From assembly GCA_903970285.1 (NCBI GenBank), contig CAJCHN010000049.1:1-64000 (forward strand): 64,000 nt of DNA, in the 5' to 3' direction. Each line of letters begins with the position of its first letter. The first letter of the stretch is position 1. This document shows, piece by piece, positions 1-64,000 of the stretch. The notes beneath the pieces were generated by a model, which was given only the letters and a program-made list of their open reading frames with translations, was not told the origin of the DNA and did no database searches. The stretch comes from Rhodanobacteraceae bacterium (GTDB taxonomy: Bacteria > Acidobacteriota > Terriglobia > Terriglobales > Acidobacteriaceae). Position numbers and translations under genes: made by a program.

Positions 1-1079
1 ATGTAGTCGGGCTTCGGCGGCAGGATGGTGGCAATCTCATCCTCGGAGTTGGCGATGCGATCGGGAGTCTGCGGGTGGTCGGAGAAGGCCTTCGCCAGCG
101 TGCCCGGATGATGCTTCTCGAGCGCGTCGAGCTTTTCGAACAAGGTGATGAAGCTCTGCGGATCGTACCCGGCCTTGTACATATACTGCACGCCCAGGTA
201 GTCGGCCTCCGCCTCGTCCATGCGCGAGAATTTGAGGAACGACATCGGGATGGCGAGCTGCGACGCCTCGTAGATGCCATACCCCGTCCAGCTTCCCTGG
301 GTCATGATGATCAGCGGAATAGAACCAATCTCAGCGTAGTTCATCTTGGTCTGCTGTCGTGCCGCATGGTGCGCCACCACGTGCGAGATCTCGTGCGCCA
401 TCACGCCGGCGAGCTCCGCTTCCTCGTCGCAGTTCAGGATCAGGCCGGAGTTGACGTAGAAGAAGCCTCCGGGCAGCGCCATCGCGTTGATCTCGTCCGA
501 ATCGATCACCTTGATGGTGAACGGGACTTTGGCGTCAGAATTCTTGACCAGATTCTGACCGATGCGATTCACGTACTCCACCACCACCGGATCGGTGATG
601 AGGTGCGCCGACTTCTCGATCTCCATCGAGTACTGCTTGCCGACGCGAATCTCCCAGTCCGTGGAGTACCAGTTGCCCAGCCCGCGGCCGCCGATGTTGC
701 GCGTTCCTATGGCGTTCACATCGTCTTCGCTGCCCGGCTTGATGTGCGGATTCAGCGCTTCGCCGGGCGACGGAATGGAGTCGGTCGCAGGCTTTGCGTT
801 GCCTGCCGCTTTCGGGGCCTTGGAATCATCCGTTGTCGAACCATCGGGCAGCGAGAGCGTGCGGCGACCGGTGGACGCGGTATCGTCGGACGTGGACGAT
901 GTCTGGTTCGCCGGCTGAGTGGAGGATGCGGCGGGCGGCGTGGAACTCGTCGAGGCGGGAGCGGGAGCAGGTGTCGTGGCAGACGGCGGAGCCGATGCGG
1001 GCGTCTGAGTGGTCTGGGCGTACGCGGCGACAGGAAGGATCAGGCAGGCGGCGAGGCCGATTTGCGATAGACGTGGCAT
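1..1079 (-). CDS. M48 family metalloprotease (3' end outside window)
   Basis: Zinc endopeptidase of family M48, predicted to act in the periplasm or envelope on misfolded proteins. The ATG at 1079 opens a hydrophobic signal peptide ending near AYA, followed by about 90 residues rich in Ser, Thr, Pro and Ala, a typical flexible linker. The zinc motif HEISH is at residues 229-233 (DNA 381-395), and the downstream motif MDEAEAD supplies the third ligand, as in the family. The reading frame runs off the left edge with no stop, so the C-terminus (in this family often TPR repeats) is not visible. It lies 360 bp downstream of the pseudopilin operon on the same strand. It resembles BepA-like proteases, but the exact role cannot be told from sequence. 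Confidence 0.9.
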   Translation of the reverse strand, partial: MPRLSQIGLAACLILPVAAYAQTTQTPASAPPSATTPAPAPASTSSTPPAASSTQPANQTSSTSDDTASTGRRTLSLPDGSTTDDSKAPKAAGNAKPATDSIPSPGEALNPHIKPGSEDDVNAIGTRNIGGRGLGNWYSTDWEIRVGKQYSMEIEKSAHLITDPVVVEYVNRIGQNLVKNSDAKVPFTIKVIDSDEINAMALPGGFFYVNSGLILNCDEEAELAGVMAHEISHVVAHHAARQQTKMNYAEIGSIPLIIMTQGSWTGYGIYEASQLAIPMSFLKFSRMDEAEADYLGVQYMYKAGYDPQSFITLFEKLDALEKHHPGTLAKAFSDHPQTPDRIANSEDEIATILPPKPDY

Positions 1080-1439
1080 GGTGGCTCCTGTGGACGAGCC
1101 GCTTCCCTGCTTTTGGACGCAGCCCTACGTGTGATTAGACGCCTTTTCGAGAGAAATGTCGTGGTGGCCCGAAGAGAAATGAGCCACGACCGGATCCAGG
1201 GTCTTGCCGGGTTCAGATCAGGAAACGAGCTGGTCTGCTGGCCTGCCCCCCACCCCTGCACTTGTTGCTTATATTCTTCAAACCAATGGACTTAGCCCTG
1301 GTACAAGAACAGTCCTGAATGGCTCCGGACCGGCTCCGGAATTGCACCATTTCCGGGCATCGACTTTTCCTGGGCGCAGCTCCAAGCGGCCCGACGCCCG
1401 CACAGAGATGACGAACCGCAACGCGGACCGGATTTGTTC
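1080..1439. other. Intergenic stretch, no gene; holds a dispersed repeat
   Basis: This stretch separates the last pseudopilin gene from the M48 protease, both on the minus strand. The short open frames across it have no family resemblance or convincing ribosome site. The only clear structure is the 43-bp repeat at 1262-1304, which recurs at 48844-48886. Between 1320 and 1341 a CCGGCTCCGG-type decamer is repeated closely. I see no strong hairpin with a T-run. Confidence 0.6.
1262..1304 (+). repeat. Dispersed 43-bp repeat, copy A
   Basis: A 21-base block at 1262-1282 is identical to the reverse complement of 48866-48886, and similarity continues without gaps to 1304 (conserved pieces ACTTAG and TGGTAC), giving 36 matches in 43 bases by eye. 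A C-rich run with CACCCC precedes both copies at nearly the same distance. It lies about 135 bp beyond the stop codon of the pseudopilin gene that ends at 1440. It has no clear internal hairpin here and no credible coding potential. It could be a genome-wide interspersed element, a small RNA or a regulatory site; the sequence does not decide this. Confidence 0.7.
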
Positions 1440-1934
1440 CTACCAGGTATTGTAGGTGGTGCCGTCGGTCGAGACCTGCTGCGAACCGGAGTGGACGTTG
1501 TCGATTCCGCCCTGCTGGGTCTCGTCCAAGTTGGTGAAGGAGTCGCCCTGATCGGCGATCCAGGTATCGTTGCGCTGAGTCATCGGGTCGATCGGCAGCA
1601 CCTTCAGGTAACCCGACTGCACCAGGTCGTCGAGCGACTGCGGCGCCTTCTGCTTGTCGTAGGTATAGGAATCGATGGCCCCGCGCATGGTGTGGAGATC
1701 CTCCTTGAGGACCGCTTCACGGGCGTGCTTGATGTTGGCGACAAAAGCCGGAACGGCGATCGAAGCCAGGATCGCGATGATCATCATGACGATCAGGAGT
1801 TCGAGCAGGGTAAAGCCCGCCGCCAGGTGCCGGTTCTCAGCCGCCGGTTCTGTGTTCCCGGCCGGGCGCGGCAGAGCGGCGCGCCGGAGGGTGGCGGAAA
1901 ACTGAGAGGTGCGGCCTGAGAACGGTTTCACCAT
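1440..1934 (-). CDS. GspG-like type II secretion / type IV pilus pseudopilin (second copy)
   Basis: Pseudopilin of the GspG type, about 164 aa, expected to be cleaved by a prepilin peptidase and built into a periplasmic pseudopilus. The signature is AGFTLLELLIVMMI followed by a hydrophobic stretch: Gly before Phe (cleavage site) and Glu five residues into the mature part. The C-terminal half has the GspG-style pattern PQSLDDLVQSGYLKVLPIDP. An ATG at 1934 was chosen because it lies at the end of the upstream pseudopilin gene (7-bp overlap) and leaves a 30-residue basic leader, longer than usual. It is the last gene of the operon secretin - pseudopilin - pseudopilin. Paralogous to its upstream neighbour. 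Confidence 0.88.
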   Translation of the reverse strand: MVKPFSGRTSQFSATLRRAALPRPAGNTEPAAENRHLAAGFTLLELLIVMMIIAILASIAVPAFVANIKHAREAVLKEDLHTMRGAIDSYTYDKQKAPQSLDDLVQSGYLKVLPIDPMTQRNDTWIADQGDSFTNLDETQQGGIDNVHSGSQQVSTDGTTYNTW

Positions 1935-2503
1935 GTGTCGTATTTTGTGCCGTCGAGAGCGGTTGCGGTGCTCTTGGAGCGGACGTCGAAGACGTTCTGG
2001 CCGCCCCACGAGGTAGCGTCCTCGTCGTCCTGCACGGAGCGGAAGTCCCAGTCCGCAGTTCCGGTCATGGGATCGACGGGGATGGCGCGCAGGAACTTGA
2101 GCTTAGTGTTCATCACGTCGACTCCGTCGACCAGGGTCTGGAGGTCGGGCGGATAGCCGAGAGTATCGATCTTCACCTGGCCGACGCCGCCCTTGTCGGC
2201 CGCGTCCTTGTAGTGGTCGATGGCGTCGCGCATCTCCCAAAGTTCGGCGCGAAGTTCGCGTTCTTTCTCCCGCTTGACCTGGATGCGGACGACCGGCGCG
2301 GCCGCCGACGCCAGCACGCCAAGGACGGTAATGGCGATGACGAGTTCGACCAGGGTGAGGCCGGCGTCGCGGTGCGCCTGAGGCCTTGTACAGTCGCGGC
2401 TGGCGGAGCAGGTCCGCAGCGCCCTCGCGCAGATCGGGCGGGGTGAGCCCGCGGCCGTGCGAAGGACTGGGGGAGAAACTCCGATTTGCCTTCCAGCGGT
2501 CAT
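1928..2503 (-). CDS. GspG-like pseudopilin (first copy)
   Basis: Second pseudopilin of the operon, 191 aa. The prepilin motif is DAGLTLVELVIAITVLG, with Gly-Leu rather than the commoner Gly-Phe at the cleavage site and the conserved Glu at +5. The C-terminal half carries the GspG-like GYPPDLQTLVDG and AIPVDPMTG motifs and ends in KYDTW, nearly the same ending as the next gene (TYNTW), so the two arose by duplication. The start ATG overlaps the stop of the secretin gene by 4 bp (ATGA), which implies translational coupling. The leader before the cleavage site is long (about 47 residues); a later start would shorten it but would lose the coupling. Confidence 0.87.
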   Translation of the reverse strand: MTAGRQIGVSPPVLRTAAGSPRPICARALRTCSASRDCTRPQAHRDAGLTLVELVIAITVLGVLASAAAPVVRIQVKREKERELRAELWEMRDAIDHYKDAADKGGVGQVKIDTLGYPPDLQTLVDGVDVMNTKLKFLRAIPVDPMTGTADWDFRSVQDDEDATSWGGQNVFDVRSKSTATALDGTKYDTW

Positions 2504-5019
2504 TTCACATGGACCTGAGCGTTGGCGCCGGACGCCGCGAGGGCGACCTGGGCGCTGTTCTTCGCTCCTACTTTGACGAAGGAGATCGCTGAATCGCCCA
2601 CTGCCGCAGCGCGGAAGGTGAGGGTGCAGATGGATCCGGTGCCGCTGACGCCGGGCGCCTGCGGCGGCCGGGTGGCACCGATGGTGACCATACCGTTGCC
2701 GTCGTCGCGGTGCACGACGGTCTCCGGCTTGCCGTCTTTCTGCAGCAGCGTGCCGGCATCGACGTTGACCAGTTGCAGCACATGGGGATCGAACTGAAGC
2801 TGCATGGGCACGGAGAAGATGTCCTGGCCATTCTGCAGCGTGACCGCAACCTGGAAGGTGCTGCCCAGGGTCTGGCTGGAGTTGAGCGGCGAGATACCGA
2901 GCGCAACGGGTGCGGCAAAGCCGCTGTTGGCGGCGTCGGGCGCAGGCAGGGCGGTGGGCACAGATCCGGCGGCGGTAAAGGCTGCGCCGGGAACGCCGGG
3001 CTGGGCGCCGAACTGCGATCCGGTGCGGCCCTGCACCGGCGGCTGAGCGGCCTGGTTCATCTGCTGCAGCGCGGCAGTGGCGGCGTTGGCGGCGGTCGAT
3101 TGCGCACCCACCTGCGCCGGGGCGGCGTTGACGGGCATGTCCGCGGCAGCCACGGCGGCGGGGCTTTCGTCGCGGCGCAGCTCAATGCTGGCGCCGGTGC
3201 CGGTATCGATCGCGGCCAGGTTGGCGCGGGTGAGCACGGATTCACGCACGATGTGCGGGATCAGCAGAAAGACAATCTCGTCGGTCTGAACTTCTTTGCT
3301 CTGCGAACTGAAGAAGTACTTGAAGAACGGGATCTCGCCCAGGTAGGGGGTGCCGGCGACGGTCTTGTTGTCCTGCTTGGTGACGATGCCGGCGAGAATC
3401 GAGGGTTCGCCTTCCTTGAGTTGAATCACCTGCTCGAGCACGCGCTGCGCGATGATGGGCTCGGTGACATTCGAGATGGTGACCGAGCCGTTCTGCTGCG
3501 AGACCTCGACCTTGGTCTTCAGCGTGACTTCGCGGTCGTAGTGCACGGTGGGCGTGATGTCGATGTTGACGCCCACGTCGAGATAGGTGAACTGGGTCTG
3601 TACGCCGATGCTGGCGACGCCGGTCGAGACGCCGGCGTTGTAGCTGCCGGTGGCGATGGGGATCTTCTGGCCGATCTTGAGCGTGGCGCGCTGACCGTCG
3701 GTGGCGCGGATGCGCGGATTCTGCAGGACGCGGGTGTCGGTATCGGAAAGCATCGCGTTCAGGGTACCGCCGGAGATATTCACGGCGAAGTCGTTTGAGT
3801 TCAGCTTCGCGAGATTCGACAGGGTGAGGCTCTGCCCGGTGTTGGTCGTCGAGGTCATGGTCGTCGTGGTCGAGGACGTCGTGGTCGGAAGCTGCGGCGT
3901 CAGGCCGATGGAGGTGGGCAGGGTGATGCCGAGGTCGCGAATCCGGTCGCGGTTGACCTCGAGCACAGCCACGTCGACCACAACCTCCGGACGCGCGCGA
4001 TCGAAGTCGTTGATCAGCTTTTGCGCCAGAAGCAGCTGGTCGGTGGTGGCGCGCATCACGATCGCATTCTGGCTGGGAACGAGATAAAGCTTGACCGAGG
4101 GGTCGAGCAGGAGGCGCAACCCGGTCAGGATCTCGTTGCCATCGTTGGGCTGCGACGAGTTCGAGAGGTAGAACGTCTGGACTGCGAGTTCGTCGAGGTC
4201 GGTGCGCTTGGTGCGGGAGTTCTGCGCGACGAAGATCGTGTTCGACGTGACCGGCTTGTAGAAGGTTCCGGCGATGGTGCCGACGATGCGCAGGGCGTCC
4301 GAAAGGGTGACGTTGGTCAGGTCGACGGCGATGCGTTTCGAGGTGTAGTCGGGGTCGAAGATGACGTTGAGGCCGGCAGCCTTGCCGATGGCGATGTAGA
4401 TGTTCTTTACATCTTCGGTGGCGTGGAAGGTGATGGGATCGTTCGACACCGGCTTCAGCTCGATGGGACCGGCGATCGAGGCGATCTCCTGCTGGACCTT
4501 GTGCTCGTGCGAGCGCTGCTGGACGTCGGCGACCGCAGCCGGCCCAGTCAGTTGCGGCGGAGGCTGGTCGCGCTGGGTGATGACGATCTCCTGCTCGGCG
4601 GTCTGGTTGGAGGGGTCGATTTCGCGGGCGCGCAGGAACTGCTGCAGCGCGCCGGTCCAGTCGCCGTTCTGGCGCAGGACGCGTCCGCGGTCGACGTGCT
4701 GCACTGCCGCGAGGAAGCGCATGCGATCGAAGTGAGAGAGATAGCGCAGGTCCTTCGGCTTCTTGTCGTGCGCCTTCTTGTAGTCCTCGTAAGCCGTGTC
4801 GTAGTCCTGGCGGAGTTCGGCAGACGCACCGCGTTTATCCCAGGTGCCGGCGCTTTGCGCGTGCGCCGAGGCGGCCGAGCCGAAGCCCAGGATGGCCGCC
4901 GCGAACAGGAAGAAAGCAGCAGAGCGCGGAACGAAGGCAGCGGAGCGCCGGGGGAGCGGGAGAGATTCGGCTGCGTGGCTGACTACGTTCTGAAGGAGGG
5001 AGAGAAGCCCACGGCTCAT
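2500..5019 (-). CDS. Secretin (GspD/PilQ-like) with TPR region and C-terminal cohesin-like domain
   Basis: Outer-membrane secretin subunit, about 839 aa. Seen in order: a long leader with a hydrophobic segment at about 33-55; a TPR-like helical part at 60-145 (GDWTGALQQFLRAREIDP); an STN/N0-type domain at about 185-265; an N1-type domain at 280-360; a Thr-rich linker at 379-394; the secretin channel domain at about 420-592 (VPSQNAIV, ILAGIVTKQD, PYLGEIPFFKYFF, EIVFLLIPHIV); a low-complexity Ala/Gln linker at 620-700; and a beta-rich domain at about 708-839 resembling cohesin (FSVPMQLQFDP, LTFRA). The ATG at 5019 is chosen because it begins a signal-like leader; an open frame continues upstream to 5199. 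It starts the operon with two pseudopilins, stop and start overlapping by 4 bp. Confidence 0.92.
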   Translation of the reverse strand: MSRGLLSLLQNVVSHAAESLPLPRRSAAFVPRSAAFFLFAAAILGFGSAASAHAQSAGTWDKRGASAELRQDYDTAYEDYKKAHDKKPKDLRYLSHFDRMRFLAAVQHVDRGRVLRQNGDWTGALQQFLRAREIDPSNQTAEQEIVITQRDQPPPQLTGPAAVADVQQRSHEHKVQQEIASIAGPIELKPVSNDPITFHATEDVKNIYIAIGKAAGLNVIFDPDYTSKRIAVDLTNVTLSDALRIVGTIAGTFYKPVTSNTIFVAQNSRTKRTDLDELAVQTFYLSNSSQPNDGNEILTGLRLLLDPSVKLYLVPSQNAIVMRATTDQLLLAQKLINDFDRARPEVVVDVAVLEVNRDRIRDLGITLPTSIGLTPQLPTTTSSTTTTMTSTTNTGQSLTLSNLAKLNSNDFAVNISGGTLNAMLSDTDTRVLQNPRIRATDGQRATLKIGQKIPIATGSYNAGVSTGVASIGVQTQFTYLDVGVNIDITPTVHYDREVTLKTKVEVSQQNGSVTISNVTEPIIAQRVLEQVIQLKEGEPSILAGIVTKQDNKTVAGTPYLGEIPFFKYFFSSQSKEVQTDEIVFLLIPHIVRESVLTRANLAAIDTGTGASIELRRDESPAAVAAADMPVNAAPAQVGAQSTAANAATAALQQMNQAAQPPVQGRTGSQFGAQPGVPGAAFTAAGSVPTALPAPDAANSGFAAPVALGISPLNSSQTLGSTFQVAVTLQNGQDIFSVPMQLQFDPHVLQLVNVDAGTLLQKDGKPETVVHRDDGNGMVTIGATRPPQAPGVSGTGSICTLTFRAAAVGDSAISFVKVGAKNSAQVALAASGANAQVHVK

Positions 5020-5353
5020 GCTGGATCGGTTCGCTTTCTGTGCACGGTGAGAGGCTGCGGGTGCTTCGGCAGGGATACCCGAAGCGTCTTCGGCCGGGCA
5101 GCCGAGGCCTTTGGGGGCGATCCGCAAAGCTGCAGGAGGTAAGATTCCACGGGGGTTCGCGAGAGCCTTTGGCTCTGGCGAGTATAGCATTCTGGTCACG
5201 TTCGGCTCTCCGGCGAAGCACAGCGGTAGCGGTGTGGGAGTCCGCGGGTTCTCCAGGTGCGGCCTCGCGGCTCCAACGGGGATTGGACGTTGCCCCCGGC
5301 AAAGGGTGAGACAGGCTGCACCGGTTCACGGCATGTTAAACTTGAGGTTTGCC

Positions 5354-5893
5354 ATGGCCCGCGGAATGCAAATGACGACGCCTACGACCACCGCCAAACC
5401 GGTGGTCAAGGAGAAGGATCGCGACCCGGTGGCGGCGGGCAAACGCGACGCCGCGTTCAACCGGTCGGCCAGCTTCAACTATTTCCTGACCGATCGCTAC
5501 GAGGCAGGACTGGCGTTGCGCGGGACCGAGGTGAAGTCGATTCGCGAAGGCAAGGCCAACCTGAAGGATGCCTATGGCCTGTTGAAGGATGGCGAGTGCT
5601 TCCTGCTGAATGCCCATATCGGTCCGTTCTCCCATGGCAACGCGATGAACCATGAAGAACTGCGAACGCGCAAGCTGCTGCTGCACAAGGCCGAGGTCCG
5701 GAAGCTCGAAGCGGCGACCAAGCAAAAGGGATACACGCTGATTCCGGTGCGGTTGTACTTCAAGCATGGGCGCGTGAAGTGCGAGATCGCTTTGGCCAAG
5801 GGCAAGATGGAGTACGACAAGCGCGCTACCGAAAAGAAGCGGGAAGCCGACAACGAGGCCAAGGCGGCCGTGGCGCGGAGCCAGCGGCGGTAA
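5354..5893 (+). CDS. smpB: SsrA-binding protein SmpB
   Basis: RNA-binding partner of tmRNA in trans-translation, which frees stalled ribosomes and tags the unfinished chain. About 179 aa. The family core begins at RSASFNYFLTDRYEAGLALRG and includes TEVKSIREGKANLKDAY, HGNAMNHEELRTRKLLLH, and the basic C-terminal tail that enters the ribosomal A site. The ATG at 5354 has GAGG at 5344-5347 with a 6-base spacer; ATGs at 5366 and 5372 are alternatives, and the N-terminal 20 or so residues are not conserved family sequence. It is divergent from the secretin and lies 53 bp upstream of pepA. The tmRNA gene itself is not visible in this window. Confidence 0.96.
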   Translation: MARGMQMTTPTTTAKPVVKEKDRDPVAAGKRDAAFNRSASFNYFLTDRYEAGLALRGTEVKSIREGKANLKDAYGLLKDGECFLLNAHIGPFSHGNAMNHEELRTRKLLLHKAEVRKLEAATKQKGYTLIPVRLYFKHGRVKCEIALAKGKMEYDKRATEKKREADNEAKAAVARSQRR

Positions 5894-5946
5894 GGCGGCG
5901 GGCGGTAAGCGACGGCTGCGGGCGCGGGGTCGGGTACGATAACTCC

Positions 5947-7482
5947 ATGAATACGCGTTTGGTGTTTGACGATCCGGCAGCCATGCCGACCGGCTTGCTG
6001 GCTGTCTTTGCGGTCGATATCGCGGCCGGGAAGGATGCGGAGTCGCATCCGGTGCTGTTGACGACGTCGGACGCCGTGGCTCGCGCCGCCGAGAAGGTTC
6101 TGGGCTCGGGAGAGTTCAAGGCCGGCCTGGGCGAGATGGTGCTGGTGCACGCGCCGGCGGCCATCAAGGCAGACCGCCTGCTCGTGGTTGGCTTGGGCAA
6201 GGCCAAGGCGCTCTCGGTGGACGAGGTGCGCAAGGGTGCAGGCTGCGCGGTGCGGGCGGCCAAGCCCCGCGGCATTCGCGATGTGGCGATCGTCTTCCCG
6301 GAAGATCGGGCGCTTTCGGACGAGCACCTGGAGAGCATGCCCTGCACTCTGACGGCGCGCGCGCTGGTTGAGGGTGGTGAGCTTGCGGAGCCGGACTGGG
6401 ATACCTACAAGAGCGATCGCAAAGACACCGGAGTGTGGGCGCTGCACATCGTCAGCAGGGATCACGAACGCAAGACGGTCGAGGAGATTCAACACGGCTT
6501 CAGCGAAGGCCTGGTGCTGGCGCGCGCACAGAACTTTGCGCGTGGCCTGGTGAACGAGCCGGGCAACGTGCTGACGCCGACCGTGCTCGCCCAGCGAACG
6601 CAGTGGATGTGCGGCGAGGTGGGTCTGCAATGCGTGGTCTATTCAACGGAAAAGCTGCTGGAACTGGGCATGGGCGCCTTTGAGGCGGTGGCGCGTGGTT
6701 CAGCCGAACCGCCGGCGCTGATCGTGATGACGTACACGCCGGAGGGTGGCGCGGAAGCGGATGCACCGGTGCTGGGCCTGGTCGGCAAGGGCATCACCTT
6801 CGACACCGGGGGCATCTCGATCAAGCCGGCTGACAACATGGAGAAGATGAAGTACGACATGGCCGGCGCGGCAGCGATGATCGGCGCGATGCGGGCGGTG
6901 GCGGAGTTGAAGCCGCGGGTGAAGGTGATCGGCGTCATCTGCTCGGCGGAGAATATGCCGGATGGCAAGGCGTACCGCCCGGGCGACGTGGTGAAGACCA
7001 TGTCCGGCAAGACCATCGAAATCATCAACACCGATGCGGAGGGCCGGCTGGTGCTGGCCGACGGGCTGCATTATGCGAAGACGCTGGGTTGCACCCACCT
7101 GATCAACGCGGCGACCCTGACCGGGGCCTGCGTGGTGGCGCTGGGCTACCTGAATGTCGGGGTGTTTTCAAACGACGACGACGCCTGGGGGCAGTTTCTG
7201 ACGGTGCTGCCCCGGACCGGCGAAAAATTCTGGCGGCTGCCCTGCACTGACGATTACAAGGATGGGATCAAGAGCCAGATCGCCGATATGGTGAATGCCG
7301 GCAGCCGCGCGGGCGGCGCCATCAACGCCGCGATGCTGCTGAAGGAGTTCGCCGGCGATACACCCTGGCTGCACCTGGATATCGCCGGCTGCGCCTGGAA
7401 CGAAGAGGTAAAACCGTGGCTGCCTAAAGGGCCGACTGGGATTGCCGTGCGATCGGTGGTGGAGTGGGTGCGCAGCTTCTGA
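5947..7482 (+). CDS. pepA: Leucyl aminopeptidase (M17)
   Basis: Cytosolic M17 aminopeptidase that removes N-terminal residues from peptides using two metal ions. It is 511 aa, the usual family length. The C-terminal catalytic domain carries the metal and active-site motifs GKGITFDTGG (about 6786-6815) and NTDAEGRL (about 7027), with KPADNMEKMKYDMAGAA between them; the N-terminal domain is the weaker-conserved macro-like half. It follows smpB on the same strand, probably in one transcript, and ends before a clear terminator hairpin. PepA homologues can also bind DNA in some bacteria; nothing here indicates this. Confidence 0.96.
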   Translation: MNTRLVFDDPAAMPTGLLAVFAVDIAAGKDAESHPVLLTTSDAVARAAEKVLGSGEFKAGLGEMVLVHAPAAIKADRLLVVGLGKAKALSVDEVRKGAGCAVRAAKPRGIRDVAIVFPEDRALSDEHLESMPCTLTARALVEGGELAEPDWDTYKSDRKDTGVWALHIVSRDHERKTVEEIQHGFSEGLVLARAQNFARGLVNEPGNVLTPTVLAQRTQWMCGEVGLQCVVYSTEKLLELGMGAFEAVARGSAEPPALIVMTYTPEGGAEADAPVLGLVGKGITFDTGGISIKPADNMEKMKYDMAGAAAMIGAMRAVAELKPRVKVIGVICSAENMPDGKAYRPGDVVKTMSGKTIEIINTDAEGRLVLADGLHYAKTLGCTHLINAATLTGACVVALGYLNVGVFSNDDDAWGQFLTVLPRTGEKFWRLPCTDDYKDGIKSQIADMVNAGSRAGGAINAAMLLKEFAGDTPWLHLDIAGCAWNEEVKPWLPKGPTGIAVRSVVEWVRSF

Positions 7483-7510
7483 GTTCGCACCTCCAGGTTC
7501 CCAGAGAACG

Positions 7511-7546
7511 AAAGCCCACCGCGGCGAGTCGCTACGGCGGGCTTTT
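7511..7546 (+). terminator. Rho-independent terminator after pepA
   Basis: An 11-bp stem AAAGCCCACCG / CGGCGGGCTTT (one mismatch) with a 13-base loop is followed by TTTT. It lies 28 bp after the pepA stop and 48 bp before the stop of the convergent DJ-1 gene. The leading AAA makes it partly bidirectional. Confidence 0.8.
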
Positions 7547-7594
7547 GGCTTAATCGTCAGCCGAGAACTGCGATCTGATCGCTGAGGACTACTC

Positions 7595-8206
7595 TTAGGC
7601 GTGCTGCGGAACCTCCTCGCGGGACGAGCTGAAGGCTTCGATGATCTGCTTGTTGAAGGCCGGAAGGTCGTCCGGTTTACGGCTGGTGGTCAAGTTCCCG
7701 TCGACCACGACTTCCTTGTCCACCCAGCGCGCACCGGCGTTCAGCAGATCGGTGCGCAGCGAGGGCCAGGAGGTGAGGGTCCGATCCTCGACCACATCAG
7801 CCTCGATCAACATCCAGGGAGCGTGGCAAATTGCGGAGACCGGCTTGTTCGCGGTGAAGAAGCTCTTCACGAACGAGACCGCACCGACATTCTGGCGCAG
7901 ATGATCCGGATTCATGACGCCGCCGGGCAGATGCAGGGCGTCGTAGCTGTTCGGGTCGGCGTCGTCCAGCTTGACGTCGACATCGACCTTTTTACCCCAG
8001 TCGGTCATGTCCCAGGCCTTGATCTGGCCGGACTTGATGCCCGCCGCTGGCGCGATGACGTCCACGTCGGCGCCGGCATCGAGCAGGGCCTGCCGCGGCT
8101 TGGTCAGTTCCACCTCTTCAAATCCCTCGGTCGCAAGAATCGCAATGCGCTTGCCCGCCAGCGGGCCGGTCTTCTGCTTGGGATCAACACTGTCAAAAAC
8201 ACTCAT
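7595..8206 (-). CDS. DJ-1/PfpI family protein (type 1 glutamine amidotransferase-like)
   Basis: 203-aa cytosolic protein of the DJ-1/PfpI superfamily (relatives: PfpI/YhbO-type proteases or deglycases, glyoxalase III). Seen: AGKRIAILATEGFEEVEL near the N-terminus with the conserved Glu, LHLPGGVMNPDHLR, and the nucleophile elbow SAICHAPWML with the reactive Cys followed by His, typical of the PfpI branch. The start at 8206 fits the family with a short N-terminal extension. It is monocistronic: a convergent pepA lies downstream and about 460 bp without a gene lies upstream. A role in carbonyl or general stress is likely from the family, but the substrate cannot be named. Confidence 0.88.
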   Translation of the reverse strand: MSVFDSVDPKQKTGPLAGKRIAILATEGFEEVELTKPRQALLDAGADVDVIAPAAGIKSGQIKAWDMTDWGKKVDVDVKLDDADPNSYDALHLPGGVMNPDHLRQNVGAVSFVKSFFTANKPVSAICHAPWMLIEADVVEDRTLTSWPSLRTDLLNAGARWVDKEVVVDGNLTTSRKPDDLPAFNKQIIEAFSSSREEVPQHA

Positions 8207-8670
8207 GGTTTCACTCCTCGCCGGCTCTCAAGCCGGTTCCATTGCGTGCGATTCTCAGTGCCGTCCCTGGCGTTGCCCGAATCCAGGTTTCGCGATCGCC
8301 ACCTGCGTTGATGGCATGGAGAAAAGCTTCCCCGCAGGTTGCGAAGCGGACAGCATGGAGCAGGCAGGAGGGTCGTTTTCTTCGGCCTGCCGGGTCCATC
8401 TGTCTTCCACCTGCTGGATCTGAGCTTCCTTCGGGCCGGGCGAACGCGCCGGAACCAGATTGAGCAGCGGCTGCAGACTGAGGCACCTGGCCGCTCCGGA
8501 GTTCTTGCTGCGGCGGGTTCCCGACGCAGTAGCCCTGCTCCGTTCGCGCGCGGAGCGCCATGGGCTTTTTCGGCTCTGTGCCTGCCGATCATCTCCGCAT
8601 TCAGCCCTGCGGACCCGCATGGCCGCTCACTGCATCTAAATCATGAACCAGGATTTCAAGGAGAAGATGC
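8207..8670. other. Intergenic stretch, no supported gene
   Basis: 464 bp between the divergent DJ-1 and alcohol dehydrogenase genes. Open frames exist in several phases on both strands, as expected at this GC content, but their translations are Arg/Pro/Ser-rich without recognisable domains or ribosome sites. It must hold the promoters of both flanking genes; I cannot assign a convincing -35/-10 pair. Confidence 0.5.
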
Positions 8671-9717
8671 ATGCTTCAGTCAAAGGGATATGCCGCGCAG
8701 TCGAGCACCTCGGGCCTTGCGCCTTTCAGCTTCGAGCGCCGCGACCCCAAACCGGATGATGTGGTCGTCGAGATTGCCTTCTGCGGGATCTGCCACTCGG
8801 ACATTCACCAGGTGCGCGACGAGTGGGGCGGCTCCATGTACCCCATGGTTCCCGGCCACGAGATCGTCGGACGCGTCACCAAGATCGGAAAAGACGTCAC
8901 GCGATTCAAGGAAGGCGACCTCGCCGGCGTCGGCGTGATGGTCGATTCCTGCCGCGTGTGCGACAACTGCAAGGCGCAGGAAGAGGCTTACTGCGAGAAG
9001 GGCTTCGTTGGCACCTACAACGCCAGGGGCTACGACGGCGTGCTGGTGCACGGTGGATATTCGACCAACATTGTGGTGAACGAGCGCTACGTGCACACAC
9101 TTTCAGCCAGGCTTGAACCGAAGCTGGCCGCGGTCGCGCCGCTGCTGTGCGCCGGCATCACCACCTACAGCCCGCTGCGCCATTGGAAGGTCGGCCCGGG
9201 CAAGAAGGTGGGCATCGTCGGGCTCGGCGGGCTCGGCCACATGGGCCTCAAGTTCGCCCACTCGTTCGGCGCAGAGGTGACCCTGTTCACCACCTCCGCC
9301 GGCAAGGAAGCCGACGCGCGGCGCCTGGGCGCGGATCACGTCGTCATCTCCAAAGACCCCGACCAGATGGCCAGGGAGAAGAGCAAGTACGACTTCCTGC
9401 TCGACTGCGTCTCCGCCCCGCACGACCTCAATGAGTATCTCGGCCTGCTGCGCCTGGACGGCACTCTCTGCCAGGTCGGCCTGCCGGAGAAGCCGCTTCC
9501 GGTCAACGCCTTTTCCATGGTGACGAACCGGCGCAGCATGTCCGGCTCGATGATCGGCGGCATGGCCGAGACGCAGCAGATGCTCGACTACTGCGCGGAG
9601 CACGACATCGTCTCGGACATCGAGATGACGTCAGTCGATCAGATCAACCAGGCGTACGAGCGCGTCGTCAAAGCCGACGTGAAATATCGCTTCGTCATCG
9701 ATATGGAGACGCTGTAA
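8671..9717 (+). CDS. Zinc-dependent NAD(P) alcohol dehydrogenase (YahK/CAD-like)
   Basis: Medium-chain dehydrogenase/reductase of 348 aa, reducing aldehydes or oxidising alcohols with NAD(P)H. The catalytic zinc ligands are in FCGICHSDIHQ and PMVPGHEIVG, the structural zinc cluster is the four Cys of CRVCDNCKAQEEAYC, and the dinucleotide loop is GLGGLGHMG. The overall pattern, including GYDGVLVHGGYS, matches the cinnamyl-alcohol-dehydrogenase-like YahK/AdhC subgroup, usually NADPH-dependent. The start is firm: AAGGAG at 8658-8663 lies 7 bases before the ATG. A convergent lactonase gene lies 32 bp downstream. The physiological substrate is unknown. Confidence 0.93.
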   Translation: MLQSKGYAAQSSTSGLAPFSFERRDPKPDDVVVEIAFCGICHSDIHQVRDEWGGSMYPMVPGHEIVGRVTKIGKDVTRFKEGDLAGVGVMVDSCRVCDNCKAQEEAYCEKGFVGTYNARGYDGVLVHGGYSTNIVVNERYVHTLSARLEPKLAAVAPLLCAGITTYSPLRHWKVGPGKKVGIVGLGGLGHMGLKFAHSFGAEVTLFTTSAGKEADARRLGADHVVISKDPDQMAREKSKYDFLLDCVSAPHDLNEYLGLLRLDGTLCQVGLPEKPLPVNAFSMVTNRRSMSGSMIGGMAETQQMLDYCAEHDIVSDIEMTSVDQINQAYERVVKADVKYRFVIDMETL

Positions 9718-9749
9718 GAGGTCGGTATGCGTGGCTGGCGAAGATGCCG

Positions 9750-11009
9750 TCACACGAACAGGATCATCTGCGGCATCTCAGCCGGCACCGTCTGCACCGG
9801 TCCGCTGAGGTGCCCGTTCGCCTCATCCCGGCTGAAGATGGTGATGGAGCCCGAGTCCTGGTTTCCGCACAGCAGCCAGCGTCCCGTGGGGTCGAGCGTG
9901 AACTGCCGCGGCGCCTTGCCTCCGCAGGCGATGCGCTGCACAAACACCGGTGCGCCCGAGGTGGCATCGATCCGAAACACCACCAGCGAGTTCTCCCCGC
10001 GATTGCTGACGATCAGGAAGTTGGCGTCGGGCGTCAGCACAATCTCCGCCGCGGTGTTCTGCCCATGAAAGCCGGGGTCGAGCGTAGAAACCGCGTTCCC
10101 CGCCTCCGTCAGCAGCGCAACCGGCTCCGCCCCTCCAGCTCCGTGCGTCGTGTTCCACAGATAGTGGTCGATCTGATTCGACAACTCGTCGATCCCATAC
10201 GCCCAGCGCTGATTGGGATGAAAGGTGATATGGCGCGGACCCGAGCCCGGCACCCTGCACGCATTCAACTGCGGCTTGCCCAGCTGCGCTGTTTCGGGAT
10301 GAATATAGAAGGTGACGATCTCGTCCGTACCCAGGTCATTGACCACCAGGAAGCGGTTATCCAGCGAGATGGTCGCGGAGTGCGGGTGCGGAGCGTCCTG
10401 GCGCGCGGTGTTGGGTCCGTGATGACCGAATCTCGGCTGGCGAAAGTCGAGCCGCTCCACCGCATCTGACGGAGTTCCATCGGGATAGATCTTAAAGCTC
10501 GAGACCGAACTTCCGGTGTAGTTGGCCGTGAAGGCCGCGCTTCCGGTCGCATCGACCGAGATATAACATGGACCTGTTCCGCCGGCGGGAACGCTCTTCA
10601 GCAGCTTCAGCGCGCCATTCGCCGGATCGATCGCGAATGCCGAAACGCTGGAGGTATGCTCGTCCTGGCCTTCGTTGGCCGCGTACAGCACGTTCTGCTT
10701 GCCGATGCGGGCCGCAGCCAGGAACGACGGCCGCACCGTCTCGGCCGCCAAAGCCGGTTGGCTCAGCTGCCCGGTCGCCGGATTGAACCGCGCCAGGTAG
10801 ATACCCTTGGCGTGCGAGTTGATGGTATCGGTGCCGATGTACACCAGCGGCATCGGCTCCGGCGGCTTTGGCTTGCGCCGGCGCTGAAACAGCCTGGACT
10901 GCGCCAGCATGCGCGTCCGCGCAAACGCCGCCGCGGCAGGAAGCAGCGTGAGCAGACGGCGGCGGGTGAAAGGCTTTGCGATCGGAGCTTCGCTTTCCTG
11001 GGAGTTCAC
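9750..11009 (-). CDS. Lactonase family beta-propeller protein with Tat-type signal
   Basis: 419-aa protein of the 6-phosphogluconolactonase/carboxy-cis,cis-muconate cyclase-like seven-bladed propeller family. The N-terminus has a basic TRRRLLTLLPAAAAFA stretch that looks like a twin-arginine export signal, so the mature protein is probably periplasmic rather than part of the cytosolic pentose phosphate route. Propeller repeats are visible as PLVYIGTDT, VLYAANEG, GPCYISVDATGS, RFLVVNDLGTDEI, PRHITFHPNQRWAYGIDE, FLIVSNRGENSLVVF and PRQFTLDPTGRWLLCGNQDSG. The start overlaps the stop of the upstream small gene by 4 bp, suggesting coupled translation. The real substrate is not known. Confidence 0.9.
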   Translation of the reverse strand: MNSQESEAPIAKPFTRRRLLTLLPAAAAFARTRMLAQSRLFQRRRKPKPPEPMPLVYIGTDTINSHAKGIYLARFNPATGQLSQPALAAETVRPSFLAAARIGKQNVLYAANEGQDEHTSSVSAFAIDPANGALKLLKSVPAGGTGPCYISVDATGSAAFTANYTGSSVSSFKIYPDGTPSDAVERLDFRQPRFGHHGPNTARQDAPHPHSATISLDNRFLVVNDLGTDEIVTFYIHPETAQLGKPQLNACRVPGSGPRHITFHPNQRWAYGIDELSNQIDHYLWNTTHGAGGAEPVALLTEAGNAVSTLDPGFHGQNTAAEIVLTPDANFLIVSNRGENSLVVFRIDATSGAPVFVQRIACGGKAPRQFTLDPTGRWLLCGNQDSGSITIFSRDEANGHLSGPVQTVPAEMPQMILFV

Positions 11010-11488
11010 AGCTTCACAGTCTGGTTTTCGTCCGGATTCTGGGTGCCGAAGTACGCCGCACTCCCCGGATCGCCCGGCAGTTCGCCGAGGAACTTCTCCG
11101 GCTTGATGTCGTCGTTGATCACCGGCAGGTAGGGCAGCTTATCCGTGCTGCCGGCCTCCCGCACCACCGCGTTCGCGTGCTCCAGCACCTCATCGACGGT
11201 CATCGTATACATCTCGCGCCCGTTGTCGTAGCCGGATTCGATGATCGACTTCAGGTAGCGTCCGGCAGCCTGCGCGGCCAGCCGGTCGGTGATCACATGG
11301 CCGGTCTCGCGCTTCATCCGCACCCACGCCAGGTTTGGCATGGCGATCCACACCGGGCGTCCATTCACCGCGAACCGGATATCCGTCGCGTCGGCGTGCC
11401 GCGTCGCGATGGCGACGACGGTCCCGCGCCAGGTGCAGTGCAGCGGCTCGCCGGTCCAGCGATCGTTTACCGTGAAGTCTTCATACAT
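11006..11488 (-). CDS. Hypothetical protein coupled to the lactonase
   Basis: 160 aa, soluble, with no recognised domain. It opens MYEDFTVNDRWTGEPLHCTW and has evenly mixed alpha/beta composition without signal peptide or membrane segment. The ATG at 11488 is the first in the frame. Its last codon overlaps the lactonase start by 4 bp, so the two are likely one operon, yet the lactonase is predicted to be exported and this protein is not. A terminator hairpin 40 bp upstream closes the preceding BNR/MoaD-like operon, so a promoter should lie between 11489 and 11527. Function unknown. Confidence 0.8.
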   Translation of the reverse strand: MYEDFTVNDRWTGEPLHCTWRGTVVAIATRHADATDIRFAVNGRPVWIAMPNLAWVRMKRETGHVITDRLAAQAAGRYLKSIIESGYDNGREMYTMTVDEVLEHANAVVREAGSTDKLPYLPVINDDIKPEKFLGELPGDPGSAAYFGTQNPDENQTVKL

Positions 11489-11527
11489 GCTGCTAGCTTA
11501 GCGCAAATGTCCTGAGTCGATGGAGTT

Positions 11528-11550
11528 GAAAAAGACGGCGTAAGCCGCCG
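11528..11550 (-). terminator. Rho-independent terminator after the BNR / MoaD-like operon
   Basis: On the minus strand a 5-bp stem CGGCG / CGCCG with a GCTTA loop is followed by TCTTTTTC. A second, larger hairpin (arms 11570-11576 and 11595-11601, 7 bp) sits directly at the stop of the MoaD-like gene. Together they plausibly end that transcript. Confidence 0.6.
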
Positions 11551-11602
11551 GTGGCGGGTTCGTTTACCTGGCCCGCGCTCGCCGGAGGCGTTTGGCGGGC
11601 CT

Positions 11603-11908
11603 TCACCCCCCGGCGATCGCGGCAATAATCAAGAACGGCTCTCTCCCCGCCGCGACCGCCTCCGGAACCTCCTCATCCGGCCTGCAGTGCGAGAGATCCT
11701 CCTGGCATGCGAAGAAACGCAGAAAAGGCCGGCGCAGCTTGGTCTGCGCATCGCGAATGGTTCCCCGCAGCATCGGGTACGCGGCCTCCACCGCACCCAG
11801 GATCGCCGCCTGCGTCACCGGAACCTCCACTTCGACCATCACGCGGCGGCCCACGCCCGCAAGCTGACCAAGGTGGTGCGGCAGCTCAACCGTGACCGGC
11901 GTGGTCAC
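11603..11908 (-). CDS. MoaD/ThiS family (beta-grasp sulfur-carrier-like) protein
   Basis: 101 aa from a GTG at 11908 that overlaps the stop of the BNR gene by 4 bp (GTGA). The sequence begins [18 protein letters not shown] and ends [11 protein letters not shown], a C-terminal Gly-Gly directly before the stop as in MoaD, ThiS and other ubiquitin-like carriers that are adenylated and thiocarboxylated there. The middle contains a hydrophobic beta-grasp pattern ([21 protein letters not shown]). No MoaE, MoeB/ThiF, ThiG or JAB-peptidase gene is nearby, so neither molybdopterin nor thiazole synthesis is supported. The open frame continues upstream to 12031 inside the BNR gene, but the GTG is the natural start. 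Confidence 0.82.
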
Positions 11909-13020
11909 CCGAGCGTCTGGACCTCGACCGACAGCACCGCCGGGAGATCGTGCACGATCGCCTGCCAACGGTCGCCCGCATCCGCCGAGCAGTAGACCTG
12001 TCCGCCGGTCGTTCCAAAGTAGATGCCACACTCATCCAGCGTGTCGACCGCCATCGCATCGCGCAACACGTTCACATAACAGTTCGCCTGCGGCAGACCG
12101 GCTGTCAACGGCTCCCAGCAGTTCCCTCCGCTGCGGCTGCGAAACACCCGAAGCTGCCCGTCCAGCGGAAAATGCTGCGCATCGCTCTTGATCGGAACCA
12201 CGTAGAGCGTCTCGGGCTCATGCGCATGCACGTCGATCACAAAGCCGAAATCGGTTGGCAGATCGCCCGAAATCTCGCGCCAGTTCTCGCCCGCATCGTC
12301 CGTCCGCATCACGTCCCAGTGCTTCTGCATAAAGAGCGTGCCGGGCTTCGCCGGATGCATGGCCATGTGGTGGACGCAATGACCAACCTCCGCCGTTGGA
12401 TTCGGGATGTAGAGCGAGTGCAGCCCGCGATTGATCGGCTTCCACGTCGCGCCGGCGTCATCGCTGCGAAATGCTCCCGCGGCAGAGATCGCGACGAAGA
12501 TGCGCCGCGGGTCGGTTGGATCGAGCAGAATGGTGTGCAGGCACATGCCGCCGGCGCCGGGCTGCCAGTCCGGTCCCGTCCCATGCTGGCGCAGCCCCGG
12601 CAGCTCCTGCCACGAGGCCCCCGCGTCGTCCGAGCGGAAGAGCGCCGCGTCTTCTATCCCCGCGAACACCGTCTCCGGGCTGGTGAGCGACGGCTCCAGG
12701 TGCCACACTCGCTTGAACTCCCACGGATGGGCCGTGCCGTCGTACCACTGGTGGGTGCCCGCATCACCGGCGTACGCAAACGCGTTGCCCACCGCGGTCC
12801 AGGTCGCGCCGCCATCATCCGAGCGCTGGATGATCTGCCCGAACCAGCCGGAACTCTGCGAAGCGTAAATCCGGTTTGGATCGAGCGGCGAACCCTTCAG
12901 GTGATACATCTCCCACCCGGGAAAGTGCGGCCCGTCCACCGTCCAATCCTTCCGCGTTCCGTCCGCGGTCAGGATGAATGCGCCCTTCCGCGTGCCCACC
13001 AGCAGACGAACCTGGCTCAT
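11905..13020 (-). CDS. BNR/Asp-box repeat beta-propeller protein (sialidase-like fold)
   Basis: 371 aa with no signal peptide, hence probably cytosolic. Asp-box repeats are clear: [27 protein letters not shown] and RTDDAGENW, with a propeller pattern throughout ([35 protein letters not shown]). Database names for such proteins include exo-alpha-sialidase or WD40/YVTN/BNR-like protein, but the Arg triad and FRIP motif of true sialidases are not evident, so enzymatic activity is doubtful. It is the first gene of a two-gene operon with a MoaD/ThiS-like protein, coupled by GTGA. Function unknown. Confidence 0.87.
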
Positions 13021-13140
13021 GTTCTTCGATTCCCTTCGTGCAAGGTGCGGGGAGAGAAGCGCAGACAGATTAGCGCAAATTGGCTGTGAGTGAAGCGAAG
13101 TGCGTGGCCGACAGGGCTGTTTTCGCGGCGGCCGGGAGCA

Positions 13141-13731
13141 TCAGCCGCGCCCCGGCGGCGCGATCTTTACGGATTGCATTCCTGCCGCCGCGGCAGCCTG
13201 TATGCCCAGGTCGGCATCCTCAAACACCAGGCAATCCCGCGGCGGCACGTTCAGACGCTCGGCCGCCATCAGGAACGGCTCAGGCGATGGCTTCCCGTGG
13301 GTGTATTCCCCGGCGCAGACCAGCGTCTCGAAGAGGTCGAGGATGCCCAGCGCGTTCAGCGTCTTCACCACCGAATCCCGCGGGCTGCCGGAGACCACGG
13401 CGAACGGAATCTTCCCGTGCATCCGGTGAATCTCCGCCAGCACATCCGGAACAGCGGTCACTTGCGGCAGCAACTCCAGATACAGATCCTCCTTCTCGCG
13501 CGCGACCTCGTTCACATTCATCTTCAGACCGTGATCGCGGTTCAACTGCGCGATGATCTCCGGCACCGGGCGTCCGCCCCAGGCGTAGAACAGCTCCTCC
13601 GGAAACGGGCAGTTGTGGCGTGCGAGCGCTTGGTTCCACGCCAGAAAGTGCAGCGGCATGGAATCCGCGATGGTGCCATCGCAGTCGAAGAGATAAGCGC
13701 GAAAGGAATAGTCCGGCAGAACGAGCGGCAT
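13141..13731 (-). CDS. HAD family hydrolase (beta-phosphoglucomutase / YqaB-like)
   Basis: 196-aa haloacid-dehalogenase-type phosphatase. The nucleophile motif is LFDCDGTIADSMPLH (Asp nucleophile, second Asp acid/base), motif II is FAVVSGSPRDSV, and motifs III and IV are HGKPSPEPFLMAAERL and CLVFEDADLGIQAA. The helical cap between motifs I and II is of the beta-phosphoglucomutase/YqaB (fructose-1-phosphate phosphatase) type. Substrate is a small phosphorylated metabolite, probably a sugar phosphate. ATG at 13731 is the first in frame. It is downstream of the decarboxylase on the same strand, 127 bp apart, with a 12-bp tandem repeat between them. Confidence 0.9.
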   Translation of the reverse strand: MPLVLPDYSFRAYLFDCDGTIADSMPLHFLAWNQALARHNCPFPEELFYAWGGRPVPEIIAQLNRDHGLKMNVNEVAREKEDLYLELLPQVTAVPDVLAEIHRMHGKIPFAVVSGSPRDSVVKTLNALGILDLFETLVCAGEYTHGKPSPEPFLMAAERLNVPPRDCLVFEDADLGIQAAAAAGMQSVKIAPPGRG

Positions 13732-13807
13732 GGAATCCTGTTCTCAGCGAAAGCGCTGACTTCAATGGAGCACCGGGTCCGGGACCGGACGCGGCAACCT
13801 CCTCTAT

Positions 13808-13867
13808 ATCTACTCTGTCATCTACTCGGTTATCTACTCGGTCATCTGCTCGATCATCTACTCTGTC
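13808..13867 (-). repeat. Five tandem 12-bp units carrying the decarboxylase stop codon
   Basis: Five consecutive 12-bp units read on the plus strand as ATCTACTCTGTC, with one or two changes each. The first unit in the minus direction contains the end of the decarboxylase gene (GAG TAG), and three of the four further units repeat an in-frame TAG, while one has CAG instead. The result is a run of backup stop codons in the same frame. A minisatellite like this is prone to gain or loss of units, but unit changes would not alter the protein. Confidence 0.85.
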
Positions 13868-16269
13868 GACCGGCGCACCGGCTTGTCTTTCAAGCGTCTG
13901 GTGTTCCGTGGCGGCGCGGAATTCGGCGGCTGCTTTCCATTTTTCCGCTTCGGCTTCACCGGCTCCTCACACACCGCGCGCATCCAGTAATTGCCGGCAG
14001 CATCCACCTCGATCCCATGCACCTCGCGCTCGAAGCCGGGGAAGCGCTTGCCAAACTCCTCCATGGCCAGAATGAGCTTGATCACCGGTGAATCCGGTCC
14101 GCCGAGACGCTCGCCCGGCATCGACATCGGGATCCCCGGCGGGTAAGGAACCAGCATCACCGCCGCGATGCGCCCCGCCATCTCCCAGAAGCGAATCCGC
14201 TCGGTCTCGCCGCGAACCAGCTTCTGGTAGGTCTGCGCCGGCGTCAGCACCGGGTCGAAGTCCTCGTCGCACGCGGCATTCACCAGACCGGCCAGGTTCA
14301 GCTCCAGCATCACCCGGTGCATCTCGTCCGAAATCTCTTTGAGCGTGTGGTTGCGATACCGCGCCGGATACCGGTCCACCAGCTCCGGCAACGCCTCCAC
14401 CAGAGGAGCTTCGCCATCGTAGAGCCGCTTGAACTCAAACAGATTTTCCAGCAGCGAGCCCCACTTGCCCTTCGACGTTCCCACCGAAAACAGCACCAGG
14501 ATGGTGTAGTCGCCGGTCCGCGCAATCTCCACCCGCCGCGAGTCCAGGAACTCGGTCAGCACCGCACCGGGAATGCCCCATTCCCCCACCCGCCCCTGCG
14601 CGTCGACGCCGGGTGTCAGGATGGTGACCTTCGCCGGATCCAGCATGCAGTAGTCGCCGGCGATATCGTCGTCTTGATAGCCATGCCAGTCCTCGCCCGG
14701 CGTCAGCGTCCAGCACGATGGCGTCGACATCAGCAGCTCGTCTTCCGCGTCCTCAAACAGGATCGACTCACCCGTCGCCGGATCGGTCACCCGCTCGGGC
14801 TGGTACACGCCGAAGAACCACGCCTCGCCATTCTCCGACTCCACCCGCAGCCGATGTGCAATGGAACTCATCGCCTGGCGAAAGCTGATCGCATCGGCCA
14901 GCGTCTCGTCCATCAGCGTCGGCCCCGCCGGTTCGTCCATCATCGCCGCGGCCACGTCCAGCGACGCGATCAGCGGGTAAAACGGAGAGGTCGTCCCATG
15001 CATCATGAACGCCTCGTTGAACTGGTCGAAATCGAGCGGAGCGCGGTCAGACAGCTTGATGTGCACCATCGAACCCATGCTGAACGCCGCCAGCATCTTG
15101 TGCGTCGATTGCACGGAGAAGATCGCCGGGCGGTTCGGCATCTCGTCCGGAACCCCCATCGCATACCGGCCGCGGTAGATCGGGTGAAATTTCGCGTAGG
15201 CGTACCAGGCTTCGTCGAAATGCACCCGCGGCACCGACTGCGCCAGCTCCGCCACCACCTGATCCACGTTGTAGCACAAGCCGTCGTAGGTGGAATTCGT
15301 CACCACCGCGTAGGTTGGCTCCTGCGAACGCGCTCCCGGCGAAAACGGACTGCGCGCAATCAGTTCCTTCACGTTCCCGGGCGAAAACCGCTTCAGCGGC
15401 ACCAGCCCGATCATTCCGTAGCCGTTGCGTGTCGGCTTGAAGTACACCGGCCGCGCCCCGGTCACGGTCAGCGAGTGGCAGATCGACTTGTGGCAGTTCG
15501 CATCCGCCAGTACGATGTCGTCCTGCGCAATCACGCCATGCCCGATAATCTGGTTCGAAGTGCTCGATCCGCCTAGCACGTAGAAGGTCCAGTCGGCCCC
15601 GAAGATGCGCGCCGCATTGCGTTCCGAGTCGCCCGGAGGCCCGATATGGTCCAGCCACGAGCCCAGCGGCGCTGACGAGATTCCTAGATCGGAACGCAGC
15701 AGGTTCTCGCCGAAGAAGCGATGAAACTCCTGACCCACCGGATGCTTCAGAAACGCTACCCCACCCATATGCCCCGGCGCATCCCACGAGTACGCCGACT
15801 GGTCGTTATACTTCAGCAGCTCGCGAAAGTACGGCGGCAGCAGCTGCTCATGATACCGCTCCACCGCGGTATCCAGGCGCGACGCAATAAACGCCGGCGT
15901 GTCGCCGAACAGGTGAATGTACTCGTGCACCTGCTTCACCACCTCCAGCGGCAGCTCCGAGACCAGCGTCCGGTCGGCGATCAGGAAGATCGGCACCTTC
16001 TTGTTGCGATGGCGAACCCCGCGGATGATGTCAAGCGCGGCGCGCTCTTCAAACTGCGAATCTCCCTCCAGGTCCCAGTCCAGCAGGATCGCCGAATAGC
16101 TCGGGTCCGAGGTCACCAGCGACAAGCCATCCTCCGGCGAGGTCGTGCGCACGACTTCGTATCCTTCGTCTCCGATCGCATCCACCAGACGTTCCATGGC
16201 CCGGTCGGAGACGGAGTCCGTCCGCCCGACTTCACTCGCAATCAACAGCACCCACCGCTTATCGCTCAA
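13858..16269 (-). CDS. Orn/Lys/Arg decarboxylase, PLP-dependent (fold I)
   Basis: About 803 aa from a TTG at 16269. The N-terminal 130 residues form the response-regulator-like wing domain of the family (WVLLIASEVGRTDS, ILLDWDLEGD); the PLP domain follows (GGSSTSNQIIGHGV, ADANCHKSICHS, HFDEAWYAYAKFHP), with the Schiff-base Lys in FSVQSTHKMLAAFS at residue 391 and the C-terminal domain after it. It decarboxylates a basic amino acid to a polyamine precursor in the cytosol, in acid resistance or polyamine synthesis; which amino acid is not clear. The TTG has GAGG 5 bases upstream and keeps the LSDKRW start; the frame stays open to a start at 16380. Short tandem repeats flank the gene on both sides. 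Confidence 0.9.
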   Translation of the reverse strand: MSDKRWVLLIASEVGRTDSVSDRAMERLVDAIGDEGYEVVRTTSPEDGLSLVTSDPSYSAILLDWDLEGDSQFEERAALDIIRGVRHRNKKVPIFLIADRTLVSELPLEVVKQVHEYIHLFGDTPAFIASRLDTAVERYHEQLLPPYFRELLKYNDQSAYSWDAPGHMGGVAFLKHPVGQEFHRFFGENLLRSDLGISSAPLGSWLDHIGPPGDSERNAARIFGADWTFYVLGGSSTSNQIIGHGVIAQDDIVLADANCHKSICHSLTVTGARPVYFKPTRNGYGMIGLVPLKRFSPGNVKELIARSPFSPGARSQEPTYAVVTNSTYDGLCYNVDQVVAELAQSVPRVHFDEAWYAYAKFHPIYRGRYAMGVPDEMPNRPAIFSVQSTHKMLAAFSMGSMVHIKLSDRAPLDFDQFNEAFMMHGTTSPFYPLIASLDVAAAMMDEPAGPTLMDETLADAISFRQAMSSIAHRLRVESENGEAWFFGVYQPERVTDPATGESILFEDAEDELLMSTPSCWTLTPGEDWHGYQDDDIAGDYCMLDPAKVTILTPGVDAQGRVGEWGIPGAVLTEFLDSRRVEIARTGDYTILVLFSVGTSKGKWGSLLENLFEFKRLYDGEAPLVEALPELVDRYPARYRNHTLKEISDEMHRVMLELNLAGLVNAACDEDFDPVLTPAQTYQKLVRGETERIRFWEMAGRIAAVMLVPYPPGIPMSMPGERLGGPDSPVIKLILAMEEFGKRFPGFEREVHGIEVDAAGNYWMRAVCEEPVKPKRKNGKQPPNSAPPRNTRRLKDKPVRRSTE

Positions 16270-16420
16270 CTCTGCCTCGAATCTCCTGCCGCTCTTCTGA
16301 AAACTGCAAACACTTAACTCTAACGCGATCCGCGTAAACGAGTGATGACCCCGCTTCGTGCGTCTTCTGACCGGCCACAACCGCCGGGGTGTCCATCTCG
16401 ACTCACGCCCCTGCCAGCCG

Positions 16421-16466
16421 AGGTGGCTAGCAGAGGTGACCAGCAGAGGCGGCTAGCACAGGTGGG
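16421..16466. repeat. 13-bp tandem repeat, about 3.5 units
   Basis: Units AGGTGGCTAGCAG, AGGTGACCAGCAG, AGGCGGCTAGCAC and a partial AGGTGGG lie end to end. The array is about 150 bp upstream of the chosen decarboxylase start and 70 bp downstream of the membrane protein stop, so it is non-coding. It differs in sequence from the 12-bp array at the other end of the decarboxylase gene. Confidence 0.8.
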
Positions 16467-16535
16467 AATGAAAGGCGCTTGATCACCGCCTTGCTGCGCG
16501 ATTGCCCTGCAATACGCCTGCGGAAGGCACCATCC

Positions 16536-17621
16536 CTACAGCAGCGGAGCCGCGTTCTCGGCTGCATCCAACCGTGCCGGCTCCGGCGCAAACCTGACAT
16601 AGCGGCTCAGGACGAGGGTGAGGCAGAGAACGAAATAGGGAACCCACTCCAGGTGAATCCGCAGTTCGAGCAGGTCGCCCACCATCACCATGATCGCCAG
16701 CCACGGAACGATCAGCAGCGAGCATCGCCGCAGATACACGCTGGGAATCTGGCGAAAGTAGATCCAGAACGGAACCCAGGCAAACCCGAAGACACTCAGC
16801 AGCGTGATCCAGTGCGGCGCCGTCGTCAGGTAGTGAAGGTTCAGCCGCAGTTCTTCATGCGGCCGCAGCGCGCCTTTGCCCACCAGGTGATCGCACAGCA
16901 TGCGGATCAGCTCCCAGGCCATGCACTGCGCCACCGTCTCCAGCAGCACCGCGAACCGTATTCTGCCGAGCGCCCGCAACAGCGGCAGGTCAGATCGAAG
17001 CTGCGCCAGCAGAAAGAAAGCTGGAAGAAATAAAGTCGTCTCGCGATTGAAGGTGCCAATCAGAAAAACCGGGTAGTACAGTAACCGGTTCCGCTGCAGA
17101 ATGGCAAGCAGGGCGACCGCGAAGAACGCCAGGCTTGGTAAGTCGTAAGGCGACGCAACGCGAAGTTCCCCGATCAAAAGGCAGTTATAAAAAGCCATGT
17201 AGAACACGAGAAAACTAAGCCACCGGAAAGGTGTCTCCGCGCCCAGAAAGTTCTCGATGGAACGCCGCACCGCCCACAAAGTAACGAGGAGAGAGACGAT
17301 GATCGCAGCCGACTGGGCAAAAAAAACCGGCCCGCGCACATAGCGCTGATCATGCTGAAAATGCGCATGAAGCAGATGAATGCCCGCACGAAAGACCCAC
17401 GCCATCAGTACCCGGCTGCGATACGGGTACTCCACCTTACCGACCGAGTAGTCATAGTAGTCGTAGGGCCATTGCAGCGCATCCTGATTGGTATAGGTCA
17501 GCGCGAAATGAACGGAGGCAAGGAACGCAAGACCCCAGAAAAGAAGGTTTTGTCGCCTGCAGAAGTAGGACCTGCTCTGTGCAGAAAGGTTCAAGTGTAT
17601 TCCGGCAAGAAAAGACAGCAA
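16536..17621 (-). CDS. Polytopic membrane protein, unknown function
   Basis: 361 aa with about eight to ten hydrophobic segments (LLFWGLAFLASVHFAL, AAIIVSLLVTLWAV, WLSFLVFYMAFYNCLLI, LAFFAVALLAIL, WITLLSVFGFAWVPFWIYF, LLIVPWLAIMVMVGDLL, WVPYFVLCLTLVLS). An Asn-Arg-Glu-Thr motif (GTFNRETTLFLPAFFLL) after a hydrophobic stretch, plus PYDLPSLAFF, recalls GT-C-type polyprenyl-phosphate sugar transferases or related envelope proteins, but the usual acidic loop motif is not convincing. The ATG at 17621 is the first in frame. It sits between GH130 and the decarboxylase on the same strand, 64 bp from GH130. Confidence 0.78.
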   Translation of the reverse strand: MLSFLAGIHLNLSAQSRSYFCRRQNLLFWGLAFLASVHFALTYTNQDALQWPYDYYDYSVGKVEYPYRSRVLMAWVFRAGIHLLHAHFQHDQRYVRGPVFFAQSAAIIVSLLVTLWAVRRSIENFLGAETPFRWLSFLVFYMAFYNCLLIGELRVASPYDLPSLAFFAVALLAILQRNRLLYYPVFLIGTFNRETTLFLPAFFLLAQLRSDLPLLRALGRIRFAVLLETVAQCMAWELIRMLCDHLVGKGALRPHEELRLNLHYLTTAPHWITLLSVFGFAWVPFWIYFRQIPSVYLRRCSLLIVPWLAIMVMVGDLLELRIHLEWVPYFVLCLTLVLSRYVRFAPEPARLDAAENAAPLL

Positions 17622-17685
17622 AGGATAAGCGATGCTACCACGCGGCCTCTCGCCGAAGCGTGCTGAAGCGCCCCGTGCTTCTCGC

Positions 17686-18789
17686 CTAGCGCTTCGCCGT
17701 CACCACCGCCACAAAGGAATCCGCGCACCCATAATAAAGAAACCATTGCCCATGAAACAGCACCAGCCCCTCGGCAAATGTGGTGCCTGCCGCATATTGT
17801 CCTGTCTTCTCATACGGCATCTCGGGTTCCAGCACCGGCGCCGCCGGCTGCTCCAGCAACCGCGCGGGATCCCGTCCTTCGAAGAGCGCTTCGCCGGCCG
17901 CGTAGGCATTCGCTCCAAGCTTCGGATCGCCGCTCTGTTCCGCGTTCTTGCCGTTGTACAGCACGACGATGCCGGCCTTGGTCAAGATCGGCGGCGGTCC
18001 CACTTCGGGAAAGCTGCTGTCGAAGTGCCCTGCCCGCGGACGTAGCACCTCGATCGGCGCGCCTGCTGCATCTTCCACCGGCTTCCAGTGCACCAGGTCG
18101 GAGGAAGTCGCCAGATGCACCGCGCCTTCACCCCAGTACATCCAGAAACGGCCGCCAATCCGCGCCGCGATCAGCCGCCCATCAGCCACCTGCGTCACAA
18201 TCCCCGCCGACTTGTACTTCAGGTCCGCATACTTCCCCGAGCTTCCGAACGCCGGCCCACACTTGGTCCAGTGCAGCAGGTCGGGCGAGGTCGCAATCCC
18301 CACCGAGTAAGTCACCCTGTTCCACTGCGTATAAGTCAGCACATAGGTGCCATCCGGTGCTTCCACCAGGCGCGGATCTTCCACCCCGCCAGGCCACTCG
18401 CGCGGCTTCTGCGCATCGTTCCCAGGAAAAAAGACCGGCTCCGGCATCCGCGTAAAGGAGAACCCATCCGCGCTCTCCGCCAGCCCCAGCCGCGACGTAT
18501 GGCCGCCAATCTCCATCGCGCCGGTGTCGTCCTCCGCCCGATACAGCACAAAGACATGACCGTTCCGCACGATGGCTGCCGGATTGAACGCATGCAGCGC
18601 CTCCCAGTGCACCGGCCCATGCAGGATCGGGTCCGAAAAGGTCGAGGCCGGCCGTGGTCCGAGGATCGGGTTGCCGGTCGCTGGACGCGTAAATGGCCCG
18701 ATCTCCCACGCCTCCGGCGCCTGCCCCTGCGTACCGCCCCACCCGAATAAAGTGATCAGAACCGCAACCAGATACTGTCTCTTTTTCAC
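17686..18789 (-). CDS. Glycoside hydrolase family 130-like protein, exported
   Basis: About 367 aa. A GTG at 18789 starts a good signal peptide (KKRQYLVAVLITLFGWGG), so the enzyme is probably periplasmic or outer-membrane associated; a GTG at 18834 would add 15 residues before it. The five-bladed propeller family is recognised from AFNPAAIVRNGHVFVLYRAED, SRLGLAESADGFSF, PGGVEDPRLVE (the Asp expected for catalysis), GIATSPDLLHW and IVVLYNGKN. GH130 members are phosphorylases or hydrolases of beta-mannosidic linkages; export favours a hydrolase because phosphorolysis normally occurs in the cytosol. The plus-strand transporter gene diverges from it. Confidence 0.86.
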   Translation of the reverse strand: MKKRQYLVAVLITLFGWGGTQGQAPEAWEIGPFTRPATGNPILGPRPASTFSDPILHGPVHWEALHAFNPAAIVRNGHVFVLYRAEDDTGAMEIGGHTSRLGLAESADGFSFTRMPEPVFFPGNDAQKPREWPGGVEDPRLVEAPDGTYVLTYTQWNRVTYSVGIATSPDLLHWTKCGPAFGSSGKYADLKYKSAGIVTQVADGRLIAARIGGRFWMYWGEGAVHLATSSDLVHWKPVEDAAGAPIEVLRPRAGHFDSSFPEVGPPPILTKAGIVVLYNGKNAEQSGDPKLGANAYAAGEALFEGRDPARLLEQPAAPVLEPEMPYEKTGQYAAGTTFAEGLVLFHGQWFLYYGCADSFVAVVTAKR

Positions 18790-18931
18790 CGCGCCAGTGT
18801 ATGCCTTTCCGATGCCCGCCCGCCCCAGCCACACCGCGTAGGCGATCGCCGACTTTCATTAACCTGTCTGTAGCCGAACTGTAATCTTCGCCCGCATCCC
18901 TCATGGTGCAGCATTCACGAGGGCTCTCACC

Positions 18932-20311
18932 ATGGCGAACGCGAAAGTCGTCAGCTTCGACGAGATGGATAACGCCGGCGTCTCCAAAGAACACTGGAAG
19001 ATCATGTTCATCTCCGGCATGGGTTTCTTCACCGATGCCTACGACCTCTTCATCATTGGCGTGGTCATGTCGCTGGTCAAACCGGAGTGGCACATCGGCA
19101 AGCTGGAGGAAGGCCTGGTCGATTCCACCGCCCTGCTCGCCTCGGCCATCGGCGCGCTCCTCTTCGGACGCGTCGCCGACATGCTCGGCCGCAAGCGCAT
19201 CTACGGCGTGGAGGTTCTCGTCCTCGCCGCCGGCGCCATCGGATGCGCCTTCGCGCCCAACATCTGGTGGCTCATCGGCCTGCGCTTCATCCTCGGCATC
19301 GGCATTGGCGGCGACTATCCCGTCTCCGCCACCATCATGTCCGAGTACGCCGGGAAAGCCTCCCGCGGAATGCTGGTCTCGCTCGTCTTCGCCATGCAGG
19401 CAGCCGGCCTCATCGTCGGCCCGCTGCTCGCCGCCGGCCTGCTCTCCACCAGCATGGATCACGACCTCATCTGGCGCATCCTGGTCTCCTTCGGCGCCGT
19501 CCCCGCGCTCGCCGTCTACTGGTCCCGCCGTCACCTCAAGGAATCCCCTCGCTATCTCGCCGCCACCGGCCAGCAGGAAGATGAATCCGGCAAACTCGGC
19601 AAAGCCGATCACTACGATAAGGATCAGCACTCCGTCTCGTTCTGGGACGGCTATCACCGCTTCGTCACCGACAAGAAACTCGGTATTCGCCTGCTCGGAG
19701 CCAGCGCCGCCTGGTTCCTCATGGACGCCGCCTATTACGGTAATACCGTCTCCAGCCCGCTCGTCCTCTCCGCGCTCGGCAGCGACCACACGCTGCTGCA
19801 AAAGACGCTCACGCAGCTCGGCATCTTCACCGTCTTCGCCGCGCCCGGCTACGCATTTTCTGCCTTCTTCATGGATAAGCTCGGGCGCAAGACCATCCAG
19901 ATCATGGGCTTCGCCATGATGACCCTCACGTTCGCGTTGCTCGCGCTGATTCCAAACCTCGAAAAGCAGGCAATTCCCTTCCTCATCATCTACGGTTTCA
20001 GCTTCTTCTTCACCGAGTTCGGCCCCAACGCCACCACCTTCGTCTACCCGTCGGAGATCTTCCCGGTCCGCGTCCGCACCACCGGCCACGGCATCGCCGC
20101 CGCCATGGGCAAGCTCGGCGGCTTCTTCGGCGTCTTCGTATTTCCCTTCCTGATGAACTGGAAGGGTCTGCTCAGCGCGGAGTCGGCTGCCGCCATTGCC
20201 AGCCTGCTCGGCCTGATCGTCACCACGCTGATACTGCCGGAGACCAAGGGCAAGAGCCTCGAAGAGATCGAAAACGAGGAGATCGCGCCCGCAGAAAAGC
20301 TCGCCGCCTGA
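18932..20311 (+). CDS. MFS transporter, phosphate:H+ symporter-like
   Basis: 459 aa with 12 predicted membrane helices. The signature GMGFFTDAYDLFIIGVV in helix 1, GALLFGRVADMLGRKR in loop 2-3 and RFILGIGIGGDYPVSATIMSEYA in helix 4 closely match the phosphate:H+ symporter (PHS, Pho84-like) family; GYAFSAFFMDKLGRKTIQ repeats the loop motif in the second half. LPETKGKSLEEIE is the family C-terminal motif. Substrate by family is inorganic phosphate, but bacterial members can carry other organic anions. The start ATG at 18932 lies in CTCACCATGG without a strong ribosome site. It is divergent from GH130 and convergent with the DinB gene. Confidence 0.88.
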   Translation: MANAKVVSFDEMDNAGVSKEHWKIMFISGMGFFTDAYDLFIIGVVMSLVKPEWHIGKLEEGLVDSTALLASAIGALLFGRVADMLGRKRIYGVEVLVLAAGAIGCAFAPNIWWLIGLRFILGIGIGGDYPVSATIMSEYAGKASRGMLVSLVFAMQAAGLIVGPLLAAGLLSTSMDHDLIWRILVSFGAVPALAVYWSRRHLKESPRYLAATGQQEDESGKLGKADHYDKDQHSVSFWDGYHRFVTDKKLGIRLLGASAAWFLMDAAYYGNTVSSPLVLSALGSDHTLLQKTLTQLGIFTVFAAPGYAFSAFFMDKLGRKTIQIMGFAMMTLTFALLALIPNLEKQAIPFLIIYGFSFFFTEFGPNATTFVYPSEIFPVRVRTTGHGIAAAMGKLGGFFGVFVFPFLMNWKGLLSAESAAAIASLLGLIVTTLILPETKGKSLEEIENEEIAPAEKLAA

Positions 20312-20371
20312 CCATGTCTTGGGTGATAGGCCTGTAACTGAACGGCGCAAGGCCAAAGGCCACGCCGTGCG

Positions 20372-20866
20372 CTACCACGTAAAGCCGCCCGAAGCCGGCG
20401 GCCAAGCCCCCGCCAACTGCCGCAGCAGGACAATCCGCCCGAAGTGATACGCATTGTGCGCGGCCAGGCTCTCCAGTTGTTCCCGCACCGTCATCACGCG
20501 CGTCGGAAGCGGCGGCAGTGAAGGACATCGCACCGGCTCATTGAGCCGGTCCCCATCGGCCGCGTGCCTGCCCGCGGCCTGCATTCCCGCGAAGAATCGT
20601 GCGCGTAACCGCTCCCACGACTCCTCGGACTCCTGATACGCATCCGGAAACCCGAACGAGGCATGCGCCGGGATCGGCGTCTCCCTGCCCTCGACCCAGT
20701 CCAGCGAGATCTGCTGCCAGTAAACGATATGCCACAACTCGGCATAGATCGTGTGCGGCGCGCCGTAGGTCGTGCGATGCGCCAGTTCTTCATCGATGCC
20801 TTCGAGAATGTGTGCCGGCGGCGCGGCATAACTATCCGCCGTCAACGCCCGTTCAAGTTCGTTCAT
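20372..20866 (-). CDS. DinB family protein
   Basis: 164-aa four-helix-bundle protein of the DinB/YfiT superfamily, metal-binding and often a thiol-dependent transferase. The conserved His positions fit TIYAELWHIVYWQQ (first) and LAAHNAYHFGRIVLLRQL near the C-terminus (the HxxxH pair). The ATG at 20866 follows GGGAGCC and was preferred to an upstream frame opening at 20953. It is convergent with the transporter and upstream of glmM on the same strand with a 155-bp gap. Specific substrate unknown; nothing links it to the SOS response despite the name. Confidence 0.85.
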   Translation of the reverse strand: MNELERALTADSYAAPPAHILEGIDEELAHRTTYGAPHTIYAELWHIVYWQQISLDWVEGRETPIPAHASFGFPDAYQESEESWERLRARFFAGMQAAGRHAADGDRLNEPVRCPSLPPLPTRVMTVREQLESLAAHNAYHFGRIVLLRQLAGAWPPASGGFTW

Positions 20867-21021
20867 CGGGGCTCCCTCTCGTCCAGTCTGCTGGATTTTC
20901 GTCCGGCAGCTTTGCACAGCTCCTGATGCATCCGCATCCTGCGGTCTAACCATAAGTTACGTATTGTGAACACTTTGCATACTTCTTGCCAGGGTAGGGC
21001 AGAAAGTCTTGAAATCCTTCT

Positions 21022-22377
21022 CTAAGTGCCTAATTCGGCGCGGATCGCCTCCGCGATGGCATTCGCATGGTGGTTCATGGCCGCACCGTCTTCCGCTTCA
21101 ATCATCACCCGCGCCAGCGCTTCGGTCCCGCTGTAGCGGATCACCACGCGCCCGCTTCCGGCCAGCGCCGCATCTGCCTCCGCAATCGCCTTCGCGACCG
21201 TGGGAATCGAGTCCAGAGGCTTCTTCTCCCTCACCTTGACGTTCACGATCACCTGCGGAAACGTCTTCAGGTCCGCCGTAAGCTCCGCCAGTGACCTTCC
21301 CGCGCGATGCATGATGTCCAGCACCAGCAGCGCCGTCAGCAGACCATCACCGGTCGTCGACTGCCCGGCGAAGATGACGTGGCCCGACTGCTCGCCGCCC
21401 AGCGTCGCCCCGGTGGCCAGCATCTGCTCCAGCACATACTTGTCGCCCACCGGCGCCCGCAGCATCTTGATGCCCGCCCGGCCCAGCGCAGCCTCGAGCC
21501 CCATGTTCGACATGGTCGTCGCCACCACCGTCTGCTGCGCCAGCAGGCCGCGCTCTGCCAGGTCGCGCGCGGCCAGCAGCAACACCGCGTCTCCGTTCAC
21601 CACCTTGCCATTCTCGTCGGCAAACAGCGCCCGGTCCGCATCGCCGTCGAACGTAATCCCCACCGACGCGCGATGTTTCAGCACCTCCGCGGCGACCACC
21701 TCCGGGTGCAGCGCGCCGCATCCCTGGTTGATGTTCCGCCCATCCGGGCCGGCGTGGGTGACGATGACGTTGCCTCCAAGACCCGCAAACAACTGCGGAG
21801 CCACCGCCGAGGCCGCACCATTCGCGCAGTCGATCACGATCGTGCGGTTGTCGAGCGAAAGCCCCGGGACCGCCGCCAGCAGAAACCGCGTGTACTCCGC
21901 CCGATCCGCCTCGTTGACCTCGGGCGCGGCGCCCAGAGTTCTCCGTTGCCCGGCGTCAGTCGACGATTCCAGCTGCCGGAAGATCTCCTCTTCGATCGCC
22001 AGCTCTGTCGCATCGGGCAGCTTGAAGCCGTCCGGGCCGAACAGCTTGATCCCGTTATCCTGCCACGGATTGTGCGAGGCAGAGATGACCACGCCCGCGG
22101 CGAACCGGTGCGTGTGCGCCAGGTGCGCAATGGCCGGCGTGGTGATCACCCCGGCGCTCTCCACCGTCGCTCCGCCATCCAGCAAACCAGCCGTGAGCGT
22201 CGCCGCGATGCTCTCGGACGACTCCCGCGTATCCATGCCCAGCAGCACCCTTGGACCTCGCGCCGCATCCTTCAGCGTCTGCGCCAGAGCGCGGCCGATG
22301 GCGTAAATGGTGGTTGGATCCAGGGGGGCCTGGCCGGCGACGCCGCGTATGCCGTCGGTGCCGAAGAGCTTCTTCAT
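21022..22377 (-). CDS. glmM: Phosphoglucosamine mutase GlmM
   Basis: Converts glucosamine-6-phosphate to glucosamine-1-phosphate for UDP-GlcNAc, hence peptidoglycan and LPS. 451 aa, standard length. Seen: MKKLFGTDGIRGVAG at the start, the phosphoserine loop VISASHNPWQDNGIK (Ser101), the magnesium loop TFDGDADRALF, GGEQSGHVIF in domain 3 and the phosphate-binding RYSGTEALARVM in domain 4. The start overlaps the xseA stop by 4 bp (ATGA). Order RR - xseA - glmM on one strand suggests one transcript. Confidence 0.97.
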   Translation of the reverse strand: MKKLFGTDGIRGVAGQAPLDPTTIYAIGRALAQTLKDAARGPRVLLGMDTRESSESIAATLTAGLLDGGATVESAGVITTPAIAHLAHTHRFAAGVVISASHNPWQDNGIKLFGPDGFKLPDATELAIEEEIFRQLESSTDAGQRRTLGAAPEVNEADRAEYTRFLLAAVPGLSLDNRTIVIDCANGAASAVAPQLFAGLGGNVIVTHAGPDGRNINQGCGALHPEVVAAEVLKHRASVGITFDGDADRALFADENGKVVNGDAVLLLAARDLAERGLLAQQTVVATTMSNMGLEAALGRAGIKMLRAPVGDKYVLEQMLATGATLGGEQSGHVIFAGQSTTGDGLLTALLVLDIMHRAGRSLAELTADLKTFPQVIVNVKVREKKPLDSIPTVAKAIAEADAALAGSGRVVIRYSGTEALARVMIEAEDGAAMNHHANAIAEAIRAELGT

Positions 22378-23885
22378 TGCGTCTGGGTCTCCGTGACGAT
22401 CGCACGCACGCTGCCGTAAGCCAGGCGCGCGCGAATCGTTTGTTGTGGCTGCGCGTCTGCCGCACTGCGCAGAATTCTCTCCGGCTCGTCTTCCAGGTAC
22501 ACGATGGCATAGCCGCGGTTCAGCACCGCCAGCGGCGACAGTGCCTGCAGCCGGACCCATGCCCTTTCGAGTCGCATCCGGCGCTGGGCCGTCAATTGCA
22601 CCGACAAGGCCTGCAGCCGGGCCTTGACCAGGTGCAGCCGGCGCGAGATGTGCCCGATCCGCACCGTTGGATCATGCCGGCGCAGGCGAGCTTCGAGCGA
22701 CGCCAGCCGTGAGCCGAAGTGCCGCTGCAGCCGCCGGTTCGCGTAGTCCATCCGGAAACGCAGTTCGTCCACGCGCTGCTGGCGCTTGCCCAGCGAATCC
22801 TGAACCCGCGCCAGCACCTGCTCGGCCGAAAGCCGCGATAAACGCTGTCGCGCCCGCATCAAGTGGAACTCCCCGGCACGCAGCACGCGCCGCTCCAGCG
22901 CCAGCACACGTTCTTCAACACGATGCTGCGCCGCGGTTACCAGCTCGGCTGCGGCGGAGGGCGTCGGCGCCCGCAGATCGGCCACGTAGTCGGCGATGGT
23001 GTGGTCGATCTCGTGTCCGATCGCCGCAACGACCGGCAGCTTCGATGCCACGATCGCTCGCGCCAGCGCTTCATCGTTGAATCCCGCCAGATCCTCCAGC
23101 GACCCGCCGCCACGTGCCACGAGGATCAGGTCCACCCGCTCCGGATGACGATTGAACCAGCGAATGCCAGCCGCGACCGTGGCTGGACACTGCGGCCCCT
23201 GCATCACCGCCGGATAAATCAGCAGGTTCAGCCGCGCATGGCGCCGGCGCACCACCTGGATGATGTCGCGAACGGCCGCTCCGTGGGGTGAGGTGACGAT
23301 GCCGACACAGTGCGGAAAGGGCGGCAGCAGCTTGCGCGGACGATCGAACAGTCCCTCCCTGCGCAATTGGTCGCGCAGTTGTTCAAAGGCCAGTTGCAGT
23401 GCACCCGCGCCCCGCGGCCGCAGCGATTCGGCGATCAGTTGCAGCTGGCCGCGCGTCTCGTAGACCGAAATCCGCCCCCGGACCTCGACCGCCAGGCCAT
23501 CCTTCGGCTTGAACTTGAGCAACTGCGCCTGGCGCCGGAATAACACCACCGGAAGCTGCGCATCGCCATCCTTGAGCGTGAAGTACACATGGCCCGAGGA
23601 GGCCGGGCGGCAGTTGGATATCTCACCTTCCACGTTCAGGATGCCGGTGTAAGCGCCTTCGACGTGCTGCCGCAACTCCGCGATCAGCTGCCGCACCGTG
23701 TAAAGGATCGGTTCCTTCACCAGCGGCGGCTCAGGCTCAGGCTCCTGCATCGGGACCAGATCGAACGAGAGCTGGGGAAAGTCGCCGGACGGATTCGACC
23801 GGGTCCGATCGGAGGTCCGCCTGGTGCGCTGCGCATACAAACCGGCTAGAGTTGGAACCCGGTCTGCAGTCTCATCAGCACCCAT
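22374..23885 (-). CDS. xseA: Exodeoxyribonuclease VII large subunit
   Basis: Catalytic subunit of ExoVII, which degrades single-stranded DNA in recombination and mismatch repair. About 503 aa. N-terminal OB domain (ILYTVRQLIAELRQHVEGAYTGILNVEGEIS, GHVYFTLKDGDAQL), catalytic core (VGIVTSPHGAAVRDIIQVVRRRH, LILVARGGGSLEDLAGFNDEALARAI, PVVAAIGHEIDHTIADYVADLRAPTPSAAAE) and the long C-terminal coiled coil. The ATG at 23885 was chosen because the frame further upstream runs into the response-regulator gene; the ribosome site is weak. The small subunit xseB is not next to it. Confidence 0.95.
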   Translation of the reverse strand: MGADETADRVPTLAGLYAQRTRRTSDRTRSNPSGDFPQLSFDLVPMQEPEPEPPLVKEPILYTVRQLIAELRQHVEGAYTGILNVEGEISNCRPASSGHVYFTLKDGDAQLPVVLFRRQAQLLKFKPKDGLAVEVRGRISVYETRGQLQLIAESLRPRGAGALQLAFEQLRDQLRREGLFDRPRKLLPPFPHCVGIVTSPHGAAVRDIIQVVRRRHARLNLLIYPAVMQGPQCPATVAAGIRWFNRHPERVDLILVARGGGSLEDLAGFNDEALARAIVASKLPVVAAIGHEIDHTIADYVADLRAPTPSAAAELVTAAQHRVEERVLALERRVLRAGEFHLMRARQRLSRLSAEQVLARVQDSLGKRQQRVDELRFRMDYANRRLQRHFGSRLASLEARLRRHDPTVRIGHISRRLHLVKARLQALSVQLTAQRRMRLERAWVRLQALSPLAVLNRGYAIVYLEDEPERILRSAADAQPQQTIRARLAYGSVRAIVTETQTQ

Positions 23886-23941
23886 TCGTTCATCGTAAAC
23901 CAGAGATTCAAGCCAGACCGAAGCGCCGTCCACCCCCGATC

Positions 23942-24328
23942 TCACGCTGGCATCAGCAGCCTCCCGGCTGTTCGCAGCAGTTCCTTCGGCGGGCAAGGCT
24001 TTACCAGCACGGAAACCGGCTGCCGCAGGGTTGCAGCGCAATCCCTCACCTTACTCAGGCTACGGTAGGAGCCGGTCAGAACCAGGATTGGACACTCCGG
24101 CAGGCGATGACCAAGATCCTCCATCAGCTTTAGCCCGTCCCGGACAGGCATTTCGATGTCACAAAGAACCAGGTTGGGCCGATGCATCAAGGCAGACGAG
24201 ATCGCCTCAGAAGCAGTATGCACAACTTCTGTGGCAAAGCCGCTCTTCTCGAAGATCATCCCCAGCGTCTGAGCGACCAGCGGCTCATCGTCGACGATCA
24301 GAACCCGCATCCGCTCGTCTGTCTTCAC
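23942..24328 (-). CDS. Stand-alone response regulator receiver protein
   Basis: 128 aa, a single receiver domain with no output domain. Acidic pocket VLIVDDEPLVAQ, phosphorylation Asp in LVLCDIEMPVRDG, Thr in ILVLTGSYRS and Lys in SVLVKPCPPKELL, all key residues present. Such CheY-like proteins act through protein contacts. No histidine kinase is near; it precedes xseA on the same strand by 56 bp, so the pairing with DNA metabolism genes may be only positional. A 213-bp divergent region separates it from the channel gene. Confidence 0.92.
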   Translation of the reverse strand: MKTDERMRVLIVDDEPLVAQTLGMIFEKSGFATEVVHTASEAISSALMHRPNLVLCDIEMPVRDGLKLMEDLGHRLPECPILVLTGSYRSLSKVRDCAATLRQPVSVLVKPCPPKELLRTAGRLLMPA

Positions 24329-24541
24329 GAAGCGTCCTCTCCATGGTTCCTGCTACCGGGGGAGGAATCAACGCAAACGCCTCCGTCCGTCCTGCACCCT
24401 GATCCCTGTCAAGGTAGACCCGTCAGAGCGGGTTTTGTTTCTGCTGCTGCAAGAAATCCGTCCAGAATGCGAAGCAATGGAAATTGGACCTGAAATCGGC
24501 GTCAACTTTCGCCTTCGACCGCGCGGTTGTAAGGTGAACCC

Positions 24542-25768
24542 ATGCACGCGATTGCTTTAATCCTCGGTGTGGTCTGCTGTTCCGGGGTCGCATTGGACGC
24601 CCTGCAGACCATCATCCTGCCCCGCCGGCCCACCGGCAGGTTCCGCATCACCCGCATCTTCTACATCCTCACCTGGGAACCGCTTGTCGCCATCACCGAA
24701 CACTTTCCCAACCACAAGACGCGGGAGCGGATCTACAGCGCCTACGGGCCGATCTCGCTGCTCCTGCTCCTCGCATTCTGGGCAACGATGCTGGTCACCG
24801 GATACGCCCTGCTCTACTTCGGTCTCGGAACTCCCTTTTCGGACGCACTCAACCCGCATGGTCCCTTCTGGGCGTCGGCTCGTACCGATCTGTATGTCAG
24901 CGGCACCACCCTGTTCACGCTGGGCCTGGGGGACGTCACCCCGCAGCGCCACCTGGCGCGGCTGGTGGTGGTGCTCGAGTCTGCCACGGGTCTAGGATTC
25001 GTCGCCCTGGTGATCGGGTACCTGCCGGTGCTCTACCAGGCCTTCTCGCACCGCGAAGTCAGCGTGGCGATGCTGGATGGACGCGCCGGGTCGCCTCCCA
25101 CGGCCACGGAACTGCTGCGCCGCCACGGGCACGAAGGCGGCGAAAAGGATCTTGCGCTGCTGCTCGCCGAATGGGAACGCTGGTCCGCCGAAATTCTGGA
25201 AACCCACATCTCGTATCCCCTGCTCTGCTACTACCGCTCCCAGCACGATAATCAGAGCTGGCTCTCCGGGCTGGTCGCGGTGCTCGACGCGTGCGCGCTG
25301 CTGATCACCACGATTGAAGGCCCGGTCGCGCGCCAGGCGCAGCTTACGTTCGCGATGGGACGCCACGCCCTGCTTGACGTTGGCCATGTCTTCCACCTGG
25401 AGAAGGTGAACGAAGTCCTGCCGCCCAAGCGTGACAAGCCCACGGACCGCCTGCCGCAGGAGACCTTCTACCGTCTTTGCGGTGAACTGGGAGACATTCA
25501 TATGCGCCTGTGCGGCGACCCTGCCGCGCAGCAGCGCCTCACCGCCATGCGGGCGCTCTACGAGCCGCACGCCCAGATCCTCTCCGACTACCTGAAGATG
25601 CCGCTTCCACTCTGGGTACCTGAGCCGCGGAACAATGATGCATGGAAGAAGGTGGCGGATTTACGCATGGGCGCCGGCGCCCAGGAGACGCTGCTCGGGC
25701 GAAGCATTCAGCACGTCAGCGACCGCTCCACCGCCACTCACCTGCATGACGAGGAACACGGCTTTTAA
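24542..25768 (+). CDS. Ion-channel-domain membrane protein
   Basis: 408 aa. The N-terminal third has about four hydrophobic segments (IALILGVVCCSGVALDAL, ISLLLLLAFWATMLVTGYALLYF, LVVVLESATGLGFVALVIGYL). A pore-loop-like stretch TTLFTLGLGDVTP lies before the last of them, resembling the two-helix potassium channel filter but with Leu in place of the usual Tyr or Phe (TLGLGD against T-x-G-[YF]-G-D). The C-terminal 250 residues are soluble and cytosolic, with no RCK/TrkA domain recognised. Channel function is therefore likely but selectivity is uncertain. Divergent from the response regulator; convergent with the SDR gene. Confidence 0.8.
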   Translation: MHAIALILGVVCCSGVALDALQTIILPRRPTGRFRITRIFYILTWEPLVAITEHFPNHKTRERIYSAYGPISLLLLLAFWATMLVTGYALLYFGLGTPFSDALNPHGPFWASARTDLYVSGTTLFTLGLGDVTPQRHLARLVVVLESATGLGFVALVIGYLPVLYQAFSHREVSVAMLDGRAGSPPTATELLRRHGHEGGEKDLALLLAEWERWSAEILETHISYPLLCYYRSQHDNQSWLSGLVAVLDACALLITTIEGPVARQAQLTFAMGRHALLDVGHVFHLEKVNEVLPPKRDKPTDRLPQETFYRLCGELGDIHMRLCGDPAAQQRLTAMRALYEPHAQILSDYLKMPLPLWVPEPRNNDAWKKVADLRMGAGAQETLLGRSIQHVSDRSTATHLHDEEHGF

Positions 25769-25823
25769 ACGACGCGCCGTGATTTAGATGGTCTTCTGTG
25801 TAGAAAACAATGAAAGCGCTTGA

Positions 25824-26819
25824 CTATGGAGTGTGGACGGCCGTACCGGGCGGGATACCGGGCGCGGGATACACCGGGTCGGGCAGGGCGTATTCGTTGG
25901 CGAGCGAGGCGAGCAGTTGGCTGGTCTCGGGCGCGAGGCCGACGATGCGGGCGGCAAGCCAGGCCTGCGGCGTGATGGTGATTTCGGCGCGTCCGGCCTG
26001 GACCGCATGGAAGATGCGGTTGGCGGCGTAGCCCACACTGGCGGAGAGGCCGGGCGTCCTGGCCGAGAGCTTGAACCAGCGGGCTTCCTTCTCCTGCTGA
26101 CCGGCGAAATGCGCGTGCTCTTCGCCGCCGGTGCGCATCAGCCCCGGACAGACGGTGGTGACGCGCACGCCCTTGTGGCGCATTTCTATATGCAGTCCTT
26201 CGGAGAAGCCCGTGAGCGCAAACTTGGCGGCAACGTAGGGCAGCAGGTGCGGGACCGGGATCTTGCCGCCGATCGACGCGATGTTGACGATGCCGCGGCA
26301 CGACTGCTCCGCCGAATCGACCGGATCGAGCAGGTAAGGGAGGGCGGCGTGAATGGTGTAGAGGGCGGCGAAGAAGTTGGTCTGCATGGCTCGCTCATAA
26401 GCTTCGAGCGGCTGGTTTTCAAAGGGGCCAACCTCGATGATGCCGGCGTTGTTGACCAGCAGGTCGAGCCGCCCGAAGGCTTCCATGGTGGAGCGGATGA
26501 GCGCCTTCGCCTGTTCCGGGTCGGTGAGGTCGCAGGCAACCAGCAGGATGTTGTCTTCCTCGAGAACATCGCGGGAGCGGAGGATGCGGTCGCGGGCGAG
26601 TTCGAGTTCGTCGGCGTCGCGGGCGGCGAGAACGAGTTTAAGGCCGGCGCGTCCGAAGCGGTGCGCGAGTGCGAGCCCCAGGCCGCGCGAGCCGCCGGTG
26701 ATCACGGCCACCTGGCCGGGATGGTAGCGCTTGCGAGTGGGCAGAAACGCATAGGCGGCGGCGGCCGCCAGGGTGGAGACGATCAGAGGCAGGGTGAGGT
26801 GGGGGCTGGGCTTGCGCAT
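25824..26819 (-). CDS. SDR family NAD(P)-dependent oxidoreductase, membrane-anchored
   Basis: About 331 aa from the ATG at 26819. An N-terminal hydrophobic anchor (LTLPLIVSTLAAAAAYAFLP) precedes a classical short-chain dehydrogenase: cofactor loop TGGSRGLGLA, NNAG motif LLVNNAGI, catalytic Ser in IVNIASIGG, and Tyr-x-x-x-Lys in YVAAKFALTGFSEG. The C-terminal extension after CPGLMRTG resembles the DltE/short-chain-type family that is often membrane linked. Another ATG at 26933 and an open frame to 27077 allow longer forms, but none of the candidates has a clear ribosome site. The substrate is unknown. Confidence 0.88.
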   Translation of the reverse strand: MRKPSPHLTLPLIVSTLAAAAAYAFLPTRKRYHPGQVAVITGGSRGLGLALAHRFGRAGLKLVLAARDADELELARDRILRSRDVLEEDNILLVACDLTDPEQAKALIRSTMEAFGRLDLLVNNAGIIEVGPFENQPLEAYERAMQTNFFAALYTIHAALPYLLDPVDSAEQSCRGIVNIASIGGKIPVPHLLPYVAAKFALTGFSEGLHIEMRHKGVRVTTVCPGLMRTGGEEHAHFAGQQEKEARWFKLSARTPGLSASVGYAANRIFHAVQAGRAEITITPQAWLAARIVGLAPETSQLLASLANEYALPDPVYPAPGIPPGTAVHTP

Positions 26820-27208
26820 GGCGAGTGAGATGCCGAGCGTCTCCTGCAGGGTGAACTGCCAGCTCGGCAGGGAGAAGCGCCAGCGCCGGGAGGGCGCGGC
26901 GGCGGGGTTCGGGATTGCCGATGGAGGGATCATAGTAAAGGTTTTCCCGGGGCGATCCCGACAGCCGCAACGCGCCGCAGGGAATACCGACAGATCCCAT
27001 GCGCCCGGTGTTTCCCGGAGAGGCCGATTCGGGTCGCAAACGATCCTAATGCACTGCACGCCGCGATGGTAGAACAAATCGAAACGGGTGGGTGTTACCT
27101 TGGGGCAGCCGTGAACATGCCCTCGATGTCGACCGCCAAACGAGTGGGCGTGGTGAGGTATAAGGGACTTAGAGGTTCTGGGCGCAGGGCCGGAGGGTGA
27201 GTGGAAGC
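26820..27208. other. Divergent promoter region between SDR and hspR
   Basis: 389 bp between the preferred SDR start and hspR. Part of it (26820-27077) is an open frame continuous with the SDR gene, so a longer SDR leader cannot be excluded. The rest should hold the hspR promoter. I looked for a copy of the inverted repeat found at the dnaK promoter and did not find one. Confidence 0.45.
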
Positions 27209-27649
27209 ATGGCGACCAAGCGCAAATCGCGGGGCGGATACATGATCTCGGTGGTGGCGGAGATGTACGAAATTCATCCGCAGACGCTGCGGCTGTACGA
27301 GCGCGAAGGTCTGCTGCGGCCGAGCAGATCGGACGGCAATACCAGGCTGTATACGGATGAGGATCTGGAGCGGCTGGAGTTCATTCTGAACCTGGCGCGG
27401 GACCTCGGCGTGAACATTGCGGGGATCGCGATCGTGCTGCAGATGCGTGAGCGCATGGAAGAGATGAACCGCCAGATGCAGGGCTTTGTGGACTACGTAC
27501 GGGAAGAGATGCTGGCACGGATGCAGCAGCAACAGAATCCGGGGGCGGGGCTGGTGCCGCTGAAGCGGGTGCCGTTGGTGCCGGTGAAGGCAGCCCGGAA
27601 GAAGGCGCGCGAGGAGCAGCGGTCCAAGCGGGAGGATGCGGTTCGGTAG
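27209..27649 (+). CDS. hspR: MerR-family heat-shock regulator, HspR-like
   Basis: About 146 aa. The MerR winged helix-turn-helix starts at GGYMISVVAEMYEIHPQTLRLYEREGLL and continues SRSDGNTRLYTDEDLERL, followed by NLARDLGVNIAGIAIVLQM and a coiled coil (RERMEEMNRQMQGF), a pattern characteristic of HspR, the repressor of dnaK operons in actinobacteria and others. The tail is basic. The ATG at 27209 lies 12 bases after GGAGG; a GTG at 27197 is also possible. It is not linked to dnaK here (20 kb away) but heads a plus-strand run with a glycosyltransferase 24 bp downstream. Confidence 0.87.
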   Translation: MATKRKSRGGYMISVVAEMYEIHPQTLRLYEREGLLRPSRSDGNTRLYTDEDLERLEFILNLARDLGVNIAGIAIVLQMRERMEEMNRQMQGFVDYVREEMLARMQQQQNPGAGLVPLKRVPLVPVKAARKKAREEQRSKREDAVR

Positions 27650-27673
27650 ACTGATCGTGAGGATGTGTTTGCG

Positions 27674-28864
27674 ATGAGTCTGCTGTTGCAGGGGATGTGG
27701 TGGGTGGCGATGGTGGGTTCGGTGACCTCGTCCATCTACTGCATGATGGTGCTGGCCGCGGCGGCGCGGTTTGCGGTGCGCAAGCGCAGGGATGAACGGG
27801 CAGAGGCGGATTTCGCGCCGCCGATCAGCGTGTTGAAGCCGCTGCATGGCACCGAGCCGGGAATGGAACAGAATCTCGAGTCATTTTTCGAGCAGGAGTA
27901 CCCGGGTCAGTTCGAGCTGCTGTTCTGCGCCCGGCACGAGACCGACGAAGGCTTGCAACTGGCGCGGCGGGTGGGTGCACGATATCCGGCGGTCCAGGCG
28001 AAGTATCTGACGTGCGGCGAGCCGATGCCGAAGTTTCACAATGCCAAGGTGTACTCATTCGCGAAGCTGGACTCCGAGGCGGAGCATGATCTCTACATCA
28101 CAAGCGATGCCGATGTGCGGGTGGCAAAGGACTACCTGCTGCGCATGGTGCAGAATCTGAAAGACCCGGGGCTGGGGATTGCCTCCTGCGTGTACATCGG
28201 GACGGCGTATGGCGGCAGCCGGGCGTCGTTTGCCTCGATGCTGGATGCGGTGGGCAAGAGCGTGGAGATGACCAGCGGCGTGCTGGTGGCGGACATGATC
28301 GAAGGCACGCGGTTCGCCCTGGGCGCGACCATGGCGCTTCCGCGCCGGAGCTTTCAGCGGGTGGGCGGGTTCGGGGAACTGGGACAGTTCTACGCGGACG
28401 ACTTCGAGTTGGGCAATCGCCTGGCAAAGCAGGGCGCGGGCGTGAAGATGGCGACCCACGTGATCAAGCTGATGGTGCAGGACCAGCCGTTCTGGCTTTC
28501 GTTCCGCAACCAGCTGCGCTGGATGCAGAGCACGCGGCGCTCGCGTCCGTGGGGACACCTAGGGACGGGGCTGACGTTTGCGATGCCGTTTGGGCTGGTG
28601 GGGCTGGCGTGGGGGATTGCCGCCGGCCGGCCCGGGCTCGGGCTGCTGTGGCTGCTGGCGGCGACGGTGAACCGCTGGCTGCAGGCGGCGGCGATCCTGG
28701 GGGTGCTGGGCGACCCGGACTGGCTGCGCAACGTCGCCATCTACCCGCTGCGCGACCTGCTGGGGAGCGTACTCTGGCTGGGCAGCTATGGAGGCGAACG
28801 CTTCTACTACCGCGGCAAGATCTACAAGCTGAAGCCGGGCGGACGGGTCGAGGCGCCGGAGTAG
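27674..28864 (+). CDS. Glycosyltransferase family 2, ceramide-glucosyltransferase/HpnI-like
   Basis: 396 aa. One N-terminal membrane segment, a GT-A domain (ISVLKPLHGTEPGMEQNLESFF, ELLFCARHETDEG, LYITSDADVRV with the DxD-type Asp pair), YADDFELGNRLAKQGAG with the catalytic Asp, the RNQLRWMQSTR motif (Q-x-x-R-W type), then two or more C-terminal membrane segments. This is the layout of GT21, whose members transfer sugars to ceramide, or to hopanoids as HpnI. The acceptor is probably a membrane lipid. Start at 27674 with GAGGA about 11 bases upstream. It follows hspR and precedes the MetX-like hydrolase. Confidence 0.87.
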   Translation: MSLLLQGMWWVAMVGSVTSSIYCMMVLAAAARFAVRKRRDERAEADFAPPISVLKPLHGTEPGMEQNLESFFEQEYPGQFELLFCARHETDEGLQLARRVGARYPAVQAKYLTCGEPMPKFHNAKVYSFAKLDSEAEHDLYITSDADVRVAKDYLLRMVQNLKDPGLGIASCVYIGTAYGGSRASFASMLDAVGKSVEMTSGVLVADMIEGTRFALGATMALPRRSFQRVGGFGELGQFYADDFELGNRLAKQGAGVKMATHVIKLMVQDQPFWLSFRNQLRWMQSTRRSRPWGHLGTGLTFAMPFGLVGLAWGIAAGRPGLGLLWLLAATVNRWLQAAAILGVLGDPDWLRNVAIYPLRDLLGSVLWLGSYGGERFYYRGKIYKLKPGGRVEAPE

Positions 28865-28910
28865 GCGAGGTGTGGAGGCGTCGTTTATTCACCGGTCGTA
28901 TACTCACCGG

Positions 28911-30026
28911 ATGATTCGACTGGTGTTGTTTGTGTCGATGCTTCTGGCGGCGGCGAGCGGCTTTGGACAGACGATGTCCGGAGCTCCGGGGACGAAGCCT
29001 GGGGCACCTCCGACGAGCAGGTGGCCGACCCAGGATGGGGTGTTTCGCATTCCGGACTTCCGCTTTGGCTCGCAGCAGTTTCTGCCGGAACTGCGGCTGC
29101 ATTATCTGACGCTGGGCACGCTGCATCGCAATGCGGCCGGCCACGCCGACAATGCGGTACTGCTGCTGCACGGCACCGGAGGCAGCGCAACCTCGCTGCT
29201 CAACCCGATTTTCTCGGATGTGTTGTTCGGACCGGGGCAGCCGCTCGACATCACGAGATACTTCATCATTCTGCCGGACGATATCGGGCACGGCTCTTCG
29301 TCGAAGCCCTCGGACGGGCTGCACGCCAGGTTTCCCGCGTACGACTACGACGACATGGTGCGTTCGCAGCACGAGATGCTGGAAGAGGGGCTGAAGGTGG
29401 ATCATCTGCGGCTGATCCTGGGCACGTCGATGGGCTGCATGGAGTCGTTCGTGTGGGGCGAGACCTATCCCTCGTACATGGACGCGCTGATGCCGCTGGC
29501 GTGCCTTCCGGTGGAGATTGCCGGGCGCAACCGCATGATGCGCTACATGGCGATCCAGGCGGTGAAGCAGGATCCGGCGTGGATGGGCGGCGAGTATACG
29601 AGTGAGCCGATCGAAGGTCTGCGCACGGCCAACGAGATGCTGCTGATCATGGGCTCGGCGCCGCTGGTGATGCAGAAGGCTGCACCTACCCGCGCGGCGG
29701 CGGAGCAGTATGTGGTGAACTACCTGGCCAGGGCGGATGCTGCCACCGACGCCAACGATCTGATCTTCTACATGAACGCCAGCCGCAATTACGATCCCAG
29801 CCGGTTTCTCGGCCGAATCACGGTTCCGGTGATGTGGATCAACTCGGCCGACGACTTCATCAACCCGCCGGAGCTCGGCATCGCCGAAAAGATGGTGCAG
29901 CAGATGCCGCACGCGAGGTTCGTGCTGCTGCCCCTTACTGACCAGACGCGCGGCCACGGGACCCATACGCAGGCGGCTGTCTGGAAGGACTACCTTGTTG
30001 AGTTGCTGAACCAGAGCAGGCGGTAG
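28911..30026 (+). CDS. Exported alpha/beta-hydrolase, homoserine acetyltransferase-like
   Basis: 371 aa. A signal peptide (MIRLVLFVSMLLAAASGFG) shows export, unlike cytosolic MetX. The hydrolase fold is clear: AVLLLHGTGGS (oxyanion hole), nucleophile elbow LILGTSMGCMESF, Asp in MWINSADDFINPP and His in QTRGHGTHTQAAVW. The family resembles MetX-type acetyltransferases, but the exported location argues against methionine synthesis and for an esterase or hydrolase activity. The ATG at 28911 was chosen to give the signal peptide; a GTG at 28872 would place extra residues before it. Convergent with the next membrane protein gene. Confidence 0.88.
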   Translation: MIRLVLFVSMLLAAASGFGQTMSGAPGTKPGAPPTSRWPTQDGVFRIPDFRFGSQQFLPELRLHYLTLGTLHRNAAGHADNAVLLLHGTGGSATSLLNPIFSDVLFGPGQPLDITRYFIILPDDIGHGSSSKPSDGLHARFPAYDYDDMVRSQHEMLEEGLKVDHLRLILGTSMGCMESFVWGETYPSYMDALMPLACLPVEIAGRNRMMRYMAIQAVKQDPAWMGGEYTSEPIEGLRTANEMLLIMGSAPLVMQKAAPTRAAAEQYVVNYLARADAATDANDLIFYMNASRNYDPSRFLGRITVPVMWINSADDFINPPELGIAEKMVQQMPHARFVLLPLTDQTRGHGTHTQAAVWKDYLVELLNQSRR

Positions 30027-30065
30027 ATCAGAGAACAGGAAGTCGGATCGGCGTGCGCACGCGGG

Positions 30066-30572
30066 CTAGGTTCTTGCTCGCGGCGGGAAGCAGTCGGCCG
30101 TGACGGCGTGGAACTTGAGGTACAGGAAGATCGCGGAGTCGAGCAGCAGCAGGATGTAGACGGTCTGCTGCTCGACCTCGGAGATGGCCGGCATCACCGG
30201 AAGACTGGTGCCGAAGTCGTGGTGGGCGAGCCAGAAGACAAGCATCATGGCGGAGGTCAGGACCAGCGAGTTGCGCGCCCAGCGGCGGAGGCGCCAGATG
30301 CCGCTGCCGATCACCAGCGCATAACTTCCGAAGAAGAAGAGCAGGAGGCCGTGCGGTTCTTTGCCATGCGCTGCGACAAAGACCAGGTCGCGCAGGTCCG
30401 GGATGTACGCGAGCTTGCCGGCGCGGCCGGACGCCGCAAGAAGAGCGACCAGCAGCAAAAACGCTCCTTTGGTGAACTGGAAGCCGGAGATCAGAACGAT
30501 GGGGAGCGGCCGGGCGATGGGCCTAGTCCGAAGCGGGGTGAGGGTCACGAATCTTCCGTTGCGGAATCTCAC
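30066..30572 (-). CDS. Small polytopic membrane protein, unknown
   Basis: 168 aa from a GTG at 30572 preceded by AGGA with a 6-base spacer. Four hydrophobic segments are visible ([75 protein letters not shown]). No domain is recognised. A longer open frame runs back to 31013 but that part overlaps mnmA on the other strand and is Arg/Pro-rich shadow sequence. Divergent from mnmA with about 110 bp between starts. Confidence 0.72.
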
Positions 30573-30649
30573 AGCTGATCCTATCCGAAATGCAGCGACT
30601 GGACGCTGCCCGTAAAGATGTAGGGCGGCGCATGGTCGAGACGCATTCT

Positions 30650-30681
30650 GCGAGAATAGAGACAGGCGAGAATAGAGACAG
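30650..30681 (+). repeat. 16-bp tandem duplication in the mnmA leader
   Basis: The 16-mer GCGAGAATAGAGACAG occurs twice without gap, ending two bases before the mnmA ATG, and AATAGAGA recurs at 30695. Because 16 is not a multiple of three, the duplication fits an untranslated leader better than coding sequence, supporting the ATG at 30683 over ones further upstream. Confidence 0.8.
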
Positions 30682-30682
30682 G

Positions 30683-31816
30683 ATGGAGACGCGGAATAGA
30701 GAGCGCACGACAGAGACGATTGCAGTTGCGATGAGCGGCGGGGTGGACTCGTCGGCGGTCGCTGCCCTGCTGCGCGCGCAGGGCTACGACCTGGTGGGTC
30801 TGACGCTGCAGTTGTGGAACCAGCGCCGGCTGGCCGGGCACGAGGGCATGCCCGAGGCGGTGCAGGGACGCTGCTGTTCCATCGACGACGTGTACGATGC
30901 GCGCCGGGTTGCGGAACGGCTCGGAATTCCATACTACCTGGTGAACCAGCAGGAACGCTTCGAGGAGGACGTGGTGAAGCCGTTCGTGAGCGAGTATCTC
31001 GCCGGGCGGACACCGATTCCCTGCACGCTCTGCAACAACCATCTGAAGTTCGACCAGCTTCTGCTGACGGCGCGGCAGATCGGCGCGACCAGCATCGCCA
31101 CCGGCCACTATGCGCGGAACCACTACGATGCGGAACGCGGCCGCTGGATTCTGTCGCGGCCGGCGGACCGCAGCAAGGATCAGACGTACTTCCTCTTCGG
31201 GCTCACGCAGGAGCAGCTGGCGCATACGCTGTTTCCGCTGGGCGAGATGCAGAAGCCCGCAGTCCGCGGAATAGCGGCGGAGGCTGGACTCGAAGTTGCG
31301 GGCAAGCCCGATTCGCAGGAGATCTGCTTCATTCCCGGCGGAGACTACCAGGCATTCCTGCGCGCGTACCTGGAGGAGCAGGAGCGGGAGCTTCCGGACA
31401 GCGCCGGTGAACTGGTGACCACGAGCGGCGAGGTGGTGGGGCGGCACAGCGGCATCCACAACTTCACGGTGGGCCAGCGCAAGGGGCTGGGGCTGACCAG
31501 CGCAAACCCGCTGTACGTGCTGCAGATCCACCCCGAAAGCCACCAGGTGACGGTGGGCGGGGAGGCGGACCTGATGTCGCGCGAGGTGCGGGTGGACCGG
31601 CTGAACTGGATCTCCATCGCCAGCCTGACCCAGCCGGTGAGGGTCAAGGCGAAGGTGCGGCATCGGCACGAGCCGCAGTGGGCGACGCTCTCACCGGGCG
31701 ACGAGGATGGAACCGCGCTGGCCGTTTTCAATGAGCCGCAGCGTGCCATCACACCCGGCCAGGCGGCAATCTTCTATGACGGCGATGAGGTGGTGGGCGG
31801 CGGCTGGATCTACTGA
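30683..31816 (+). CDS. mnmA: tRNA 2-thiouridine(34) synthase MnmA
   Basis: Thiolates U34 of Lys, Glu and Gln tRNAs using ATP and sulfur relayed from a cysteine desulfurase. About 377 aa. PP-loop [15 protein letters not shown], the catalytic Cys in [26 protein letters not shown], the second catalytic Cys in [25 protein letters not shown] and the C-terminal [16 protein letters not shown]. All key residues are present. The ATG at 30683 gives the family length; the frame opens upstream to 30590 through the duplicated leader. Monocistronic. Confidence 0.96.
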
Positions 31817-31853
31817 AAGGCTGCTGGAACTACGGAAGACTTCCGCCGTAAAC

Positions 31854-32603
31854 CTACTTTTCGCTGTGCGGGTACACCGTCGCGGCCGGTTCGGCGGCGG
31901 GCTTGTACACCGGCACGGGCCCCGGTTTCGGCGTGGTGGAGTAGGTTGAAGCACGGCCGACTGGCCCTCCCGAGCCAAAGGCCCGCGCGCCGCTGATCAA
32001 TGTCTCAAGTCCAGCCTTCAATCCTGCAACCACGCCGGCGACCTCGCGTCCGGGCTTGGCGATTCCCTGCTCGATTGCGACGCCGAGCCGGACCGTCGCG
32101 TCGAGCGCCGACGAGATCATGCCATTGACGCGGGAGATCTGCGCGCGCGTCTTCAGGTTGGCGTCCTTCACGGTTTCGTTCGCGGCCAGGACGGTCTGAT
32201 TGGCCGCGGAGATGGTAGGCGAGATTTCGTTGGCCTTATCTTTGGCGAGGCCGGAGATGGCCTCGATGTGGGTGGTGATGACACCGACCTTGGAGGTGAT
32301 CTCACGAACCTGCGGGGTGAGCTCGACCACCAGCCCGTGGGACTTATCGAGCAGCGGAATCGCCTTGGCCTTGAGTTCGACCAGGTGCGCGGTGATCTCC
32401 TTCCACGCCTTCATGGAGGCGAGTCCGGCGGTGACCACCACCACGGCTTGAACCACCAGCGCGACAGCCACAAGCCCAATGAAGAACATCAGGAGCTTCG
32501 AGTTGCCGCTGTTGATGGAGTCCTGCGCCTGCAGCATTGCCAGCGTGCGCAGTGCGGAGGGCGCGGATGGGGCGAGCAGACTCGCAACCAGGGTGATCAG
32601 CAT
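31854..32603 (-). CDS. Membrane protein with DUF948-like coiled coil
   Basis: 249 aa. The N-terminus has two hydrophobic stretches (LITLVASLLAPSA and LLMFFIGLVAVALVVQAVVVVTAGL), then a long amphipathic helical region (LVELKAKAIPLLDKSHGLVVELTPQVREITSKV, SAANQTVLAANETVKDAN) like DUF948 or chemoreceptor-type coiled coils, and a Pro-rich tail. GGGAG lies 8 bases before the ATG at 32603. It is the next minus-strand gene after the YtxH protein, but a terminator separates them. Probably an envelope or general-stress protein; its role is unknown. Confidence 0.82.
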   Translation of the reverse strand: MLITLVASLLAPSAPSALRTLAMLQAQDSINSGNSKLLMFFIGLVAVALVVQAVVVVTAGLASMKAWKEITAHLVELKAKAIPLLDKSHGLVVELTPQVREITSKVGVITTHIEAISGLAKDKANEISPTISAANQTVLAANETVKDANLKTRAQISRVNGMISSALDATVRLGVAIEQGIAKPGREVAGVVAGLKAGLETLISGARAFGSGGPVGRASTYSTTPKPGPVPVYKPAAEPAATVYPHSEK

Positions 32604-32904
32604 AACGACTTCTCCCGAGAAAATGTCCGAAGCGATCGTACCGCACGCGGACGGTGTCGTGTGGAGTGACGGCGCAGCGCTGCCAAAGGATGTCTCGCAG
32701 GAATGTCCGCCCGAGCGCATCGGAAGTGACGAAAAAGGGCGAACCAGTGACGGGAAAAGGGCGAACCGCGATCGATTCCGATCTGGGTTCGCCCTTCTTG
32801 GGCCGGCGACGAGAACCCGCCAGGTAAGAGACTCCCCGGCGCGGTGTTCCTTCGCCAGGAACGGACGGTCAACTGCTCACAGATCCAACTGGCAGGTCAC
32901 AGCT
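32604..32904. other. Intergenic stretch with direct repeats and terminator
   Basis: About 300 bp between the YtxH and DUF948-like genes. It contains two adjacent 21/22-bp direct repeats at 32725-32767 (AGTGACG then AAAGGGCGAACC) and a hairpin built from the second repeat. No gene is supported. Confidence 0.6.
32757..32796 (-). terminator. Rho-independent terminator after ytxH-like gene
   Basis: Perfect 11-bp stem AAGGGCGAACC / GGTTCGCCCTT with an 18-base loop; in the minus direction it is followed by TTCCCG, with a T-run of four overlapping the stem end. An upstream direct copy of AAAGGGCGAACC at 32734-32745 could pair with the same arm instead, giving an alternative longer hairpin. Confidence 0.65.
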
Positions 32905-33291
32905 TCAGCTGGCGTGCTCTTCAGTCTTGGCGACGTAGGCTTCCTTGCCGGCATTGATGGCGGATTGGACGGCATCCTGCTGGCTCTGCACCAGGGACTT
33001 GCCCTTCTCGACATAGTCCGTCCACTGCGAGCGTCCCTTTTCGTAGTACTCCTTGCCCTTGTCTACATAGTCGGCGGCGACCTGCTTGCCCTGCGCGACG
33101 TAATCGTTGGCCTTGTCGATGCCCTGCTGGGCCAGCGCGGCAGCCTTCTCCTTGGCGTCAAGCGATGCCTGGAGGATGTCCTCACGGGTCTCGCTGCCGG
33201 ACTTCGGGGCGTAGAGTACGCCGATCAGCGCGCCGATGCCGAGGCCGGCGAAAAACCATCCAAGTCCGCTTGCATTACCGTTGTCAGCCAT
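32905..33291 (-). CDS. YtxH domain-containing protein
   Basis: 128 aa. One N-terminal membrane segment (GLGWFFAGLGIGALIGVLYAP) is followed directly by KSGSETRED, the YtxH signature, and then a long charged helix with LEA-like repeats (KANDYVAQGKQVAADYVDKGKEYYEKG). Such proteins in other bacteria belong to general-stress regulons. AGGAG lies 6 bases before the ATG. It is divergent from the BON lipoprotein with a 430-bp gap, and ends ahead of a hairpin terminator. Confidence 0.9.
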   Translation of the reverse strand: MADNGNASGLGWFFAGLGIGALIGVLYAPKSGSETREDILQASLDAKEKAAALAQQGIDKANDYVAQGKQVAADYVDKGKEYYEKGRSQWTDYVEKGKSLVQSQQDAVQSAINAGKEAYVAKTEEHAS

Positions 33292-33721
33292 TGCGTTCTC
33301 CTGTTCGTATCAAAAATGTAGAAGCCAAGATGAGAGTGCGGAGGCTCTTCGCCTGCGCGGAAGACCGATTCAAGAGCAATGTGGACTTTCACGAATTGCT
33401 CAACCACCCACGTGGAACGCCGATCCAGTCTCGCATGCGACCGAGACCGTCAGTGTGTCGCACTAGGGGAGATGCCGGGATAGAGGGCGGGGTTGCAGTA
33501 ACCGCATGCAACGCGTGAAGAATCTTCAGCGGAATGAGAATCTTCAACACCTTTCGTTGACTGCTTTGACGGAGGCGACGGTTAGAATTCCGAGTAGTGC
33601 CGCGCAGCCGATGGCTGCGTCTGACAGGTGGGTGACGAGGCAGATGAAGCACATGACGACACACAAAGACGGCTACTCGACGAAGGCGACTCTGCGCAGC
33701 GGACGCAAAGGGAAGCGTTGC
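33292..33721. other. Divergent intergenic region
   Basis: 430 bp between ytxH-like and the BON lipoprotein. The frame of the lipoprotein stays open upstream to 33506, but that part lacks a signal peptide and would bury the lipobox, so I treat it as untranslated. Nothing else is recognised. Confidence 0.45.
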
Positions 33722-34810
33722 ATGCGAGATGGACTTTTGAGCTTAAGCCTGGGCGCGGGCCTGCTCGCGGCGTCCGGACTGGCCGGCTGCAAGGCGAATC
33801 CGCCCGTAACCGACGACGCGCTGGCGACTACCATTCAGAGCCAGTTAGCCTCCGACAGCGCGATCGCGGGACAGCAGGTGACCGTTGCCGTGCAGAACGG
33901 AGTTGCAACGTTGAACGGAACGGTCGCCAACGACGCGCAGCGCACGATCGCGGCGCGGGATGCCGCCGGCGTGCCGGGAGTCAAAGAGGTCATCAACAAT
34001 ATCGCCTCGGGTCCGGTCAGCGCCTCGGCGAAGACGACGCCGCCCGCACCTGCGAAGCTGCTTCCGGGGCCGGCACTCGCGCCGCGCGAGCGCCGCGACC
34101 GTGACCATGACCATGACCGCGAAGGCGCGCCGATCGAGCGCGTTACACCGGGCGAATCCGCACCACAGCCACAGCCGCAACCACAGCCACAGCCACAGCC
34201 CCAACCGCAGGCTCCGCCGCCACCGCCTCAGCCTACTTTCCGGAATGTGACCATTCCTGCCGGGGACAGCCTGCCGGTGCGGGTGACTCAGACGCTCGAT
34301 AGCGCTACCACCCAGCAGGGCGATGCGTTCTCGGGCGTGATCGCGTCCGACATTCTGGCCGATGGCATTGTCGTGATTCCGGCGGGCACGGCGGTCTCGG
34401 GGCAGGTGACCGCGGTGCATGAGGCCGCGCACTTCAAGGGCTCGGCGCTGCTGACGGTCTCGCTGGTGAGCATCACCCGGCATGGCGACAAGATTTCGGT
34501 CGCCACCGATCCGTATACCGTGCAGGGCAAGGGGCGCGGCGCCAACACAGCGGAGAAGACCGGCGGCGGAGCGGCCGTGGGAGCGATCCTGGGCGGCATC
34601 TTCGGCGGCGGCAAGGGCGCGGCAATCGGCGCCGCTGCCGGCGGAGGCGTGGGCGCGGGAGCAAACGGCATCACCCGCGGGCAGCAGGTGCAAATTCCCT
34701 CCGAGAGCGTCGTGCGCTTCCGCCTGAGCGATCCGCTTTCGCTGAGGGTGCGGAGCGACGGCGAACGCCGCGATCGCAACGGCGACCCGGACCTCCAGCA
34801 TCACGAGTAG
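33722..34810 (+). CDS. BON-domain lipoprotein with Pro-Gln repeat
   Basis: 362 aa. Lipoprotein signal MRDGLLSLSLGAGLLAASGLAGC with lipobox LAGC. A BON domain follows (DDALATTIQSQLASDSAIAG, VTVAVQNGVATLNGTVANDAQR, VPGVKEVINNI), then an Asp/Arg/His-rich patch, a Pro-Gln dipeptide tract near 34170-34220 and a C-terminal half with two Gly/Ala-rich glycine-zipper-like stretches (GGGAAVGAILGGIFGGG, AAIGAAAGGGVGAGANG). The family binds phospholipid or envelope surfaces. AAGGGAAG is near the ATG at 33722. Divergent from ytxH-like; probably an envelope-stress protein. Confidence 0.85.
   Translation: MRDGLLSLSLGAGLLAASGLAGCKANPPVTDDALATTIQSQLASDSAIAGQQVTVAVQNGVATLNGTVANDAQRTIAARDAAGVPGVKEVINNIASGPVSASAKTTPPAPAKLLPGPALAPRERRDRDHDHDREGAPIERVTPGESAPQPQPQPQPQPQPQPQAPPPPPQPTFRNVTIPAGDSLPVRVTQTLDSATTQQGDAFSGVIASDILADGIVVIPAGTAVSGQVTAVHEAAHFKGSALLTVSLVSITRHGDKISVATDPYTVQGKGRGANTAEKTGGGAAVGAILGGIFGGGKGAAIGAAAGGGVGAGANGITRGQQVQIPSESVVRFRLSDPLSLRVRSDGERRDRNGDPDLQHHE
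34171..34212 (+). repeat. Hexanucleotide CCACAG-type repeat inside the BON lipoprotein gene
   Basis: Repeated CCACAG/CCGCAA/CCCCAA hexamers encode alternating Pro-Gln (about seven dipeptides). Six-base units keep the reading frame, so unit gain or loss would only change linker length between the BON domain and the C-terminal half. Confidence 0.75.
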
Positions 34811-35092
34811 GCTGGCTGCTCAAATCGGCTTGCGTCGCCCGGGGCAGCATGGTTCGTCCGGCGCAGGATGCGGGGCTTTCCGTGGTGAACGGGAGGTTTC
34901 CAAGCCCGCGGACAGGTGAAAGAATGGAGCCGGGGCCCTCCCGCGCGCGGACGCAGACTCCAGCGGATGCGCGTCGTTCGCGGTGAACATACGCAGCCTT
35001 GGCGCTCGTGTAAACTCGGCTCAGAGTTGAATCCTCTGCGGGGTTTAACGCCTCTACTACTCCCGAGTTCCATCTTGTCTCGAGGTGTTTCC

Positions 35093-36880
35093 GTGTCGAC
35101 GTCCGCTACGCAAAAGCCGGCAGGATTTCTGACGTTCACCCTGCACGCGCATCTGCCTTACGTCGTCAATCACGGAACCTGGCCGCACGGCATGGAGTGG
35201 CTGCATGAGGCCGCCGCGGAGACCTACCTTCCGCTGCTTCGGGTGCTGTCCAAGCTGGAGCAGGACGGCATCGGACTGCGCTGCAACCTGAATCTTTCGC
35301 CCATTCTTCTGGAACAGTTGTCGCACCCGGTTTTCATCGCGGAGTTCCCGAAGTATGTGACGCGGAAGATCGTCTCAGCGCGGGAAGACGAAGCCTTCTT
35401 CACGCAATCGGGCGAAGCCCACTATGCGGAGACCGCGCGCTTCTGGCTGAAGTTCTTCGAGCAGGCGCTGGCGGACTTCGAGGCGCTCGGCGGAAGTATC
35501 ATCGAAGGATTCAAGCACTTCCACCAGGCGGGCTTGATCGAGATCATCACCTGTGGAGCCACCCACGGGTATCTGCCGCTGCTGGGTACCGACGAGAGCG
35601 TCCGCGCGCAGGTCCGCACCGCGGTCGAGACGCACATCAAGCACATCGGCGAACATCCGAAGGGCATCTGGGTGCCGGAGTGCGGATATCGTCCGGCAGG
35701 ATTCTGGAGCTACCCGGTTCCGAACGCGGATGGAAGCCCGACGCCACCTGGATTCGACCGGATCGGAGTGGAGCAGGCGCTGAGCGAATCGACGCTGAAT
35801 TACTTCTTCGTCGATACCCACCTGGTGGAGGATTCGCAGCGCATTCCCTCGCCGTATCTGCTGCTGAATGGCGAGGTCGTCGAAGATGCGGAGAGGCTGG
35901 AGCAGAGGCACCCTGACGATCGTTCGCTCTACCACCCGTACTTTGTCGACGGCCCCTACGACAAGCGATATGCAGCCACCATCTTTCCGCGCGATCCGCG
36001 GACCGGCATCCAGGTCTGGTCGGGCGACAACGGCTATCCGGGCGATGGTAACTATGTGGACTTCCACAAGAAGCGCTGGCCCGGCGGCCATCGCTACTGG
36101 CGCGTCACCGGCGCGCGGGTGGATATGGGCGATAAGGCGCCCTACTATCCGCAGGAAGCGGCGGAACGGGTAAAGGGTCACGCGTCGCATTTTGTGCACC
36201 TGGTGCACCAGGCGCTGAAGAGCTCTTTCGACGACGATGTTCCACCCATCCTGTGCTCGCCATTCGATGCCGAGCTGTTCGGCCACTGGTGGTTCGAGGG
36301 TCCGCTGTGGCTGGAGGCGGTCGCCCGCACGCTGCACGATTATCCCTGCGGCGTTGAGCTGATCTCCTGCTCCAACTACCTGGCGCAGTATCCGCGAGCG
36401 GGTTTCATCGCCATGCACGAGGGCTCGTGGGGCGCCGAGGGCACCAACCAGGTATGGATGAATCCCGAGACTTCCTGGACCTACACCCACATCTACCCGG
36501 CGGAGCTGTATACGCGCGACGTGTGCACGGCGGGCAGGTGGCGCGAGAGCGAGCTGGGTACGCGTATCGTCAAGCAGCTCTGCCGCGAGCTGCTGCTGCT
36601 CGAATCCTCCGACTGGCAGTTCCTGATCACCACCGGCGCGGCACGCGACTACGCCGAGCTGCGCTTTCTGACGCACAACGATCAGTTCCTGGAGCTGAAG
36701 GGCGTGTGGCAGGCTTACGAGAAGGATGGCGAGTTGAACGAGCATCAGAGCGGCCGGCTGCAAGCGATCGAGCTGCGCGATGGCATCTTCGCCGACATCA
36801 ACCCGGAGTTCTGGGCGGCGGGCGCCAGGGCCACGCGTGCCGGAGCCGGCGAGTCGATGGCGGTCGCTTCACCGTCCTGA
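35093..36880 (+). CDS. Glycoside hydrolase family 57 (1,4-alpha-glucan branching enzyme-like)
   Basis: 595 aa from a GTG at 35093 with GAGG 7 bases upstream. GH57 motifs in order: TLHAHLPYVVNH near the N-terminus, GATHGYLPLL, GIWVPECGYRPAG with nucleophile Glu196, SPFDAELFGHWWFEGP with acid/base Asp392, and the C-terminal helical part (QLCRELLLLESSDWQFL) typical of branching enzymes with DUF1957. Proposed role is making alpha-1,6 branches in glycogen, or a related 4-alpha-glucan transfer, in the cytosol. No glgA, glgC or glgP gene is adjacent. The frame opens upstream to 34916, but that part is not family sequence. Confidence 0.92.
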   Translation: MSTSATQKPAGFLTFTLHAHLPYVVNHGTWPHGMEWLHEAAAETYLPLLRVLSKLEQDGIGLRCNLNLSPILLEQLSHPVFIAEFPKYVTRKIVSAREDEAFFTQSGEAHYAETARFWLKFFEQALADFEALGGSIIEGFKHFHQAGLIEIITCGATHGYLPLLGTDESVRAQVRTAVETHIKHIGEHPKGIWVPECGYRPAGFWSYPVPNADGSPTPPGFDRIGVEQALSESTLNYFFVDTHLVEDSQRIPSPYLLLNGEVVEDAERLEQRHPDDRSLYHPYFVDGPYDKRYAATIFPRDPRTGIQVWSGDNGYPGDGNYVDFHKKRWPGGHRYWRVTGARVDMGDKAPYYPQEAAERVKGHASHFVHLVHQALKSSFDDDVPPILCSPFDAELFGHWWFEGPLWLEAVARTLHDYPCGVELISCSNYLAQYPRAGFIAMHEGSWGAEGTNQVWMNPETSWTYTHIYPAELYTRDVCTAGRWRESELGTRIVKQLCRELLLLESSDWQFLITTGAARDYAELRFLTHNDQFLELKGVWQAYEKDGELNEHQSGRLQAIELRDGIFADINPEFWAAGARATRAGAGESMAVASPS

Positions 36881-36985
36881 ACGGCGGTCGAGCGCGGCCA
36901 GCGGTGTTGACGCCTCGAACAATCCGACGCTTGATTGGCGAGCCACATCGGCCCGCTTCCGGCAGGGCCCGGACGATCCGGTGCG

Positions 36986-37906
36986 ATGCTCCGCACGGAC
37001 GCATCCAACGCTGCAGTGGCGGCTTCGATTCAGCTCACCTCAAACTCCAGCGCCCAGGCCGCGTCCTCTGCGCGAACGCTCAGCCGGTGGCGCGGGCTCG
37101 AAACCTGGCACCTGCTCTCGCTCGATGCACCGAGCGTGGCTGCAGTATGGACCTGGTTCATCGGGCAGGCGATGGGAGTCGGTCTGCCCCGCGTTGAAGT
37201 GGCAGCGATGTTCGTCGCGGTGTGGATTCTCTATGCGGCTGACCGCCTGCTGGATGCGCGTGCGCTTGACTCAGGCCGGAACCCCGAGCATATCGCCCTG
37301 GAAGCCAGGCACCTGTTTCATCATGGCCATCGCAACGGCTTTCGCTGGGGCATCGCTTCCGGCTGCGCCGTTCTGGTAGCGTTGCTGACCCGCTTTCCGC
37401 TGGCGGAACTCAGGCTTGATGTCATGCTCGGCGGACTGCTCCTGGGGTGGCTGCTGGCCGTGCACGTCGGGGCGAGGGCGCTGCCGAAAGAGTTCGCCGT
37501 CGGCATCTTCTTCGCCGCCGCAACCGCTCTGCCCACTTTAGCCCGTGCACCGTGGCTGGGGCGCGAACTGTCGTTCCCGGCCGTTCTTTTCGCCGCGCTC
37601 TGCAGCCTCAACTGCCTGTTCATCTCTGCCTGGGAGCAGGACGCCGGAGCCTGCAACCAGGCGCACCGGCTCACCCGCATCGCGGCCTCCCGCGCCCGAT
37701 GGCTGGGCCTTCTGCTCGCCGCCGGCGCGGCAGCCGCGATGCCGTTTGACGGGGCCGGCGTCCGTCCTCTGCTGGCCGCCATCGCCCTGGCTGCGCTGCT
37801 GCTGCTGGCCGTAGACGCGCTGCGCGAGCGCCTGGGCCGCACCACGCTGCGCGCCCTCGCCGACCTGGTGCTGCTCACTCCGCTGCTTTTGATCGGAATG
37901 CGATGA
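36986..37906 (+). CDS. UbiA-like polytopic membrane protein
   Basis: About 306 aa with roughly eight hydrophobic segments. WHLLSLDAPSVAAVWTW and the acidic motif YAADRLLDARALD after helix 2 resemble the first Asp-rich motif of UbiA prenyltransferases, though the canonical NDxxDxxxD spacing is altered; a second Asp-rich motif is weak. It overlaps the next methyltransferase gene by 4 bp (ATGA), so the pair is coupled. Quinone- or lipid-type prenylation followed by methylation would be a sensible reading but is inference only. The ATG at 36986 is chosen; a TTG at 36935 is possible. Confidence 0.7.
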   Translation: MLRTDASNAAVAASIQLTSNSSAQAASSARTLSRWRGLETWHLLSLDAPSVAAVWTWFIGQAMGVGLPRVEVAAMFVAVWILYAADRLLDARALDSGRNPEHIALEARHLFHHGHRNGFRWGIASGCAVLVALLTRFPLAELRLDVMLGGLLLGWLLAVHVGARALPKEFAVGIFFAAATALPTLARAPWLGRELSFPAVLFAALCSLNCLFISAWEQDAGACNQAHRLTRIAASRARWLGLLLAAGAAAAMPFDGAGVRPLLAAIALAALLLLAVDALRERLGRTTLRALADLVLLTPLLLIGMR

Positions 37907-38613
37907 GCGAGGCCTTTCCAAACGAACTCACCCCGGCGGCGATTGCCGCTGCGCCGGCCGAAGCAGCATCCGCAAACTTCGACCGCATCGCCCGGCTCTA
38001 CCGCTGGATGGAGTACGCCTCGCTGGGTCCGCTGCTGGAGCGGGTGCGCTGGCATTTTCTGGATGCGGGCTCGCTCGATGGCGCGTGCCGCGGGCTGATT
38101 CTGGGCGAGGGCGATGGCCGTTTCACCGCGCGTCTGCTCCTCCGCAACCGCGGCCTGCGCGCCGAAGCTGTGGACGGTAGCGCGGCGATGCTGCGCCTGC
38201 TGAAGCAACGCTGCGCCTTTGCAGGCGACCGGCTGAGCACCACGCATGAGGACGCCAGACGCTATCAGCCGCCCCCGGGATTCGACTTAGTCGTGACGCA
38301 TTTCTTCCTCGACTGCCTTGCGCAGGAAGAGGTGGACGCGCTGGCCGGCCGCGTGGCTCGCGACCTCCAACCCGGCGCGCTTTGGGTAATCTCCGAGTTT
38401 CGCATCCCGGCGGGCTGGCTGGAGTGGCCGTCCCGGCTGTTCGTCCGGTCGCTTTACTTCGCGTTCCGCTGCCTCACCGGTCTGCGGGTGACGCGGCTGC
38501 CCAACCATGCGAGCGCGCTTCGCGCCGCTGGCTTTGTGCCGGTCGCGCAGCACCTCTTCGCCGGCGGTCTGCTCACGTCCGAGCTGTGGCAGGGGCCAGC
38601 GCGGAACTTATAA
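37903..38613 (+). CDS. Class I SAM-dependent methyltransferase
   Basis: 236 aa. SAM-binding loop GLILGEGDGRFTARLL (G-x-G-x-G), acidic residue AEAVDGSAAM, and FDLVVTHFFLDCLAQEEV in strand 4, followed by GALWVISEFRIPAG. The N-terminal ANFDRIARLYRWMEYAS resembles the start of UbiE-like and lipid-type methyltransferases. Translationally coupled to the UbiA-like gene by ATGA. A 60-bp gap precedes the M1 peptidase gene. The substrate is unknown. Confidence 0.85.
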   Translation: MSEAFPNELTPAAIAAAPAEAASANFDRIARLYRWMEYASLGPLLERVRWHFLDAGSLDGACRGLILGEGDGRFTARLLLRNRGLRAEAVDGSAAMLRLLKQRCAFAGDRLSTTHEDARRYQPPPGFDLVVTHFFLDCLAQEEVDALAGRVARDLQPGALWVISEFRIPAGWLEWPSRLFVRSLYFAFRCLTGLRVTRLPNHASALRAAGFVPVAQHLFAGGLLTSELWQGPARNL

Positions 38614-38673
38614 ATTGCCGGCGCGGCGAAACAGTTCCCTGAATAGCCGGATTCTTGCTCTAGAATCGGCACC

Positions 38674-40764
38674 ATGCGAAAAGCAGGCACGATGCTGGCG
38701 GCGCTTGCCGCGACTCTCTGTTTGGCGGTGGGAGCCAATGCCCAGTCAGCCGCGACCGGCCTGGCGACCAACGCCCCCGCCGGCCAACCGCTCTCGGTGC
38801 GCGTGGTCGATTACAACCTGGACGCTCACATCGACATGAGCAAAAAGGCGCTCGACGCAACGGAGAGCCTGACCTATAAGAACCTGACCGGGCAGCCGCT
38901 GGCGATGTTCCCGTTTCACCTGTACCTGAACGCTTTTCAGCCCGATTCAAGCTTCACCTCCGAGACCCACTTCGGCGGCGGCATCCGCGGCTCCGACGCG
39001 TCCAACGATTATCCGCCGAAGAATCTGGGCAGCATCACCATCGCGCAGATCGATGCGGACGGCTTCGGCGACCTCACCTCCTCCCTGCACTTCGTCGCAC
39101 CCGACGACGGCAACGCCAACGACAAGACGGTCGCCGAAGTCCCGCTGCCGCGCCCGCTGGCGCCCGGCGATTCGATCACCTTCCATCTGCGCTTCCACGA
39201 TCAGTTTCCCGAGTCGGTCGCCCGGAACGGCTACAAGCGTGACTTTCTGATGGGCGGGCAGTGGTTCCCCAAGGTCGGCGTCTTCTGGCACGGCGCCTGG
39301 AACTGCCACCAATACCACTCCACCACGGAATTCTTCTCTGACTTCGGCACCTTCCATGTGCGCTTGACGCTGCCCAAATATGAAGTGGTCGGAGCGTCCG
39401 GTGTGCCCACCGGCGACCAGGTCAACTCCGACGGAACCCAGACCCTCAGCTTCTACGCCGAAGATGTCGGGGACTTCGCCTGGGCGGCGAGCCCGCGCTT
39501 CACCGAGACGGACGGCACTTACCTCTCGTCCATGGGTCCGGTCAAGGTTCGCGTGCTGGCTCTGCAGGCGCATCCGCAGGCGGGCCAGCGCTACTTGAAA
39601 ATCCTGTTGGCGACACTCGACCAGTTCGACAGGCGCTACGGGCCGTACCCGTACAAGATCATCACCGCCATCGATCCCGAGCCGGACTCCGAGATCTTCG
39701 GCATGGAGTATCCCACGCTGATCACCTGCGGAACCTCCTGGTGGGATCCGACGCACTTCACCGAAGAGGTGACCGAGCACGAGTTCGGCCACCAGTACTG
39801 GTACGGCATGGTCGCGACCAACGAGTTTGAAGATGCGTGGCTGGACGAGGGTATCAACTCCTACACCGAGGTAAACGTGCTGGCGGCCATCCTGGGCAAG
39901 AAGACCAGCCTGATCCAGCAGCCTTGGGCCAACGCCTCGGACGGCGAGGAACAGTACATCAGCTATAGCTCGAACCCCGACAACGATCCGGTGGTGCGGC
40001 ATGCGTGGCAGTTCCGCAACGCGGGCTCGTATGGCTCCATTACCTACGGCAAGAGCGCCATCCTGCTGAAGACGCTCGAAGGCATCGTCGGCCGAGACAC
40101 CATGGACGAGGCCATGCACACCTACTTCATGCGCTTCCGCTTCCAGCATCCCACCACAGAAGACTTCCTCAACACCATCCAGCAGGTCGCCATCCAGCGT
40201 GGCCGGGCGGCGGGCATCGCGGCGGTCTCGAACGGTCCCGGACCGATGAACGGAGCCTCCGCGTTGAACGGCCTGCTGACCGCGCCGGCTCAACCGAGCG
40301 TGCTTCTGGGTTCATCGCTCACCCCTTATTTTCAGCAGGCGGTCTACGGCACGCGGGTGCTCGACTATGCGGTCGAAAGCATGGACTCCGGTCCGGCGCT
40401 GTGGTGGAAGCCCGGCAAGCAGACGCTGAAGCGAAGTACCGTCACCATTCATCGTCTCGGAGACTTCGTGCTGCCGGTTACGCTCGAGGTCGTCTTTTCC
40501 GATGGCAGCCGCATCCGCGAGCAATGGACGCCCGACACCTCTGAGGGAGTTGACCATAACACCCGCTGGAAGACGTATACCTACTTCAACAACGCCGAGA
40601 TCGTCTCAGCCGAGCTCGACCCGGACCATACCGTCATGCTGGATGTGAACCACTTCAACGACTCCTACACGGTGAAGGCGGATCCGTTGCCCGCACGCAA
40701 GATCACCAACGTCTGGATGTCCAGCCTCGAAGCCCTGGAGCAGATGGCGGGGTGGCTGGTATGA
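38674..40764 (+). CDS. M1 family metallopeptidase, exported
   Basis: 696 aa. A signal peptide (MLAALAATLCLAVGANAQ) predicts a periplasmic enzyme. The zinc site is TEHEFGHQYWYGM (HExxH at about DNA 39775-39792) and WLDEGINSYTEV, whose Glu is the third ligand; this 18-residue-later Glu is typical of M1 gluzincins. The exopeptidase motif GAMEN is replaced by FGMEYPTL, a common variant in this exported subgroup. It cleaves N-terminal residues or peptides in the periplasm. The stop overlaps the start of the following membrane protein by 4 bp. Confidence 0.92.
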   Translation: MRKAGTMLAALAATLCLAVGANAQSAATGLATNAPAGQPLSVRVVDYNLDAHIDMSKKALDATESLTYKNLTGQPLAMFPFHLYLNAFQPDSSFTSETHFGGGIRGSDASNDYPPKNLGSITIAQIDADGFGDLTSSLHFVAPDDGNANDKTVAEVPLPRPLAPGDSITFHLRFHDQFPESVARNGYKRDFLMGGQWFPKVGVFWHGAWNCHQYHSTTEFFSDFGTFHVRLTLPKYEVVGASGVPTGDQVNSDGTQTLSFYAEDVGDFAWAASPRFTETDGTYLSSMGPVKVRVLALQAHPQAGQRYLKILLATLDQFDRRYGPYPYKIITAIDPEPDSEIFGMEYPTLITCGTSWWDPTHFTEEVTEHEFGHQYWYGMVATNEFEDAWLDEGINSYTEVNVLAAILGKKTSLIQQPWANASDGEEQYISYSSNPDNDPVVRHAWQFRNAGSYGSITYGKSAILLKTLEGIVGRDTMDEAMHTYFMRFRFQHPTTEDFLNTIQQVAIQRGRAAGIAAVSNGPGPMNGASALNGLLTAPAQPSVLLGSSLTPYFQQAVYGTRVLDYAVESMDSGPALWWKPGKQTLKRSTVTIHRLGDFVLPVTLEVVFSDGSRIREQWTPDTSEGVDHNTRWKTYTYFNNAEIVSAELDPDHTVMLDVNHFNDSYTVKADPLPARKITNVWMSSLEALEQMAGWLV

Positions 40765-41822
40765 CCCTGGTCAAATCGCGTTCGATGCTGATCTCCGGTC
40801 TGCGCCTGGTCTTCGCGCACCCTGCCGCCGTGGTGTGGACGTACGTCTTCAACCTGGGCATCGCGCTGCTCTTCGCGCTTCCGCTGCACGCCAGACTGGC
40901 CAGCCTGCTCGACCACTCGATGGCCGCGCAGGGACTGAGCACGGGCTTCGACCTTGGGGTCCTGCTCAGCGCATTCACGCGTCTGAACTACCGCGTGCCG
41001 TCGCAGGGCGCCACCGTGTACCTTGGGCTCCCGCTCTACTTCCTCATCTACTTTCTGCTCGTGCCGGGAGCGTTGTTCAGCTACCGCATCGGCTCGCGCC
41101 AGCGGCTCGCCACCCTGCTCGGCGACGGCCTGTTGTTCTTCTGGCGCTTCGTCCGCATCGCGCTGCTGACCGCACTCGTTTCGGGCCTGGTGCTGGCTCC
41201 GCTGCTGGCGCTTGAGAATGCCTGGGCCGCTCATGTCGATGAGCATGTCGTCGGCGTCGCCGCGCTCTACCACCAGGTTCCTGGCTGGACCCTGATCCTG
41301 CTGGTCGCGTCGCTGTTGCGCCTCTACTTCGATCTGGTCGAGGTGTACACGGTGCAGCTCGACGGGCATTTCCGGCCCAACGGCAAGCCCGACCGGCGCG
41401 TGCGCCGCACGCTGATCCCGGCGGCGAAGACGCTGTGGCGCAACCTTCCGCGCGCCCTGGGAAGCTTCATTCTGATCGCGCTGCTGGGTCTGGCGGCCGT
41501 CTTCTTCACCGGCCGCACCGCCGTCGAGATGCTGGCGCAGCCGCGCGTCTGGCCGGCCTTCCTGCTGGTGCAGCTCGGCCTCTACCTCAACCTGCTGACA
41601 CGCTACTGGCAGCGCGGCGCCGAGACGATCCTGGCCGCCGACTATCCGCTGCTGACCGTGGCTCCGCCCGAAGATGGGCCCGATGATGCCTTCGCCTCGA
41701 GCTATTTCGCTGAAGAAGCCGAGCCGATCGCCCCCAGCCCCTCGGTGCTGGGAACCCGGGAGGATCCGCTGGACGCACAACCCAACCCCGAGCCTCCGGT
41801 GCCGCCGGAGGACTTGATCTAG
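40761..41822 (+). CDS. Polytopic membrane protein coupled to the M1 peptidase
   Basis: 353 aa with about five or six hydrophobic segments (VVWTYVFNLGIALLFALPL, YLGLPLYFLIYFLLVPGALF, VRIALLTALVSGLVLAPLLAL, TLILLVASLLRLYFDLVEV, LGSFILIALLGLAAVFF) and an acidic, Pro-rich C-terminal tail. No domain recognised. The ATGA overlap with the M1 gene implies coordinated synthesis, so a role with that peptidase or in the same envelope process is plausible. Ends 60 bp before the convergent dnaJ stop. Confidence 0.8.
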   Translation: MTLVKSRSMLISGLRLVFAHPAAVVWTYVFNLGIALLFALPLHARLASLLDHSMAAQGLSTGFDLGVLLSAFTRLNYRVPSQGATVYLGLPLYFLIYFLLVPGALFSYRIGSRQRLATLLGDGLLFFWRFVRIALLTALVSGLVLAPLLALENAWAAHVDEHVVGVAALYHQVPGWTLILLVASLLRLYFDLVEVYTVQLDGHFRPNGKPDRRVRRTLIPAAKTLWRNLPRALGSFILIALLGLAAVFFTGRTAVEMLAQPRVWPAFLLVQLGLYLNLLTRYWQRGAETILAADYPLLTVAPPEDGPDDAFASSYFAEEAEPIAPSPSVLGTREDPLDAQPNPEPPVPPEDLI

Positions 41823-41831
41823 CTCCGCCCC

Positions 41832-41871
41832 GCGGGACGCTCCGCAATGCGGGACGCTCCGCAATGCGGGA
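41832..41871. repeat. 17-bp tandem repeat between membrane protein and dnaJ
   Basis: The unit GCGGGACGCTCCGCAAT occurs twice in tandem with a partial third (GCGGGA). It fills most of the 60-bp space between two convergent stop codons. Each unit can form a small GC stem (GCGGGA with TCCGC), so it may assist termination, but no T-run is present. Confidence 0.75.
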
Positions 41872-41882
41872 GGATGCCGGCG

Positions 41883-43124
41883 TTACACCGCTTCCATCAT
41901 CTCCGCCCGCGGATCGTCCGGGTTCAGCTTGGCCAGCTCGCGCAGAATCTCCTTGGAGCGTTCGTCCTGCACCCTGGGCACCACGATCTTTACTTCGACA
42001 ATCTGATCGCCGCGCAACCCCTCGTTGGTGGCCGAAGGCACGCCCTTCTCGCGCAGGCGCAGCTTCTGCCCGGTCTGCGTGCCCGGCGGAATCTTCAACT
42101 GGGTGCGGCCGCCGCCATCATGCGTATCGATGGTCGGGACCTCGATCTTCGCGCCCAGCGCGGCCTCCGTCACCGTCACCGGAACCGTGATCGAAATGTC
42201 GTCGCCGTTGCGCTTGAAGATGGGATGCGACCCGGCCTTGATGATCAGGTAGAGATCGCCGCTGGCGCCGCCGTTGGTGCCCGCATTGCCGCGCCCGGCC
42301 AGCCGGATTCGCTGCCCGTCGCGCGTCCCGGGCTTGATGCGGAAGTCCAGCGGCTCGCGCCGCATGACCACGCCCGCACCATCGCAGGTCGCGCAGGTGT
42401 TCTGGATCTGCCCGGTGCCGCCGCAGCGCGGGCATTGAATGTTGAACTTCATGCGCCCGCCCATCTGCGTCACCTGGCCGGTGCCGTTGCACTCCGGGCA
42501 GGTCATCGACCCGCCGGTCACGCTCTTGCCCTTGCAGGTGGGACAGACCTCCTGCCGCTGAATCTCCAGCCGGGTCACGCCGCCGCGCACCGCGGTCCAG
42601 AAGTCGATTCCGACCTGGTACTCGAGGTCGGTTCCCGGCTGCGGTCCGCGCGCCTGCTTCTGCCCACCCGAAAACATCCCCGAGAAGATGTCCTTGAACG
42701 ATCCGCCGAAGCCCGAACTCTCCGTTGCCGCGCCCGAACCACGCGCTCCGGCAGCAAAGTCGGAGAAATCGAACCCGCCGAAGTCGAACGGAACCTCCTG
42801 CGCACCCTGGCCCGCGGCCCGGCTATAGGCACCCGCCGCCGCGCCCGGGCCATAGCCTCCGCGCGCCGCGGCCTCCGCCTGCGCCGGATCAATGGAGTCC
42901 GAATAGAAGCCGAACTGATCGTAGATCTTGCGTTTCTTATCGTCCGAAAGCACGTCGTTCGCCTCGGAGATCTCCTTGAACTTCTCCTCGGCCTTCTTAT
43001 CCCCGGGATTCACGTCCGGATGGTATTTGCGCGCCAGCTTGCGAAAGGCCTTGCGAATCTCGTCGGAGTTCGCGCCCTTCTTGACCCCAAGGATGCCGTA
43101 ATAATCTTTCGTCTGCGTCGCCAT
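41883..43124 (-). CDS. dnaJ: Chaperone DnaJ
   Basis: Co-chaperone that stimulates DnaK ATPase and binds unfolded clients. 413 aa. J-domain at 1-70 ([23 protein letters not shown] in [10 protein letters not shown]); Gly/Ala/Phe-rich linker with FGGFDF; the zinc-binding region with [24 protein letters not shown] and CATCDGAG; then the C-terminal substrate domains. The Gly/Phe linker is long and Ala/Gly-rich. AGGAGA precedes the ATG. It is 23 bp downstream of higA on the same strand, an unusual neighbour, and 2.7 kb from dnaK. Confidence 0.97.
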
Positions 43125-43146
43125 TTCGCCTGTTCTCCTGCCCGTT

Positions 43147-43458
43147 CTACGCCACGCGGCGCTGCACTTCTTTTTTCAGCTTCGGCAATAATTCCGTCTC
43201 GATGGTGGCCACGTCATACGCCGACTGCATGCGCAGCCAGTACTCAACCGTGGTGCCGAAATAGAGACTCAGTCTCGCCGCGGTATCGACGGTGATTCCC
43301 CGGCGCTCGTTCACAATCTCCGAGATCCTCGTCGCCGGCACCCGCAGCGCGAGCGCCAGGGCGTTCGCGGAGAGTCCCAGCGGCTTCATGAAGTCCTCCC
43401 GCAGAAACTCGCCCGGATGAATCCTGACCAGTCGATCCGAAGTCTTGCGCTTGATCAT
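43147..43458 (-). CDS. higA: HigA-type antitoxin (XRE family)
   Basis: 103 aa. HigA pattern [28 protein letters not shown], then [42 protein letters not shown], the helix-turn-helix of the HigA/VapI antitoxin family. It should neutralise the toxin encoded just upstream and repress the operon. The ATG at 43458 has GGAGGA 5 bases upstream and overlaps the toxin stop by 4 bp. Toxin-first order is typical for higBA. Confidence 0.93.
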
Positions 43459-43751
43459 TTCTTCCTCCACTCGCTCGCGTAATCCACAATCTCCACGGCT
43501 TCGGCATCGCTTCCGTTCCATACAAAGCAGATGCGGAAGCGGTCATTCACACAAATGCTCCACTGACCGACGCGGTTGCCCCGCAGCCGCTCCAGGCGGT
43601 TTTCCGGAGGATCGCGCAACTCCTCCACATGCTGCGCGGAATCTATATCCGCCAGACGGCGAGAGGCCGATCGCGCAATCGCACCACATCGCCGATTCGT
43701 GCCAGTCATGAACAGACCCCTCGTCTCAGCGTTCTTGAAGGAGACAATCAC
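43455..43751 (-). CDS. higB: HigB-type toxin (RelE/ParE superfamily)
   Basis: 98 aa from a GTG at 43751. MIVSFKNAETRGLF at the start and LERLRGNRVGQWSICVNDRFRICFVW followed by EIVDYASEW are characteristic of HigB, a ribosome-dependent mRNA interferase. An internal loop (TNRRCGAIARSASRRLADIDSAQ) is as in the family. The ribosome site GAGGA is very close to the GTG, which may keep toxin synthesis low. An inverted repeat lies directly upstream. Intact pair, so presumably functional. Confidence 0.92.
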   Translation of the reverse strand: MIVSFKNAETRGLFMTGTNRRCGAIARSASRRLADIDSAQHVEELRDPPENRLERLRGNRVGQWSICVNDRFRICFVWNGSDAEAVEIVDYASEWRKK

Positions 43752-43757
43752 ATCCTC

Positions 43758-43784
43758 AGCGTATCACGGCAAACGTTATACGCT
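43758..43784 (-). promoter_or_regulatory. Candidate higBA operator (inverted repeat)
   Basis: AGCGTAT and ATACGCT form a 7-bp inverted repeat with a 13-base spacer, starting seven bases upstream of the higB GTG. The position and symmetry suit autoregulation by HigA or HigBA. It also contains TATAAC on the minus strand, but no -35 box stands at a proper distance, so I do not assign the promoter. Confidence 0.5.
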
Positions 43785-43790
43785 TCCCGT

Positions 43791-44621
43791 TCAATCCGCC
43801 TGGCACTGCGGGCACCAGAACAGATTCCTTCCGCCCATCACCTCGGTGCGGATCTCCGTTCCGCACACAAAGCATGGCCGCCCCTTGCGCCGATAGACAT
43901 AATGCGCCTCCTCGTCCAGCGCGGTTCCCCTGCGGTGCGGCCGGTCTCTCGGCATGGTGGTGACGATGCGCCGATCGACCATCGCCGGCGGCATCAACTC
44001 GACCGCATCCTTCCAGATCGCCTGAAGCGTCTGCTCGGGAACCTCATTCCCCGGTCGAAACGGACTCACCCGCGCCCGGAACAGCAGCTCCGCGCGCAGA
44101 ATATTGCCCAGCCCCGAAACGATCGACTGATCCATCAGCAACAATCCGATGGCTGTCCGGCGCTTGCCGATGCGCTCGATCAGCTTCGCCGGTGCCTGCC
44201 TGTCCTTCGCCGGCACCTTCCGCGGAACATTCAGCGGATCCGGACCCAGCCGGGCCAGCAGCGCCTGCCAATCTTCGTCCGTCCACAGAGAACAATCCGT
44301 CGGCCCCCGCAGCTCCAGCCACTGGCGCCTGTCCCAGATCCGCATGCGCAGCGCTCCGCGCGGCTCCGGCATCGGCTGACTGCCTTCGGTGAAGTCCCCG
44401 TATAGCCCCATGTGCACATGCACGATGCGCCGCTGCTTCTCGATGATGCCGAAGTCATAGCCCAGGTGCTTGCCCACCGCCACAACGCCGCACAGCTTGC
44501 GCCCGTCCAGCAGCCCGGCATCCGCAAACCGTCCCTGCGGCGAGTCCACATGCACCCTTCGCCCGGCGAACATCGATGCATGCAGCGTGGCCCAGCGGTG
44601 CGTCTCGTTCCCTTCAGGCAT
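43791..44621 (-). CDS. Fpg/Nei family DNA glycosylase (Nei2-like)
   Basis: 276 aa. Base-excision repair enzyme for oxidised pyrimidines or ring-opened purines. N-terminal PEGNETHRWA contains the catalytic Pro-Glu after Met, as in endonuclease VIII. The central helix-two-turn-helix is QSIVSGLGNILRAELLFRARVSP, and the zinc finger is CFVCGTEIRTEVMGGRNLFWCPQCQ. The PEGN start and VHMGLYGDF resemble the Nei2 branch more than MutM (which starts PELPE). The start overlaps the upstream hypothetical gene by 8 bp and the stop lies 39 bp before higB. Confidence 0.9.
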   Translation of the reverse strand: MPEGNETHRWATLHASMFAGRRVHVDSPQGRFADAGLLDGRKLCGVVAVGKHLGYDFGIIEKQRRIVHVHMGLYGDFTEGSQPMPEPRGALRMRIWDRRQWLELRGPTDCSLWTDEDWQALLARLGPDPLNVPRKVPAKDRQAPAKLIERIGKRRTAIGLLLMDQSIVSGLGNILRAELLFRARVSPFRPGNEVPEQTLQAIWKDAVELMPPAMVDRRIVTTMPRDRPHRRGTALDEEAHYVYRRKGRPCFVCGTEIRTEVMGGRNLFWCPQCQAD

Positions 44622-45294
44622 GCGGCGCCTCAGCCGTCTCCACGACGCTGGCCGGCTCCGCCTGCTGAATCTCCCGCACCAGCTCCCGCGCCACCTCGCG
44701 CACCACCCGCCGGCGGCTGCGCCCCGGACGCCCGCCCGACTCCAGCTCGTATCGATAGTGATCCAGGATGCGATCCGGGGTCCAGAGTGCCCAGTGATTG
44801 GCGTTCTTCTCGTGCATCCGCTTCAGCTGCAACTCGTCCATTCGCCGCATCATCGCGCGCAGATCCTCGTAATGATCGGCGTACATCGACTCCGGCGATT
44901 CGATCAGCGGCTGCATATCCACGTAGACCGGCTGCGCCCACTCATAGAACGTGTGCCACACGTCGTACAGATCGAGGTGACCCTTCTTCACCAGCAGCGC
45001 CAGGTGCTCGTAGAAATCGAGCACCTCGAACACCGTCACCGGAGGCTGTTCGAGGTCCCAGCGGTGCAGTCTCTCTTCACCCTCGCGCAGGTCCAGCCTG
45101 GCCTGCGCCAGGCGCCGCCGCGCCGCCACAAACGGCTCCGACAAGAAGAAGCTCAGCTGCTTCTCCAGGTTGGCGACCGAACGGTACTCGCGCTCATGAC
45201 GCAGCTGCAAACCTGCATACGCGATCGCCCCGACGCTGGTTAATACCAGCATCGAGGTTCCGATCGCCTGCACTGCGTTCCAATCCACCGTCAT
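44614..45294 (-). CDS. Hypothetical membrane-anchored protein
   Basis: 226 aa from the ATG at 45294. One N-terminal hydrophobic segment (GTSMLVLTSVGAIAYAGLQL) and a helical, charged cytosolic part (VANLEKQLSFFLSEPFVAARRRLAQARLDL, FEVLDFYEHLALLVKKGHL, YADHYEDLRAMMRRMDELQL). The pattern resembles DUF4760-type proteins, but I am not certain. Overlaps the Nei-like gene by 8 bp, so likely cotranscribed. Function unknown. Confidence 0.75.
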   Translation of the reverse strand: MTVDWNAVQAIGTSMLVLTSVGAIAYAGLQLRHEREYRSVANLEKQLSFFLSEPFVAARRRLAQARLDLREGEERLHRWDLEQPPVTVFEVLDFYEHLALLVKKGHLDLYDVWHTFYEWAQPVYVDMQPLIESPESMYADHYEDLRAMMRRMDELQLKRMHEKNANHWALWTPDRILDHYRYELESGGRPGRSRRRVVREVARELVREIQQAEPASVVETAEAPHA

Positions 45295-45347
45295 TGCCTG
45301 GTCCTGCCAAAGCCCGGTCTCCGCCACCGCCAGCCGGAGAGAAAAGC

Positions 45348-45518
45348 CTAGTTCCAAACCTGCGAAGCATGAATCGCTTCAATCGAAAAGATCTGGTCCG
45401 GCTCCATCTGCTGCATCTTTTCGGCGAACTTCTTCGCCTCTGCCTGAGTGTCGAACATCATCCGGTTGTACAGCTGCCCGGCGCGCAACTGATCGCACTT
45501 CCATAGAGTTTCGGACAT
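45348..45518 (-). CDS. Small conserved-looking hypothetical protein, 56 aa
   Basis: Begins MSETLWKCDQLRAGQLYN and ends HASQVWN. GGAGG lies 8 bases before the ATG, and the acidic/amphipathic helix (DTQAEAKKFAEKMQQMEPDQIF) reads like a real small protein. The frame continues upstream to 45746, but only this part looks coding and the region contains the dnaK terminator. No domain or signal peptide. It is 53 bp upstream of the next hypothetical gene. Confidence 0.7.
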   Translation of the reverse strand: MSETLWKCDQLRAGQLYNRMMFDTQAEAKKFAEKMQQMEPDQIFSIEAIHASQVWN

Positions 45519-45866
45519 CGCCTTGCCTCCGTGAAATTCTTTGAATAGCAGCCTGTTCATGGAATCCGCCGACAGCCAGACCCCCTCCTCGACGACGTCC
45601 TCGTTCGCCCTTGCTCTGCGCCTGCTCATACTTCTGTCGAACACCCTTCTGCGCCGTTTGACGCGACCTGCGCGACCCACGTCGAAAACCATGTTGGGGA
45701 CAGCAAAAGGGGTGCTCCGTCCGGAAACACCCCTCGTGCCCTGCAACCTTTCTGCAGACCCACCGTACTACGGATTCCACCGCGTACTCGTTCCCGATCT
45801 CACTTTCAGGCCCGGTGGGAACCAGGCTGGGTTACCAGCCCGCTTCCCGCTTTGTTACTTCCCCGC
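45519..45866. other. Intergenic region downstream of dnaK
   Basis: 348 bp between dnaK and the small gene. It holds the dnaK terminator at 45704-45734 and should hold a promoter for the downstream minus-strand group. No other gene is supported. Confidence 0.5.
45704..45734 (-). terminator. Rho-independent terminator after dnaK
   Basis: On the minus strand AGGGGTG / CACCCCT forms a 7-bp stem with a 13-base loop followed by TTTTGC. It lies about 130 bp after the dnaK stop, on the same strand, and would separate dnaK from the dnaJ group. Confidence 0.7.
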
Positions 45867-47789
45867 TTACTTCTTATCGACATCCACGTACTCAGCATCA
45901 ATCACACCTTCGTCGTGTGCAGCCTGGCCGGCATTCGTATCCGCCGTCCCCGCCGCAGCCGCTCCACCGTCGGTCGGGGCCGTCGAGCCAGCCTTGTACA
46001 TCGCCTCCGCCAGCTTGTGACTCGCCGCCTGCAGCTTGTCCTTCGCCGCGTTCAGCTGGTCCGCCTTCGGAGTTCCGGCAAGCACGCCCTTGGCCTCGGC
46101 CAGTGCGCTCTCCACCTCGCTCTTATCGCTCGCCGCAACCTTATCCGCGGAGTCCTTCAACATCTTCTCGATGTTGTAAACCATCGAGTCCAGACCGTTG
46201 CGCGCTTCCACAGCATCGCGCTGTTCCTTGTCCTCGGCCGCGTGCGCCTCGGCATCCTTCGCCATGCGCTCGACCTCTTCCTTGCTCAGACCCGAAGAAC
46301 TCGTGATCGTGATCTTCTGGTCCTTGCCCGTCGCGTTGTCCTTCGCCGTCACGTTCAGAATGCCGTTGGCGTCGATGTCAAAGGTCACTTCGATCTGCGG
46401 CACTCCCCGCGGAGCCGTCGGAATCCCGGAAAGCTTGAACTTGCCGAGCGTCCGGTTCTGCGCGGCCATCGGACGTTCGCCCTGGAGCACATGCACCTCA
46501 ACTTCAGTCTGGTTATCGGCAGCCGTCGAAAAAGTTTCAGTCTTCTTGGTCGGAATCGTGGTATTCCGCTGGATCATCGCCGTCGCCACGCCGCCCATCG
46601 TCTCAATCGAGAGCGTCAGCGGGGTCACATCCAGCAGCAGCAGATCCTTCACCTCGCCCGCCAGCACGCCGGCCTGCACCGCCGCGCCGATCGCGACAAC
46701 TTCGTCCGGGTTCACGCCCTTGTTGGGCTCCTTGCCGAACAACTCCTTCACCAGCTGCTGGATCTTCGGCATACGCGTCTGCCCGCCGACCAGCACCACC
46801 TCGTCGATCTTCGACGCATCCACGCCTGCATCCTTCAGCGCCTGCTTGCACGGTCCGACCGACTTCTGCAGCAGGTCGTCCACCAGCGACTCGAGCTTCG
46901 CTCGCGTCAGCTTGCGCACCAGGTGCTTCGGTCCGCTCGCATCCGCGGTGACAAACGGCAGGTTGATCTCGGTCTCCTGTGCCGTCGAAAGCTCAATCTT
47001 GGCGCGCTCCGCCGCATCCTTCAGACGCTGCAGCGCCATCTCGTTGCCCTTCGAGCTCAGGTCCAGGCCGGTCTCGTTCTTGAACTCCGTAATCAGCCAG
47101 TCCACGATGCGCTGGTCCAGATTATCGCCGCCCAGATGCGTGTCGCCGTTGGTCGACTTCACCTCGATCACGCCCTCACCCACCTCGAGAATCGAGATAT
47201 CGAACGTTCCGCCGCCGAAGTCGTACACCGCGATGGTCTCGTCCTTCTTCTTATCGAGGCCGTAGGCCAGCGCGGCCGCGGTGGGCTCATTCACAATACG
47301 CTTCACGTCCAGGCCGGCGATGCGTCCCGCATCCTTCGTCGCCTGCCGCTGAGCATCGTTGAAGTAGGCCGGAACCGTGATCACAGCCTCGGTCACCGAG
47401 GTGCCCAGATAGTCCTCCGCCGCCTTCTTCAGCTTCTGCAGAATCATCGCCGAGATCTCCGGCGCCGTGTACTCCTTGCCCTGCGCCGAAATTGCGACAT
47501 TGTCGCCCTTCGCCACCACCTTGTACGGCACCATCTTCATCTCGTCGCCCACTTCGTTCAGGCGGCGACCCATAAACCGCTTCACCGAGAAAATCGTGTT
47601 CTCGGGATTGGTGATCGCCTGGCGCTTCGCCACCTGGCCCACCAGGCGCTCGCCCGACTTGGTGAATGCAACGATCGACGGCGTGGTACGGCCGCCCTCG
47701 TCATTCGCGATGACCTTGGGCTCGCCGCCCTCCATCACTGCAACGCAACTGTTCGTCGTACCCAGGTCAATCCCAATAATCTTCGCCAT
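45867..47789 (-). CDS. dnaK: Chaperone DnaK (Hsp70)
   Basis: ATP-driven folding chaperone, 640 aa, full length. ATPase motifs [54 protein letters not shown] and [13 protein letters not shown]; substrate-binding domain with [17 protein letters not shown] and [20 protein letters not shown]-terminal tail rich in Ala/Gly/Thr ending [14 protein letters not shown], the conserved EEVEKK-type acidic end. AAGGAG precedes the ATG at 47789. A strong promoter with an overlapping inverted repeat lies upstream. grpE is not adjacent; dnaJ is 2.7 kb downstream on the same strand but separated by a terminator and five genes. Confidence 0.98.
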
Positions 47790-47850
47790 CGCTCTCACTC
47801 CTTCAAAACTCGGGCATCGACGCTGGTCGGCCCGGCCAATCCCTTGCAAC

Positions 47851-47873
47851 ACTCACAGTTATAGAATGTGAGT
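47851..47873 (-). promoter_or_regulatory. Inverted repeat over the dnaK -10 box (candidate repressor operator)
   Basis: ACTCACA, 9-base spacer, TGTGAGT: a perfect 7-bp inverted repeat. Flanking GCAAC (47846-47850) and GTTGC (47876-47880) extend the symmetry with a 2-base offset. The spacer includes the -10 box. Nine-base spacing recalls CIRCE, but the sequence is not CIRCE (TTAGCACTC), and it shares only ACTCA with the HspR site HAIR. A heat-shock repressor, HspR being the only visible candidate, is the likely binder. Confidence 0.65.
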
Positions 47874-47886
47874 GAGTTGCTGTCAA
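47858..47886 (-). promoter_or_regulatory. Sigma-70-type promoter of dnaK
   Basis: On the minus strand TTGACA (47886-47881), exactly 17 bases, TATAAC (47863-47858): a full consensus -35 and five of six bases of the -10. Transcription would start about 60 bases before the dnaK ATG. Confidence 0.82.
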
Positions 47887-47968
47887 CCATACGTTTAGAT
47901 GCAGGCCAGTCGGAAAAGTGTCACAACTTCTAACGCCACTCCGCTTCGCGGCAGGCTAAGATTCCCGC

Positions 47969-48805
47969 ATGCGTCCTATGCAGCTTCGCGGCGTCGCCAG
48001 CGCCCTCCTGTTCCTCCCGCTACTCGCCGGCTGCGGAAGCAGCGGCGGCAACCATCCCACCCCAGCTCCCGTTACCCCTGATCTCTCGGGAAACTGGCAG
48101 ATCCAGGCCGCAGCCGCCGCCCCGCCCGCCTCCGGCATTCTGATGCTGGGAGCACTCACCAGCAACGGAGCCAACGTCACCGGGACCTTCCAGTTCAGCG
48201 ATCTGAACCAGGTCCAGGCCTGCGGCGGCCTTCAACAGGTTCTCGCCTTTACCGGCTCCATCGACGCCGGCCGCAACCTCACCCTCACCTCAGCCCCCTT
48301 TGCCGGAACCTCGGTGGTGAAAGTCCAGCTTGCCATCCCCGCGCTCGCCACCTCCTACTCGGCCGGAACCATCGAGATCTCGGGTGGCAACTGCACGGAA
48401 CCCTCGACCGCCGCGCTTGGCTCCCTGTTTGCCCCGCTCACCGGCGTCTACGCCGGCAGCGTTCTGCCCGGTCCTTCCAATCCGGCAACCACCGGCGGCG
48501 GACCCGCAACCCTCACGCTCACCCAGTCCTCCACCCCGAACTCCACTGGCCAGTTCCCCCTCTCGGGAACCCTTTCGCTCACGCTCGGCTCCTGCTCACT
48601 CAGCCGCGCACTCACCGGAAACGCCAACGGCATCGTCGCCAATCTCGCAGGCTTTACTGCGGGTTTCGACGACGTCAACCTTGTGACGGCAGAGCAGCCG
48701 GACGGCGCCAAGCTCCCCACCGTGACCATCTTCTTCGTCAACCCTCCCTGCCCGGCCGATACCTCGCTCCCCACCAGCTACACCGGCGCGCTCACCCGGC
48801 AATGA
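47969..48805 (+). CDS. Hypothetical lipoprotein
   Basis: 278 aa. Signal with lipobox (ALLFLPLLAGC) at about residues 12-22, then a Ser/Gly/Pro spacer and a beta-rich body (GNWQIQAAAAAPPASGILML, VTGTFQFSDLNQ, SLTLGSCSLSRAL) with several Cys. Exported and anchored in the outer membrane by family logic. Such Thr/Ser/Gly-rich lipoproteins are numerous in Acidobacteria, with unknown function. Divergent from dnaK; its stop codon lies inside a perfect 10-bp hairpin. Confidence 0.8.
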   Translation: MRPMQLRGVASALLFLPLLAGCGSSGGNHPTPAPVTPDLSGNWQIQAAAAAPPASGILMLGALTSNGANVTGTFQFSDLNQVQACGGLQQVLAFTGSIDAGRNLTLTSAPFAGTSVVKVQLAIPALATSYSAGTIEISGGNCTEPSTAALGSLFAPLTGVYAGSVLPGPSNPATTGGGPATLTLTQSSTPNSTGQFPLSGTLSLTLGSCSLSRALTGNANGIVANLAGFTAGFDDVNLVTAEQPDGAKLPTVTIFFVNPPCPADTSLPTSYTGALTRQ

Positions 48806-48825
48806 GTGTGCTCTGCACACTCATT
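48801..48825 (+). terminator. Perfect hairpin spanning the lipoprotein stop codon
   Basis: AATGAGTGTG / CACACTCATT form a 10-bp stem with a CTCTG loop; TGA at 48803-48805 lies in the left arm. There is no T-run after it, so termination is possible but not assured. Being symmetric, it can form on either strand and could serve the convergent pseudopilin operon. Confidence 0.5.
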
Positions 48826-48843
48826 GGTGCAACACAGCTTGGA

Positions 48844-48886
48844 GTACCACCCCTAAGTTCCCTGCTTTGAAGAATATAAGCAACAA
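48844..48886 (-). repeat. Dispersed 43-bp repeat, copy B
   Basis: Reverse-complement match of 1262-1304 (36 of 43 bases, with a 21-base perfect block at 48866-48886). In this copy a CCACCCC run at 48893-48899 (minus sense) is complementary to GGGGTGG near 48847-48853, so it could fold with the conserved block in the loop; copy A lacks that pairing. It lies 46 bp beyond the stop of the Gly/Ser-rich pseudopilin gene. Confidence 0.7.
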
Positions 48887-48931
48887 TCGGTGGGGGTGGC
48901 CCTTCGTCCTCGTTTCCTGCGGAGGATCGGC

Positions 48932-49987
48932 CTACTGCGGAGGGTTCGCCGGCGGAGGAGTCGTGCCGCTGCCAGAGCCGCTGCCTCCCGGCCCCGCGCC
49001 TCCCGGCCCCGAATTCCCCAGCCCCTGATTTCCCGACCCGCTATTGCCGAAGCCCGATCCGCTGTTGCCGAAGCTGGAGGCGTTATTGCCACTGCCCAAG
49101 GTGCCGGAGCCGAATGTGCTGGTTCCATTCGAAGTGCCGCTGCCGGAGTTCACGCCGCCCAGGGCCGCGCCCGCCGAATACTGCTGCTCGATGCGTGGGT
49201 CGTACAGAAACTCCCAGTCCTGGTAGTTCGTCTGCTCATTGACCGTCAGCATGGCCTCGCCGCTCTTGGGCACCCCTACGCCCATGATCGGTCCGCCGCC
49301 GCCCTTGTAGTCAGTGGCATTCTGGTCGCCGATGCCGGACGAACTCGACCCGGAACTGGGACCTGACGTCCCCGGCGTCGAACCGGAAGGGCTGGAACCG
49401 GTGCTACTGACCGGGCCAGACCCACTCTGACCGAACGGCGATCCGCTGTTCCCGCCGAAGCTCGATCCGCTGTTCCCCGAGCCGAAACTGGAACTTGAAC
49501 CAAAGCTCGATCCGCTGCCAGGCCCGGAAGCCGCTCCGTTCGAAGATCCAAACGCTGAACCGGTGCCGCTCTGCATCCCCGCCGCCGACCCCAGCCCGCC
49601 GCCAATGCCGGGCAGATCCTCACCGAACATGCCCTTGACCGTGGTCTTGTTCTGGCCCACTTGGATCAGGCGCCAATCGTCCTTGCCCGTCAACGGATCG
49701 ACGTAGCGCTGGCGCAGGAAGCGCATGTTATTGGTCTTCTTGGCCAGTGCATCCATGGACGTCGGGTAAGTCCCGAACTTGCGGTAGTAAAGCCGTATCG
49801 CCCGCACATACTGCTGCGCCCGGTGCCTGGTCTCCACCTCCCGGTCGCGCTTCAGCTGCATGGCCATCCGCGGTGCCGCCACCGCCAGCGTCAGCAGCAC
49901 CAGGAAGACCAGCACCAGCACCGCCAGCAGCATGTATCCGCTATCGCCCCGCCCAGGATGCTCGGAGGGTGTAGGCTGCATCGTCAT
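48932..49987 (-). CDS. GspG-like pseudopilin with large Gly/Ser-rich region
   Basis: 351 aa, twice the usual pseudopilin length. The N-terminus is GDSGYMLLAVLVLVFLVLLTLAVAAPRM, a type IV pilin-like hydrophobic helix, but the Glu at +5 is not present in the usual place (GYMLLAV), so cleavage and assembly may differ. The part up to about 115 has a GspG-like core (VRAIRLYYRKFGTYPTSMDALAK, RYVDPLTGKDDWRLI). It is then interrupted by a low-complexity Gly/Ser/Phe/Asn region with SGSSFGS-type repeats and ends in Gly/Ser/Pro-rich tail. Last gene of the pil operon; overlaps the preceding gene by 4 bp. Confidence 0.85.
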   Translation of the reverse strand: MTMQPTPSEHPGRGDSGYMLLAVLVLVFLVLLTLAVAAPRMAMQLKRDREVETRHRAQQYVRAIRLYYRKFGTYPTSMDALAKKTNNMRFLRQRYVDPLTGKDDWRLIQVGQNKTTVKGMFGEDLPGIGGGLGSAAGMQSGTGSAFGSSNGAASGPGSGSSFGSSSSFGSGNSGSSFGGNSGSPFGQSGSGPVSSTGSSPSGSTPGTSGPSSGSSSSGIGDQNATDYKGGGGPIMGVGVPKSGEAMLTVNEQTNYQDWEFLYDPRIEQQYSAGAALGGVNSGSGTSNGTSTFGSGTLGSGNNASSFGNSGSGFGNSGSGNQGLGNSGPGGAGPGGSGSGSGTTPPPANPPQ

Positions 49988-50592
49988 GGATTCGCCGCCG
50001 TAAGAGGCAGGTTCTGCTTGTTGCTGTTCGGCACGTCCTCGACCGTGATCGAGTTGGCCGAGATGGTCACGATGCGGTAACGCCGCTGCACGATGTCGCC
50101 GGCCGACGCCAGGAAGACATCATCGCCGCTGAGCAGCAGCGCACGCCGCACCCCCTGCTGTGTCTCGGTGCCGAAGAACTTGAGGTTGATGGGCGGAGGC
50201 GGAGGCGGACCCGAGGGCGCCGGCGGCGTGTAGGCCACCGGCTGCGGCTTGGGCCGGGCGTCGAACTTGGCCTTCACCTCGGCTATCTCCTGCGGTGTAG
50301 GACCCGGCGCGAAGATGTTGCGTCCGGTGCCGCTGTAGACCAGCGACTCCGCTCGGCGCATCGCCTCCATGTGCAGCGTCGGATCCAGCTGCGCGCTTAC
50401 CGTGCCCACTTTGACCGCAGCCTTCCCCGAGGTGCTTTTCGCTGCAGTCAGGATGACCGGCGCGGCCTGGGGCGGCGGTGTGGAGGGACCGCCAAACAGA
50501 GTTTCGTATCCATAACCCACCGCCAGGATGGCCAGAAACCCAGCCACTCCGGCGATGATCATCTTCCGGCGGTCTTCGGTTCCCAGGTTCAT
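49984..50592 (-). CDS. PilP/GspC-like inner-membrane linker protein
   Basis: 202 aa. One membrane segment near the N-terminus (MIIAGVAGFLAILAVGYGYETLF), a Pro-rich linker (TPPAPSGPPPPPPINLKFFG) and a small beta domain (GVRRALLLSGDDVFLASAGDIVQRRYRIVTISANSITVED) with the shape of the PilP or GspC homology region, which links the inner-membrane platform to the secretin. Located between the PilO-like gene and the pseudopilin with ATGA overlaps on both sides. The assignment rests on size, layout and position more than on motif identity. Confidence 0.75.
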   Translation of the reverse strand: MNLGTEDRRKMIIAGVAGFLAILAVGYGYETLFGGPSTPPPQAAPVILTAAKSTSGKAAVKVGTVSAQLDPTLHMEAMRRAESLVYSGTGRNIFAPGPTPQEIAEVKAKFDARPKPQPVAYTPPAPSGPPPPPPINLKFFGTETQQGVRRALLLSGDDVFLASAGDIVQRRYRIVTISANSITVEDVPNSNKQNLPLTAANP

Positions 50593-51266
50593 CGCTGGTC
50601 TCCTTTCAGCGCCTGGGCGTCGACTTCGTCGGAGACCGAAACCGGGGTGCTGGCGCGGGCGGCCTCTTCATCCGAGCTGAGCCCGCGCAGGTAGGTGGTC
50701 AGCTTCATGCGCAGGTTTACGCGGCCGCCCTCCTGCCCGGTAAGGGTGACGCCGGTGACCACAAAGAAGACGCGGTCGCGCTCGAGACCGTTCAGAAATT
50801 CGACCAGGCCGCGATAGTCTCCACTCAGCCGCGCGTCCAGACGCACCTCGGTGAGCGGCCCGGAGGAAAGATCGGTGACCGCTTCCTGGGTGTAGCTGAC
50901 GCCGGTGAGGCGTACCTTGTTGGCGGTCTTCAGCACGCCCAGTTCGGTAGCGATCTCGGAGTAGCTCACCGGCAGCCGCTCGGCGTAAAAGGCATCTGCC
51001 TGCTCGGTCGCATGCTTCAGCTTAGCGTCGAGGCCATCCAGCGGCCTGGCCGCCTGGATGGCCGTGGCGAGCGCAATCCGCTGCTGCGCGATGGCGTCGG
51101 CGTTGTTGCCCCGGGCGGTCTGCCAGAGAATGCCAATCTGCACCAGCAGATAGAGGTTCACCAGGGCGAGCAGCGCGACGCCGGCCCAGTGCAGGTTGAG
51201 CAGGCTCATCTGCTCGCGCAGGTTGAAGCTGGGCGGTTTGGTCCGTGGGCTGACTGGATCGCTCAT
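50589..51266 (-). CDS. pilO: PilO-like alignment protein
   Basis: 225 aa. A cytosolic N-terminus, one membrane helix (WAGVALLALVNLYLLVQIGILW), a coiled-coil stretch and a ferredoxin-like beta domain (GDYRGLVEFLNGLERDRVFFVVTGVTL, GRVNLRMKLTTYLRG) characteristic of PilO/GspM partners. With PilM and PilN upstream it makes the alignment complex of type IV pili. Overlaps neighbours by 4 bp at both ends. Sequence identity of this family is always low, so position is a large part of the argument. Confidence 0.8.
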   Translation of the reverse strand: MSDPVSPRTKPPSFNLREQMSLLNLHWAGVALLALVNLYLLVQIGILWQTARGNNADAIAQQRIALATAIQAARPLDGLDAKLKHATEQADAFYAERLPVSYSEIATELGVLKTANKVRLTGVSYTQEAVTDLSSGPLTEVRLDARLSGDYRGLVEFLNGLERDRVFFVVTGVTLTGQEGGRVNLRMKLTTYLRGLSSDEEAARASTPVSVSDEVDAQALKGDQR

Positions 51267-52027
51267 CGGGCCCTCCCCTGCGGCTGGCTGGCTGGCCTGG
51301 GCTTTGAGAGTGCCTTCGACGCGGTTCTGGCCGCTGTTCTGGGCGCGGTTCTGGGCGCGATTCTGGCCCCGGTCTTGTCCGTCTTGGCCGCGGTCTCGGG
51401 CAACGGGTTGTAGCCGCTATAGATCTCGAATTCGACGGCACTGCCGAGATCGAGCGGGTTGGCATTCACATTCTGCAGGCTTGCCGAGCCGCTGGAGCCG
51501 ATGGCTCTGGCCTTGTCCGATGCCAGCGAAGACTCGCCAGAGATTCTAGGGTCGAGAAAGCGCTGCGAGTGCTCGAGGTTGCGCACCAGCTGAATGGCCT
51601 TGTCGCGGTCGCCGGTAACGCGCAGACGAATGGACACCGCGCCCTCCTTCGAGATGACGGGCTCGATCGCGGTCACCTGGACGCCCACCGGAAGCACGTG
51701 CTCGAGGTCCATCATGACCGCAGTCCAACTGAAGCTTTTCTGTGCGAAGAGCGCGTTGAGGAACTGCGAACGCTCGAGCACGCCCTGATTCTCCGGCCGG
51801 CGCATGCGGACCTGGTTGGCCGCGGTGGCGCCCTGTACGCGCGCGGTCTGCGCCTTGAGCTGGTTCATCTCGGCGCCGGCAGCGGCCGCCCGCACGCTGA
51901 GCACATGCACGCCGTAGCTGAGTCCCGCGGCCAGCAGCAGCAAGGCGGCCATGGCCAGACGCAACTGCGCGAACAGCGGCCGAAGCTCGACGAATGGCCT
52001 GGAAGCAAGATTGATCGAGATCCGCAT
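51263..52027 (-). CDS. pilN: PilN-like alignment protein
   Basis: 254 aa. The N-terminal INLASRPF motif (RISINLASRPFVELRP) is the PilN segment that binds PilM. One membrane helix follows (LAMAALLLLAAGLSYGVHVLSV), then a periplasmic alpha/beta domain (MDLEHVLPVGVQVTAIEPVIS, VSIRLRVTGDRDKAIQLVRNLEHSQRFLDP). The C-terminal tail is basic and repetitive (APRTAPRTAARTAS), encoded by 12-bp repeats at 51321-51380. The ATG at 52027 shares one base with the pilM stop. Membrane part of the pilus alignment complex. Confidence 0.87.
   Translation of the reverse strand: MRISINLASRPFVELRPLFAQLRLAMAALLLLAAGLSYGVHVLSVRAAAAGAEMNQLKAQTARVQGATAANQVRMRRPENQGVLERSQFLNALFAQKSFSWTAVMMDLEHVLPVGVQVTAIEPVISKEGAVSIRLRVTGDRDKAIQLVRNLEHSQRFLDPRISGESSLASDKARAIGSSGSASLQNVNANPLDLGSAVEFEIYSGYNPLPETAAKTDKTGARIAPRTAPRTAARTASKALSKPRPASQPQGRAR
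51321..51380 (-). repeat. 12-bp in-frame repeats at the 3' end of pilN
   Basis: Five consecutive 12-bp units of the type GCGGTTCTGGGC (plus strand) encode an Arg/Thr/Ala-rich tail in the PilN-like protein. Units keep the frame, so tail length could vary between strains. Confidence 0.72.
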
Positions 52028-53238
52028 CAGCCCCTCAACGCTCCCCGGACGCTCGCCATCCACCCGCGCGGCACCCGCGACGTGACGGCTCCGCCGACGA
52101 GCATCGCCGGATCGACCAGCTCGCGGACCCGCATCTCGGCTTCGTCGAAGCCGGCCTCCCGCAGCAGCTCGCCGAGCATCTCGGCGCCGACGGTGCCGGC
52201 GGCCAGCACCACCCCGGGCGGCACCTGCAGCGTGTCTTCGAAGTATGCGGCCGCCACGCTGAGCGCCTGGGTGATTTCGCGGGCGGCGGCGCGCAGGCGG
52301 CGGGCCTCCCAGCCGGTTTCGGTGATAGGCAGGGGCGGAAGCATGGCCTCGCGGGGCAGCGGTTCATCCGGCGCGACGGCCTGAAAGTCGGCGGCGATCT
52401 GTTCAGCCAGAAGCTCGGCGGCGAGTTCCTCGGCCGCAAGCAGGTGGTGATCGTCGAGTACGCCGTAGCCGTTGAGCGGCTTTTGCATAGCCCACTCGCC
52501 GGCCGAAGACTCAAGATCGACCAGCGGCAGCGGCGGAAGCACTTCGGCCATTTCAGCTGCCATGGCGTCATCGAGCGCCAGGTCAACGGTGCGGTGCAGC
52601 AGCAGCACGCCGCCCTGCACGATGGCGGTGGTCACCGAATTTTCGCCGGCATTGACCACCAGGGTCGCAGCTTCCGTCTCCTGCAGGCCGGCGCATGCGG
52701 CGAGAGTGCTGGGGAGGACGGCGCCGGGTTCGAAACCAGCCTCGCGCACCATGCTTTCATACTCCGCCAGGACATCGCGGGGAACGGCCACCGCGAGCAC
52801 GCGAACCATTGACTTCGACTGCGACATAACCTGGTAGCTGACGACTGCGCCGTCGGCGTCGAAGGGCAGCAGCTTCTTGAGCCGGAAGCGCACGACCGCC
52901 AACGCTTCGACCGGCTTGGCAGGGAGCTGATCAAATTCGAGCAGCAGTACGCGCACCGCGGCGTCCGGCAGCACAAGCGTGGTCTGGCGCTCTTTGAGTG
53001 CGACAGCTTCCAGCGATTTGCGCACGGCCTGGATGGTCTCCCGCCGGGCAGCCGCCGAGGAGGTAGGCGCGAAATCGCCCTTGAGGCCCGGAACCGCGGC
53101 ACCGCCCTGCGGCGACGCGTGCGCGACGGCCGAGAGCAGCGCCTGCGCGTCCTCGGCCCGAGCGGCGACGACGCCCTCCGGCCGAATCTCCACGGCGAGC
53201 CGCGGCCTGGTGCCCAAGGTTGTGGGAATCAACGCCAT
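52027..53238 (-). CDS. pilM: PilM-like actin-fold protein
   Basis: 403 aa cytosolic ATPase-fold protein that binds PilN. Seen: an FtsA/PilM-like pattern with TLVLPDAAVRVLLLEFDQLP, KKLLPFDADGAVVSYQVM, VRVLAVAVPRDVLAEYESMVREAGFEPGAVLPST, TLVVNAGENSVTTAIVQGGVLLLHRTVDL (phosphate-binding loop) and VVLAAGTVGAEMLGELLREA. It begins the operon pilM-pilN-pilO-pilP/gspC-pseudopilin. A 206-bp gap separates it from pilB. Confidence 0.9.
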   Translation of the reverse strand: MALIPTTLGTRPRLAVEIRPEGVVAARAEDAQALLSAVAHASPQGGAAVPGLKGDFAPTSSAAARRETIQAVRKSLEAVALKERQTTLVLPDAAVRVLLLEFDQLPAKPVEALAVVRFRLKKLLPFDADGAVVSYQVMSQSKSMVRVLAVAVPRDVLAEYESMVREAGFEPGAVLPSTLAACAGLQETEAATLVVNAGENSVTTAIVQGGVLLLHRTVDLALDDAMAAEMAEVLPPLPLVDLESSAGEWAMQKPLNGYGVLDDHHLLAAEELAAELLAEQIAADFQAVAPDEPLPREAMLPPLPITETGWEARRLRAAAREITQALSVAAAYFEDTLQVPPGVVLAAGTVGAEMLGELLREAGFDEAEMRVRELVDPAMLVGGAVTSRVPRGWMASVRGALRG

Positions 53239-53444
53239 CGTCTTAGATTACCTGTCGCTCCAGCTTGCTTAGCGATCGGTGTCGAGCACAGATCGCTTGT
53301 TCTTGACGTCCACAACCGAGTATAGAAGCGCGAGGAACGCGAAGGGCCAAGACACGAGGGCCCACAATCGATGGCTTTTCTGCATGCAGACCAGCGTTCC
53401 CTGAGAGACCGGCCCTCTCGTTCTGCGCCATCAGAGACACGCTC

Positions 53445-55082
53445 TTATCGCCCGGCTTCAAGGAACGTGACTTTGTTGATCTCCTTGAGCGTCGTGACGC
53501 CGGCGCGGACACGGTCGAGGGCGGAGTCGCGCAGGAAGGCCATGCCTTTATCGCGAGCCTTCTTGCGAATCTCGCTGCCCGGTTTCTTGGCCAGCAGCAT
53601 CTCGCGAATCTCATCGTCGAGTTCCAGCAGTTCGTGGATGGCCGAACGTCCACGGTAGCCGGTGCCCGCGCACTCCATGCAGCCGGCGCCTTCCTTGAAG
53701 ACGACGCCGCGCCACTCATCCGGTTCGAGGCCGTTCTCGCGCAACTGGTCGTCGGTGTAGTCGACGTTGCGGACACAGAACTCGCACACCTGACGCACCA
53801 GGCGCTGCGCCAGGATGCAATTGAGCGCGGAGACGAAGTTGTACGGCTCGACGCCCATGTTCAGAAAGCGGCCGAGCACGTCGACCACGTTGTTCGCGTG
53901 CACGGTGGTGAAGACCAGGTGGCCGGTGAGCGCGGAGTTGATGGCGATCTGCGCTGTTTCGGCGTCACGGATCTCTCCCACGAGGATCTTGTCGGGGTCG
54001 TGGCGGAGGATGGAGCGCAGGCCGCGGGCGAAGGTCAGACCCTTTTTCTCGTTGACCGGGATCTGAGTGATGCCGCGGATCTGGTACTCGACCGGGTCTT
54101 CGATGGTAATGATCTTGTCTTCTTCGCTCTTGATTTCGTTGAGCGCGGCGTAGAGCGTGGTGGTCTTGCCGGAGCCGGTGGGGCCGGTGACCAGCACCAT
54201 GCCGTACGGCTCCTTAATATAGCGGCGGAAGCGGACGAGATCCTTTTCGGCGAAGCCCACCACATCGAGCGAGAGCTTGGTGAACTTCTCCGACATCGAT
54301 TCCTTGTCGAGCACGCGGAGGACGGCGTTCTCGCCGTGCACGGTGGGCATGATGCTGACGCGAAAGTCGATCAGGCGGCCCTTGTAGCGGACGCGGAAAC
54401 GGCCATCCTGCGGGACGCGGCGCTCGGCGATGTCGAGCTCGGACATGACCTTGATGCGCGAGAGGATGGTCTGGTGGTGCTCGCGGGCGATGGGAGCCAT
54501 GGCCTGCTGCAGCACCCCGTCGATACGGTACTTGACCAGCAGCGAATCGTCGAAGGTCTCCAGATGGATATCGGATGCGCGGCGCTCCAGCGCGGTGAAG
54601 ATGGTGGTATCGACCAGCCGGATGATGGGTGAGATGTCGTCATCGGCGGTCAGCTTCTCGATCGAGATGTTCTCGTCTGCGTTCTCCTCAGAAGAGAGCA
54701 CGTCGAAGGCGAGCCCTTCGCTGGCTTCGTCCAGCACACGCTGCGACTGCTCGGTCTTCTTCAGCAGGTCGGTGATCTGCGAGAGCGTGGCGACGCGGGT
54801 CACCAGGCGGGTGCCGAGCAGGCCTGAAATCTCATCCAGCACCATCAGCTTGGACGGATCGGAGACGGCGATGGCCAGGCGTCCGCCGGCCTGTTCGAGC
54901 GGCACGAAGTTGTAGCGGAACATCATGTCCACGGGCACGCTCTTGAACAGTTCGTGCTGGATCTTGAAGTTCTTGAGGTCTACAAACTCAGAGTGGTAGC
55001 GGCGCGCCAGTGCCCGGGCCCGCTCGGTTTCGTCCATGCCCATGTCGTTGACCGGGATCGGAATTGCTACAGGTGTCGCCAT
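53445..55082 (-). CDS. pilB: PilB/GspE-type assembly ATPase
   Basis: 545 aa. N-terminal GspE_N domain (RRYHSEFVDLKNF, VDMMFRYNFVPLE), then the T2SE ATPase: DIHLETFDDSLLVKYRIDGVL, Walker A GPTGSGKTT (300-308), Asp box TIEDPVEYQ, Walker B ILVGEIRDAET (366-376), the HANN His box and a tetra-Cys zinc site (Cys433, Cys436, Cys468, Cys471). Drives pilus or pseudopilus extension. The ATG at 55082 has AGGAGG about 13 bases upstream; one at 55115 is possible. On the same strand as pilC, which lies 593 bp upstream. Confidence 0.96.
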   Translation of the reverse strand: MATPVAIPIPVNDMGMDETERARALARRYHSEFVDLKNFKIQHELFKSVPVDMMFRYNFVPLEQAGGRLAIAVSDPSKLMVLDEISGLLGTRLVTRVATLSQITDLLKKTEQSQRVLDEASEGLAFDVLSSEENADENISIEKLTADDDISPIIRLVDTTIFTALERRASDIHLETFDDSLLVKYRIDGVLQQAMAPIAREHHQTILSRIKVMSELDIAERRVPQDGRFRVRYKGRLIDFRVSIMPTVHGENAVLRVLDKESMSEKFTKLSLDVVGFAEKDLVRFRRYIKEPYGMVLVTGPTGSGKTTTLYAALNEIKSEEDKIITIEDPVEYQIRGITQIPVNEKKGLTFARGLRSILRHDPDKILVGEIRDAETAQIAINSALTGHLVFTTVHANNVVDVLGRFLNMGVEPYNFVSALNCILAQRLVRQVCEFCVRNVDYTDDQLRENGLEPDEWRGVVFKEGAGCMECAGTGYRGRSAIHELLELDDEIREMLLAKKPGSEIRKKARDKGMAFLRDSALDRVRAGVTTLKEINKVTFLEAGR

Positions 55083-55675
55083 GCCAGTAAGACTCTCCTC
55101 CTGCGAACTCGTCATCCTGCTACCAGACACAATCGACTTCGCCGGACGCCCGCAGCGCGATCGCTTGTGACAAGCTTGGCTACGAGAACGATTGCAGCCG
55201 CTCCAATCCACTGATCCGCAGGATCTCTCGGACAGCTTTGACGAAGGCGCGCCGAGCGCTCCGCAATTGCACCAGGATATTCTTCCAGCGGCCTGCTGAT
55301 CGATATCTTGCCACTTGTGACGAGAAAAGCAATCTCACGGAGGGGTGATGTCGGCAATCGTCAGCTCTCGAGTCAGCCTTGCGGCTAATCAACGCCGCAC
55401 GAGCTCTTGCAGACTGTTTCCGGGGAAGCCGTTTCCGGTCGTGAGAGCCCGTTGATCCGGAATTGGGATGCTCCAGCGCGTCCGTTTCGTCCTCGATGCG
55501 GCTCCATCGAAGGGATGACGCACAACCAGCCTCCCGGACCATGCGTTCCCATGCCGTGCCCTCTAATCTTCTTCTTGTAACGCGTCACTTCTTGCGAGAG
55601 GGACGACGCGAAGCTCTTCTAAACTCCTCACACGCCCCCACGCGGGGCGTGCTTTTTTGCCAGGAAACTTCTCGT
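55083..55675. other. Long intergenic region between pilC and pilB
   Basis: 593 bp, unusually long for this operon. It contains a palindrome GCTTGT-G-ACAAGC (55163-55175) about 80 bp upstream of pilB, a short hairpin CGCGTC/GACGCG (55581-55610), and a strong plus-strand terminator at 55631-55658. No protein-coding gene is supported in it. The minus-strand side must hold the pilB promoter, which I cannot assign. Confidence 0.55.
55631..55658 (+). terminator. Strong terminator on the plus strand within the pilC-pilB gap
   Basis: CACGCCCC / GGGGCGTG 8-bp stem, 5-base loop, followed by C and six T. The T-run is only on the plus strand, which has no annotated gene ending here. It therefore suggests an unannotated short plus-strand transcript, or is a remnant; see findings. 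Confidence 0.8.
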
Positions 55676-56878
55676 CTAGCTGGATCCGGCGCTGGCGTTG
55701 AGGCTGAAGATCGGCAGGTAAAGCGCGATCAGGATGACCACCACCACCGCGCCCATCACCACCAGGATCAGCGGTTCGATGAGGCTCATAATCCAGGCGA
55801 GGTTGGTCTGCACATCCTCTTCGAAGAACTCGGCGACCGAATTGAGCATCTGCGGCAGCGCACCCGTGCTCTCGCCAACTTCGATCATCTCGACGGCGAG
55901 CTCCGGAAAGACCTTGGTGGCGGCCAGGCTGGACGACAATCCGCGGCCTTCGCGCACGGTCTCCACGGAGCGGTAGACAGCGGAACCGATCTGCCGCGAA
56001 TCGATGGCCTTGGCGGCGGTTTCAAGCGAAGGCACCAGGGGCAGGCCGCCGGTGAGCAGGGTCGACAGTGTGCGCGAGAAGAGTCCGACCTGGTACTTGA
56101 TCCAGACCTCGCCCAGGAACGGCGTTCCAATGCGGATGCGGTCGATGGTGCTGGCCCCGGCGTCCGTCCTGGTCCAGCGGAACACGAGGAACCCGAGAAT
56201 GGCTACGATCGGCAGCACATAGACGCCGTAGCTCTGGGCGCGCCGGCCGAGGTCGAGCAGGAAGACGGTCTCCCACGGCAGCTTGGTGCCCAGCTGATCG
56301 TAGAGCTGGGCGAACCGCGGCACCACGAAGGTGATGAGGAAGACCATCATGACGACCACCATGACGATCAGCACCGCCGGGTAGACGAGGCTGGCCTTCA
56401 GCTTCTTGCGAAAGGTCAGGGAGACCCGCTGGAAGTCGAGGAAGCGCTGCAGCACCTCTTCGAGGTTGCCCGAGCGCTCTCCTGCCAGCAGCGTGGTGGT
56501 ATAGACGAGGGGAAATCCGCCCTGCGCCTCGAAGGCGCTCGAGATCGACTCGCCGGTCTTGACGCGCTGCGCCACATCCTCCAGCTGAGCCCGGAAACTG
56601 AGCACCTTCTGCCGCCGCGCCAGCAGGTCGAGCGAGCCGAGGATGGGCAAGCCGGCCTTGATCAGAGTCAGAAACTGGGCGTTGAAGACGAGAAACGTCT
56701 CCAGCTTCACCTTTTTCTTACGGGAATCGCCGCCCAGCAGCCCCTTTGCCTTCACCGAGTAGACGAAGTACCCGGACTGCGTAAAGCGCGCCCGCAGTTC
56801 GTCCGCCGTCGCCGCGGCGTGGGTCTGCTCCTGCACCCGACCCCGCTCATCCGCCAATCTCACTACAAATTCAGTCAT
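55676..56878 (-). CDS. pilC: PilC/GspF-type platform protein
   Basis: 400 aa. Two GspF domains: first with LVFNAQFLTLIKAGLPILGSLDLLARR and FPLVYTTTLLAGERSGNLEEVLQRF, second with LFSRTLSTLLTGGLPLVPSLETAAKAI and FPELAVEMIEVGESTGALPQMLNSVAEFFEEDV. Hydrophobic segments VLIVMVVVMMVFLITFVVP, VYVLPIVAILGFLVF and a C-terminal helix (LILVVMGAVVVVILIALYLPIF). Inner-membrane platform that couples the PilB ATPase to subunit assembly. Upstream of pilB on the same strand and divergent from the S41 gene. Confidence 0.95.
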   Translation of the reverse strand: MTEFVVRLADERGRVQEQTHAAATADELRARFTQSGYFVYSVKAKGLLGGDSRKKKVKLETFLVFNAQFLTLIKAGLPILGSLDLLARRQKVLSFRAQLEDVAQRVKTGESISSAFEAQGGFPLVYTTTLLAGERSGNLEEVLQRFLDFQRVSLTFRKKLKASLVYPAVLIVMVVVMMVFLITFVVPRFAQLYDQLGTKLPWETVFLLDLGRRAQSYGVYVLPIVAILGFLVFRWTRTDAGASTIDRIRIGTPFLGEVWIKYQVGLFSRTLSTLLTGGLPLVPSLETAAKAIDSRQIGSAVYRSVETVREGRGLSSSLAATKVFPELAVEMIEVGESTGALPQMLNSVAEFFEEDVQTNLAWIMSLIEPLILVVMGAVVVVILIALYLPIFSLNASAGSS

Positions 56879-57069
56879 CGGTCACTCGGTGCGCTGTGGG
56901 TTGCTCAGGGTTTAGACGAGCCCCGGCGCCAGTCGTCCTACGCTTTCTGAATCTAACCCAGCCGGGCCGGGCGGCGTGCGGGCGATGCCCCAAGGAAGGC
57001 ACGGGAGTATCATTTCGACACCGGGATACGTCTAACCCGGGACCGTTCGTGAGGAGAGCCCTGCCGACC

Positions 57070-58311
57070 ATGCCGAAGATTTCGAAGATCCTGCTGCTTG
57101 CCGTTTCCGTGGTACTGGTGCTGACTGTATTTCTCGGGGTGCATACGAGCGGGGTCAGCGCGGCGTCGGAGCCGCAGGATGGCGCGTATCGCCAGATCAA
57201 CGTGTACAGCGAGGTGCTGCGGCATATTCAGTCGGACTATGTGACCGATCCGAACATTCCGGCGGTGACCAACGGCGCGCTGCGTGGACTGCTGGAGTCG
57301 CTGGATGCGGACTCGAGCTACCTGACTCCGGAGGACTACAAGGCTTATAAGGCGGACAAGCTGAAGGATGCAGGCCGCGCGCAGGTGGGGCTTGTCGTCT
57401 CGAAGCGGTTCGGCTATGCCACCGTGGTCTCGGTGGTGCCAGGCAGCCCGGCCGACAAGGTGAACCTGACCGACGGCGACATTCTGGAGGCGATCAACGG
57501 CGTGGACACGCGGGATTTGTCGCTGGCGATGATCCAGTTGATGCTGAACGGGCAGCCCGGGACCGAGGTTTCGGTCTCGGTGGTGCGTCCGCGCAAGGCG
57601 GTTCCGGACAAACTGACCATGACGCGGACGCTGGTCGCGGAGCCGCCGGTGGCCGAGACGCTGTATGAAAATGCGAGCATTCTGTATCTGAAGCCGGTCA
57701 TTCTTGATCGCGAGCACGTGAGCGGGGTGGAAGCCAAGCTCAAGGCAGAGGATAAGAACGGAAGCAAGAAGATCCTGCTGGACCTTCGCGACGTGGCGGC
57801 CGGCGACATGGGCGAGGCGACTCGGCTCGCCAACTTCTTCCTGAAGTCGGGCACCATCGCGACGCTGGAGGGACAGAAGGTCGACAAGCAGGTGTTTACG
57901 GCCGATCCGTCCAAGGCGATCGATGCCGCGACCCCGATGGTGGTGCTGGTGAACCGCGGCACAGCCGGCCCGGGTGAGCTGGTGGCAGCGGCGCTGCTCG
58001 ACGATAAGCGCGCCGACCTGGTGGGCGAAAAGACGTTCGGCGAAGGCGCGCAGCAGAAGCTCTTTGAGCTGCCGGACGGCGCGGCGCTGATCCTTTCGGT
58101 GGCGAAGTACGGTTCGCCCTCGGGTAAAAAGCTACAGGACGACGCGGTGACGCCGGGTGTGCTGGTCGCCGGACCGGCGGATGACCAGGCGGCGGCCGAG
58201 GAGGAAGGCGAAACGCCTGATTCTGCGACCGCAACGGTGACCAAGCCGAGCGTGCAGGTGGATGAGCAGTTGACCCGGGCGCTGGACATTCTGAAGGCAA
58301 AGACCGCGTAG
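57070..58311 (+). CDS. S41 family (C-terminal processing protease-like) protein, catalytic dyad lost
   Basis: 413 aa. N-terminal signal or anchor (ILLLAVSVVLVLTVFLGV), helical Ctp_N part with SDYVTDPNI, a PDZ domain at about 105-178 (VVPGSPADKVNLTDGDILEAING), and the tail-specific-protease core at about 200-365. In active CtpA/Prc the nucleophile Ser lies in G-[ST]-A-S-A-S-E and the general-base Lys 25 residues later in TFGKG. Here these are GTAGPGE (Gly300) and TFGEG (Glu325), with the 25-residue spacing kept, so the enzyme is predicted inactive; it may bind peptides through PDZ. A C-terminal acidic region follows. It precedes the class A PBP by 54 bp on the same strand. Confidence 0.9.
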   Translation: MPKISKILLLAVSVVLVLTVFLGVHTSGVSAASEPQDGAYRQINVYSEVLRHIQSDYVTDPNIPAVTNGALRGLLESLDADSSYLTPEDYKAYKADKLKDAGRAQVGLVVSKRFGYATVVSVVPGSPADKVNLTDGDILEAINGVDTRDLSLAMIQLMLNGQPGTEVSVSVVRPRKAVPDKLTMTRTLVAEPPVAETLYENASILYLKPVILDREHVSGVEAKLKAEDKNGSKKILLDLRDVAAGDMGEATRLANFFLKSGTIATLEGQKVDKQVFTADPSKAIDAATPMVVLVNRGTAGPGELVAAALLDDKRADLVGEKTFGEGAQQKLFELPDGAALILSVAKYGSPSGKKLQDDAVTPGVLVAGPADDQAAAEEEGETPDSATATVTKPSVQVDEQLTRALDILKAKTA

Positions 58312-58365
58312 CCGCGGCACCGGCGCAGGCACGTCCACGGTTCAAAGTGCTATCGTTGGAGGGCC

Positions 58366-60948
58366 GTGAACAGCGTCTACAACGACCAGCAGCAGGCCTC
58401 GGAAACGCGAGAGACGAGCACTCCGGCCATGCTGCCGGAGACCCGGCGCGAGCGAATACAACGGCTCTGGCGAACCTTCCTGCTGGACGGCCCGGACTTC
58501 CGGTCGCGGAAATCCGCCGGCTGGGCGATGTTCAAGGTGCTGTTCGCCCTCTCGGCGCTGTTTGGCGCGATGTGCGGGCTGGTGGTCGTTTACTCGATCG
58601 ACCTGCCGCAGATGGAAGAGCTGGCCCGCTATCGTCCCAACACGACGACTGAGTTGCTGGACACCCACGGCCGCGAGATTGGCTCGTTTGCGCTGGAGCG
58701 CCGGGTGGTAATCCCCTATAGCGACGTGCCGCAGTCGTTGCACGACGCGATCATCTCGATTGAAGACAAGAGCTTCGAACGCAACTGGGGCGTGAATCTG
58801 TTCCGGGCGGCCGAGGCCGCATACCTTGACATTCACTCGCACTCGCGGGCGCAGGGATCGTCGACTTTGACGATGCAGCTGGCCCGGAATTTATTCCTGT
58901 CGTCGCAGAAGACCTACAGCCGCAAGCTGCAGGAGATCTTCCTGACAGTGCAGATCGAACGTCGGTTCACCAAGCAGCAGATCTTCACTTTGTACGTGAA
59001 TCAGATCTATCTGGGCCATGGCCGGTACGGGTTTGAGGCGGGCAGTGAGTTCTATTTTTCGAAGCATGTCAAGGACCTGAGCCTGGCCGAGTCGGCTTTG
59101 CTGGCTGCGCTGCCCAAGGGGCCGGAGTACTACTCGCCTTTGCGCAATCCGGACAGGGCGATTCGCCGGCGCAACCTGGTTCTGAGCGAGATGGAGCACG
59201 ACGGCAAAATCTCGCCCGAGCAGGCGGCTTCGGCGATGGCCGAGCCGCTCGGCCTGAAGATCGAGACTCCGCCGAACAGCATCGCCCCGTATTTTGTTGA
59301 GGAGGTACGACGCCAACTGGAGAAGGAGTACGGGGTCGACGAGGTACACGGCGCCGGACTGCGGGTGTACACCACGCTCGACCTCGATCTGCAGAAGGTG
59401 GCGAACCAGGCGGTGCTCGATGGTGTGGCGCGCTACGAGCGGCGTCGCGGCTGGAAGGGCAACCTGCAGAACGTGGCGGCCGCAGGACTCGATATGGAGA
59501 CGTACCGCCATCCGGACTGGACGCAGGCGGTCGTGGATGGAGAGTACATCCACGGCATGGTGACGGAAGTGACCGCGAAGCGGGTCATGGTGAAGGTGGG
59601 AACTGCGCAGACCGCGGAACTCAGCCCTCCGGACTGGGCCTGGACCCAGGTGGTCTCCGCCGAATCCCTGTTGAAGGTTGGGGATCTGGTCTACGTGAAG
59701 GTGGGCGTCGCTGAACCCGACCTGACTCTGCACGCCACCCTGCAGCAGGACTCGGGCGCGCAGGGGTCGCTGATGGCGATCGATAACTCGAACGGCGAAG
59801 TGCTGGCCATGGTGGGCGGGCGCGATTTCGCGCTGAGCCAGTTCAACCGGGCGACGCAGTCGCAGCGGCAAGTGGGTTCGTCGTTCAAGCCGTATGTGTA
59901 CACGGCAGCGCTCGAGAGTGGAATGAAGCCGAGCGACATCGTCGTCGATGCGCCGACGAGCTTCCGCACGCCGAGCGGCTGGTATACGCCACACAACTAC
60001 GAGCCGGACTGGAAGGGCGCGATGACCCTGACCCAGGCCTTCGCCGAATCGCGGAACATTCCGGCATTGAAGCTGGCCGATCACGTGGGGATCAAGACGG
60101 TCATCGCGACCGCCCAGCGGTTCGGCATCACCAGTCCGCTGCCGGCGTTTCTGCCGATCGCCATCGGCGCTGCGGATATCACGCTGGCCGAACAAGTGGG
60201 CGCGTACACGGTCTTCCCCAATGATGGCATCCGCATTGAGCCGCACTACATTCGGCGGGTCACGGAGACGGATGGAGTGCCGCTGGACACGCATAATCCC
60301 AAGGTGAGCGAGGTCATCTCGGTCGAGACCGCGCGCAACATGATGATCATGTTGAAGGCGGTGACGACGTACGGCACTGCGGGGATCGTCTCGAACATGC
60401 ATCATCCGTTTGGCGGCAAGACGGGCACGACCAACGACTTCACGGACGCATGGTTTGTGGGATTTTCGCCGTCGGTCACCTGCGGGGTGTGGATCGGTTT
60501 CGATACCCGCGAATCGCTGGGGCCGAAGGAGACGGGAGCCAAGGCGGCCTTGCCCATCTGGATGGACTTCATGCAGGCGGCGATCGAGGGCAAGGACGAC
60601 GAGGAGTTCCCCAGCGCCAACGCGCCGAAGAAGGTGCTGCAGGTTCCAGTGACCGACGACACCGCCACGCCGGATCAGCCGGCACCGCCGAACGATTCGA
60701 ATATGGATAACGGCGATACGGGCAGCGGCGATACGGATGCGAGCCCTTCCGGCAGCGACGGCGTAAAGCCGGCGCCGGAACAGAAGACGCCGGATCCACA
60801 GAGCATCCCGGTCGCGCCGCCATCGCCCACCGTCATCACTCAGGCTCCGGTGATCATCCCGGCGAAGCCGACCGTGCAGCCGCCGCCATTACCTCGGACG
60901 TTCAAGGCGACGCCAAAGCCTGCGAAGCCTCCAACGGATGCGAATTGA
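58366..60948 (+). CDS. Class A penicillin-binding protein (PBP1A-like)
   Basis: 860 aa bifunctional peptidoglycan synthase. Cytosolic tail and one membrane helix (MFKVLFALSALFGAMCGLVVVY), GT51 domain (ISIEDKSFERNWGVNLFRAAEAA with catalytic Glu, GSSTLTMQLARNL, KLQEIFLTVQIERRFTKQQI), then transpeptidase domain with SxxK at Ser505-Lys508 (GSSFKPY), SRN in AFAESRNIPALK and KTGT in GGKTGTTND. A long acidic Asp/Ser/Pro-rich tail ends it. GTG at 58366 follows GGAGGG closely. The S41-like gene upstream may be cotranscribed. Confidence 0.95.
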   Translation: MNSVYNDQQQASETRETSTPAMLPETRRERIQRLWRTFLLDGPDFRSRKSAGWAMFKVLFALSALFGAMCGLVVVYSIDLPQMEELARYRPNTTTELLDTHGREIGSFALERRVVIPYSDVPQSLHDAIISIEDKSFERNWGVNLFRAAEAAYLDIHSHSRAQGSSTLTMQLARNLFLSSQKTYSRKLQEIFLTVQIERRFTKQQIFTLYVNQIYLGHGRYGFEAGSEFYFSKHVKDLSLAESALLAALPKGPEYYSPLRNPDRAIRRRNLVLSEMEHDGKISPEQAASAMAEPLGLKIETPPNSIAPYFVEEVRRQLEKEYGVDEVHGAGLRVYTTLDLDLQKVANQAVLDGVARYERRRGWKGNLQNVAAAGLDMETYRHPDWTQAVVDGEYIHGMVTEVTAKRVMVKVGTAQTAELSPPDWAWTQVVSAESLLKVGDLVYVKVGVAEPDLTLHATLQQDSGAQGSLMAIDNSNGEVLAMVGGRDFALSQFNRATQSQRQVGSSFKPYVYTAALESGMKPSDIVVDAPTSFRTPSGWYTPHNYEPDWKGAMTLTQAFAESRNIPALKLADHVGIKTVIATAQRFGITSPLPAFLPIAIGAADITLAEQVGAYTVFPNDGIRIEPHYIRRVTETDGVPLDTHNPKVSEVISVETARNMMIMLKAVTTYGTAGIVSNMHHPFGGKTGTTNDFTDAWFVGFSPSVTCGVWIGFDTRESLGPKETGAKAALPIWMDFMQAAIEGKDDEEFPSANAPKKVLQVPVTDDTATPDQPAPPNDSNMDNGDTGSGDTDASPSGSDGVKPAPEQKTPDPQSIPVAPPSPTVITQAPVIIPAKPTVQPPPLPRTFKATPKPAKPPTDAN

Positions 60949-60965
60949 CGAGATCTTACGATGGA

Positions 60966-61952
60966 TTATCTGCCTGGCTGGGTTCCCAGAACCGTGGGGG
61001 CACAGGTCGCGGCCAGCTTGAAGAAGCGATTCGCTTTCGAGACATCGCGCAGAATCTGAGCTCGCAACGCCTCCGGCGAGGGCCAGCGCTGCTCCGCGCG
61101 CAGGTGGAGCAGGAACGTCAGTTCGAGCGGCGTGCTCTCGGTCAGCTCGATCTCCTGGAAGTTCAGCAGGTGGGTCTCGACGGTGAACGAATCGGCACCG
61201 AAAGTCGGGCGATTGCCCACGTTGGTGACCCCCTGAAAGGCCTTGGCGGCGGCACCTTCGCCAACGCGCAACATGGTGACGTACACACCGTTTGCGGGCA
61301 GCAGTTCGGGGTAAGGCGCGAGGTTGATGGTGGGCACGGTGTAGCGCGTGCCGAAGCCGCGTCCGGGGGCGGGACTCGATTGCACGGCGAACGGCCGCCC
61401 CAGCAGCGCCCGCGCCTGCGCGACCCGGCCTTCCGCGATGAGTCTACGAATGCGGCTTGAAGAGACTGGGCCGCCGCGCAAAACGAAGGGCGCATACGCG
61501 TGGGTGGTGAAGCCGAAGCGTTGCCCCAGGTCTTCAAGGCCATGGATGTCGACCGTCGCGCCGTAGCCGAAACGGAAGTTTTCGCCCTCGTGAACTTCCC
61601 GCACGCGCAGCGCGTCGGCAAGGATCTCCCGAGTGAACGCCTCGGCCGTAAGGCGGGAGAGCTGAGGCGTAAACGGCAGTACCACGGTCGCGTCCAGCCC
61701 GGTCGAGGCAAGCTGCTGGAGCTTGGGCTCGAGCGGCGTAATGAGGACGTGCGGAGCCTCCGGGCGCAACACCCGCACGGGGTGAGGATCGAAAGTCAGG
61801 GCAAGCGAAGGAAGTCCGAGTGCGCGCGCGCGCGAGTTAACCTGTTCAATGACCCAACGATGACCGCAATGGACCCCGTCGAAGTTGCCGATGGTGGCGA
61901 CGACGGGTCCGAGGCTCGAGGGAATGTCCTGGATCGCCCGAAAGATCTTCAT
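60966..61952 (-). CDS. ribF: Bifunctional riboflavin kinase / FAD synthetase
   Basis: 328 aa. N-terminal FAD synthetase with GNFDGVHCGHRWVI (HxGH-like nucleotide-binding signature) and EGENFRFGYG, then the flavokinase domain with GGPVSSSRIRRLIAEG, GRGFGTRYTVPTINL and GVTNVGNRPTFG, ending in VETHLLNF. Makes FMN and FAD from riboflavin. Starts 4 bp inside the upstream MBL-hydrolase gene (ATGA) and is convergent with the PBP, 17 bp apart. Confidence 0.96.
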   Translation of the reverse strand: MKIFRAIQDIPSSLGPVVATIGNFDGVHCGHRWVIEQVNSRARALGLPSLALTFDPHPVRVLRPEAPHVLITPLEPKLQQLASTGLDATVVLPFTPQLSRLTAEAFTREILADALRVREVHEGENFRFGYGATVDIHGLEDLGQRFGFTTHAYAPFVLRGGPVSSSRIRRLIAEGRVAQARALLGRPFAVQSSPAPGRGFGTRYTVPTINLAPYPELLPANGVYVTMLRVGEGAAAKAFQGVTNVGNRPTFGADSFTVETHLLNFQEIELTESTPLELTFLLHLRAEQRWPSPEALRAQILRDVSKANRFFKLAATCAPTVLGTQPGR

Positions 61953-62800
61953 GCGCCATGCTCTTGAGATGAACTGTGCGGGGAATCTGGAGCGATATCG
62001 AACTCCAGCTTCAGCCCGTCGTAGGCCAGGCGAACGTGCGGCGGCAGGATGGCCTCGGTCGCCGCGTGATCCAGATCGTGCGACATGTGGGTGAAGAAGG
62101 CCCGGCGCGGCTGCAGCAGCGAGACGTAGTCGACGGATTTGGCCAGGTGCGAGTGGCTGGGATGCGGTTCGGGACGAAGCGCATCGAGAATGAGGATATC
62201 CAGATCCTGAAGCAGTGGAAGACTTTCCGCGGGAATCTCGCTCATATCGGTGAGGTAGGCGGCGGAGCCAAAGCGGTAGCCGGTGATGCTCTCGCGTCCG
62301 TGAATGACCGGGATCCGCTGAAACACGGCGCCGAAGAGCGTGACCTCAGCGCCCGCTCCAGCCGGCAGGGGGAAGATCCGGACGCGGGCGCTGGTGGGAT
62401 AGCGGTCTTCGCTGCGGAAGGTGTATTGGAAGACCCGGCGGAGAACCGCCTCCGTCGGCTCGTCGGCGAACAGCGGCAGGGGTTCAGGGTTGCGAAATGA
62501 AAGCGGGCGCAGGTCGTCCATGCCGAGGATGTGATCGGCGTGATGGTGGGTGTAGAAGACTGCGTCTACGTGGGTAACGCGTTCGCGAATCGCCTGCGCG
62601 TGGAAGTCCGGGCCGGTGTCGATCAAGACCGAGTGGCCATTCCAGGCCAGGTGGATGGACGGGCGGGTGCGCCGGTTTCTGAAATCGGCACCAGAGGCGC
62701 CGGCAGGCGCGACCGCGGAACGGCAGACGGCGCATTCGCATCCCAGCGTCGGCACGCCCATGGAGGTGCCCGTTCCCAGGAAGGTGAGCGTGGCCTGCAT
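61949..62800 (-). CDS. MBL-fold metal-dependent hydrolase (PhnP-like)
   Basis: 283 aa. LGTGTSMGVPTLGCECAVCRS at the N-terminus (PhnP-type Cys pair), VLIDTGPDFHAQA, the metal motif YTHHHADHILGMDDLR (HxHxDH), VIHGRESITGYRF, YLTDMSEIP (Asp ligand) and THMSHDLDH with later His. Phosphodiesterase-like; PhnP hydrolyses cyclic phosphodiesters, but this branch is often simply annotated MBL fold. The ATG at 62800 is chosen over the open frame at 62887 because the LGTGTS strand should be near the start. Overlaps ribF by 4 bp. Confidence 0.9.
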   Translation of the reverse strand: MQATLTFLGTGTSMGVPTLGCECAVCRSAVAPAGASGADFRNRRTRPSIHLAWNGHSVLIDTGPDFHAQAIRERVTHVDAVFYTHHHADHILGMDDLRPLSFRNPEPLPLFADEPTEAVLRRVFQYTFRSEDRYPTSARVRIFPLPAGAGAEVTLFGAVFQRIPVIHGRESITGYRFGSAAYLTDMSEIPAESLPLLQDLDILILDALRPEPHPSHSHLAKSVDYVSLLQPRRAFFTHMSHDLDHAATEAILPPHVRLAYDGLKLEFDIAPDSPHSSSQEHGA

Positions 62801-62900
62801 GGTTTTGTGGGTCTCTCCCGTGGCTGTGACTCTGGCGAAGGGTTGGGGCGCGGCTCTCTCCAGGAGGGCGGGTGTCCTGCGGCGCACCCACTGGGGCGGT

Positions 62901-63563
62901 CTAGCGGACGATGCTCGGGCCCGGTTTTCCCCCGAACGGCGGGCCTGCCGGACCCGGAGCGGTGGGATTGCGCTGTTGCGCCGATCGCGCCAGGGCCTGG
63001 GTCATCTCGAGAAATGCCAGGCGGAGTTCGAAGAGCGCGCTTGACAGGATCGCGTCCTCGGACTGGGACAGGTTTCCCCGCGTCTTCTCCGCCAGGATGC
63101 CTAGCATATCGATGGAGGAGCGCGCGCCCATCAGGTCGATCTGGGGCTGCTCGCCCGGCTGCGCGCCGCCGCCAAGCTGCAGCACGGCCTGCATGTAGAC
63201 CGACTGGACAAGCGACTCGAACGTAAGGGCGGGCGGATGGTCCGCACCGGGATTGGCCGCGCGGATGGCCGTGTCGATCCGGTCTGCCGTGGCGTCGTAG
63301 GCCCGCCGGGATTGCTCCATCTGCTCTTCGGTGGGCGCGGCGGGAAGGTTTTCGTCTGCCGGCAACCCGGCTTCTTCGGGGGTCAAGGCTGACTCCGGCT
63401 CGTCCGCTGCGATGGGGGCATGAGCCGGCATCTCCACCACGTTCTGCGCAGATGCAGAGGACGTGGAGGCAGGTTCTGTGGTTTCTACAGACTCGCGGGG
63501 CTCACCGTCGGAGTTGAACTTGCGGCGATCCGTGATGACAAAGGGAAGCGGCTTTTCGGACAT
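62901..63563 (-). CDS. DUF1844 domain-containing protein
   Basis: 220 aa. The first 100 residues are acidic, Pro/Ala-rich and probably disordered. The DUF1844 core is LTFESLVQSVYMQAVLQLGG, QIDLMGARSSIDMLGILAEKTRGNLSQSEDAILSSALFELRLAFLEMTQAL, a good match to the family helices. DUF1844 proteins are small, widespread in Acidobacteria and related phyla, and their function is not known. Located between the MBL hydrolase and ygfZ on one strand. Confidence 0.88.
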   Translation of the reverse strand: MSEKPLPFVITDRRKFNSDGEPRESVETTEPASTSSASAQNVVEMPAHAPIAADEPESALTPEEAGLPADENLPAAPTEEQMEQSRRAYDATADRIDTAIRAANPGADHPPALTFESLVQSVYMQAVLQLGGGAQPGEQPQIDLMGARSSIDMLGILAEKTRGNLSQSEDAILSSALFELRLAFLEMTQALARSAQQRNPTAPGPAGPPFGGKPGPSIVR

Positions 63564-63603
63564 TTTCCTGTGCTCGATTCAGAGTACTGACGCGAAGAAT
63601 GGT

Positions 63604-64000
63604 TCAATCGTTAAGGTTTGCAAAGGGTAGAGTTGCCGGCGTGGCGGTCCCGCCGGCGTATTGAATGGCTGATCCGCGATCCAGCACCTCGCGGCGGATG
63701 TAGCCGAGGCCGAGCGTTACCTGGCAGCCTGGCAGTTCGATGGAGGCGGCGGAGGTAAGCTCACCGACTGGCTTGTCCGGAGCATCCTGAACAAACAGCG
63801 GCGTGCCTGACGGGGGGACAGAACCCTGCAACAGGAAGCCGGTGAAGGTTCGATGAACGTTGCCGCGGCTGCGAATGCGTTCGACAATCTCCTGCCCGAG
63901 ATAACAGCCCTTGGCGAAGTGCAGGGCGCGGGTCTGGGCCGTCTCCTGGGGCAAGTCGCGGTCGCGGATATCGACTCCGTAGCGCGGTGTGCCTTCCAAC
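63604..64000 (-). CDS. ygfZ: Folate-binding protein YgfZ (5' part outside window)
   Basis: Only the C-terminal 131 or so codons are in the window. The signature KGCYLGQEIVERIRSRGNVHRTF is characteristic of YgfZ/CAF17 (KGC[FY]xGQE), which helps tetrahydrofolate-dependent repair or assembly of iron-sulfur enzymes. Preceded by ETAQTRALHFA and followed by the beta-barrel domain GELTSAASI, GLGYIRREVLDRGSAI. It is related to GcvT but has the YgfZ Cys motif. The frame stays open to the right edge. Confidence 0.93.
   Translation of the reverse strand, partial: LEGTPRYGVDIRDRDLPQETAQTRALHFAKGCYLGQEIVERIRSRGNVHRTFTGFLLQGSVPPSGTPLFVQDAPDKPVGELTSAASIELPGCQVTLGLGYIRREVLDRGSAIQYAGGTATPATLPFANLND

Follow-up and report, generated by a model that had tools for sequence, protein, structure and literature searches.

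The window, by which we mean the whole 64,000-nucleotide stretch of DNA that was analysed, carries on one strand a gene cluster resembling those of type II secretion. It is split in two, with a secretin gene and its pseudopilins at 1440-5019 and the remainder at 48932-56878. The features are as follows.

3..1079, minus strand: M48 metallopeptidase with a signal sequence, open at the contig start
1440..1934, minus strand: pseudopilin 2, GspG-like; the listed open reading frame (ORF) extends to 2009, with a GTG start
1928..2503, minus strand: pseudopilin 1, GspG-like, with an ATGA overlap with the secretin stop
2500..5019, minus strand: secretin gene, GspD-like, 839 amino acids, with signal sequence, TPRs, N-domains, secretin barrel, linker and cohesin
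2503..2916, minus strand: cohesin domain of the secretin, residues 702-839 (Pfam, Foldseek and structure models)
2917..3174, minus strand: Ala/Pro-rich disordered linker, residues 616-701, of low pLDDT, with a lone helix at 643-657
3244..3753, minus strand: secretin channel domain, residues 423-592 (PF00263)
4606..4833, minus strand: TPR repeats, residues 63-138 (Pfam)
48932..49987, minus strand: third, minor pseudopilin-like protein; weak GspG match (20.5 bits, cut-off 88.85)
49984..50592, minus strand: small protein, a PilP/GspC candidate by its position
50589..51266, minus strand: PilO/GspM-like protein; NF040576 at E 4.3e-7, below cut-off; the homologue at locus L078 passes PilO
51263..52063, minus strand: PilN-like protein; the L078 homologue matches PilN at 20.6 bits (cut-off 22.8)
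52027..53238, minus strand: PilM-like protein; TIGR01175 below cut-off; the L078 homologue passes PilM_2
53445..55211, minus strand: GspE/PilB ATPase with an MshEN domain (PF00437 and PF05157)
55676..56878, minus strand: GspF/PilC (PF00482)

The secretin begins at 5019 with M[GS]RG, a start that recurs in several relatives. Its channel domain scores well over the cut-off (PF00263, E 2.9e-35, 121.8 bits against 27.5), and the short Secretin_N domain (PF03958) reaches 19.3 bits, below its cut-off of 28.2; at E <= 0.001 the latter is matched by 47 of the 49 aligned members of the secretin family, and TPR_2 by 48 of 49. The first-pass annotation had proposed that the protein continues past the channel into a low-complexity linker and a cohesin-like domain, and both Pfam and the structure models bear this out. 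PF00963 matches residues 717-818 at E 6.4e-13, with 49.5 bits against a cut-off of 24.1, and matches 48 of the 49 aligned relatives at E <= 0.001. Predicted by themselves, residues 691-839 fold with a mean pLDDT of 94.4. In the full-length model, a monomer with pTM 0.44, block-mean pLDDT is 93-98 over about residues 702-839 and 32-52 over the linker (about residues 616-701). The cohesin is thus a separate domain beyond the linker, and the full-length model rules out that it forms part of the secretin channel. The domain has the cohesin jelly roll, and the nearest solved structures among the Foldseek matches listed are cohesins. The best match, at E 1.2e-12, is the non-cellulosomal cohesin of Archaeoglobus fulgidus (PDB 2xdh), an entry that comprises the cohesin module alone and has the same fold at about 21% identity. 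Neither absence of the jelly roll nor its inclusion in the channel was seen, because the cohesin is real, stands apart from the channel and is tethered to it. No second cohesin was found in the source genome with a custom cohesin profile, even at E <= 0.1.

The proposed ATGA coupling of the secretin to two tandem GspG-like pseudopilins also stands. Pseudopilin 1 starts at 2503, within an ATGA that includes the secretin stop codon at 2502-2500. Judged from the sequence, the probable start of pseudopilin 2 is the ATG at 1934, which overlaps the pseudopilin 1 stop as ATGGTGA, and not the GTG at 2009. Both proteins have the prepilin N-methylation motif. The GspG model TIGR01710 gives them 28.7 and 47.9 bits, both under the 88.85 cut-off; therefore "GspG-like" is the right wording. 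GspE, GspF and GspG-like pseudopilins accompany the secretin in the two parts of the window, and lie together with it in most of the distant relatives examined. Separate PilM-, PilN- and PilO/GspM-like proteins, all with weak scores, may correspond to the GspL/GspM platform. The protein at 49984-50592 has one N-terminal hydrophobic segment and no Pfam match. The arrangement is like that of GspD proteins with an S-domain and pilotin (PulD/PulS, GspD/AspS) in its secretin channel, its GspE, GspF and pseudopilin genes and its C-terminal element after the barrel. It differs from them in that this element is a tethered cohesin, the TPRs lie at the N-terminus, the platform looks PilM/N/O-like and is made of separate proteins, and the GspD equivalog TIGR02517 scores below its curated cut-off (140.2 bits against 351.35).

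The source genome, which is in 151 contigs, encodes two PF00437 ATPases, the GspE of the window and one on contig C150. The window system appears to be the only GspE-type system of the genome, because the other ATPase, presumably Tad-type, sits close to another secretin. PF00437 yielded no candidate for a PilT retraction ATPase in these contigs. Two further secretins are encoded, neither with a cohesin. Granulicella and Edaphobacter are among the genome's closest named matches, which suggests membership of Acidobacteriaceae.

The fusion recurs across Acidobacteriota. PF00963 has matches in 52 of 61 genomes (the source genome and 60 relatives) and in 166 of a sample of 297 Acidobacteriota for which a completeness of 90 was requested, counts that also take in cohesin proteins other than secretins. 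In the family to which the window belongs, 35 of 37 genomes match, and the two others are 88% and 74% complete. Secretin and cohesin share one ORF in 27 of 30 loci taken from the best matches of the searches, and in 33 of 36 loci of named genomes found by a single peptide pattern scan; the latter include Edaphobacter, Granulicella, Bryocella, Candidatus Sulfotelmatobacter and one Nitrospirae MAG. We also examined 29 genomes that have no PF00963 match, namely all nine from the 61-genome set and 20 of the 131 others. Twenty of these yielded 21 family secretin ORFs (score 300 or more with a secretin alignment as query), and the remaining nine yielded weaker secretins or fragments only. The custom cohesin profile matches 18 of the 21 (E < 0.001, small database); the others comprise one without the domain (L152), one with another tail (L146) and one cut short (L142). 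When 13 of the 18 were rescanned with Pfam, two passed the PF00963 cut-off (L138, L141), three scored below it (L144, L148, L149) and eight had no match (L139, L140, L143, L145, L147, L150, L153, L155). The two that pass show that the genome-wide PF00963 search had missed true matches; in the eight, the cohesin is predicted by the custom profile alone. At least two more strong secretin matches occur in these genomes, one of which (G071, contig C20) has a frame of 585 residues, which leaves no room for a cohesin.

In the phylum of the Nitrospirae MAG, 43 of 118 genomes are matched by a custom cohesin alignment that itself includes this MAG, in which the PF00963 genome search found nothing. Among ten Nitrospirota secretins rescanned with PF00963, five pass the cut-off (L118, L119, L122, L125, L136), three fall below it (L121, L126, L131) and two have no match at E 0.01 (L128, L133). 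Pfam support for diverged cohesins is thus poor. All 20 of the best Nitrospirota matches have the fusion in one ORF.

The neighbourhood is conserved as well. Among 33 Acidobacteriota loci (L031-L063), both pseudopilins lie downstream of the secretin in 32, the other locus being cut by a contig end; smpB lies upstream in 30 and an M48 peptidase downstream of pseudopilin 2 in 20. More distant Acidobacteriota mostly have the genes in the order gspF-gspE-pilM-pilN-pilO-(PilP position)-secretin with cohesin. We chose 20 such regions among cohesin matches in ORFs of about 700-890 amino acids; 19 hold an ORF with secretin and cohesin, and all 19 also have gspE and pilM. Pseudopilins were recognised beside the secretin in just 11 of the 19 (two in nine regions, one in two). 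Twenty Nitrospirota regions from 19 genomes, likewise chosen by us (ORFs of about 760-915 amino acids; nine genomes shared with the 20 best matches above), all have the fusion followed by at least one pseudopilin. PilM is encoded in 19 of these and GspE in 13, several others being cut by contig ends. Gene order is as in Acidobacteriota in some and secretin-pseudopilins-gspF-gspE-pilM in others (e.g. L126-L134). Thus, of the earlier reading, the tethered domain is real, but the fusion is no isolated case, being found in two phyla together with the genes for a whole machine.

Across 20 close sequences including that of the window, mean pairwise identity is 0.75 in the barrel, 0.71 in the N-domains, 0.67 in the cohesin, 0.64 in the TPRs and 0.37 in the linker. 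In this close group the cohesin is therefore conserved to much the same degree as the TPRs and far better than the linker. Its distances track those of GspE (rho 0.78, 29 loci). Together, these identities and the correlation with GspE argue that the cohesin has travelled with the machine. Conservation and fold lead us to reject chance or artefact as the origin of the fusion, and the best explanation is that a C-terminal cohesin is a standing part of a type II-like machine recurring in two phyla. Cohesin and secretin are known kinds of protein; their fixed combination in such a machine is a variant, with a conserved architecture. No description of a cohesin-bearing secretin appeared among the open-literature matches listed (titles and abstract starts), and a text search of PMC6668835 did not find the word "cohesin"; an earlier mention, or an entry in a domain-architecture database, is possible.

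The absence of dockerins noted earlier for the window extends to the genome: the type I profile PF00404 has no match at E <= 0.001, and hence there are no enzymes bearing this dockerin as in a cellulosome. Among the 61 genomes, eight have a type I dockerin compared with 52 that have a cohesin; seven of the eight are among the cohesin-bearing genomes, and the eighth (G017) has no cohesin match. Of the 118 genomes from the phylum of the Nitrospirae MAG, five have a type I dockerin, including one (G463) of the 43 that match the cohesin. Classical cohesin-dockerin pairing is thus unsupported, type I dockerins being absent here and rare in relatives. In contrast to the cellulosomal type I cohesins (PDB 1aoh, 1ohz), the window has a single cohesin, on an outer-membrane channel, in a genome without type I dockerins.

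Two analyses sought traces of a partner. With a strand-to-sheet assignment that we take to hold, and with sides guessed from hydrophobicity, the dockerin-equivalent sheet (8-3-6-5) did not exceed the other sheet in the conservation of its outward residues in any of the three groups compared; p was 0.45 (0.94 against 1.01 bits), 0.32 and 0.37. When GspE and GspF were controlled for, the PilO-like protein had a partial correlation with the cohesin of 0.24 (0 of 500 shuffles, 29 loci) and, in a second sample, of 0.28 (1 of 500 shuffles, 18 loci); the secretin N-part, the PilN-like protein and the PilP-position protein gave a signal in the first sample only. The largest signal was that of GspE controlled for GspF (0.57 and 0.71 in the two samples). 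GspE is cytoplasmic, so its signal reads as shared descent, and therefore we name no partner. What coevolution there is beyond common descent is weak and unspecific, and the most repeatable of the weak signals is that of the PilO-like protein.

A doubtful reading is that a periplasmic ring of cohesins catches substrates, binding a module shared by exoproteins and handing them to the channel as a type II secretion tag. Cohesins have a protein-docking fold, the gene belongs to what seems to be the sole GspE-type system of the genome, and the barrel is separated from the cohesin by 47-161 residues (51 of 52 loci, leaving out one artefact), long enough to reach about. However, there is no candidate ligand module, type I dockerins are absent from the genome, and conservation in two phyla would demand an equally widespread substrate module, of which none was seen. 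That about fifteen periplasmic cohesins would read a shared export module, giving a cohesin-based secretion signal conserved in Acidobacteriota and Nitrospirota, is rather doubtful too.

Classical cohesins are surface docking modules, and the long flexible tether of the full-length model would suit the earlier idea of display at the channel mouth, in the form in which the cohesin lies outside the cell and docks secreted proteins or other cells. We regard this as very unlikely. The genome has no type I dockerin match, and the distribution of the cohesin follows the machine, not dockerins. Moreover, according to PMC6532946 and PMC6882859, type II secretins of solved structure enter the outer membrane with their rim alone, and the C-terminal S-domain, to which the pilotin binds, is found outside the channel on the periplasmic side. 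A cohesin placed after that point therefore hangs most simply in the periplasm.

The account that we consider moderately probable is that of a type II-like channel whose tethered periplasmic cohesins dock an envelope partner other than a type I dockerin. The protein would be the outer-membrane channel of a machine with GspF, GspE, a PilM/N/O-type platform and GspG-like pseudopilins. By analogy with solved 15-subunit secretins, about fifteen cohesins, one per subunit, would hang from the channel by flexible tethers, on its periplasmic outside and just beneath the outer membrane, where other type II secretins keep their pilotin-binding S-domain. There they may dock the channel to an envelope protein or wall component. 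This touches on two open questions, the recognition of folded substrates by type II machines and the way in which the envelope holds secretins in place. For both, a docking domain that is conserved, folds separately and sits on the channel, in two phyla including soil Acidobacteriota, offers a purifiable bait, and the fusion would show cohesins at work in a setting without type I dockerins.

Cohesins share their fold with some carbohydrate-binding modules, and the domain might instead bind peptidoglycan or another glycan, fixing the channel in the cell wall. Secretins need wall anchoring, for which other type II systems use GspA/GspB according to PMC9239104. The GspB/OutB scaffold described there would be alike in a possible role of fixing the secretin in the envelope; it is a separate protein with an HR domain, whereas the window has a cohesin. 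Wall anchoring by the cohesin nevertheless seems unlikely to us: the nearest solved structures among the matches listed are cohesins, and the sole invariant aromatics in 23 close sequences, F32 and F112 (model numbering), are assigned to core sides, the invariant residues also including P48, Q50, Q52, H80, R81, P95, P96 and H147. Positions 45 and 53 are mostly aromatic, and a glycan-binding platform is possible there.

HxcQ is a precedent for a secretin that pilots itself. By a crude pattern, a lipobox-like N-terminal site is found in 23 of 39 other Acidobacteriota and 20 of 21 Nitrospirota secretins, compared with none of nine in one close group and five of 21 in the window's group, those five misplaced by eye. 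Because some Nitrospirota matches look misplaced too and some likely sites were missed, we use only the trend, by which the lipobox-like N-terminus has apparently been lost in the window's close groups. Where present, it would let the secretin pilot itself, freeing the C-terminus for other docking.

Two members of the window's secretin family, encoded at loci from Acidobacteriota genomes without a PF00963 match (L146 and L152), have no recognisable cohesin. The L146 secretin ends in a C-terminal region of another kind, of more than 200 residues, and that of L152 in a C-terminal tail of just 42 residues. When pseudopilin 1 (window 1928-2503, reverse strand) is translated from the ATGA, its prepilin motif is preceded by some 45 residues, which is unusually long for a leader.

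Some Acidobacteriota genomes hold 12-13 cohesin matches each (G195, G311 and G317). Many of these matches lie within ORFs of more than 1400 amino acids, the longest of 3583, and these long ORFs could encode scaffold-like surface proteins. Cohesin and type I dockerin domains also occur, together with a VWA domain, in a single protein at locus L003 (genome G059, contig C117, ORF 202-2076), which is unrelated to the secretin. Finally, two genomes congeneric with that of the window each have a cohesin match and a type I dockerin match on the same strand, separated by about 0.35 kb (G032 C1, ca. 1018030-1018782; G033 C7, ca. 147862-148627); these neighbours are possibly a dedicated pair, apart from the secretin.
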